A stretch of DNA of 32,383 nucleotides from a virus: IMG/VR virus record IMGVR_UViG_3300019776_001115, positions 1 through 32,383 of that record; one strand, given 5' to 3'. Both the position numbers and the translations under genes were made by a program. The notes beneath the pieces are model-generated. The model was not told where the DNA came from. It did not search any database and saw only the letters and a program-made list of their open reading frames with translations. This document shows, piece by piece, positions 1-32,383 of this stretch. How positions within the stretch are numbered: position 1 is the first letter of the stretch; each line of letters begins with the position of its first letter.

Positions 1-264
1 ATGCCAGCAACGGCAACCGCACTCACCCGATCGACCCAAGAGGCGATCAACACTCTGTCACCCGGAGATCGCCGGGTGCTCAACGAAAACGAACTGGCCC
101 AGCGCTGGGGCATCAGCCCCAAAACGCTTCAACGCTGGCGCTGTGAAGGTCGTGGCCCCAAGTACCTGAAATTGTCTAAACGCGTGAGCTATCCGCTCGA
201 AGGCGTATTCGATTTCGAACACAACGCTCTGCACGTTTCGACGTCTGAGCGTGCCATGGCGTGA
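1..264 (+). CDS. Small helix-turn-helix DNA-binding protein (AlpA/excisionase-like)
   Basis: An 87-residue protein. Residues about 28-70 form a winged HTH of the MerR/AlpA type: the ELAQRWGISPKTLQRWRCEG motif is followed by a short wing-like stretch (GPKYLKLSKRVSYPLE). Such proteins bind DNA as excisionases or small phage regulators. The ATG lies at base 1 of the window, so no ribosome-binding site can be judged and a longer N terminus cannot be excluded. The next gene starts 12 bases after the stop with a strong GGGAGG, suggesting one early operon. The position upstream of the recombination genes suits an early regulator or Xis-like role, but this is inference. The target is unknown. Confidence 0.75.
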   Translation: MPATATALTRSTQEAINTLSPGDRRVLNENELAQRWGISPKTLQRWRCEGRGPKYLKLSKRVSYPLEGVFDFEHNALHVSTSERAMA

Positions 265-276
265 AGGGAGGATGAC

Positions 277-756
277 ATGAACGATTTGTCTATTTTCCCC
301 GCCGATATCGCTGAGATGTCCGTCACACAACTTGCCAATCTGCCTGCGAAGCAATTGGTCGAAGTTGACACCAACCTTGATCAGGCGATCGCTTGGCTCA
401 AGGCAGCACGCACAAAGCTCGATGGTGCTCTCGATCAGCGGTTTGGCGCGCAGGGCCGCGACAGCCTGCATGCCTCTGGCCGTGACTTCGGCACTTCTCA
501 CGTCAAGACAGAGGGGCTACACGTCAAGTTCGATCTGCCAAAAAAGGTCTCGTGGGATCAAAAGAAGCTCAAGACCATCGCCGAGCGAATCGTCGCATCT
601 GGTGAGGCCGTCGAGAGCTACCTCGACATCAAGTTGTCTGTGCCCGAGTCCCGGTACACGAACTGGCCACCTGCATTGCAGCAGCAGTTTGCCGACGCCC
701 GCACCGTCGAGGCAGGCAAACCCTCTTTCCACATTTCCCCTGACTCGGAGGTCTGA
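277..756 (+). CDS. Hypothetical early phage protein
   Basis: A 159-residue soluble protein with no domain I can name. Its first 60 residues look helical (SVTQLANLPAKQLVEVDTNL then DQAIAWLKAARTKLDGAL). The middle part carries many lysines (FDLPKKVSWDQKKLKTIAER). There is no signal peptide or membrane segment. A GGGAGG ribosome-binding site about 5 bases before the ATG supports the start. It sits between an HTH protein and an antirepressor, in the position occupied by small accessory genes of recombination/replication modules. A DNA-metabolism accessory role is guessed from neighbours only. Confidence 0.7.
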   Translation: MNDLSIFPADIAEMSVTQLANLPAKQLVEVDTNLDQAIAWLKAARTKLDGALDQRFGAQGRDSLHASGRDFGTSHVKTEGLHVKFDLPKKVSWDQKKLKTIAERIVASGEAVESYLDIKLSVPESRYTNWPPALQQQFADARTVEAGKPSFHISPDSEV

Positions 757-758
757 TC

Positions 759-1508
759 ATGAATCAGCAACTTGCCCCATTTGATTTTGAAGGTCGACAA
801 GTGCGCATCGTGACTGATGCACAAGGTGAGCCATGGTTTGTTGCCGCTGATGTGCTGTCAACGATCAGCCTTGATCGCAAGGCACTCGAGCGACTCGATG
901 ACGACGAAAAGGGTGTGAACTCAATTCACACCCCTGGCGGAGTCCAAGAGATGACCACGGTCAATGAGCCCGGTCTCTACGCTCTGGTGCTAGGCAGCCG
1001 AAAAGCAGAGGCCAAACGCTTTAAGCGCTGGGTCACTCACGAGGTCCTGCCTGCCATCCGAAAGACTGGCTCCTACGCTGTGCCCGCAATCGCTGCATTG
1101 CCCGCACCTACGCAAGACCGTGTCACATCGTTGCTCTTGATTGGTGAAGCTGTTGCCAAAGTTCCGGGTGTGAAAGCAGGCATTGCCATGGCTGCAACCC
1201 TCACGTGCATCCATGAAAACACCGGACTGGCCATTGAGACATTGCGCCATGCGCTGCCTGCAGCCAACGAGCCGATCTGCTCCTTGAATGCCACTCAACT
1301 TGGCAAGCTGGTTGGCTTGTCAGCAAAGACCACCAATCTGCGCCTGGCCAACTTGGGTCTGCAAGTGCGCAATGAGCGCGATGAGTGGGAGTTGACCGAG
1401 ATTGGTGAGGCCTGGGCGGAAGCCATGCCGTATTCGCGCAATGGACACAGCGGGTACCAGATTCTCTGGAATCCGATGGTTGCCCAAGAAATGCGGGAGG
1501 TGGCGTGA
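759..1508 (+). CDS. BRO-N family phage antirepressor
   Basis: A 249-residue protein. Residues about 6-105 match the BRO-N (Bro-like) DNA-binding fold: an FEGRQVRIV start, then EPWFVAADV, a DEKGVNSI segment, VNEPGLYALVLGSRKAEAKR and WVTHEVLPAIRKTGSY. The C-terminal half (about 175-249) looks like a KilA-C/antirepressor-type winged helix (NATQLGKLVGLSAKTTNLRL, then WELTEIGEAWAEAMP). Such two-domain proteins usually act as antirepressors or transcription regulators in temperate phages. GGAGG stands about 6 bases before the ATG. The stop overlaps the start of the next gene (TGATG), so the two are probably translationally coupled. Its place in the recombination operon rather than beside a visible repressor leaves the regulated target open. 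Confidence 0.88.
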   Translation: MNQQLAPFDFEGRQVRIVTDAQGEPWFVAADVLSTISLDRKALERLDDDEKGVNSIHTPGGVQEMTTVNEPGLYALVLGSRKAEAKRFKRWVTHEVLPAIRKTGSYAVPAIAALPAPTQDRVTSLLLIGEAVAKVPGVKAGIAMAATLTCIHENTGLAIETLRHALPAANEPICSLNATQLGKLVGLSAKTTNLRLANLGLQVRNERDEWELTEIGEAWAEAMPYSRNGHSGYQILWNPMVAQEMREVA

Positions 1509-2326
1509 TGGCACTTCCGATCATTACCGCTGATCAACGCCTGCGCGAGAAAAAGGGCGTCAAGCTGGTTCTTCTTGGCAAGAGCGGCATTGGAAAAACC
1601 ACGCAGCTCAAAACGCTGCCAGAGGACAAGACGCTGTTCGTCGATCTTGAGGCCGGTGACCTGGCCGTCAAAGACTGGCGTGGTGACTGCGTACGTCCGA
1701 CCACTTGGCCTGAGTTCCGTGATCTTGTTGTGTTCTTGGCAGGGCCGAACCCTGCATTGCCCCCGGAAGCTCCCTACTCGCAGGCGCACTACGCGCATGT
1801 GTGTGAGCAATACGGTGATCCGAGCCAGCTGACCAAGTACGACTGCTACTTCGTTGACAGCATCACTGTGCTGGCACGACTGGCATTGATCTGGGCCAAG
1901 ACTCAGCCTCAGGCGATGTCTGATCGCACAGGCAAGCCCGACACCCGTGGTGCCTATGGCCTTTTGGGTAGCGAGATGCTCGGTGCGCTGATGCATCTGC
2001 AACACGCTCGCGGCAAGCATGTCGTGTTCGTGGCCATCCTGGACGAACGCCTCGATGACTTCAACCGCAAGGTATTCGTCCCTCAAATCGAAGGCTCAAA
2101 GACGGCTGCCGAGTTGCCCGGCATCGTTGATGAAGTTGTGACGTTGGCCGAGATCAAGGCCGAAGACGGTGCGCCCTATCGCGCCTTCGTGACGCACACG
2201 CTTAACCCCTATGGCTTTCCAGCCAAAGACCGTTCGGGCCAGCTCGAAATGCTCGAACCCCCAAACCTGCTCGCGCTCATTGAGAAGTGCGCAGCAGCAA
2301 CCCAACCTCAAAACAACAAGGAGTAA
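1508..2326 (+). CDS. Sak4-like RecA-fold ATPase / single-strand annealing protein
   Basis: A 272-residue P-loop ATPase. Walker A is GKSGIGKTT at residues 24-32 and the Walker B-like strand YDCYFVDS ends at Asp117. The size and the short N terminus before the P-loop fit the Sak4 group of phage recombinases, reduced RecA/Rad51 cores that anneal single strands. I chose ATG 1508, which overlaps the preceding stop as TGATG; a GTG at 1505 is an alternative. The next gene is a candidate ssDNA-binding protein. Pairing with an SSB is known for Sak4 systems and strengthens the call. Together with the nuclease at 3984 and the resolvase at 7330 it would form the phage recombination module. Confidence 0.85.
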   Translation: MALPIITADQRLREKKGVKLVLLGKSGIGKTTQLKTLPEDKTLFVDLEAGDLAVKDWRGDCVRPTTWPEFRDLVVFLAGPNPALPPEAPYSQAHYAHVCEQYGDPSQLTKYDCYFVDSITVLARLALIWAKTQPQAMSDRTGKPDTRGAYGLLGSEMLGALMHLQHARGKHVVFVAILDERLDDFNRKVFVPQIEGSKTAAELPGIVDEVVTLAEIKAEDGAPYRAFVTHTLNPYGFPAKDRSGQLEMLEPPNLLALIEKCAAATQPQNNKE

Positions 2327-2329
2327 ACC

Positions 2330-2938
2330 ATGTCCGCTTGGAACGATTTCAACGATGCCGAACAACAACAATCATTTGACCTGATCCCCAAGGGCACGGT
2401 GGCTCCGGTGCGAATGACGATCAAGCCGGGTGGCCATGACGATGCCAGTCAAGGCTGGACGGGTGGCTATGCAACCCAGAGCTTTGAGACGGGGAGCATC
2501 TTCCTTGCCTGCGAGTTCGTGGTTCTGGATGGTGAATACGCTCGTCGCAAGATGTGGTCCAACATCGGCCTGCATAGCTCAAAGGGACCCGCATGGGCAA
2601 ACATGGGACGCACATTTATACGTGCAGCCCTGAACTCAGCGCGCAACATTCATCCGCAGGACAACTCCCCTCAGGCAGCAGCTGGACGTCGCATTCAAGG
2701 CTTTCATGAACTCGATGGAATTGAGTTTATTGCCCGCATCGATGTCGAGAAGGATGGTCGCGGTGAGCTGCGCAATGTGGTGAAGATCGCTGTGGAGCCT
2801 GGCCAACCAGATTATTCGACGGCTTCAGCGCCAGCGACACAACGTCCTGCTGCGACCTATCAAGCCGCTCCCGCCAACAGCCTACCTGCACAGGCACAAC
2901 GCACACCAGTCTCGGGCAAACCGAGCTGGGCTCAATAA
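2330..2938 (+). CDS. Phage single-stranded-DNA-binding-like protein paired with Sak4
   Basis: A 202-residue protein beginning 3 bases after the Sak4-like gene, with AAGGAG before its ATG. Residues 1-160 are beta-rich (SFDLIPKGTVAPVRMTIKPG, ACEFVVLDGEYARRKMW, GIEFIARIDVEKDG), as expected for an OB-fold or DUF669-like core. Residues about 165-202 form a flexible Pro/Ala/Gln-rich tail ending in KPSWAQ. The tail resembles the disordered tails of SSB proteins, but the acidic DDxPF-type tip of bacterial SSB is absent. The likely role is to coat ssDNA and load or stimulate the adjacent annealing ATPase. The call rests on gene order and architecture more than on a diagnostic motif. Confidence 0.7.
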   Translation: MSAWNDFNDAEQQQSFDLIPKGTVAPVRMTIKPGGHDDASQGWTGGYATQSFETGSIFLACEFVVLDGEYARRKMWSNIGLHSSKGPAWANMGRTFIRAALNSARNIHPQDNSPQAAAGRRIQGFHELDGIEFIARIDVEKDGRGELRNVVKIAVEPGQPDYSTASAPATQRPAATYQAAPANSLPAQAQRTPVSGKPSWAQ

Positions 2939-2948
2939 GGGAGGAGTA

Positions 2949-3449
2949 ATGAAATGCTGGGTTTGCAAAAGACAAGCCCGGGGTTTACGCCACGCCGACA
3001 CGAGCCTCGGCGCGGGCAACCCCCGGAGCTATCCAATCGATTGGGTTTTCTGCGCGCAACGCTGTCAGGACATCTTTCACACGATGTACGGCAATTGGCA
3101 GCGAGTGCTCGATGGGCGAATCAGTCTGAAAGAGGTAGCCATGATCGATCCTACTGACATGGAGCTTGCCTCAATGAGGAAATGTTTAAAGGCCTTTGGC
3201 GAGGCTGCCGGTGAAATTGGTTTTAACAAACCATTGGGTGATTACTCGGAGACTGAAGCCCTGCAAGTGATCGATGCAATCGTGACCTGCTGGACCGATG
3301 CCATGCAAGAGCATCACGAACAGACTAAATACCCTCCCGTTCGCGGCATGCAACCTGCGCCCGACCCCATGGCGCAGTCTTTAGTAGACATGAAAGATGA
3401 TTTGCCTTGGAGCGAGCCAATACCTGTCAAACAAGGGAGGGTGAAATGA
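2949..3449 (+). CDS. Cysteine-rich DUF6511-like phage protein
   Basis: A 166-residue protein that opens with a probable zinc-binding head: MKCWVCKRQARG (CxxC), then WVFCAQRCQDIFH (CxxxC) near residue 36. This N terminus is what I recall for DUF6511, a family seen in phage recombination/replication operons. The rest is mostly helical, ending in a charged proline-containing tail. The ATG has GGGAGGAG upstream. The stop overlaps the next start as ATGA. Function is unknown; a zinc-bridged DNA- or protein-binding accessory is plausible. Confidence 0.75.
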   Translation: MKCWVCKRQARGLRHADTSLGAGNPRSYPIDWVFCAQRCQDIFHTMYGNWQRVLDGRISLKEVAMIDPTDMELASMRKCLKAFGEAAGEIGFNKPLGDYSETEALQVIDAIVTCWTDAMQEHHEQTKYPPVRGMQPAPDPMAQSLVDMKDDLPWSEPIPVKQGRVK

Positions 3450-3997
3450 TGCAACGAGATGCAATTGATCAGCCAAATTCCAACCGCATTGTTCTGCGTC
3501 GCGACGCCAAACCACTGTCAACACGGTTGTGGAGTCGAGTAGATATGAGCGAAGGCTCTAACGGTTGCTGGCTGTGGCAGGGAAGCGTCAATATCAATGG
3601 CTATGGCCAGATCCGTCTTGAGCCTGTAGGTAATGCAATTCGCGGTGCGAAATCCACCACCCATCGCGTAGCGTGGGTGTTGAAACACGGGCCTATCCCA
3701 GATGGAATGAATGTATGCCATCGCTGCGATAACCCACGTTGTGTGAACCCGGCCCACCTTTGGCTTGGGACACACGCTGAAAACCTCGCAGACATGAAAT
3801 CGAAAGGGCGAGCAGCTCGGGGCGATCGCAGCGGCACCGCCAAACTTAATAGCAAGAAAGTACTCATCATCAAGCGCCTGCTTTTTCTTGGTCATTGCAA
3901 TGCAGTAGAGCTTTCTGAACTATTGGGAGTAAGTGCTACGACCATCGACTCGATACGGAATCAAAAATCGTGGAGGCATATCGATGCTCGACTTTAA
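3446..3997 (+). CDS. HNH endonuclease (HNH_3 type, homing-like)
   Basis: A 183-residue protein with an HNH_3-type core: WLWQGSVNINGYGQIRL near residues 33-49, HRVAWVLKHGPIPDG, VCHRCDNPRCVNPAHLWLGT and an NLADMKSKGRAARG segment. The C terminus (about 140-175) is a DNA-binding HTH (NAVELSELLGVSATTIDSI). This architecture is typical of free-standing phage homing endonucleases that nick DNA near their insertion site. I chose ATG 3446 because GGGAGG precedes it and it overlaps the previous stop (ATGA). Its 3' end overlaps the nuclease gene start by 14 bases, so it is tightly embedded in the operon instead of sitting in a gap. Homing activity is inferred. Confidence 0.88.
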   Translation: MMQRDAIDQPNSNRIVLRRDAKPLSTRLWSRVDMSEGSNGCWLWQGSVNINGYGQIRLEPVGNAIRGAKSTTHRVAWVLKHGPIPDGMNVCHRCDNPRCVNPAHLWLGTHAENLADMKSKGRAARGDRSGTAKLNSKKVLIIKRLLFLGHCNAVELSELLGVSATTIDSIRNQKSWRHIDARL

Positions 3998-4733
3998 CCA
4001 ACACTCAAAATTCCACGAGCGAGTGACCAGCCACATTGATGCATCACTGGATGCTGAGCGCGCTGAGCAGAAGGCTCGCACCTACCTCGGTGCGTCCCGC
4101 CTTGGTGTGGAGTGCGAACGCGCACTGCAGTACGAATACGCGGGAGCGCCAAATGATCTCGGACGAGGATTTTCCGGTCGAATTTTGCGGATATTCGAGG
4201 TCGGTCATGTGATGGAGGAATTAGCTGTGCGGTGGCTACGCATGGCCGGATTCGAATTGCACAACCAGAAGCCGGATGGTGGACAGTTTGGCTTCTCAGC
4301 GGCCGCAGGCAGGCTCCAGGGCCATGTCGACGGGATCATCACGGCGGCTCCTGTCGATTTAGGGCTGTCGTTCCCCATGCTCTTTGAGTGCAAAACCATG
4401 AACGACAAGAACTGGCGTAACACCGTCAAAAACGGCGTTGCTGTCGCCAAACCGGTCTATGCCGCACAGATGGCGATCTATCAAGCCTACATGGAAGAGT
4501 CCGTCAAAGGCATCAGCGGCAACCCAGCCTTGTTTATTGCCATTAACAAAGACACGCAGGAACTTTGGTTCGAGCTCGTGCCGTTTGACGCAGCCCTTGC
4601 CCAACGCATGTCTGATCGGGCGCTGAAGGTGATCACCGCCACCGATGCAGGCGAACAACTCAATCGAGCCTATCAAGACCCCACTCATTTTGAATGCCGG
4701 ATGTGCTCATGGCAGGACCGGTGCTGGAGATAA
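3984..4733 (+). CDS. PD-(D/E)XK nuclease with Cas4/AddB-like Fe-S cysteines
   Basis: A 249-residue nuclease of the RecB/Cas4 superfamily. Visible catalytic motifs are GHVDG (His114, Asp116), FECKT (Glu135, Lys137) and AAQMAIYQ (Gln162, Tyr166). Four cysteines, Cys44 and then Cys238, Cys241 and Cys247 (CxxCxxxxxC), match the split iron-sulfur-cluster signature of Cas4 and AddB nucleases. The start at 3984 is preceded by GGAGG at about 7 bases. The enzyme probably resects dsDNA ends to supply ssDNA for the Sak4-like protein, as exonucleases do in other phage recombination pairs. No cas1 or CRISPR is nearby, so a CRISPR adaptation role is unlikely. Confidence 0.88.
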   Translation: MLDFNQHSKFHERVTSHIDASLDAERAEQKARTYLGASRLGVECERALQYEYAGAPNDLGRGFSGRILRIFEVGHVMEELAVRWLRMAGFELHNQKPDGGQFGFSAAAGRLQGHVDGIITAAPVDLGLSFPMLFECKTMNDKNWRNTVKNGVAVAKPVYAAQMAIYQAYMEESVKGISGNPALFIAINKDTQELWFELVPFDAALAQRMSDRALKVITATDAGEQLNRAYQDPTHFECRMCSWQDRCWR

Positions 4734-4737
4734 AGCA

Positions 4738-4947
4738 ATGACCGACATTAATCAAATTCTCAATGAACGACTGGTGGATGCCCGCGAGGCAGCTCACTGC
4801 TTAAATTTGCCTATGTACCTGCTCTCACACCCGAAAGAGCGCCAGCGCATTGGTGTGCCGCACTATCGGGTCGGCAAAATGGTTCGCTTCAAGGTCAGTG
4901 AGTTGATGGACTGGTTGCAGGCGCGGGGAGATCAGTCAAATGCTTGA
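4738..4947 (+). CDS. Small helix-turn-helix protein (excisionase-like)
   Basis: A 69-residue protein: NERLVDAREAAHCLNLPMYL, then PHYRVGKMVRFKVSELMDWL. This is the layout of the HTH_17/AlpA excisionase-type DNA-binding domain, where a helix pair is followed by a beta wing ending in the (V)RF motif and a final helix. I chose ATG 4738, just 4 bases after the nuclease stop, because the domain starts there; a longer reading from 4645 would lie inside the nuclease gene. It overlaps the primase start by 8 bases. It could regulate the operon or serve as a replication or excision accessory. It is the second such small HTH in the window. Confidence 0.8.
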   Translation: MTDINQILNERLVDAREAAHCLNLPMYLLSHPKERQRIGVPHYRVGKMVRFKVSELMDWLQARGDQSNA

Positions 4948-7207
4948 TTTCAATGATAACGACTCATCTGCGCATGGAGATACAGACCAAGTCAGAGAGC
5001 AGTTACGCGCATCGCTGATCGATCGCATCGAGTCGGTATTAAGCGTTCTGTTTCCTGCGGGCAAAAGACGACGCGGGAAGTTTCTCATCGGCGACGTTCT
5101 GGGAAGTCCGGGAGACAGTCTTGAGGTCGTCATGGAGGGCGAGAAGTCTGGGCTTTGGACCGATCGCGCAACAGGCGATGGGGGCGACATCTTTAGTCTG
5201 ATTGCTGCCTCGATTGGTGCGGATGTTCAAACCGATTTCCCGCGTGTCCTGAACTACGCAGCCGATCTGGTTGGGCAGGCGCTACCCACACAAAAGCGCA
5301 AGTCCAAGAAAACGGCACCGGTCGATGAGCTTGGGCCGGCAACGGCCAAGTGGGACTACTTTGATGCGCAAGGACATCTGATCGCGGTGGTCTACAGGTA
5401 TGACCCGCCAGGTGGCAAAAAGGAGTTCCGTCCCTGGGATGCCAAGCGGCGCAAGATGGCACCACCTGATCCACGACCGCTTTATAACCAGCCTGGGATG
5501 CTCAATGTCACTCGCGTCATTCTCGTTGAGGGTGAGAAATGTGCACAAGCATTGATCGGTGCGGGAGTGACCGCCACTACCGCCATGCATGGAGCAAATG
5601 CTCCGGTCGATAAGACCGACTGGTCACCTCTCTTTGGCAAAGCGGTCATTATCTGGCCCGATCGCGACAAGCCGGGCTGGGAGTATGCGATGGCAGCAGC
5701 GCAGGCGGCACTGTCTGTCGGTGCACTGACGTGTGATGTGCTCTTGCCTCCGGATGATAAGCCCGAGGGCTGGGATGCCGCAGATGCGCTAGAGGAAGGC
5801 TTTGAGGTTGAGGCCTTCATCAACAGTGGTCCACGCATGTGCATCAAAAACCCGCACGCCATGATGCCTCAGGATGCCACGGTGTGGGCAACTGACGATG
5901 CGCTGGCTCTAGCTTTTACCTCACGCTATTCGGACGACTGGCGCTACTGCGCCTCGTGGGGCAAGTGGCTCGTCTGGACCGGTTGTCGCTGGCAGCCTGA
6001 TGAGACGCTTATGTCTCACCACCTGATTCGATCCATTTGTCGGGAGGCTGCACTCAAAGTCGACGCGCACAGGCTTGCCGCCAAGCTTCTCGCAAGTGGA
6101 ACCGTGGGGGGTGTTGAGCGTATGGCCCGTGCCGATCGAAGACACGCATCCACAAGTGATGAGTGGGATGCAGACATCTATCTGCTCAATACGCCAGGAG
6201 GCGTTGTGAACCTTCGCGCAGGCAAGACCCGCCCGCACGACAGGGGTGATCGCATGACAAAAATTGCAAATGCCACGCCTAAGGGGGATTGCCCGCAGTG
6301 GAAGGCATTTTTAAATGACGTGACGGGAGGCAACGTTCTTTTGCAGGAGTACTTGCAACGTATGGCGGGCTACTGCCTAACGGGTGCGACCAGCGCACAC
6401 GCTTTGTTTTTTCTCTATGGGACTGGCGCAAATGGCAAGTCGGTTTTCGTCAATACCTTGGCAAGCATTCTTGGAGACTACGCAACGAGCGCCCCCATGG
6501 ATACCTTTATGGATGCAAGGGGCGATCGTCACCCGACCGATCTCGCAGGGCTTCGCGGCGCGCGCTTTGTCGCGTCTGTTGAAACCGAACAAGGCAGACG
6601 TTGGAACGAGTCTAAGGTCAAGGCCATCACGGGAGGTGATAAGGTCTCGGCCCGCTTCATGCGACAAGACTTCTTTGAATATTTCCCTCAGTTCAAACTG
6701 CTGATTGCTGGCAATCATAAGCCCTCAATCCGCAACGTGGACGAGGCTATGAAGCGACGTCTGCACCTGATTCCCTTTACGGTCACGATCCCACCCGAGA
6801 GGCGCGACGGCAAGCTCACAGAAAAGCTTTTTGCCGAGCGCGATGGAATTTTGGCCTGGGCAGTCGAGGGATGCCTCGCGTGGCAACGAGAAGGTTTATT
6901 GCCGCCCGACTGTGTGCTTTCAGCCACCGAGGAGTATTTCGAGGCAGAGGATGCGCTCGGTCAATGGATGGATGAAAGCTGCGATTTAACACCTGAAGCG
7001 AAAGTTGCGTCCTCTGATTTGTACGCAAATTGGCGCGAATGGGCCGAGCGCGCAGGCGAGTACGTGGGCTCAATTAAGCGGTTTTCCGAGCTATTAGTTA
7101 CGCGCAATTTCGCGCCCACGCGACTTCACGGGGGCAAGCGGGGGTTTAAGGGTCTAGCCATACGTCCTAAGCCCTACAGCCGCAACTATTACGAGTCAAA
7201 CGAATGA
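4940..7207 (+). CDS. P4-type DNA primase-helicase (Toprim plus SF3 helicase)
   Basis: A 755-residue replication protein. The N-terminal part has a CHC2-like/DNA-binding region (DVLGSPGDSLEVVMEGEKSG, GDGGDIFSLIAAS), followed by a Toprim core (ILVEGEKCAQAL near residue 195, IIWPDRDKPG near 237). A D5_N-like region leads to the superfamily 3 helicase with Walker A GTGANGKSV near residue 494 and the sensor stretch LLIAGNHKPSIRN near 590. The C terminus carries a winged-helix tail (SIKRFSELLVTRNFAP). P4 alpha-like proteins of this design prime, unwind and bind iterons in their own origin. The candidate origin described at 7211-7310 lies directly downstream. Length and motif order are typical of a complete enzyme. 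Confidence 0.93.
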   Translation: MLDFNDNDSSAHGDTDQVREQLRASLIDRIESVLSVLFPAGKRRRGKFLIGDVLGSPGDSLEVVMEGEKSGLWTDRATGDGGDIFSLIAASIGADVQTDFPRVLNYAADLVGQALPTQKRKSKKTAPVDELGPATAKWDYFDAQGHLIAVVYRYDPPGGKKEFRPWDAKRRKMAPPDPRPLYNQPGMLNVTRVILVEGEKCAQALIGAGVTATTAMHGANAPVDKTDWSPLFGKAVIIWPDRDKPGWEYAMAAAQAALSVGALTCDVLLPPDDKPEGWDAADALEEGFEVEAFINSGPRMCIKNPHAMMPQDATVWATDDALALAFTSRYSDDWRYCASWGKWLVWTGCRWQPDETLMSHHLIRSICREAALKVDAHRLAAKLLASGTVGGVERMARADRRHASTSDEWDADIYLLNTPGGVVNLRAGKTRPHDRGDRMTKIANATPKGDCPQWKAFLNDVTGGNVLLQEYLQRMAGYCLTGATSAHALFFLYGTGANGKSVFVNTLASILGDYATSAPMDTFMDARGDRHPTDLAGLRGARFVASVETEQGRRWNESKVKAITGGDKVSARFMRQDFFEYFPQFKLLIAGNHKPSIRNVDEAMKRRLHLIPFTVTIPPERRDGKLTEKLFAERDGILAWAVEGCLAWQREGLLPPDCVLSATEEYFEAEDALGQWMDESCDLTPEAKVASSDLYANWREWAERAGEYVGSIKRFSELLVTRNFAPTRLHGGKRGFKGLAIRPKPYSRNYYESNE

Positions 7208-7210
7208 ACA

Positions 7211-7310
7211 TGGTGACGGATGGTGACAGGCTTGCTGATTAACCCCTACGCGTGCGCGTGCGCACACATATATGTGAGTTAACCGGCATATGAGTCACCA
7301 TCCGTCACCA
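7211..7310. repeat. Candidate replication origin: 17-bp inverted repeat around an alternating purine-pyrimidine tract
   Basis: TGGTGACGGATGGTGAC at 7211-7227 is repeated as its exact reverse complement at 7294-7310, giving 17-bp arms 66 bases apart. Each arm holds two GGTGAC units, so there are four iteron-like copies. Between the arms, 7247-7276 is 30 bases of unbroken pyrimidine-purine alternation (CG/TG/CA/TA steps), prone to Z-DNA or melting. The element sits between the primase-helicase stop and the RuvC-like gene. The known P4 alpha protein binds GGTGA-type iterons at its origin. The resemblance and position suggest an origin, but a transcriptional terminator or operator is not excluded. 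Confidence 0.55.
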
Positions 7311-7329
7311 CACCTAAAACGGAGTGGAA

Positions 7330-7797
7330 ATGAAGACAACAATTCTGGCCCTGGATCTGGGCACAACAACGGGCTGGGCACTTTGGAAAGACGCCCAGCT
7401 CTCAAGCGGAAGCCAACCCTTTAAGCCTCAGCGCTTCGAAGGGGGCGGGATGCGCTTTTTACGATTCAAGCGCTGGCTCTCAGAAATCAAGCAATGCTCG
7501 ACAGACATCAGCCTGGTCGTGTTTGAAGAGGTGCGCAGACATGCGGGCGTGGATGCGGCTCATGCCTACGGTGGTTTCATGGGCCAGCTGACAGCCTGGT
7601 GCGAGCATCATCAAATCCCCTATGAAGGTGTGCCTGTGGGAACGATTAAAAAGCACGCGACCGGCAAGGGCAACGCAAGCAAGGAACAAATGATTCAGGC
7701 CTTGCAGGAGCGTGGTCACAACGTTCACGATGATAACGAGGCCGATGCGATTGCGCTTTTGTACTGGGCCATTGAATTTCGGGGAGACACGCCATGA
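7330..7797 (+). CDS. RuvC-like Holliday junction resolvase
   Basis: A 155-residue RNase H-fold nuclease. Acidic catalytic positions are visible in order: Asp9 in LALDLGTTTGWAL, Glu66/67 in LVVFEEV, and Asp135/Asp139 in VHDDNEADAIALLYW. This is the pattern of phage RuvC-type resolvases, which cut branched recombination or replication intermediates before packaging. I chose ATG 7330 because GGAG lies 5 bases upstream; a GTG at 7324 would overlap that site. The stop overlaps the next gene as ATGA. Confidence 0.87.
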   Translation: MKTTILALDLGTTTGWALWKDAQLSSGSQPFKPQRFEGGGMRFLRFKRWLSEIKQCSTDISLVVFEEVRRHAGVDAAHAYGGFMGQLTAWCEHHQIPYEGVPVGTIKKHATGKGNASKEQMIQALQERGHNVHDDNEADAIALLYWAIEFRGDTP

Positions 7798-8006
7798 GAA
7801 CCGCAAAGCAACCCTATCGCTCATCCCTTGCTCGCTTACAACCAAACTCCATGGATGTGGAGGTCATCAAACGAGAGGGCTGGCAAGACGAGCACATTCT
7901 GGTTATCAGCGAAACCGATGAGCGGCTTAGTGAGTTCGAGCGTGAATGCGTTCGTCGCATTGGCAATCGACTCTACGGTTTTAAGGCTCAGGTGCACGAT
8001 GAATGA
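7794..8006 (+). CDS. Hypothetical small phage protein
   Basis: A 70-residue, charged, soluble protein with no recognised domain. Residues 20-70 look like a small alpha/beta unit (MDVEVIKREGWQDEHILVIS, then a helix around RLSEFERECVRRIGNRLYGF). It starts in an ATGA overlap with the resolvase, with GGGGAG upstream, and overlaps the next gene by 8 bases, so it is translated as part of the same operon. Function is unknown. Confidence 0.65.
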   Translation: MRTAKQPYRSSLARLQPNSMDVEVIKREGWQDEHILVISETDERLSEFERECVRRIGNRLYGFKAQVHDE

Positions 8007-8388
8007 ATGGACCACTGAAACTGTGGCAACCCGTATCGTTCAGGCCAGTCGCACTGCACATCGCTTGCCTGCGGTTCGAGTACAGGCTCACTTTAACCTG
8101 TGGCCTGTGATCGTTCGAGGCGAGTTTGAGCGACTGGCAAACGATGACGTCCCCCTGTACCGTGTGCCACCTACACCTGCTGAGATCGAGCACATGCTTG
8201 AGGTCATGCGGTGGATGAAGTTTTTAAGCGTGGACGAGCGCAGGTTACTTTGGATGCGTGCTGATCGCTACGCATGGGATGAGATTGGAAGACGCTTTGG
8301 ATTGTGCCGCACATCAGCCTGGCGACATTGGAAGGCATCGATTCTGAAACTCGTTCAAGCCCTAAACGATCAACCAAGACAAAAATGA
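7999..8388 (+). CDS. DUF6362-like HTH protein, possible late-gene regulator
   Basis: A 129-residue protein. The N-terminal third is basic, and the centre has PPTPAEIEHMLEVMRWMKFL followed by VDERRLLWMRADRYAWDEIG. The end is a sigma region 4-like HTH (DEIGRRFGLCRTSAWRHWK). I recall this arrangement as DUF6362. I chose ATG 7999 because the longer frame from 7828 lies inside the preceding gene. It is the last gene before the 236-base control region that separates early from late genes, the same place as Q-, RinA- or ArpU-like late regulators in other siphoviruses. A role as late transcription activator is inference from fold and position. Confidence 0.7.
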   Translation: MNEWTTETVATRIVQASRTAHRLPAVRVQAHFNLWPVIVRGEFERLANDDVPLYRVPPTPAEIEHMLEVMRWMKFLSVDERRLLWMRADRYAWDEIGRRFGLCRTSAWRHWKASILKLVQALNDQPRQK

Positions 8389-8403
8389 ATCATTTTTACA
8401 GAG

Positions 8404-8435
8404 GAAGTTAGCGTGTTTTAGATGAAGTGAGCGTG
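8404..8435. promoter_or_regulatory. Pair of phased direct repeats (candidate activator sites)
   Basis: GAAGTTAGCGTG at 8404-8415 and GAAGTGAGCGTG at 8424-8435 match at 11 of 12 positions and are exactly 20 bases apart, about two helical turns. A further GCGTG occurs at 8472-8476. Same-face repeats upstream of a leader and terminator are what an activator-dependent promoter would show. The adjacent DUF6362-like HTH protein is the obvious candidate ligand. No convincing sigma-70 promoter is visible downstream, which fits activator dependence but is weak evidence. Confidence 0.4.
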
Positions 8436-8579
8436 CATCAAGGGCAATGCGAGTAATAGAGCGAAAAATACGCGTGCAACACTTTGGGGTGTTTTGAGAT
8501 AAGATTTCAGCTATCTTCTGGACAGAAGTGTGAGTGGGGAAAGCAACCCCTCAATCCACTTCCTCCAACACCCAAATTC
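8436..8579 (+). promoter_or_regulatory. Non-coding leader with small hairpins between early and late genes
   Basis: This stretch lies in the longest gene-free interval of the window (8389-8624). It contains a TTGAGATAAGATTT segment near 8494-8507 that could hold a -10 element. A perfect small stem-loop CTTCTGGACAGAAG follows (8516-8529), then a GGGG-aaagcaa-CCCC hairpin (about 8536-8551). Its 3' end runs into the strong terminator at 8580. Promoter plus short structured leader plus terminator is the layout of lambda pR'-tR', where the late antiterminator acts. It could also encode a short regulatory RNA. No ORF here has a ribosome-binding site. Confidence 0.4.
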
Positions 8580-8615
8580 AACCCGCCCGATCATCATGTC
8601 TGGCGGGTTTTCTTT
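8580..8615 (+). terminator. Rho-independent terminator before the methyltransferase gene
   Basis: AACCCGCC at 8580-8587 pairs with GGCGGGTT at 8602-8609 around a 14-base loop and is followed by TTCTTTTT. It ends only about 10 bases before the methyltransferase ATG at 8625, so it should uncouple that gene from early transcription unless transcription is antiterminated. The palindromic stem could also act on opposite-strand transcripts. Confidence 0.8.
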
Positions 8616-8624
8616 TTAAAACTC

Positions 8625-9866
8625 ATGAAGCCACTGACCCTCGAGTATCGCGCAGTTGATGCGTTGATCCCCTACATTCGAAATGCCAAACAACACCCTG
8701 ATGCACAGGTTGCACAAATTGCGGCAAGCATCCGTGAGTTTGGTTGGGGGTCCCCGATTCTGGTCGATGGGAGTAACAACGTGATCGCAGGCCACGGCAG
8801 ACTTCTTGCGGCGAGAAAGCTCGGCATGAGCGAAGTACCTGTGATTTCACTGGATCACCTGACCGACACTCAACGCCGGGCATTAATCCTGGCTGACAAC
8901 AAGATCAGCGAAAACGCCTCCTGGGAAAACGATCTCCTTGGTCTGGAGTTGGCAGAACTTAAGGATGCCGGATTTGATCTGGCACTGACAGGCTTTTCAT
9001 CCGAAGAGTGGGATGCTCTCATTGCTGGCGAAGAGACCTCGGAAGATGGACTGACTGATGATGATGCCGTACCCGAGGTCACTGAAAACCCGATCTCACG
9101 CACTGGTGACATCTGGTTACTAGGTGAGCATAAGCTGATCTGTGGCGATGCAACCAAGTCTGAAGACTATCAGGCACTCCTGGGCGATGAGCTCGTTGAC
9201 ATGACCTTTACGGATCCGCCCTACAACGTGAACTACGCCAACACAGCCAAGGACAAAATGCGTGGCAAAAACCGTCCGATCTTGAACGACAACCTCGGGA
9301 TTGAGTTTGGAACCTTTTTGGTCGCTGCATGCAAGAACGTGCTCAACGTCACAAAAGGTGCGGTGTATATCGCCATGAGCTCAAGTGAGCTCGACACCCT
9401 TCAGGCTGCATTTCGTGAAGCCGGTGGTCGCTGGTCTACCTTCATCATCTGGGCAAAAAACACCTTCACCCTGGGTCGTGCCGATTACCAACGACAGTAC
9501 GAACCCATCCTCTATGGCTGGCGTGAAGGGGCTGATCATTTCTGGTGTGGCGCAAGGGACCAGGGTGACGTATGGAACATTAAAAAACCGCACAAGAACG
9601 ATCTGCACCCAACAATGAAACCAGTTGAACTGGTCGAGCGTGCTGTGCGCAACAGCAGCAAAACCAAAGATCTTGTACTGGATCCCTTCGGTGGATCAGG
9701 CACTACCCTCATCGCCTGCGAGAAGGCCGGAAGACGCGCCCGACTCATCGAGCTCGATCCAAAGTACGTCGATGTGATCGTCAAGCGTTGGCAAGAATTC
9801 ACTGGCCTGGAAGCAAAACGCGCCACGGATGGCGCGGTGTTTAGTGAGTTAAACAATGCCACTTAG
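8625..9866 (+). CDS. ParB/Srx-domain fused DNA methyltransferase (beta class)
   Basis: A 413-residue two-domain protein. Residues about 1-95 are a ParB N-terminal-like domain (ALIPYIRNAKQHPDAQVAQI, VIAGHGRLLAARKLG). The methylase domain has motif IV DPPY at residues 197-200 and the SAM-binding motif I DPFGGSGTT at about 353-361 near the C terminus. This IV-before-I order defines the beta class, which includes CcrM-like adenine methylases. I chose ATG 8625 because the domain starts there and the longer frame runs back through the terminator. No clear Shine-Dalgarno precedes this ATG. There is no cognate restriction gene, so it is probably an orphan methylase that protects phage DNA or tunes gene expression. 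The recognition site cannot be read from sequence. Confidence 0.92.
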   Translation: MKPLTLEYRAVDALIPYIRNAKQHPDAQVAQIAASIREFGWGSPILVDGSNNVIAGHGRLLAARKLGMSEVPVISLDHLTDTQRRALILADNKISENASWENDLLGLELAELKDAGFDLALTGFSSEEWDALIAGEETSEDGLTDDDAVPEVTENPISRTGDIWLLGEHKLICGDATKSEDYQALLGDELVDMTFTDPPYNVNYANTAKDKMRGKNRPILNDNLGIEFGTFLVAACKNVLNVTKGAVYIAMSSSELDTLQAAFREAGGRWSTFIIWAKNTFTLGRADYQRQYEPILYGWREGADHFWCGARDQGDVWNIKKPHKNDLHPTMKPVELVERAVRNSSKTKDLVLDPFGGSGTTLIACEKAGRRARLIELDPKYVDVIVKRWQEFTGLEAKRATDGAVFSELNNAT

Positions 9867-9867
9867 A

Positions 9868-10344
9868 TTAAGTCGCAATTCGATATATACGTTCAGAACC
9901 CGATTCTTTAGTCGAGGTTATAAGCAAGCCAAGTTTCTTCTTTAATGAACCGGCAAACGCTCCACGAACCGTATGCTTCTGCCAGCCCGTAGCTTCACAG
10001 AGCTGTTGAATCGTTGCACCTTCTGGACGCTTGAGTAATTCGATGATCTTGGCCTGTTTGCTATTTTCACGTGAAACTGAAGTCGATGCGTTCTTAACTA
10101 AAGATTCAACAGTTTGCTTGTTAACAGGGCTTTTACGGGGCACGCCAAGCGCCTCGTAACCTGCGGCGCTAATGAACCAGTTGTTACGTTTGCTTGTGAT
10201 CAGTCCACGATTAGCAAGTCCGTCGATGACCTTTTGACGAGCACCACCTTTGATTGACTCTGGGAACCAGACGATCTTACCCTCTGTGTTCTCGTGAGCA
10301 TGAGAGAGAACTAATTGTTGATTGGCTGTCAGGCTTGTGGACAT
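9868..10344 (-). CDS. DUF3489-like protein on the opposite strand
   Basis: A 158-residue protein. The N-terminal half resembles a winged helix (LTANQQLVLSHAHENTEGKI, then KVIDGLANRGLITSKRNNWF). The C-terminal part (KQAKIIELLKRPEGATIQQL, then WQKHTVRGAFAGSLKKKLGL) is the domain I recall as DUF3489, common in proteobacterial prophages. I chose the start at 10344 because AAGGAG lies about 6 bases before it; an upstream ATG at 10392 is less likely. Its stop is 1 base from the methyltransferase stop, so the genes converge. Its separate orientation marks it as a moron-type cargo gene. Function is unknown; DNA binding is likely. Confidence 0.8.
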   Translation of the reverse strand: MSTSLTANQQLVLSHAHENTEGKIVWFPESIKGGARQKVIDGLANRGLITSKRNNWFISAAGYEALGVPRKSPVNKQTVESLVKNASTSVSRENSKQAKIIELLKRPEGATIQQLCEATGWQKHTVRGAFAGSLKKKLGLLITSTKESGSERIYRIAT

Positions 10345-10452
10345 GTTGATCTCCTTAGGGATCGGTTGATAGTGTTCGTATGAACGCTTCATTCCACAGA
10401 TAAGCCAAGTCTTTTTAGATTATTCAAATTTATTTGCTTAAACCGTTGACTA

Positions 10453-10818
10453 ATGCCAGTTAGTGCACCCACACCCTGTCGACATCCGGCTTGCCATGTA
10501 TTACTGAAAACTCCCGGATTATGCTCAGAACACCGTGGTTCAGTGCACCGAGATTATGGTCGCGCCCGTCGTGGGTTTGATAGTGAAAGAAACTTTTATC
10601 AATCATCTCGGTGGAGATCAGTGAGGGCAGCCTTCTTACGCGAGCATCCCGTTTGCAGGGCTTGCGAGGCGCTTGGTTGCTTGATTCCTGCAGTCGTAGT
10701 CGATCATATCCAACCGCTTAAACAAAACGGTTCACGCTTTGATTGGTCAAACCTTCAAGCCCTATGCGTGTCTTGTCATAACCGTAAAACGGCTCGCGAG
10801 ACCGCCCTTAAGCGTTAG
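10453..10818 (+). CDS. HNH endonuclease of the packaging region
   Basis: A 121-residue HNH protein with paired cysteines: PCRHPACHVLLKTPGLCSEH at the N terminus, then VCRACEALGC, VVVDHIQPLKQNGSRFDWSN and LQALCVSCHNRKTARE. The two CxxC pairs and the DH...N...H residues match the zinc-stabilised HNH core of phages in which the enzyme is encoded beside the terminase (HK97 gp74 type). There it supports genome cutting during packaging. No clear Shine-Dalgarno precedes the ATG. Here it is separated from terS by an inserted toxin-antitoxin pair, and its last 11 bases overlap the antitoxin 3' end. Confidence 0.88.
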   Translation: MPVSAPTPCRHPACHVLLKTPGLCSEHRGSVHRDYGRARRGFDSERNFYQSSRWRSVRAAFLREHPVCRACEALGCLIPAVVVDHIQPLKQNGSRFDWSNLQALCVSCHNRKTARETALKR

Positions 10819-11110
10819 AAGCAGGTTGAGCATGCAGGCGAATACCCAACGCGGAGGTGACCTTGAGTATTGTTGCAAAGCTTGGATTACCCTCACCTGA
10901 TAAAGCTTTGTAGAGACTTTCACGTCCCAAGCCAGTATCGCGTGAGAGCTGTGACATTCCCTTGGCACGAGCAATGTTGCCTAGGGCTTTGGCGAGAAAT
11001 GCTGCATCATCGCCTGCTTCTTGAAGACAAGCTTCCAGGTAAAGAGCCATGTCTTCTTCCGTTTTGAGATGCTCAGCACTATCCCATTTGCGAAGTTTGA
11101 GAGTTTTCAT
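10808..11110 (-). CDS. HigA-like HTH antitoxin (addiction module antidote)
   Basis: A 100-residue protein in the layout of the 'putative addiction module antidote' family: MALYLEACLQEAGDDAAFLA, KALGNIARAKGMSQLSRDTG, then LGRESLYKALSGEGNPSFAT. The central part is a Cro/C1-type HTH. It follows the toxin gene with a 3-base gap, the usual toxin-first order of HigBA-type systems. The antitoxin would neutralise the toxin by binding it and would repress the operon through the two palindromes at 11420-11459. Its 3' end overlaps the HNH gene by 11 bases. Confidence 0.88.
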   Translation of the reverse strand: MKTLKLRKWDSAEHLKTEEDMALYLEACLQEAGDDAAFLAKALGNIARAKGMSQLSRDTGLGRESLYKALSGEGNPSFATILKVTSALGIRLHAQPASNA

Positions 11111-11113
11111 TGA

Positions 11114-11410
11114 TCACTCCTTAATTTGTTGTGCAAGCCCGAGGGCTGTTTTGATATCTTTATCCTGCGAACTTTTATCACCACCTGCTAACAAAATGAC
11201 AATCTCCATCCCACGCTGCGCGAAATACACGCGATAGCCTGGACCGTAATGGATTCGCATTTCAGATACCCCTTCACCGATAGGTTTGCAGTCCCCGAAG
11301 TTACCTTCCTCGGCACGATCGATGCGGGCTTGAATCCTTCGAGCAGCTTGCTTATCTCGTAAAGACTCAAACCACACGTCAAACTCCTCGGTGGTGTAGA
11401 TCGCTTTCAT
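11114..11410 (-). CDS. HigB/RelE-ParE superfamily toxin
   Basis: A 98-residue toxin of the phage Gp49/HigB-like killer family. Landmarks are an AIYTTEEFDVWFESLRD start, RRIQARIDRAEEGNFGDCKP, then the conserved EMRIHYGPGYRVYF strand pair and IVILLAGGDKSSQDKDI near the end. RelE-type members cleave mRNA at the ribosome and ParE-type members poison gyrase; sequence alone does not decide here. I chose ATG 11410 because an upstream ATG at 11449 would fall inside the promoter/operator region. There is almost no room for a leader: a promoter with -10 near 11423-11428 would give about a 6-base leader, so the mRNA may be nearly leaderless. Confidence 0.88.
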   Translation of the reverse strand: MKAIYTTEEFDVWFESLRDKQAARRIQARIDRAEEGNFGDCKPIGEGVSEMRIHYGPGYRVYFAQRGMEIVILLAGGDKSSQDKDIKTALGLAQQIKE

Positions 11411-11419
11411 ATAGAAATC

Positions 11420-11459
11420 TGTATTAAATAAGATACACAAATGTATCAAATAGGATACA
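11420..11459 (-). promoter_or_regulatory. Tandem palindromic operators and promoter of the toxin-antitoxin pair
   Basis: Two 18-base near-identical palindromes, TGTATTAAATAAGATACA (11420-11437) and TGTATCAAATAGGATACA (11442-11459), are 22 bases apart centre to centre, two helical turns. Arms are TGTATC/GATACA. On the minus strand a -35-like TTGATA (11444-11449) is followed by TTTAAT (11423-11428, 15-base spacer) or TAATAC (11421-11426, 17-base spacer). The promoter is therefore buried in the operators, as expected for autorepression by an HTH antitoxin. Binding is inferred; the repeats are directly visible. Confidence 0.7.
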
Positions 11460-11478
11460 TACTGTCAACTCTCTACAC

Positions 11479-11575
11479 CCCCCTAGGGGGTATTAATCCC
11501 TACGGTTTGCTCGTTGTGATGCGTGCCCGTAATCAAATTTTTGCGCGTGCAAAATGAAACAAGGGGGGGATCCCC
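11479..11575. promoter_or_regulatory. Region before terS with two G/C palindromes (candidate cos or leader)
   Basis: CCCCCTAGGGGG (11479-11490) and GGGGATCCCC (11566-11575) flank an A/T-containing stretch with GCGTGCAAAA near 11545. G/C-rich symmetric sites beside terS are typical of cos regions in HK97-like phages, where the HNH protein and terminase act. No cohesive end can be proved from one strand of sequence, and such palindromes can also be RNA structures. A promoter for the late packaging genes could also lie here. Confidence 0.25.
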
Positions 11576-11589
11576 AAAATGGAATATCT

Positions 11590-12051
11590 ATGGCTGGTCG
11601 AAAGCCACTTCCCACTGCTGTAAAGAAAATCAAAGGGACACTTCAAAAGTGCCGTACTAATTTAAGAGAACCAAAGCCTGAGGGTGAATTAGTCGACCCT
11701 CCTGACTACATGCCTGAAGGAGCCAAATCTGCTTGGCGGTATGCCTTGGAGTGTGCGCCACCACATTTGCTTAAACGACTGGATATGTCGGTACTAGAGG
11801 TTTGGGCCTGCGCCGCTGATTTGTATAGAAAAGCGCAAACTGGCATAGCAAAGACTGGACTATTAGTTAAAGCACCTAATACAGGCGTACCCATGCAATC
11901 TCCATATCTTGCGATTGCAAACAAACAAGCTCAAATTATGACCAAAGCAGCAGTAGAGATGGGATTTACTCCTGCATCAAGATCTCGAGTTTCTCTACCT
12001 GTGGAGGCAACCGATGCGGATATGGATCCGTGGGCTGATATTGCAGGCTGA
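11590..12051 (+). CDS. Terminase small subunit (P27 family)
   Basis: A 153-residue protein with the P27/Terminase_4 layout: MAGRKPLPTAVKKIKGTLQK at the start, then PDYMPEGAKSAWRYALECAP, and a C-terminal NTGVPMQSPYLAIANKQ followed by MTKAAVEMGFTPASRSRV. TerS binds the packaging start site and hands DNA to TerL. I chose ATG 11590 because the family starts with this MAGRKP block; an ATG at 11554 would add 12 unlikely residues. It ends 5 bases before terL. The C terminus ends in an acidic DADMDPWADIAG stretch that could contact TerL. Confidence 0.92.
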   Translation: MAGRKPLPTAVKKIKGTLQKCRTNLREPKPEGELVDPPDYMPEGAKSAWRYALECAPPHLLKRLDMSVLEVWACAADLYRKAQTGIAKTGLLVKAPNTGVPMQSPYLAIANKQAQIMTKAAVEMGFTPASRSRVSLPVEATDADMDPWADIAG

Positions 12052-12056
12052 GTTGA

Positions 12057-13769
12057 ATGCCGTCAGAAAATTATGCAGCAGTGGCTAAACAATATGCCGA
12101 GGCTGTTGTTTCGGGTGAAATTCTCTCTTGTCATTGGGTGCAACTAGCATGTAAGCGTCAATTAAATGATTTAGCCAAATTCAAGGGTAAATCCAGTCCA
12201 TATCGTTTTAACCCTACGCTGAAAGATAAGAATGGCCGAAGCTTTGCTCCAGCAGACAATCTTTGCGGATTTATCGAACGACTGCCCCACGTTAAAGGTC
12301 CTCTGGCAGGAGAATTGATTAATCTTGAGCCCTGGCAGGTATTTATCCTTTCGACAGTGTTCGGATGGGTAAAAGAGGATGGCAAACGCAGATTTCGTCG
12401 CTCTTACATCGAAGTGCCAAGGGGTAACGCCAAATCCACCCTATCCTCTGCCCTCGCCTTATATATGCTGGCTGCAGATCGTGAGGGCGGTGCTGAGGTC
12501 TATTCTCTTGCCACTACACGTGATCAGGCTCGCATCGTGTTTGGTGATGCCCAGACCATGGCGCGCAAGAGCCCGGGATTTCGTAATCGATTTAATGTAA
12601 ATGTTGGCGCGCACAACATGAACGTGCTGGCCTCAGGATCGAAGTTTGAAGCACTTTCGGCTGAAGGATCAACGCTGGATGGTTTAAATATTCACTTTGG
12701 TTGTATCGATGAGCTGCACGCTCATAAAACCCGTACCGTATACGACGTTGTCGAGACGGGTACCGGCAAACGAGACAACTCGCTTTTATGGGTCATCACG
12801 ACAGCAGGTTCAAATCGCGCTGGAATTTGTTACGAAGTCAGAAGCTTTGTAACCAAACTACTAGATGGCGTCTTTGAAGATGACAGCCAGTTTGGGATTG
12901 TCTATGGGCTGGATGATGGAGATGATTGGACAAACGAAACATCTCTTATGAAAGCTAACCCGAACTGGGGCATCTCCGTTCGGTCTGAGATTCTGGTTCC
13001 CTTGCAAGCCAAGGCGATGCAGTTACCCAGTGCGGTCAATAACTTTAAGACCAAACACTTAAACGAATGGGTCAATGCAGACACCTCCTGGATGGATATG
13101 CGTGCCTGGGATACATGTGCCAATCCGGACCTGGATGTTGAGTCCTTTGTAGGTCAGCCCTGCTGGATTGGCTTGGACCTTGCAAGCAAAACTGACATCG
13201 CTGCACTTGTGATGGTATTTCAGCACCCCGAGATTGCAGATGCCTATGCGGTGTTTGGCAAGTACTACCTGCCCGAAGACACAGTCAACTCTGCTGGAAA
13301 TAGTCAGTACTCCGGTTGGATGCGTAGTGGTCGGCTTACTGTCACGCCCGGCAACGTCATCGACTTTAGCTGGATCGAGGCTGACCTCTTAGATCTGACA
13401 TCAAGATTTGCGGTGCAGGCTGTCGCCTTTGATCCATTTCAAGCAACGCAGCTCTCTACCAGGATGCTTGGTGAAGGGCTGCCCATGATTGAACTTCGCC
13501 CCACTGTATTGAATTTCTCAGAACCAATGAAAACCCTTGAAGCCCTAGTGCTTCAGAAAAAGCTCATTCACGATGGCGACCCCGTTCTTGGCTGGATGGC
13601 CAGTAACGTTGTGGCCCATCTGGATGCAAAAGACAATATTTACCCTCGTAAGGAGCGGGCAGAAAACAAAATCGACGGCATTGTGGCACTGATTATGGCG
13701 ATTTCACGCGCGATCAAACCGGGAGAATCGGTTGTGCTGGGTGCGGATTATGAATTGTTGATGCTCTGA
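12057..13769 (+). CDS. Terminase large subunit (HK97-type, Terminase_1)
   Basis: A 570-residue packaging motor. The N-terminal ATPase shows Walker A VPRGNAKST near residue 121, Walker B FGCIDELHAHK near 216 and the coupling-type VITTAGSN near 245. The nuclease domain has the first acidic position in WIGLDLASKTDIA near residue 370 and a later VAFDPFQATQLSTRML stretch near 460. It drives ATP-powered DNA translocation into the prohead at the portal and cuts the genome. Length and motif order are normal for the family. The portal start follows after 4 bases. Confidence 0.95.
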   Translation: MPSENYAAVAKQYAEAVVSGEILSCHWVQLACKRQLNDLAKFKGKSSPYRFNPTLKDKNGRSFAPADNLCGFIERLPHVKGPLAGELINLEPWQVFILSTVFGWVKEDGKRRFRRSYIEVPRGNAKSTLSSALALYMLAADREGGAEVYSLATTRDQARIVFGDAQTMARKSPGFRNRFNVNVGAHNMNVLASGSKFEALSAEGSTLDGLNIHFGCIDELHAHKTRTVYDVVETGTGKRDNSLLWVITTAGSNRAGICYEVRSFVTKLLDGVFEDDSQFGIVYGLDDGDDWTNETSLMKANPNWGISVRSEILVPLQAKAMQLPSAVNNFKTKHLNEWVNADTSWMDMRAWDTCANPDLDVESFVGQPCWIGLDLASKTDIAALVMVFQHPEIADAYAVFGKYYLPEDTVNSAGNSQYSGWMRSGRLTVTPGNVIDFSWIEADLLDLTSRFAVQAVAFDPFQATQLSTRMLGEGLPMIELRPTVLNFSEPMKTLEALVLQKKLIHDGDPVLGWMASNVVAHLDAKDNIYPRKERAENKIDGIVALIMAISRAIKPGESVVLGADYELLML

Positions 13770-13773
13770 GCCA

Positions 13774-15303
13774 ATGGGGATATTCAATTTCTTTGATCGC
13801 TTTCGTGCTTCCAGTGATGATCGGTCAGCCGGTGGGGATTTCTTCTTTGAACCGGTCGCGACTCGCAGTGCAAGTGGTATGCGAGTCTCTGCCGATCGGG
13901 CCTTACGCCTATCAGCGGTTTACGCCTGTGTGCGCATCCTGTCTGAGACGATGGCTTCGTTGCCCATTGTCATTTATCGCCAACGAGCCGATGGCGGGAA
14001 GGATCGTGTAACCGACCACTGGCTCTATAACTTATTAGCCAGAAAGCCTAACCGATTTCAGAACCCATTTGAGTGGCGAGAGATGCTTCAAGGCCACCTT
14101 GCAATGAGGGGCAACGCGTTTTGTCAGATTATCTCCAATCTGAAAGGTGAAATTACTGAACTCATGCCTCTTCATCCCGATCATGTTCGGGTTGAAGTCA
14201 TGGAGAGCGGCGACTTTCGCTACAGGGTCAGACTCCAGAACGGGGAAGGAACCATCTTGCCCCGAGGTCGGGTCTGGCACTTAAGAGGCTTGTCCTCAGA
14301 TGGCTTGATGGGCATGAGTCCGATTGAGCTTGCCCGCGAGAGTCTGGGTATGGCGCTTGCCGCCCAGGACTATGGAGCGAGATTCTTTAGAAACGATGCA
14401 AAACCAACGGGTGGATGGATTGAATTTCCCGGAGCGTTTAAGGATGCCGAAGCTAAACGCATATTCAGGGACTCGTATCAGTCTGCCCAGGCAGGATCAA
14501 ACCGGGGCAAGGTCCTGGTGCTAGAGAACGGCATGAAGTTTCATGAAGTGGGTGTGACAAACAAGGATGCACAGTTTTTAGAACTGCGTAAGTTTCAGAT
14601 CACCGATATTGCCCGGTTGTTTCGGGTGCCGCCTCACATGATTGCCGATCTGGATCGGGCAACGTTTTCCAATATCGAGCAGCAAAGTCTGGAGTTTGTC
14701 ATGCACACCATGACGCCTTGGGCTGAACGCTGGGAAGCTTCGATTGAATCTGATCTCATGCTTGACGATGACAGGCTTGAGATTGAGTTTGATTTTGCCA
14801 ACCTCATGCGAGGTGATGCAGCGAGCCGCTCGGCTTACTACCAAAGCGGCATTCAAAACGGGTGGCTCACCCGTAACGAAGCGCGTATTGCAGAAAATCT
14901 CAACCCGCTGCAAGGACTGGATCAACCTTTACGCCCTCTGAACATGGCCGAGGAAGAAGATGCCGAAGAGGCCGAGCAAGAACAAGATGATGGTCAAGCG
15001 CCTGGCAAAGCGCCGGGCAAAGAGCAAGATGACTCAGAACCAGCAGATAGTACAAACCCACCCTCCTCTCCCATGGATCAGGAGCTAAGCCTGCGATTTC
15101 GCATGCTGGTGCAGTCCACTGCAAGCAGGCTTGCTCGACGAATAGCCAAAAAAGGCTCGATCGGTATCAAAGAGATTGAACTTATTGCTCAATCCTTTGG
15201 ATTTGATCACGCATACGTCTCTATATGGGCAGAACAACAAACCCAGCCTCTGCTGGAAAAACCTCTGACAGATTCACTTATTCAATTTGGATTGAACCGA
15301 TGA
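13774..15303 (+). CDS. Phage portal protein (HK97 family)
   Basis: A 509-residue portal protein. Family hallmarks include LRLSAVYACVRILSETMASL near residues 45-64, LPIVIYRQ, HWLYNLLARKPNRFQNPFEW, LRGLSSDGLMGMSPIELARE and FRVPPHMIADLDRATFSNIE. Twelve copies form the ring through which DNA enters the head and to which the tail joins. The last about 120 residues are an acidic, Glu/Asp/Gln-rich linker (AEEEDAEEAEQEQDDGQAPG) followed by a helical end, longer than in the shortest portals. The stop overlaps the protease start as ATGA. Confidence 0.94.
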   Translation: MGIFNFFDRFRASSDDRSAGGDFFFEPVATRSASGMRVSADRALRLSAVYACVRILSETMASLPIVIYRQRADGGKDRVTDHWLYNLLARKPNRFQNPFEWREMLQGHLAMRGNAFCQIISNLKGEITELMPLHPDHVRVEVMESGDFRYRVRLQNGEGTILPRGRVWHLRGLSSDGLMGMSPIELARESLGMALAAQDYGARFFRNDAKPTGGWIEFPGAFKDAEAKRIFRDSYQSAQAGSNRGKVLVLENGMKFHEVGVTNKDAQFLELRKFQITDIARLFRVPPHMIADLDRATFSNIEQQSLEFVMHTMTPWAERWEASIESDLMLDDDRLEIEFDFANLMRGDAASRSAYYQSGIQNGWLTRNEARIAENLNPLQGLDQPLRPLNMAEEEDAEEAEQEQDDGQAPGKAPGKEQDDSEPADSTNPPSSPMDQELSLRFRMLVQSTASRLARRIAKKGSIGIKEIELIAQSFGFDHAYVSIWAEQQTQPLLEKPLTDSLIQFGLNR

Positions 15304-16226
15304 AAAAACACTTACTGCTGTGCGAATTTCTATCTACCCCCTGGGCACTTATGCCTGAGCGACTACAAGCCATGACGGCAGTCTTGTCACGATGGTCTCA
15401 AGGCGAGCCGGCAAGCGATAAAACCATGTTTCAAATTAACGCCGATCGGGTGATTCGAGACACTCGCAAACAGATGGCCGCAGCCAATACGGGCTCGAAC
15501 ATTGCGGTGCTTCCCCTTTACGGGGTCGTGACTCAGCGAGCAAACATGGTCGACGATATCTCGGGACCTGGATGCACAAGCACGCAGCAATTTAGTGCAG
15601 CGCTTCAACAATTGCTTGCTGATAACTCGGTGAGCCAGATCCTGATCGATATCGATAGTCCAGGGGGCAGCGTATATGGGGTGAGTGAACTTGCACATGA
15701 AATTATTCAGGCAAGAGCGCAAAAGCCCGTCATTGCGATTGCCAATAGCCTTGCGGCTTCAGCCGCCTATTGGATTGGGTGTTCAGCCAGTGAGTTTTAC
15801 GTCACGCCCGGTGGCGAAGTAGGCTCCATTGGTGTGTGGCAGGCGCATTTTGATTATTCAAAGGCGTTTGAAGAGGATGGCGTCAAGCCCACCCTTATTT
15901 CCGCTGGAAAATTTAAAGTTGAAGGCAACCCTTATGTCCCGCTTGATGAGCAGGCACAAGCCTTTATGCAATCACGTGTAGACGATTATTACAACGCATT
16001 CATTCAAGCTGTCAGCGTTGGACGCGGGGTATCCATCAAGGATGTTCCATCGGGCATGGGTGAAGGTCGCATTCTTGGCGCTCAGGCAGCACTTGCGCAG
16101 AACATGGTGGACGGTATCTCAACCTTTGATGAAGTACTTGCAAAGATGCAAGCCAATGTTCGGGCGGGCACTATCCGCAACCAGTCTCAACTCAAGCGTG
16201 CCCGTAACGCACTCGCATTGATTTAA
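15300..16226 (+). CDS. S49/SppA-like prohead protease
   Basis: A 308-residue serine protease of the ClpP/SppA fold. Visible motifs are ILIDIDSPGGSVYG (residues about 114-127), the nucleophile Ser154 in NSLAASAAYWIG and the Lys204/Lys206 region SAGKFKVEGNPY, a Ser-Lys dyad as in S49 peptidases. It would cleave the capsid delta domain and itself during head maturation. I chose ATG 15300, in an ATGA overlap with portal. The order portal-protease-capsid is the HK97 arrangement. Confidence 0.93.
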   Translation: MKKHLLLCEFLSTPWALMPERLQAMTAVLSRWSQGEPASDKTMFQINADRVIRDTRKQMAAANTGSNIAVLPLYGVVTQRANMVDDISGPGCTSTQQFSAALQQLLADNSVSQILIDIDSPGGSVYGVSELAHEIIQARAQKPVIAIANSLAASAAYWIGCSASEFYVTPGGEVGSIGVWQAHFDYSKAFEEDGVKPTLISAGKFKVEGNPYVPLDEQAQAFMQSRVDDYYNAFIQAVSVGRGVSIKDVPSGMGEGRILGAQAALAQNMVDGISTFDEVLAKMQANVRAGTIRNQSQLKRARNALALI

Positions 16227-16240
16227 CGCTTTTTCTACTT

Positions 16241-16330
16241 GCCCTCCATTGAGGGCGCCCAACACCTGCGACCCGTTGGTCGCGATCCGTATCACCGCCT
16301 TTAGTCATTAAGACTGCGGCGGTTTTTTTA
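16241..16330 (+). terminator. Three consecutive stem-loops between protease and capsid genes
   Basis: Stem-loop 1 is GCCCTC-catt-GAGGGC (16241-16256). Stem-loop 2 is GCGACC-cgtt-GGTCGC (16268-16283). The third is ACCGCC (16294-16299) pairing with GGCGGT (16318-16323), enclosing AGTC/GACT, followed by TTTTTTT. The third looks like an intrinsic terminator and the first two have perfect 6-bp stems with 4-base loops. Such an array just before the most abundant virion protein could act as partial terminator, RNA-processing site or 5' stabiliser of the capsid message. The AGGAG of the capsid gene begins about 12 bases after it. Confidence 0.6.
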
Positions 16331-16347
16331 TTTCAGGAGAAATATCC

Positions 16348-17664
16348 ATGAGTAAGCAATTACGCGAGCTGCAAGCTCGCAAAGCATCCCTCGTTAAAGA
16401 CGCACGCACACTAACTGATATCGCGGCCGCCGAAAATCGCGACATGAATGAAGATGAAGTCAGTGCATTTGAAGCCTTAAAGGAAAAAATTGAGGCAAGC
16501 TCTGCGGCCATTGATCGTGAGGCATCTCTCATCGCCGAAGAAGCACACCTGAATCATTCGTCTCAAATGACTAACTCGTCGATCATCACCGTCGTTGACA
16601 ATCTTGCCTCTGATCCAAAGCACGGATTTAAGAGCGTGGGTGAGTTTCTCAAAACGGTCTGCCAGGCACAAAAGCCCAGCAGCTCGATTGATGAGCGACT
16701 CTTAATCGGATCAAGCCGGGGAGCTGCGAATGTCAGTAACTTTGGCAGCGAAGGATCCGCCCAGGACGGTGGGTTTTTAGTTCCTCCGCAGTTTGCCCAG
16801 GAAATCTTTCAACTCTCGCTTGGTGAAGACTCTCTGCTTCCGCTCACGGACAACGTTGAGATTACCGGCAACACCATGGCTTTCCCAAAGGATGAAACTA
16901 CGCCCTGGGGCAGCAATGGAATTCGCGCCTACTGGCAAGGTGAAGCCACGCCTGCAGTGAGCACTAAACCGGTTCTGGGACTCTCGACCTTGCGTCTGAA
17001 AAAACTCATGGCCTTAGTCCCGGTAACTGATGAGTTGCTTGACGACACCAATGCGCTTTCAACCTACCTGCCAGACAAGATTGCAACCTCCATTCGTTGG
17101 AAAACGAATGAGTCGATTCTATTTGGTTCGGGCACGGGTGTGCCTGTGGGTTGCATGGGAAGCACAACTACGGTGACGGTCGCCAAAGAATCCGGTCAAG
17201 CCACGCAGACGCTCATGCCACAGAACCTGGCCAAGATGATTTCGCGCTTGCCTCCGGCCTCTTTTGCCAAAGCTGTGTGGATTGTCAATAACGATGTGCT
17301 ACCAGCACTCTTTACCCTCACCTTAGGCAATTACCCGATTTACCTGCCTAATGGTCTGAATGTGGGTGGCATTCAAGTCTCACCGTACGGCACTTTGCTT
17401 GGTCGACCTGTGTTTGTCTCCCAACACGCCAACACGTTCTCTGGTCAGGGGGATGTGCTCTTAGCTGATCTGTCCTATTACCAGACGATCACCAAGGCAG
17501 GAGGCTTGCAGACTGCGACATCGATGCATCTGTACTTCGATGCGGATATGACCGCCTTCAGAACGACGTTCCGAATGGACGGGCAGTCAAAGATCGCAGC
17601 TCCGATCGCACCTGCCAAGGGTAGCGCCACGATGTCGCCCTTTATCCAGCTCGGTGCGCGCTAA
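16348..17664 (+). CDS. Major capsid protein (HK97 fold)
   Basis: A 438-residue capsid protein. Residues 1-about 75 are a predicted coiled coil (LRELQARKASLVKDARTLTD), the scaffolding delta domain removed by the protease. A flexible Gly/Ser-rich stretch (SSRGAANVSNFGSEGSAQDG) near 125-145 precedes the shell domain, whose family hallmarks are GGFLVPPQFAQEIFQLS, GIRAYWQGEATPAVSTKPV and LVPVTDELLDDTNALSTYLP. The C terminus has the DADMTAFRTTFRMDG block. AGGAG stands about 7 bases before the ATG. The exact cleavage site cannot be read, but it should fall between the coiled coil and the GGFLVP block. Confidence 0.94.
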   Translation: MSKQLRELQARKASLVKDARTLTDIAAAENRDMNEDEVSAFEALKEKIEASSAAIDREASLIAEEAHLNHSSQMTNSSIITVVDNLASDPKHGFKSVGEFLKTVCQAQKPSSSIDERLLIGSSRGAANVSNFGSEGSAQDGGFLVPPQFAQEIFQLSLGEDSLLPLTDNVEITGNTMAFPKDETTPWGSNGIRAYWQGEATPAVSTKPVLGLSTLRLKKLMALVPVTDELLDDTNALSTYLPDKIATSIRWKTNESILFGSGTGVPVGCMGSTTTVTVAKESGQATQTLMPQNLAKMISRLPPASFAKAVWIVNNDVLPALFTLTLGNYPIYLPNGLNVGGIQVSPYGTLLGRPVFVSQHANTFSGQGDVLLADLSYYQTITKAGGLQTATSMHLYFDADMTAFRTTFRMDGQSKIAAPIAPAKGSATMSPFIQLGAR

Positions 17665-17720
17665 CAGAAGCGCACCTCCTCTTTAGAGCACCCAACACTT
17701 TTCATATCAGGAGTTCACAC

Positions 17721-18167
17721 ATGTACCCAAATGCAAAAGGCAGCGAACTACTCGCAGTTCTCGCCACGATTGACCCAGCCTCGCAAGCGGCTGGCACGGC
17801 CACTACCGACTGGATCTCAATGGCTGCGTTTCACGATCTGTTAGCGATTGTGCAAACCGGCACACTTGGCACGAACGCAACCGTTGATGCCACGTTGCAA
17901 CAAGCTAAAGATGCCACAGGCACTGGTGCCAAAGACGTCACAAGCAAATCAATCACTCAAATCGTCAAAGCCACGGGTGAAAACAAACAGGTTCTGATTA
18001 ACTTCACTCCTGCCGATTTTGACCTGTCTAACGACTACGGGTTTGTGCGTCTTGCCGTGACGGTTGCTGTAGCCGCTTGCCAAATCAGTGCCCAGCTTCT
18101 GGGCGTCAATCCCTTGTATGCACCAGCTGATGCCGCAAACCAGGCTGATGTGATTCAAGTTCTTTAA
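17721..18167 (+). CDS. Putative capsid decoration/structural protein
   Basis: A 148-residue protein directly after the capsid gene, with AGGAG 8 bases before its ATG. It is rich in Ala/Thr/Gln and has a DWISMAAFHDLLAIVQTGTL motif, then ATLQQAKDATGTGAKDVTSK and VRLAVTVAVAACQISAQLLG. Proteins with this type of sequence are found beside HK97-type capsid genes and are taken as head decoration or minor head proteins. It shows no similarity to lambda gpD that I can see. The role is inferred from position, abundance-type ribosome-binding site and composition. Confidence 0.6.
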   Translation: MYPNAKGSELLAVLATIDPASQAAGTATTDWISMAAFHDLLAIVQTGTLGTNATVDATLQQAKDATGTGAKDVTSKSITQIVKATGENKQVLINFTPADFDLSNDYGFVRLAVTVAVAACQISAQLLGVNPLYAPADAANQADVIQVL

Positions 18168-18177
18168 CGCCTAAGCC

Positions 18178-18801
18178 ATGCCCTTGCAACTCGTCACCCC
18201 ACCAGCAGAGGAGCCTGTCTCGCTACAAGAGGCAAAGCTTCATCTGCGGGTGGATTTTGAGGAAGATGATGCGCTGATCCTCGCTCTCATCTCTGCAGCC
18301 CGGCAAGCAGCCGAAACCATCACCGGACGTCAGCTCATCACTGCCCGCTGGAAACTGGTACTCGATCGCTTTGCTGGCCTTGAGGGCATGGCGGGCCCCG
18401 CTGAAAGTAATTTTTCTATACCGAGTCACGCTGTTTTACTGTTCAAGTGCCCAGTGCAATCTATTAGCTCAATTCAGTATCTGGATATGAACGGGGCCAT
18501 GCAGTTCATGCCGCCCACAGATTACGTCCTGGATTCAGCTTGTGAACCGGCGCGTGTGACCCCCGTATTTGGTCAAATCTGGCCAGTAAGCTTGCCGCAG
18601 ATTGGTGCGGTCAACATTACGTTTGACGCAGGCTACGGTGCGCGGGAGGATGTTCCCGAAGGAATCAAGAGCTGGATCAAAATTCGGGTTGGAAGTTTAT
18701 ATGCCTACCGCGAAGAGATGTCCGTGCTTAATCGCGGCCGAATAGATCCGCTGCCTTTCATAGACGGATTACTCGATCCGTACAAGGTGCCCTTCATATG
18801 A
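18178..18801 (+). CDS. Head-tail connector (phiE125 gp8 / gp6-like)
   Basis: A 207-residue adaptor protein. The N-terminal helix block PVSLQEAKLHLRVDFEEDDA with LISAARQAAETITGRQL is the hallmark of the gp6-like connector family, and SIQYLDMNGAMQFMPPTDYV plus INITFDAGYG-like strands (VNITFDAGYGAREDVPEGIK) match the phiE125 gp8 variant. It binds below the portal ring and widens the DNA exit channel. It overlaps the head closure gene as ATGA. Confidence 0.88.
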   Translation: MPLQLVTPPAEEPVSLQEAKLHLRVDFEEDDALILALISAARQAAETITGRQLITARWKLVLDRFAGLEGMAGPAESNFSIPSHAVLLFKCPVQSISSIQYLDMNGAMQFMPPTDYVLDSACEPARVTPVFGQIWPVSLPQIGAVNITFDAGYGAREDVPEGIKSWIKIRVGSLYAYREEMSVLNRGRIDPLPFIDGLLDPYKVPFI

Positions 18802-19148
18802 GCGTGATAAGTGCGGGACAGCTCAATTGCCGAATCACAATCAAGTCTGCCAATACTGAGCTTGATCCGTATGGCAGCTTAGTCCCTGGCTGGCAAGACG
18901 TCATGACGGTCTGGGCGGGAATTCAACCCCTGTCTGGTCGTGAGCTAGAGAGCGCAAGACAGCTCTCAAGTGAGGTCACGCATCAGATCACAGTGCGATA
19001 TCACGCGTTACTTGCTAATACCCGAGAAGTATCAACCTATCGCGCGCTCTACAAAGGACGCGTATTTAACCTTCATGCTGCGCTAAATGAGGATGAAAAC
19101 AATGTGCTCATCACATTGTTGGCTTCAGAGGGACTGGATCGTGAATAA
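18798..19148 (+). CDS. Phage head closure protein (SPP1 gp16-like)
   Basis: A 116-residue protein with the head-tail joining family pattern: ISAGQLNCRITIKSANTELD, DPYGSLVPGWQDVMTVWAGI, PLSGRELESARQLSSEVTHQ and a closing NVLITLLASEG strand. It plugs the connector after packaging and receives the tail. The size is normal for the family. It starts in an ATGA overlap with the connector gene. Confidence 0.88.
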   Translation: MSVISAGQLNCRITIKSANTELDPYGSLVPGWQDVMTVWAGIQPLSGRELESARQLSSEVTHQITVRYHALLANTREVSTYRALYKGRVFNLHAALNEDENNVLITLLASEGLDRE

Positions 19149-19171
19149 GGCTAATCAAACCTGAGAACAAG

Positions 19172-19714
19172 ATGGCAAATGAATCAAGGTTAGACGTTCA
19201 GGGACTTAAAGAGCTTGATGAATTACTCAAGACTTTACCTGCCAACATTGAGGGCAATGTCATTCGAGGAGCCTTGCGTGCAGGTCAAAAGGTTATAGCC
19301 TCTACGGCCAAAAAAACGCTCGCTGCCAACGGTAATATTCGCACCGGTGCGCTCCAAAAGAGCATCAGAATCCGATTTGTCCGTAAAAGTGAGAAGAAAC
19401 ACGGGTGGGTTAGAGCCAATCTGATTGCGGGTAACAAAGAGGCTTGGTACGCGCATCTCATTGAGTTTGGAACGGGTAGCTATTACTCGGGCACAGGCTC
19501 AAGGTCTAAACGCCAACCCTACGAGATCAGACCCAAGAATAAGAAAAGCTTATTTTTTGCAGGTGTTATGCGAGAAGTTATCGTGCACCCCGGGATCAAA
19601 CCACAATCATTTATGCGTAGCGCCTTTGATGCAAATAGCGATCGGGCAATTCTCGCCTTTGCCGATTACATCCGCGCAAGGCTGCCTAAAGAGATTAAGA
19701 AATTAAATCCATGA
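19172..19714 (+). CDS. HK97 gp10-like tail completion / neck protein
   Basis: A 180-residue basic protein. The pattern DVQGLKELDELLKTLPANIE, RTGALQKSIRIRF, then AHLIEFGTGSYYSGTGSRSK and PGIKPQSFMRSAFD matches HK97 gp10-like proteins (minor head/neck or tail completion). The HxxExG core and the C-terminal QSFMRSAF are typical. It overlaps the next gene as ATGA. The exact position in the neck is not resolved by sequence. Confidence 0.85.
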   Translation: MANESRLDVQGLKELDELLKTLPANIEGNVIRGALRAGQKVIASTAKKTLAANGNIRTGALQKSIRIRFVRKSEKKHGWVRANLIAGNKEAWYAHLIEFGTGSYYSGTGSRSKRQPYEIRPKNKKSLFFAGVMREVIVHPGIKPQSFMRSAFDANSDRAILAFADYIRARLPKEIKKLNP

Positions 19715-20136
19715 GTACCAGTTCAATCAGTGCAGAGTTAATTGTTGCCACCATGCTCAATACGCCCGCCGTTGTCGCGCTGGTTGGCACGCGCAGGGCT
19801 TTGGTGCAACTGCCCCCCAATACGCCCATGCCGGCGCTTGTGTATACCGTCATTGACAGTAAGCCCACCCCGAACGTGGCCTACCAAATGGGTGAGCAAC
19901 GCGCACTGGCCAGAATACAAATCAACCCGCTAGCTGCAACCATAGGTGAGGTCAAAGCGATTCATGATGCGGTGCGCTCCGTACTTGATTTTAAGCATCA
20001 GACGATTGTGGTCGGACAAAAGGTCATTTCTTGTCGACTCGATCTAATGGGACCCGTCGATAAAGACTCCGATGCAGGCGTCTGGACTCAGCCCTACGAC
20101 TATTTATTAAATTTCGTGGAATCCTCCACAGACTAA
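19711..20136 (+). CDS. DUF3168-family tail terminator-like protein
   Basis: A 141-residue protein with the DUF3168 layout: an N-terminal helix, VALVGTRRALVQLPPNTPMP, LVYTVIDSKPTPN, then RARLQ-like strands (LARIQINPLAATIGEVKAIH) and a final YDYLLNFVES strand. Family members include lambda gpU-like and SPP1 gp17-like tail terminators that end tube growth and join the tail to the head. It is the last gene of the head-neck block and is followed by a double terminator. Confidence 0.85.
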   Translation: MSTSSISAELIVATMLNTPAVVALVGTRRALVQLPPNTPMPALVYTVIDSKPTPNVAYQMGEQRALARIQINPLAATIGEVKAIHDAVRSVLDFKHQTIVVGQKVISCRLDLMGPVDKDSDAGVWTQPYDYLLNFVESSTD

Positions 20137-20159
20137 CTCTGCCCCGCGCAGGTAAATCG

Positions 20160-20220
20160 TGCCCGCCCAGGCAACTGGTTGCGGGCATTTTTATTTCTCG
20201 CCCGCTTTAAGTGGGTATTT
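20160..20220 (+). terminator. Double terminator at the head/tail boundary, first hairpin capped by GCAA
   Basis: TGCCCGC (20160-20166) pairs with GCGGGCA (20181-20187), with an inner CCAG-GCAA-CTGG stem, so the loop is a GNRA-type tetraloop. TTTTTATTT follows. A second hairpin, CCCGC-tttaa-GTGGG (20201-20215) with one G-T pair, is followed by TATTTTTA. These should attenuate or process the late transcript between DUF3168-like and tail tube genes. Confidence 0.75.
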
Positions 20221-20236
20221 TTATGAGGTAATTATC

Positions 20237-20698
20237 ATGACTGTTCGTACCAGTGCGGGAACCATTTTTAAAGTCTCCGCTGCCAGCCCCGCCACCTTTG
20301 ATGCAACAGGCTATGGCGCTCTGACCTATACCCCGGTGGGTGAAATCACTGACCTTGGCGAATTTGGTCGTGAATATTCACTCGTGACCCACCAGCCAGT
20401 TGGCTCGCGCGGCACACAAAAATTCAAAGGCTCATTTAACGAGGGTTCAATCACGCTCTCAATTGGTCTGGATACAGACGATGCGGGTCAAATCCTCATG
20501 AAAGCGGCAAGTCTCTCTGACAACAACTATACGTTTCGTGTTGAAACGCAAAATGGTGACAAATACTTCTTTCAGGCCAAAGTGATGTCCTGGAAAGTCA
20601 ACATTGGCTCGGTCGACAACATCACAACGGCATCTTGCTCGCTTGAATTAACAACGAGTGCCAACGGTGCGGGTATTGTTGAAGAACTCTTTGCCTAA
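20237..20698 (+). CDS. Major tail tube protein
   Basis: A 153-residue protein. The beginning TVRTSAGTIFKVSAASPATF, then YTPVGEITDLGEFGREYSLV and the beta-rich C terminus match lambda gpV/phage tail tube proteins, which polymerise as hexameric rings to form the tail tube. I chose ATG 20237, which has GAGG about 8 bases upstream; a longer frame from 20159 would read through the terminator hairpins. The stop overlaps a potential ATG of the next frame (TAATG). Position directly before the chaperone pair is the standard order. Confidence 0.9.
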   Translation: MTVRTSAGTIFKVSAASPATFDATGYGALTYTPVGEITDLGEFGREYSLVTHQPVGSRGTQKFKGSFNEGSITLSIGLDTDDAGQILMKAASLSDNNYTFRVETQNGDKYFFQAKVMSWKVNIGSVDNITTASCSLELTTSANGAGIVEELFA

Positions 20699-20796
20699 TG
20701 TCAGCAGTCAAGACTCCTACCAGAGCTTGCGCGCAGATTTCTCGCAACATAGAGCGCACGGGTTTAAGTCTTACATCAACTTTCGAAGGAATATTA

Positions 20797-21198
20797 ATGA
20801 ATAAAACACAAGATTTTTCGAGCTACTTTCTCGCTGAAACATCTGTGGTTGATCTGGATCTGCCCAATGGAGAGCCCATGCTCTTTCAAGGCAGTCCAGT
20901 GCGCGTACACGTGCACGGGCCCGCCACCGCACGTTTTACCAAGGCAAATGAGGCAATGCAAAAGGAGGCGGCCAAACGCGTGATGGCCGCTATCGGCACT
21001 AAGGGCAAAAAGGAAGCGGAAGATAAAGACGCGGATGCCAAATTTCTAGTCGCCATTACCGACCGAATTGAGAACTTCCCTTTTCCAGGCGGGATCGATG
21101 CGATTTACCGTGAGCCCAAGCTTAAATACGTCGCTGATCAGGTGCGCTCCTTTGTAGGGGATGCGGGAAACTTCTTTGGAGTTGGAGAGAAGCCCTAA
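20797..21198 (+). CDS. Tail assembly chaperone (gpG-like), frameshift donor
   Basis: A 133-residue protein in the position of lambda gpG. It is acidic/basic and helical in the middle (KANEAMQKEAAKRVMAAIGT) and ends in VRSFVGDAGNFFGVGEKP. I chose ATG 20797 because GAAGGA lies 6 bases upstream; an ATG at 20698 would add 33 residues of doubtful sequence, although it overlaps the tube stop. Near its end, codons GGA AAC lie on the heptamer GGGAAAC (21165-21171), where ribosomes can slip -1 to make a longer fusion with the downstream frame. The G and GT products guide the tape measure during tail assembly. Confidence 0.85.
   Translation: MNKTQDFSSYFLAETSVVDLDLPNGEPMLFQGSPVRVHVHGPATARFTKANEAMQKEAAKRVMAAIGTKGKKEAEDKDADAKFLVAITDRIENFPFPGGIDAIYREPKLKYVADQVRSFVGDAGNFFGVGEKP
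21165..21171 (+). other. Programmed -1 ribosomal frameshift site GGGAAAC
   Basis: The heptamer reads G GGA AAC in the chaperone frame, the exact X XXY YYZ pattern. Lambda G-GT uses GGGAAAG. After slipping, reading continues in the -1 frame from 21171, which is open from 21138 to the stop at 21663-21665. A CTTCT/AGAAG stem (21171-21175 with 21188-21192) directly follows the heptamer, though it is short and too close to be a standard stimulator. Confidence 0.85.
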
Positions 21199-21665
21199 TC
21201 CTCTATGCCCGTCAATTAGGCTGGATGCACGCGACTCCTGAAGAAAAAAACACCAGACGAGAATCTGAGCAATCCCTTAACCGGGCAGAACAAATTATTG
21301 CTCAGGGTGGTGAGCCAATTCTGCCAGAGGTTGGCGAGGTCGCTTACCTACTTCGCTACTGGCAGGACATGGGGCTCGTTGGTTCTGGTGCGACGGGGCC
21401 TGTCAGATTAAGTGCGCTTGAACTCATGGCTTGGCAAGAAGGTAGCTGCGTAGCACTTGCGCCCTGGGAATTTGCAGTCTTGCGCGAAATGTCGGCGCAA
21501 TACATCAGCAGCTTGCACGAGTCTTCTAAACCCCAATGTCCAGCACCTTACGGCGATCCGTTCAATCGACTCGACCGTAATGTGATTGAAAAGAAAGTAG
21601 TGAACCAATTCAAAGCATTCATGCTCGTGCAGTCCAGCCATTCAAAACAGGTCAATAGAGATTAA
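21171..21665 (+). CDS. Tail assembly chaperone T-domain, made by -1 frameshift (gpT-like)
   Basis: This is the T part of a G-GT fusion. Read in the -1 frame it gives LLWSWREALILYARQLGW before the first ATG at 21225, then a helical segment to 21665. Residues such as RYWQDMGLV and LSALELMAWQEGSCVALAPW continue to the C terminus. Only an internal ATG at 21225 is available without frameshifting and no good ribosome-binding site precedes it. The total fusion would be 289 residues (125 plus 164). The tape measure starts 3 bases after the stop. In lambda the fusion binds the tape measure protein, while G alone binds the fusion. Confidence 0.85.
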   Translation, partial: LLWSWREALILYARQLGWMHATPEEKNTRRESEQSLNRAEQIIAQGGEPILPEVGEVAYLLRYWQDMGLVGSGATGPVRLSALELMAWQEGSCVALAPWEFAVLREMSAQYISSLHESSKPQCPAPYGDPFNRLDRNVIEKKVVNQFKAFMLVQSSHSKQVNRD

Positions 21666-21668
21666 TCC

Positions 21669-24600
21669 ATGCAAGTTGCAAATCTTGTCATTCAGATGGC
21701 CGCTGATGTTGCTCGCTTAAAGACTGACATGGATTCGGCCCGCAGGACCGTTGATCGGGCAATGACTGACATACGCAAAAGTACCGAAATGGCGACCAAG
21801 GCACTGGGTGCGATTGGCATTGGATTTTCTGTTATGGGAATCGCCAGCTGGATTAAGGGTGCAATTGATGCCGCAGACAAAATCAATGACCTCAGCCATG
21901 CCTCTGGAATAGCAGGCACCACTCTTTACGGACTTCAATATGCAGCAAAACTCTCCGGGACGACACTTGAAGATACGGCAAGCGCTATCAACAAGTTGTC
22001 AGTGTCCATTGGAGGCAATGCGTCCAAGTATCAAGCGCTAGGCATTAGCGCTAAGGATCCTGTGGAGGCTTTTAAGGAGTTGGCGGCAGTTTTTGCCAAA
22101 ACCGAAGATCCTCAACAGCGCGCAGCCCTTGCAGCAGAGGCCTTAGGTAAGTCCTGGCAAAGTGTTGCCCCTCTTCTTGCTGAAGGCGGCGACGGTATCC
22201 AAAGACTGATTGATGAGGGCATTGCGCTCTCAGGCGTCACGCCTGAGGTTATCGATAATGCTGCAAAGTTTAACGATCAATTAGATATTCTGGCTATGCG
22301 GTCTCAGGGAGCGGCACTAACCCTTGCTGGTCCATTTTTATCCTCCATCGTCGACTCGATTGAGGAGATGTCGGCTGCGACCAAAATTGCGGGAGGTTTT
22401 TGGAATGCATTGATAACCTTTGGCACGATGAACCCCTTTGGAACGCTACAAGACGGGGTCAAAAGCTACACGGAAGAAATCGCATATCTAGAGCAAAAGA
22501 TTGAAAAATATAACCAATCGAACTCTGACACACGCGCGCTGGAGGAAGCCTTAGCAACAGTTAAGAAAAAACTCGAATTCACGCAATACAGACTCAATCA
22601 GGAAATTTCCACACAAGCCAAGGCATCAAAAGAGGCAAGCTCCGCGACAGACACCCATGTGATTGCCTACAACAAGATGAAAATGTCGGCCGATGAGCTC
22701 ATCTCCAACATGGAGCATGAGTCTCTTCTCATGGGCATGACGAATGGTGAGCGTGAAAAATCGATTGCCCTACGCAAACTGGAAGAAATCGGTATTCGTT
22801 CGGGATCCTCAGCACTAGATGAGTACCTGCCAAAGATTGAAGCGATCGTTGCGCAAAACGATGCGACCCGAGAACGGATCAAAGCCGAACAAGAGGCGCA
22901 GGCAGCAGCTAAGCAAGCGCAAAGTGAAGCAAAACGTCTGGCAGAGGAACGGCTTAGAAATATAAAGGCCATTGAGGATGAGATCGCTCAGCTCAAATTC
23001 GATACCGAAGCGCTTGGCATGAATAACGTACAGAAAGAGCAAACCATCTTTCTTCAAAAACTTCAGAACGCTGGCATCAAGCAAGGGTCCGAAGAGTGGA
23101 ACAAGTACGCCGATGCGCACAGCGCGGCATTGCTCGATCAACAAATGATGCAGTCGATTATCGACAGCAATAAAAAGATCGAAGATGAGCGCAAAAAGGC
23201 AGAAGAAAAGGCCAATGCTGATCGGATTAAGTCTGAGCAGGAGTTTGCAGATGAGATAAAGGGCATTAACAACCAGATCGGACAAAGCCTGACCGATGCG
23301 TTGATGCAAGGAGGCCTAAGCGCCAAAGAGTATCTGGTCAATATGTTTAAGACCATGGTCTTGCGTCCCTTGCTTCAACCAATCATTACGGGTTTTGTGG
23401 GTGCGTTTACAGCAAGTGCGCTGACTTCAGGGTCCGCTGCAGCTGCAAGCGGCACAGAAGGCATAAGCTCCGGCGGATCAGTGTCTAATACACTGGGCCT
23501 GATCAGCGCTGCCAGCGGATTAAAAACTGCCTATGAGATGGTGACAGGTGGCTTTACCAGTCTGGGTGCAACTGTCACCAACTTTGTATCCGATGTGGGA
23601 GCAACTGCCTTTATGACGGCAGAGGCAGGCGGTGCGATGCAAAGTGCAGGCCTGTCCATGATGCAGGCTGCAGGCACGATTGGAAGTGTTGCATCCTACG
23701 TTGGTGGTGTTGGCGCGGGGCTTGGCCTTGGCAACCTCATCTCGGGTGGTAAATCAGTGGGCGGCAGCTCTTGGCTTTCTGTGGGCACGGGTACAGCGAT
23801 TGGCGCCATGGTTGGTGGCCCACTTGGTGCGGCTATCGGGGGTGTGGTGGGCGGTTTAGTGAACGCGGCCTTTGGTACCGGTAAAAAGGAAGTCGAAGAC
23901 ACTGGCATTAGCGTGCGCTTTAACGCCATGAAAACCACTATCGATGCCTACGAAGAATGGAGCAAAGCTGGCGGTTGGTTTAGCGGTGGGGATAGCGGCA
24001 CAGAAATCTCCCAAGTCGATGCCAAAATCCATAAATACTTTGATACGGCAGTGGGAGCCACGGCTCTTAAGGTCAAACAATATGCCGATATCTTAAAACT
24101 GCCTGCACAAAACATTGCGGACTTTACCTTTGAGGTAAAACAAAGCCTTAAAGATCTGTCGCCCGCAGATGCGCAAAAGAAAATTGATGAAATCATTGCC
24201 GCCTATGGCAATGCACTTGCTTCATTTGCGACGAGTGAGATTGGTGCGGTTCAGCGCGAAGGCGAGCAGGCAGGTGCTACCCTCACACGACTTGCGACGA
24301 GCTTACAAACGGTTAACGGTGTATTTGATACGTTAAACATTAGCCTCATGCAGGCTAGTGTTTATGGTGCCGATGCGGCAAGTAAACTCATTGAGATGTT
24401 TGGTGGTGTAGATCAGTTCGTCAAATCGACTGACTATTACTATCAGAATTTCTACAGTACTCAAGAGAGGGTATCCAAAACAACGGAACAGCTCTCTAAG
24501 GTATTTGCCCAGCTTGGATTTGCTCTTCCTCAGAGCAAGCTTGCGTTTCGCATGCTTGTCGAGTCAGCCAGAGCGGCCGGAAACGATCAACTGCTGGCAA

Positions 24601-25976
24601 ATCTTTTACAGCTCGCGCCCTCCTTTAATGAGCTCGTAACCGCAAGTGATCAACTTGCTCAGCAGGCAATCAAGGCCGCGCAGGAAAGTAGCAAGCAAGC
24701 AATTGCAAGCAGCAATCAGGCAGACGCAAGTACCGAACAAGCCGCAGCCATAGAGACTGTGACGCAAGCGATTAACAACTCGGTGATCTCGCTTGAACAG
24801 CTTGCTAGCATGACTGATCAGGCTTTTGCGGGCGTTCAAAGCGCGATCAACACCGAAATGGAGGCAACGCTTAAAGGGCTTGCCGATCGGTTTGAAGCAT
24901 TCAATAAGGATCTTGAGGCTCAAAAAAAGGATGCCGAGGCGGCTAAACAAGTTGCTTCTGAAAACTTTTCCTCACTCCAGGGACTATTTGATCTGCTTGG
25001 CGGCAAGATTAAGACCCTACTGCAAGGTGCAAACCTTGGGCAAACGCCTGCGCAAGCCGCAGCATTTATCTCCCAGGCACTCGAAGTCGCACAAACTACC
25101 GGGTATTTACCTGATCAGGCTGCTTTATCCGATGCAATCGATACGGCAATCTCGGGCCTATCAGCAGATAATTTTGAATCCGCCTTTGAAATGCGCAAGG
25201 CGAATCTGAAAGTCGCAAGTGATCTGCAGCTATTACAAGATATCGGAACTGAGCAGATGTCATTTGCCGAGCAGCAAGTTGCCATTGCGCAAGAGCAACT
25301 CACCACTCTAGACGCTCAGATTGTTCAAGCCCAGGTGCAATACGATGCACAAGTGCAAAGTACCCGCGCGTACTACGACTCGCAACTGCAGTACGCACAG
25401 ATTCAAGTCAATGAGCTTCGCGGCATTAATAGCTCGGTAGTGTCTGTGGCACAAGCCATGGCTGTGCTTGGTGTATCGATTGCCGCCGAGCGTGCTGCAA
25501 GAGATGCCGCAAACTCCGCTGCAAGTGCGCAAACCGCTGTGGGCTACGGATCAAGAGAAGCCTCTATTGCCCAGATGTACCGCGATCTGCTTGGACGTGA
25601 ACCCGACTCGGGTGGCCTTGCAAACTGGACTGGTAGCAATTTGAGTCTAGCCGAAGTCCAACAAGGTATTTTGGGCAGCCAGGAGTATCAGGCACGCGGG
25701 TTTGCGACGGGTGGCTATTACCCTGGGGGGCTGGCCATGGTGGGTGAACAAGGGCCTGAATTAATTAATTTCAAGAGCCCAGGCATGGTCTACACGGCAG
25801 AGCAAACCAGCGGACTGTTATCAGGTGGAAGCAAAATCGCCGATGAGTTGCGCAGCTTACGTGAGGATAATCGGGCACAAGCTCGATCCCTAGTGCAGCT
25901 TCAAGCCAGAATGACTCGGCTGCTTGAGCGTTGGGATGGTGATGGAATGCCTGAGCAACGAGTGGTGAGCGCATGA
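21669..25976 (+). CDS. Tape measure protein with C-terminal DUF4214-like domain
   Basis: A 1435-residue tape measure. The N-terminal part has the tail-length-ruler start MQVANLVIQMAADVARLKTD and long helical coiled coils (around 370-540, e.g. KAEQEAQAAAKQAQSEAKRL). The middle (about 550-750) is Gly/Ala-rich hydrophobic, with transmembrane-like stretches (GLGNLISGGKSVGGSS and nearby) usual for DNA-ejection segments. Residues about 1295-1345 match DUF4214 (AQMYRDLLGREPDSGGLANW). The end has the tape-measure motif GLAMVGEQGPELINF. Using about 0.15 nm per residue, the tail would be around 210 nm. DUF4214 in a tape measure is unusual. The stop overlaps the next gene start as ATGA. Confidence 0.93.
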   Translation: MQVANLVIQMAADVARLKTDMDSARRTVDRAMTDIRKSTEMATKALGAIGIGFSVMGIASWIKGAIDAADKINDLSHASGIAGTTLYGLQYAAKLSGTTLEDTASAINKLSVSIGGNASKYQALGISAKDPVEAFKELAAVFAKTEDPQQRAALAAEALGKSWQSVAPLLAEGGDGIQRLIDEGIALSGVTPEVIDNAAKFNDQLDILAMRSQGAALTLAGPFLSSIVDSIEEMSAATKIAGGFWNALITFGTMNPFGTLQDGVKSYTEEIAYLEQKIEKYNQSNSDTRALEEALATVKKKLEFTQYRLNQEISTQAKASKEASSATDTHVIAYNKMKMSADELISNMEHESLLMGMTNGEREKSIALRKLEEIGIRSGSSALDEYLPKIEAIVAQNDATRERIKAEQEAQAAAKQAQSEAKRLAEERLRNIKAIEDEIAQLKFDTEALGMNNVQKEQTIFLQKLQNAGIKQGSEEWNKYADAHSAALLDQQMMQSIIDSNKKIEDERKKAEEKANADRIKSEQEFADEIKGINNQIGQSLTDALMQGGLSAKEYLVNMFKTMVLRPLLQPIITGFVGAFTASALTSGSAAAASGTEGISSGGSVSNTLGLISAASGLKTAYEMVTGGFTSLGATVTNFVSDVGATAFMTAEAGGAMQSAGLSMMQAAGTIGSVASYVGGVGAGLGLGNLISGGKSVGGSSWLSVGTGTAIGAMVGGPLGAAIGGVVGGLVNAAFGTGKKEVEDTGISVRFNAMKTTIDAYEEWSKAGGWFSGGDSGTEISQVDAKIHKYFDTAVGATALKVKQYADILKLPAQNIADFTFEVKQSLKDLSPADAQKKIDEIIAAYGNALASFATSEIGAVQREGEQAGATLTRLATSLQTVNGVFDTLNISLMQASVYGADAASKLIEMFGGVDQFVKSTDYYYQNFYSTQERVSKTTEQLSKVFAQLGFALPQSKLAFRMLVESARAAGNDQLLANLLQLAPSFNELVTASDQLAQQAIKAAQESSKQAIASSNQADASTEQAAAIETVTQAINNSVISLEQLASMTDQAFAGVQSAINTEMEATLKGLADRFEAFNKDLEAQKKDAEAAKQVASENFSSLQGLFDLLGGKIKTLLQGANLGQTPAQAAAFISQALEVAQTTGYLPDQAALSDAIDTAISGLSADNFESAFEMRKANLKVASDLQLLQDIGTEQMSFAEQQVAIAQEQLTTLDAQIVQAQVQYDAQVQSTRAYYDSQLQYAQIQVNELRGINSSVVSVAQAMAVLGVSIAAERAARDAANSAASAQTAVGYGSREASIAQMYRDLLGREPDSGGLANWTGSNLSLAEVQQGILGSQEYQARGFATGGYYPGGLAMVGEQGPELINFKSPGMVYTAEQTSGLLSGGSKIADELRSLREDNRAQARSLVQLQARMTRLLERWDGDGMPEQRVVSA

Positions 25977-26947
25977 GCTCGGATCCCAATGCGCTAGTCA
26001 TCGTTAATCCCATCAAGATCACGGATGCGATGGTTCATGTAGCGGGAAGTGGTTCATCATCGACAACACCCTCTAGTACAGCACCCCTGACCAACGTACC
26101 GGAATCAGATCATCCTTCATGGAGTGCCACCGTCAGCTATGCGCTGGGTGCCCGTGTCATGCTTACGAGTACTCATAAAGTATATGAGAGCTTAAAAGCT
26201 TCAAACCTGAACAAAAACCCATTGACTGAATCGCTCTGGTGGATCGAGGTATCACCCACCAACAGGTGGGCATTATTTGATACCTCGGTCAGTACCTCTA
26301 CTGCACAGCCAAACAACATCACCTACGTCCTGGAGCCAGGGCAGGTGATCAATACGATTGCAGCGCTCAATTTGAACAATGCGACTGAAATCAACGTCAC
26401 GATGTACAGCGCAATTTCTGGCGCACTCGAAGTTGTGTATGCCAAGACAATTGATCTCTCGGCATTGCCCACAGGCTCGGATTGGTGGAGCTGGTTTTAT
26501 AGCGCCCGAACCGTGCCGACACAAAATATCCAAACTGATTTGCCCTCCTATGGAGATGGCGTCATTAAGTTCGAATTGCTCGGCGGTGCGGATCTCTCCG
26601 TTGGAGTTCTCCTCATTGGGCAGGAGCGCTCCTTTGGCCTCGGGGTGCAATTGGGCGCACGCGTGGGCATTCAGGACTACTCGAGAAAAGAGACAAACGA
26701 CTTTGGAGACACCATCCTTGTGCGCCGCGCCTTTGCTAAGCGTGCCAACTTCAATCTACTGATTGAAAAAAGTGAGGTCGATGCATTTCAACTCTTTTTA
26801 ACCGAAATTCGAGCAACGCCTTGTTTATGGATCGGTAGCACTGAATACGAATCAACCACGTTATTTGGGTTTTACAAAAACTTTGAAGCCCTCATTAGTT
26901 ATCCGGACTATGCGGATTTTGAATTAGAAATTGAAGGATTGACCTGA
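25973..26947 (+). CDS. Tail-tip structural protein with chitin-binding-like module
   Basis: A 324-residue protein right after the tape measure, so probably part of the distal tail or tip. Residues 45-95 look like a CBM5/12-type aromatic module (HPSWSATVSYALGARVMLTS, then LWWIEVSPTNRW). The rest is beta-rich with TILVRRAFAKRANFNLLIEK and a closing YPDYADFELEIEGL motif that I recall from Burkholderiales phage structural proteins. No lambda gpM, L or J homology is seen. It probably bridges tail and receptor-binding proteins; this is inference. Confidence 0.7.
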   Translation: MSSDPNALVIVNPIKITDAMVHVAGSGSSSTTPSSTAPLTNVPESDHPSWSATVSYALGARVMLTSTHKVYESLKASNLNKNPLTESLWWIEVSPTNRWALFDTSVSTSTAQPNNITYVLEPGQVINTIAALNLNNATEINVTMYSAISGALEVVYAKTIDLSALPTGSDWWSWFYSARTVPTQNIQTDLPSYGDGVIKFELLGGADLSVGVLLIGQERSFGLGVQLGARVGIQDYSRKETNDFGDTILVRRAFAKRANFNLLIEKSEVDAFQLFLTEIRATPCLWIGSTEYESTTLFGFYKNFEALISYPDYADFELEIEGLT

Positions 26948-27582
26948 TGGCCATTACCCCTCTTCCATCTGCCCCACTACCAACAGATGGGGCCTCGGAA
27001 TTTAACCGCAAAGCATTTGCCCTCATCGGTGCGTTGGATGCATTTGTCTCCGAAACAAATGATGTTGCAGATTCAATTGATGCAGCAGCATCGGCCTCGG
27101 CCAACAGTCAATCCGCTGCAGCGATCAGCGCAGCAAATGCAAGCGCGAGTGCTAGTGCAGCGGCTAATAGCGCAACGCTCGCAACAAGCAAGGCCACAAG
27201 TGCCACCTCGAGTGCGGCCAGCGCACAAACCAACGCAACTCAGGCCGCACAGAGTGCGACAAACGCACACTCAAGTGAAGTTGCAGCGGCACAAAGTGCG
27301 ATCGAAGCAGCATCGGCAGTCAGTGCCACACACATGCCCTCTTCACTCATTGGGCAAGCGCTTAAAGTTTTAAAGGTCAACGCAACAGAGACGGGTTACG
27401 CCCTGTTTGAGTCTGCAGCCTTACCCAGGCTCTACGGCTTTGCACTATCAGCCGATGGTTCTGAGCTCATGTTTACTGATGCCAAAACGGGAGCCTTTAC
27501 AGCCTCCGACTTTGTGAGCTGGTTTGTAGGTGAAAACTTGGCATTCTCGATTAACAACAATGAGCTGATGATTGCCCTATGA
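26947..27582 (+). CDS. Ala/Ser-rich stalk protein of the tail tip
   Basis: A 211-residue protein. Residues 55-130 are dominated by Ala, Ser, Thr, Asn and Gln in short repeats (AASASANSQSAAAISAANAS), the low-complexity helical stalk seen in lambda-type side-fiber N termini. The N terminus (PLPTDGASEFNRKAFALIGA) resembles fiber proteins that start with a short tail-binding head, and residues 145-211 are a small globular end. It overlaps both neighbours by a few bases. A stalk or connector between tip protein and propellers is the likely role. Confidence 0.75.
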   Translation: MAITPLPSAPLPTDGASEFNRKAFALIGALDAFVSETNDVADSIDAAASASANSQSAAAISAANASASASAAANSATLATSKATSATSSAASAQTNATQAAQSATNAHSSEVAAAQSAIEAASAVSATHMPSSLIGQALKVLKVNATETGYALFESAALPRLYGFALSADGSELMFTDAKTGAFTASDFVSWFVGENLAFSINNNELMIAL

Positions 27583-29252
27583 ATATAGATATCAACAATC
27601 TGGGCTACCGCTGGAAGGGGGTCTATTCCCCTTACCTGAGCTATCAGAACAATGATGTGGTCTACAAGGATGGTGGCGCCTACGTTATGCGCAACGGCGT
27701 CCCAGCCCCTTTTGCTCTGGGACAACAAGATGCAGTCCTCGCGGGGCACGTTCTAACCGGTGGCGTATCGGTTGGTGGCCTAGCCAATATGGTTCTGCAC
27801 TCAAATGGCGCAAACGCAATGGAGTTCCGATTCATGGGAGGCAGAAACGGCACGATTGCAACAGCCCTCATGTCTACAGAGCGCGCCAGTTGCTCGGGCC
27901 ATGCGGTAACGAACTACTACATGGGATCCATCATGAGCGATGGCTCGGTTCGGATGATTGGATTGCGTCAATACGGTCAAACCGGCACGGGTATTTATGG
28001 CGGCGATCCCGCATGGAACTACACCTTTCCCTCGACCGTGGCATTTCCTCCCGGAACACCTCGCATCACACAAGTGATTTCGGCATTTAACGATACATAC
28101 TATCTCGATGCCAGTGGAGCGGTTTGGCACTCCGGCTCCAATCAGGGAGACACAATGTCTGGACGCAATACGTCTAGCTACATACCTGTTCCTCAAAAAA
28201 TCAATGGTTTCGGTGATCTGGGGTTAAGCACCATTGTTAAAAAGATTTATATCGGTCGCTGCTACCACGGCTACCCCTCAGTCTGGCTGCTAGACAATCA
28301 GGGACGCGTGTACTCGTGGGGCTACAACCAGTATGGCCAACTAGGCAATGGCAACAACACGAACCAAAACGTGCCAAAGCTCGTGCCGATGTCTATCACC
28401 ACTCCCATCAAAGACATTTATGTCACGGGCGGCATTTATGCGGCATCGTTTTTGATTGGTACCAATGGCATTTTGTATGCGGCAGGCGAAACTAACTCCT
28501 CGCTTCTGACTGCAAACGCCTCCACCCATCAACCCGTCATGCCGTGGGGCTGGAATAAGACTGTCAAAAAACTCTTCTCCTGCGAGACACCCGGCACCTG
28601 GGAAGGTGCAGGCACCTATCGCAGGTACGGCGCAGTTCTTGATAACGGTGAGCTCTGGATGTGGGGCGATCAGGGCGGATATGTTGGAGATGGCTTTGGT
28701 ATTGGCTATGGTCCTGCCTCATTTCAGGGCAATACGATATTTCCAATCAAGTGCCTGGATGGCGTCAAAGATGCGCAAAGTGTTGCTGCGGGCTATCACA
28801 TGAGTCTGGCACTGATGAATGACGGCACCGTGAAATGGACTGGCTACAACGGTCAGTACATTGGTGGAAGCTCTGGTGTGAGTAGAAATACCTGGGAAAC
28901 GCTTGGTGGAAGCTTCCTCACCAATGTCAGCAAATTGCGTCTCTATGGCTATAGCACTTACCAAACCGCTGTCGCTTTACGAAGCGATGGCAAGGTCGTT
29001 GTCTGGGGCTTTGGAGGCAGTGGCCAGGTTGGAAATGGCAACAACCTCACGCCCAACGCACCGAACTCCTTTTTGCTACTAGATAAAACGGTCGTTGACT
29101 TTAGCGTCTCCGGCTATTTCGGTGCCGGATCGGGCGCACTGTATTGCCTGACATCTGATGGACAAGTCATGGTCAACGGGTACGGTGCGCACTCCATGGA
29201 CGGAGATGACGATCAAGAAAGTCGTTTTGCGCCCTCACCTGTCATTTTTTAA
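27579..29252 (+). CDS. RCC1-repeat beta-propeller tail protein (copy 1)
   Basis: A 557-residue protein. Residues 1-about 45 form an aromatic module (YRWKGVYSPYLSYQNNDVVY) like chitin-binding folds. From about residue 110 eight RCC1-type motifs are visible: GSVRMIGLRQYGQTG, GAVWHSGSNQ, GRVYSWGYNQYGQLGNGN, GILYAAGETN, GELWMWGDQGG, GTVKWTGYNGQ, GKVVVWGFGGSGQVGNGN and GQVMVNGYGA. RCC1 repeats form a seven-bladed propeller in the eukaryotic prototype. No signal peptide or membrane segment is seen. It sits at the end of the tail operon and is paralogous to the next gene. Receptor binding is inferred, not shown. Confidence 0.88.
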   Translation: MNIDINNLGYRWKGVYSPYLSYQNNDVVYKDGGAYVMRNGVPAPFALGQQDAVLAGHVLTGGVSVGGLANMVLHSNGANAMEFRFMGGRNGTIATALMSTERASCSGHAVTNYYMGSIMSDGSVRMIGLRQYGQTGTGIYGGDPAWNYTFPSTVAFPPGTPRITQVISAFNDTYYLDASGAVWHSGSNQGDTMSGRNTSSYIPVPQKINGFGDLGLSTIVKKIYIGRCYHGYPSVWLLDNQGRVYSWGYNQYGQLGNGNNTNQNVPKLVPMSITTPIKDIYVTGGIYAASFLIGTNGILYAAGETNSSLLTANASTHQPVMPWGWNKTVKKLFSCETPGTWEGAGTYRRYGAVLDNGELWMWGDQGGYVGDGFGIGYGPASFQGNTIFPIKCLDGVKDAQSVAAGYHMSLALMNDGTVKWTGYNGQYIGGSSGVSRNTWETLGGSFLTNVSKLRLYGYSTYQTAVALRSDGKVVVWGFGGSGQVGNGNNLTPNAPNSFLLLDKTVVDFSVSGYFGAGSGALYCLTSDGQVMVNGYGAHSMDGDDDQESRFAPSPVIF

Positions 29253-29264
29253 AGGAATCGAGAC

Positions 29265-30923
29265 ATGACAACCATCTCTCTGGGCAAAATTGCCTTCACT
29301 TGGCGCTCTACTTATAACGCCAGCAGTACGTATATGAAGCAAGATGTAGTCGCTTATAACGGCGACAGTTTTGTCTGCGTAATCGACAACACAATGGGTG
29401 TGACGCCCACAGATGCATCAGCAGCCTGGGATCTGTTTGCTCAGGGTACCACTGGGATTTCTAATAGTTCCGGACAAATAATCTATAACAATGGAGCGGG
29501 GCTTGTCGCCCTGCCTGCCGGCACCCTTGGTCAGGTCTTAACCGTTGGCCCAACGGGTCTGCCCGTGTGGGCAACACCCGAAATTCGTTCCGGAACGAAA
29601 GCTGCGAAGTTTCCAGAAAATACCGCGAATACGCAATCAAACTTGTACCGAACCATGGGCGTCATAATGACTGACGGTAGTGTGCGCGCCTGGGGACAAA
29701 ACTCAAACTTTAGGATTGGAGACGGGACTGAGTATTCGCGCTCCTATCCTGCGCGTGCGGCATTTCCACCAGGATTTCCGGGTGCATCCAAGCTTTACTA
29801 CACAGCACAAACTCATACCTATTGCATCGACAACAATGGCCAATTATGGATCTGGGGCTATAACGATTACGGGCAATGCGCAAACGGTAACACTGCGGTG
29901 CAACGCGTGCCCTTTAATGCAAGTGCTGATTCAGCAAATTCGATCTATGGCAAAACAGTCACACAAGTGGCTCTCGCGTGCGGCGAGCAAAATGCCAATA
30001 GCTCTCTAGTACTTTGTAGTGACGGAACCGTTCACTCCTGTGGCTACAACGGGTACGGACAACTCGGTCACGGAGATACAACTTATCGCTCACGTTTTGT
30101 GCAATTGCCTGTACTGTCTGGCATTACACAAATTGTCGCGGGGCGCGAAGCGTATCAGTCTTGCTATGCCTTAAAAAATGACGGCACACTTTACTCGTGG
30201 GGATATAACGGGGATGGTCAACTTGGAGACGGCACAACAACTAATTCAACGATTGCCATGCCGCGCTCAGGCGGCTCATTGAGTGGAAAGACAATCGTCA
30301 AAGTTTTTGCTGGATACCTTCATGCAATGGCCCTTGATAGTTTAGGCAATTTGCACGCCTGGGGAACGAACCAATACGGCCAACTGGGCAATGGCAATTA
30401 TGCTCAACAGTTAACACCGGTTCAATCCGTCGGCACGGGTGTCTCAGACGCCTACCTTGGTGGTTACGACTACCCCGTCACCTATATCAAGAAAACCGAT
30501 AACACACTCTGGGCAAGTGGATATGGGGATTATTGGGCAAACGGGATGAGTCCCGCAGGTACGACAACGGCAACTTTTACTCAAATCCCCCTTGGTGGTA
30601 CTTTAGTCAAAGCCATCCGGGGCGGGTCAGGCACTTATAACTTTGGGGCAGCACTTCTGACCAACGGTCAAGTCAGAGTATGGGGCTACAACGGTAATGG
30701 TGCGCTGGGAGTAGGCGACACGAACAATAGATACTCCGTAAACACAATGCTCACTGGCAATCGGTTAGTGACCGATATATGCGCACTCGGTACTGGTAGC
30801 CAGCAAGGCATCGCGTTACTGATGGACGATGGCCAGGTCTGGCAAACAGGTTACGCCGGTGGATCTCAACTCCCGGAAGACGACTCCGAGTCGACATGGA
30901 CGCCGATGCCAGTTGTATTTTGA
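29265..30923 (+). CDS. RCC1-repeat beta-propeller tail protein (copy 2)
   Basis: A 552-residue paralogue of the preceding gene, 12 bases downstream with AAAGGA before its ATG. The N-terminal module (FTWRSTYNASSTYMKQDVVA) is followed by eight RCC1 motifs in matching order: GSVRAWGQNSN, GQLWIWGYNDYGQCANGN, GTVHSCGYNGYGQLGHGD, GTLYSWGYNGDGQLGDGT, GNLHAWGTNQYGQLGNGN, NTLWASGYGDY, GQVRVWGYNGNGALGVGD and GQVWQTGYAG. Both copies end in an acidic stretch followed by a Pro-hydrophobic-Phe terminus (SPVIF, MPVVF). The shared order says the whole gene was duplicated. Function as a second receptor-binding protein is inference. Confidence 0.88.
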   Translation: MTTISLGKIAFTWRSTYNASSTYMKQDVVAYNGDSFVCVIDNTMGVTPTDASAAWDLFAQGTTGISNSSGQIIYNNGAGLVALPAGTLGQVLTVGPTGLPVWATPEIRSGTKAAKFPENTANTQSNLYRTMGVIMTDGSVRAWGQNSNFRIGDGTEYSRSYPARAAFPPGFPGASKLYYTAQTHTYCIDNNGQLWIWGYNDYGQCANGNTAVQRVPFNASADSANSIYGKTVTQVALACGEQNANSSLVLCSDGTVHSCGYNGYGQLGHGDTTYRSRFVQLPVLSGITQIVAGREAYQSCYALKNDGTLYSWGYNGDGQLGDGTTTNSTIAMPRSGGSLSGKTIVKVFAGYLHAMALDSLGNLHAWGTNQYGQLGNGNYAQQLTPVQSVGTGVSDAYLGGYDYPVTYIKKTDNTLWASGYGDYWANGMSPAGTTTATFTQIPLGGTLVKAIRGGSGTYNFGAALLTNGQVRVWGYNGNGALGVGDTNNRYSVNTMLTGNRLVTDICALGTGSQQGIALLMDDGQVWQTGYAGGSQLPEDDSESTWTPMPVVF

Positions 30924-30980
30924 TGGGCTGACACGCGCTTACGTCTCGCGATCTCTTTCGTCTCGATATCGAATCAACCA

Positions 30981-31011
30981 CGCCTGCAAGGTAGCCCTTG
31001 TGGGCGTTTTT
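30981..31011 (+). terminator. Strong intrinsic terminator between tail and lysis modules
   Basis: CGCCTGCAAGG (30981-30991) pairs with CCTTGTGGGCG (30996-31006) through 11 base pairs including two G-T pairs, with a TAGC tetraloop, followed by TTTTT. It closes the tail operon. The next gene starts about 50 bases later, so lysis genes need read-through or their own promoter. Confidence 0.8.
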
Positions 31012-31059
31012 ACATCTCAATCCCTTCACATTCGCAAACCACAACCATTGAGGCACAAC

Positions 31060-31287
31060 ATGGCTGAAGAAATTACGCATAAAGAAATATACGAGCGACT
31101 AGTCTCTGTTGAGGACAAAGTCGACCGGATTGATGAAAACACCAAAGAAGTCACCGCAGCGTTTTCTGCGGCAAAAGGAGCTTTCATTGTCCTTGAAGTC
31201 CTTGGGAAAATTGCCAAACCAATCGTCTGGATCACAGGCATTTGTTCAACCCTTGCACTGCTCTGGCACGAGTACTGGAAAAGATGA
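31060..31287 (+). CDS. Small membrane protein of the lysis cassette (XhlA-like layout)
   Basis: A 75-residue protein with a coiled-coil N terminus (ERLVSVEDKVDRIDENTKEV) and one C-terminal membrane segment (around residues 50-70: KPIVWITGICSTLALLWHEY). This coiled-coil-plus-single-TM layout is like XhlA-type proteins that assist holins. I chose ATG 31060 because GAGG lies 7 bases upstream and a longer frame has no membrane logic. It overlaps the endolysin start as ATGA. It may be an accessory holin or antiholin; the separate gene at 31797 is a stronger holin candidate. Confidence 0.7.
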   Translation: MAEEITHKEIYERLVSVEDKVDRIDENTKEVTAAFSAAKGAFIVLEVLGKIAKPIVWITGICSTLALLWHEYWKR

Positions 31288-31796
31288 TTACTTTTGACCA
31301 AGCCTTTGATCGTTTGATCTCTCACGAAGGCGGCTATAGCGATGATCCGCGGGACTCGGGCAACTGGACTGGTGGCGCACCAGGTACTGGGCAATTAAAG
31401 GGAACAAAATTCGGTATTGCTGCAAGCTCATACAGCTACCTCGATATTAAGAACCTGAGCCTTGAAGAAGCTAAGGCAATATATCGTCGTGACTTTTGGG
31501 ATGTCTGTGAGGCGGCTCACCCAGCGATTAAGTTCCAACTTTTTGATGCCTCGGTCAATCATGGCCGGGGCAATGCCATCCGCTTTTTGCAACGTGCAGT
31601 CAAAGTAGCCGATGATGGGGACTGGGGTGTTATTTCACAAGCTGCTCTGCGAGCGATGGAGCCCAACGATGTGTTGCTAAGATTTCTTGCTTACCGTTTG
31701 AAGTTTTGGGCATCACTCCAGAAATTTGATATCTACGGACGCGGCTGGACCAATCGGGGTGCGGACAACCTTCTTTTTGCTGCCGAGGATAACTAA
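31284..31796 (+). CDS. GH108 endolysin (lysozyme-like)
   Basis: A 170-residue muramidase-type endolysin. The N-terminal LISHEGGYSDDPRDSGNW carries the catalytic Glu15 of the GH108 family (EGGY). FQLFDASVNHGRGNAIRFLQ is the family's second landmark, followed by the C-terminal peptidoglycan-binding-3-like region. There is no signal peptide or SAR-type membrane anchor, so release needs a holin. It starts in an ATGA overlap and its stop directly abuts the holin-like ATG (TAAATG). Confidence 0.92.
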   Translation: MITFDQAFDRLISHEGGYSDDPRDSGNWTGGAPGTGQLKGTKFGIAASSYSYLDIKNLSLEEAKAIYRRDFWDVCEAAHPAIKFQLFDASVNHGRGNAIRFLQRAVKVADDGDWGVISQAALRAMEPNDVLLRFLAYRLKFWASLQKFDIYGRGWTNRGADNLLFAAEDN

Positions 31797-32009
31797 ATGA
31801 CTGAACCCGCTGATCGCTGGCGCAATCGCCGCAAGATGGCCTGGCTTTCGATGCTTGCGGGGCTGCTCTTTCCGCTGCTTTTATTACTGACTGAATCGGC
31901 CCAGCTCGGCCAGATTGCCACACCCTTTTATGTTTTCGTCGGGATGGTGGTGACGGCTTACATAGGTGGCGCCGTGGTCGATGATCACTGGCAACAGGAG
32001 ATGAAATGA
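31797..32009 (+). CDS. Holin with two membrane segments
   Basis: A 70-residue membrane protein. The N terminus is positively charged (DRWRNRRK), followed by TM1 at about 15-32 (AWLSMLAGLLFPLLLLLT) and TM2 at about 43-61 (PFYVFVGMVVTAYIGGAV), ending in a short charged tail (DDHWQQEMK). Two-TM proteins of this size beside an endolysin are class II holins, which open the inner membrane at the lysis time. It starts immediately after the endolysin stop and overlaps the spanin gene as ATGA. Confidence 0.85.
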   Translation: MTEPADRWRNRRKMAWLSMLAGLLFPLLLLLTESAQLGQIATPFYVFVGMVVTAYIGGAVVDDHWQQEMK

Positions 32010-32383
32010 TTTGGCTACTGGCAAACCGGTACGTTTTGGTTGCAATTGCTCTTGTCGCGGCAACGTCGGGCCTGTGGGCGTATGGAAAGTATCAGTACCA
32101 CGTTGGTTACCAAGCCGCTGAAAACGTGCGCCACGTGGCCGACCTCGAGTCGTTTAAGTCCGAGTCCCTGCACCTGCAAGGGCTATCCCAAAACCTAGAG
32201 TTGCAACTTACGGCTTTGCGCGAAGCTCAGCCCAAAATCATTGAAAGGTTTAATCGTGTCATCATCGAAAAGCCACTGCCTGCTGATTGTCTTATTGATT
32301 CTGACAGGCTGCGCGAGCTCAACGCCGCCATCTCAACCGCCAATTCCGGCAAATCTGGCCAGCCCTTGTCCGGCGGTCGATAG
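32006..32383 (+). CDS. i-spanin (Rz-like)
   Basis: A 125-residue inner-membrane spanin. One N-terminal anchor (about 5-26, WLLANRYVLVAIALVAATSG) is followed by a periplasmic coiled coil (LQGLSQNLELQLTALREAQP) and ends in CLIDSDRLRELNAAIST, typical of Rz-like proteins. It joins the outer-membrane o-spanin to disrupt the Gram-negative outer membrane in the last lysis step. The o-spanin is encoded inside its 3' end in another frame. The TAG stop is the last codon of the window. Confidence 0.88.
   Translation: MIWLLANRYVLVAIALVAATSGLWAYGKYQYHVGYQAAENVRHVADLESFKSESLHLQGLSQNLELQLTALREAQPKIIERFNRVIIEKPLPADCLIDSDRLRELNAAISTANSGKSGQPLSGGR
32256..32383 (+). CDS. Embedded o-spanin lipoprotein (Rz1-like), partial
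   Basis: In the +1 frame relative to Rz, a GTG at 32256 with GAAAGG about 7 bases upstream opens a reading frame that starts SSSKSHCLLIVLLILTGC: a short lipoprotein signal with lipobox LTGC (Cys19 lipidated). A proline-rich mature part follows (ASSTPPSQPPIPANLASP). This is the classical Rz1 layout. 42 codons are visible and the frame is still open at the window end, so the gene is partial. The start is not ATG, so routine gene callers may miss it. Confidence 0.85.
   Translation, partial: MSSSKSHCLLIVLLILTGCASSTPPSQPPIPANLASPCPAVD

Follow-up and report, generated by a model that had tools for sequence, protein, structure and literature searches.

Organization of the locus

The stretch analysed here (the window) is the 32,383-base virus record IMGVR_UViG_3300019776_001115, from which part of the genome may be missing. 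It carries an inverted element between a P4-family primase-helicase gene and a gene for a RuvC-like Holliday junction resolvase (Table 1). The left arm begins 4 bp after the primase-helicase stop (7207), and the ATG of the RuvC-like gene lies at 7330. The two arms, TGGTGACGGATGGTGAC (7211-7227) and GTCACCATCCGTCACCA (7294-7310), are exact reverse complements of 17 bp each, separated by 66 bp, and together contain four copies of GGTGAC, two on each strand. An imperfect inward continuation extends them to 33 nt with 79% complementarity. At the centre is an alternating pyrimidine-purine run of exactly 30 nt. A sequence-only reading had proposed a candidate origin here, and its coordinates and counts (17-bp arms, four GGTGAC units, a 30-nt tract at 7247-7276) were all correct on recheck, as was its statement that the element fits no protein-coding frame: no ORF of at least 60 aa crosses it in any frame.

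Table 1 Features of the element and its neighbouring genes in the window
Feature	Position	Strand	Basis or detail
P4-family primase-helicase	4940..7207	+	Weak Toprim-like match, D5_N, SF3/DUF5906, C-terminal winged helix
Coding region of the predicted C-terminal winged helix (residues 672-741), putative iteron reader	6953..7162	+	AlphaFold; iteron-distance correlation
Left iteron pair, GGTGAC at 7212 and 7222, 10-bp period	7211..7227	+	Inspected sequence
Left inner spacer, contains TGATTAAC, complementary in part to the right spacer	7228..7246	unstranded	
Alternating pyrimidine-purine tract, putative unwinding or torsion-absorbing centre	7247..7276	unstranded	Run length, ts/tv
Right inner spacer, contains GTTAACC	7277..7293	unstranded	
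Right iteron pair, inverted, GTCACC at 7294 and 7304	7294..7310	-	Inspected sequence
RuvC-like Holliday junction resolvase, downstream neighbour, not the reader	7330..7797	+	phrog_159, E 9e-36

Among the close inverted repeats of the window, only this one has arms of at least 11 bp, and the only two TGAC-N6-TGAC pairs in the window both lie in the arms. The next longest alternating run in the window is 19 nt, and in 300 first-order Markov sequences the longest run averaged 15.5 nt and reached 23 nt at most, versus 30 nt in the window. The second longest run, GTGCGCGTACACGTGCACG (20899-20917), lies within a coding ORF. Scans for tRNAs and Rfam families returned no matches, neither promoter nor terminator sites were found in a scan of positions 7100-7450, and the GC skew of the window, examined for an origin switch, does not turn at the element, which counts against the origin reading.

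The primase-helicase matches the D5_N (E 1e-35) and DUF5906 (E 1e-9) profiles, and its helicase/C-terminal part matches TIGR01613, the P4-family phage/plasmid primase-helicase model, with 352 bits against a curated cut-off of 108.7 (E 1.9e-105). The Toprim match is weak (E 0.008); in the structural model, residues 111-330 resemble the polymerase domain of DnaG (VIA Z 14). Structurally, the SaPI5 primase-helicase ranks among the closest matches to the enzyme (VIA Z 30). It also gives the family alignment its top profile match to a solved structure, over almost its full length (E 9e-70). By BLAST, P4 alpha aligns with the enzyme only in the helicase core (24% identity, E 5e-10). Residues 672-741, modelled by AlphaFold with an H-E-H-H-E-E topology and block pLDDT values of 77-90, are predicted to form a C-terminal winged helix. 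Elsewhere in the window, positions 8484-9866 encode a DNA methyltransferase fused to a ParB-like N-terminal domain (phrog_498 and ParB-like PHROGs).

Conservation of the element in relatives

The viral family set comprised 75 loci: the window and Acidithiobacillus phage AcaML1, together with IMG/VR relatives whose primases are 67-86% identical. A two-armed element directly after the primase-helicase stop was found in nearly all of them, and the longest alternating run in the locus was the central one in 72 cases. A second set was drawn from bacterial genomes and held 80 prophage loci, mostly from beta- and gammaproteobacteria; there the inverted repeat after the primase stop outscored all other blocks of the locus in about 73 cases, and the central alternating run did so in 70, although kinship among loci inflates all such conservation counts. 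GGTGAC/TGAC clusters were present at the same place in relatives, the outcome sought by a check that the sequence-only reading had proposed.

Relatives further removed, whose proteins share about 28-30% identity with that of the window, have arms made up of inward-turned tandem iterons, such as TGTGACGGGTTGTGACGGG, GGTGTAGGGGGTGTAGGG and TGTTACTTTTGTTAC; these arms beat all other 350-bp blocks of the locus in 41 of 51 R9.2-like and 34 of 52 phi105-like loci. Some relatives, for example L290, L302, L395 and L411, scored no better than controls for the element. Actinophage Yang has no comparable element after its primase gene, and in actinophages ZoeJ and Samy the primase gene is overlapped by the next gene.

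Several variants were recorded. L384 and L385 are extreme, with 33-nt arms (TGGTGACAGATGGTGACAGGTTTGCTGATTAAC and a near reverse complement) lying 23 nt apart directly past the primase stop, and with a short alternating run. The archaeal Methanoculleus virus L4768 (L197, 2737-2936) has dense direct and inverted repeats of GGGGCATATAGG just past the primase-helicase gene, inside a small annotated ORF, which look like the same kind of origin. Bordetella phage BPP-1 carries tandem inverted iterons, TTGCCTCGTTTGCCTCGTTT and AAACGAGGCAAACGAGGCAA, about 470 bp past the primase stop (L191, 1608-1711; NC_005357, 26607-26710). A stem-loop adjoining that stop has been proposed as the BPP-1 origin (PMC4234260); the tandem inverted iterons are possibly the better candidate.

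The dyad accompanies the helicase gene

All IMG/VR contigs were also scanned for GGTGACNGATGGTGAC, and 80 loci with the motif were examined. An inward-facing dyad was present in 15, and in all 15 a D5-type helicase ORF ended within 182 bp; such an ORF occurred at 2 of the 65 dyad-less loci. Among the 15 are members of the window's family; L084, L091, L093, L094, L100 and L108 are distant. The gene downstream of the dyad varied, being RuvC in L085, a terminase small subunit in L094 and an opposite-strand ORF in L093. So did the primase part: L100 has a Toprim match, and the ORF of L094 is a 462-aa helicase without a primase. Because both the downstream genes and the primase parts differ among dyad loci, the element belongs to the helicase/winged-helix part of the protein and not to RuvC.

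Beside a D5_N helicase, L108 (1746-2036) has a double version in which each side carries an outer and an inner GGTGACNGATGGTGAC site separated by 85 bp (four sites, ++--); a similar stretch occurs in L138 (2283-2573) in the opposite orientation. Two RuvC phages served as controls. By eye, the stretch before RuvC in MW202478 contains no such element. In MW202473, the gap separating the divergent RuvC-like and Toprim/VapE-like primase genes contains many GGTAGTACA-type iterons of either orientation (L336, 300-620), and the origin of this phage possibly lies upstream, not downstream, of the primase.

The arms change together as DNA

Across 29 aligned elements, iteron spacing was 9 bp in both arms (15 elements) or 10 bp in both arms (14 elements) and never mixed, a concordance of 29/29. 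The covariation score between arms was 0.237 versus 0.112 in shuffles, with none of 500 shuffles reaching the observed value, and paired base changes filled 46 double-change cells versus 17 in shuffles. Arm mismatches were A.C in 20 cases and G.U in 19, and over longer arms 84 and 56, respectively. Since the arms change together and their mismatches show no strand bias, the element is best described as a DNA dyad rather than an RNA hairpin; strand-neutral paired change would be expected from a double-stranded binding site present in two copies.

An RNA stem was rejected on the same counts, G.U not being favoured over A.C. An RNA hairpin in the primase-RuvC transcript, acting as an attenuator, processing or regulatory element, might be suspected from the strong predicted fold of the + strand (-52.6 kcal/mol, z -5.7) and from the position between co-directional genes. 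We nevertheless regard it as very improbable, as an RNA stem would not tolerate A.C and G.U mismatches equally, arm spacing is fixed at 9 or 10 bp, the element has neither an Rfam match nor a terminator-like site, and in distant relatives extra iterons lie outside a simple hairpin.

The primase-helicase C-terminus as probable iteron reader

Iteron distances between phage pairs were compared with protein distances segment by segment, with overall divergence removed. Strong correlation was confined to the last ~115 residues of the primase-helicase. For residues 691-755, the partial r was 0.86 in 28 window-family loci and 0.76 in 69 bacterial-genome loci; Mantel-type permutations, which do not model the tree, correct for shared ancestry only in part. 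Two other families peaked at the same protein end (partial r 0.39 and 0.65). RuvC, which starts 4-38 bp from the right arm, gave -0.08 and at most 0.09 in the same test. Individual pairs illustrate the pattern: the window and L004 are 92% identical over residues 301-640 and 63% identical at the C-terminus, and their iterons differ; the window and L051 have identical iterons and a 77% identical C-terminus, with 66-77% identity in other parts of the protein.

Part of the correlation could come from linkage, since the C-terminal codons physically adjoin the left arm. Linkage in place of recognition was rejected, because the right arm also goes with the C-terminus and the equally adjacent RuvC is uncorrelated. 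Taken as sequence evidence, these results indicate that the C-terminal winged helix of the primase-helicase is most likely the reader of the iterons. The tie between the candidate origin and the P4-type primase-helicase, drawn in the sequence-only reading, is thus borne out by comparison, with the iterons co-varying with the winged helix of that enzyme and not with RuvC.

Alternation rather than instability is conserved at the centre

The centre of the window element is 48% AT, and among stretches of equal length in the window, 58% have lower stability. In the window's family the centre is 42% AT with 25% of stretches weaker, and is not specially unstable, while the median alternating run is 22 nt versus 6 nt expected. 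The suggestion that the tract would melt easily was therefore not upheld; alternation is what is conserved. Substitutions within the tract gave a ts/tv ratio of 4.4 versus 0.6-1.2 in flanking parts, and although alignment scoring may slightly favour transitions, run length is independent of alignment. As the tract substitutions are mainly transitions, the alternation itself appears to be kept. It would suit Z-DNA formation, the obvious candidate, or high YpR flexibility as the alternative.

Low-GC relatives (phi105-like and R9.2-like) have centres of 76-80% AT that are among the least stable stretches of the locus, with a median of 0.3-0.4% of stretches weaker. Distant lineages with GC-rich genomes (L084, L093, L094 and L108) have alternating tracts of 19-28 nt, and the low-GC L100, with similar iterons, has a centre of 81% AT. 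On this distribution, GC-rich replicons seem to have provided for origin opening by other means. We tentatively propose, as a possibility somewhat short of probable, that in GC-rich phages of several helicase lineages a Z-prone or YpR-flexible tract replaced the AT-rich unwinding element, and that a B-to-Z or torsional switch between inverted initiator arrays starts opening. Neither this element nor Z-DNA at such origins was found described in the literature searched, mostly non-subscription papers.

Palindromy of the tract did not exceed the level set by alternation alone (median p 0.50), and a cruciform in the tract was rejected on this basis. The same result bears on a cruciform or partition-type site serving RuvC or the ParB-like methyltransferase, a role that the inverted repeat, the RuvC-like gene directly downstream and the ParB-like domain encoded in the window could evoke. 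We judge it exceedingly unlikely, given that the iterons do not co-vary with RuvC, that dyads occur beside D5 helicases with other neighbours, and that the tract is only as palindromic as alternation demands.

Proposed origin model

Judged from its sequence and comparative features, the element very probably serves a tailed phage as its replication origin, and lies immediately downstream of the gene for its own initiator. In the proposed pathway, drawn by analogy with P4 alpha, PICI Rep and pRN1 ORF904 (PMC6092414, PMC4234260), the C-terminal winged helix of the primase-helicase would bind the tandem GGTGAC iterons of each arm, as their co-variation suggests. With the iteron pairs pointing towards each other over 66 bp, two helicase assemblies would then load in opposite orientations, consistent with the symmetry of the site and with SF3 initiators in general. 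In the third and least certain step, the alternating tract may absorb negative superhelical stress through a B-to-Z flip or flexible YpR steps, and would thereby stand in for the AT-rich melting element of low-GC relatives. Finally, the SF3 domain would open the DNA, the primase domain would prime, and a host polymerase would take over, probably bidirectionally; this general outline is established for P4 alpha and is extended here to the window.

Alternatively, the primase-helicase or a Cnr-like partner could bind the element as an operator or for copy-number control, and replication would then start at some other site. P4 has the same iterons in two cis regions, ori1 and crr, so an iteron cluster does not by itself mark where replication starts. 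Yet the window, which may be incomplete, contains no second cluster (one extra match has 3 mismatches and is near chance), and there is no promoter-like site at the element. We consider this operator role quite unlikely.

Origins are unannotated in most tailed phages with P4-family primases. The present analysis provides a rule for finding them, namely tandem iterons inverted across 50-90 bp directly after the helicase gene, as well as dozens of natural iteron/winged-helix pairs usable for deriving a recognition code. It also offers a testable case in which a conserved Z-prone sequence, and not AT-rich DNA, occupies the place where a bacterial virus origin would be expected to open.

Comparison with known replication origins

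In P4, crr, a region required in cis, begins 45 bp past the alpha stop, and both P4 and the window encode a P4-family primase-helicase. The crr iterons (GGTGAACA/GTGAACA) are tandem and occur in both orientations. The type I iteron GGTGAACA is absent from the window element, which has GGTGAC with a 10-bp period instead; P4 also differs in having two 120-bp repeats, a separate ori1 and AT-rich DNA, and only the helicase core of the two proteins aligns by BLAST.

The pRN1 origin, an inverted-repeat structure of about 100 bp directly 3' of a primase-SF3 helicase-winged helix gene, is necessary and sufficient (PMC4234260). It resembles the window element as a large inverted repeat 3' of the gene, and as a dyad that stays while its sequence changes, which was also found in the window's family. 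Unlike the tandem DNA iterons of the window, pRN1 has no recognised iterons and the stem-loop itself is proposed as the signal; its initiator, ORF904, has an archaeo-eukaryotic primase. In this part of the window protein, the signals are the weak Toprim match (E 0.008) and the resemblance of model residues 111-330 to DnaG.

The phi105-like and Lacticaseibacillus R9.2-like relatives likewise have tandem inverted iterons directly after a homologous helicase gene, and TGACGGAT iterons are common to R9.2 and the window. They differ in their centres (76-80% AT) and in an NrS-1-polymerase-type domain in the N-terminal half of the protein.

PICI origins (SaPIs, EcCICFT073) lie immediately 3' of the rep or pri-rep gene, with two iteron sets around an AT-rich centre (PMC6092414). 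A further hallmark of this type is autonomous replication conferred by rep together with ori. PICIs are satellites whereas the window is from a phage, and the window has a GC-containing alternating tract (48% AT) in place of the AT-rich melting centre. In other respects the architecture agrees: the window element lies directly 3' of the primase-helicase gene in a conserved position, two iteron sets flank its centre, and the putative initiator is a primase-helicase with the SaPI5 enzyme as a top structural match.
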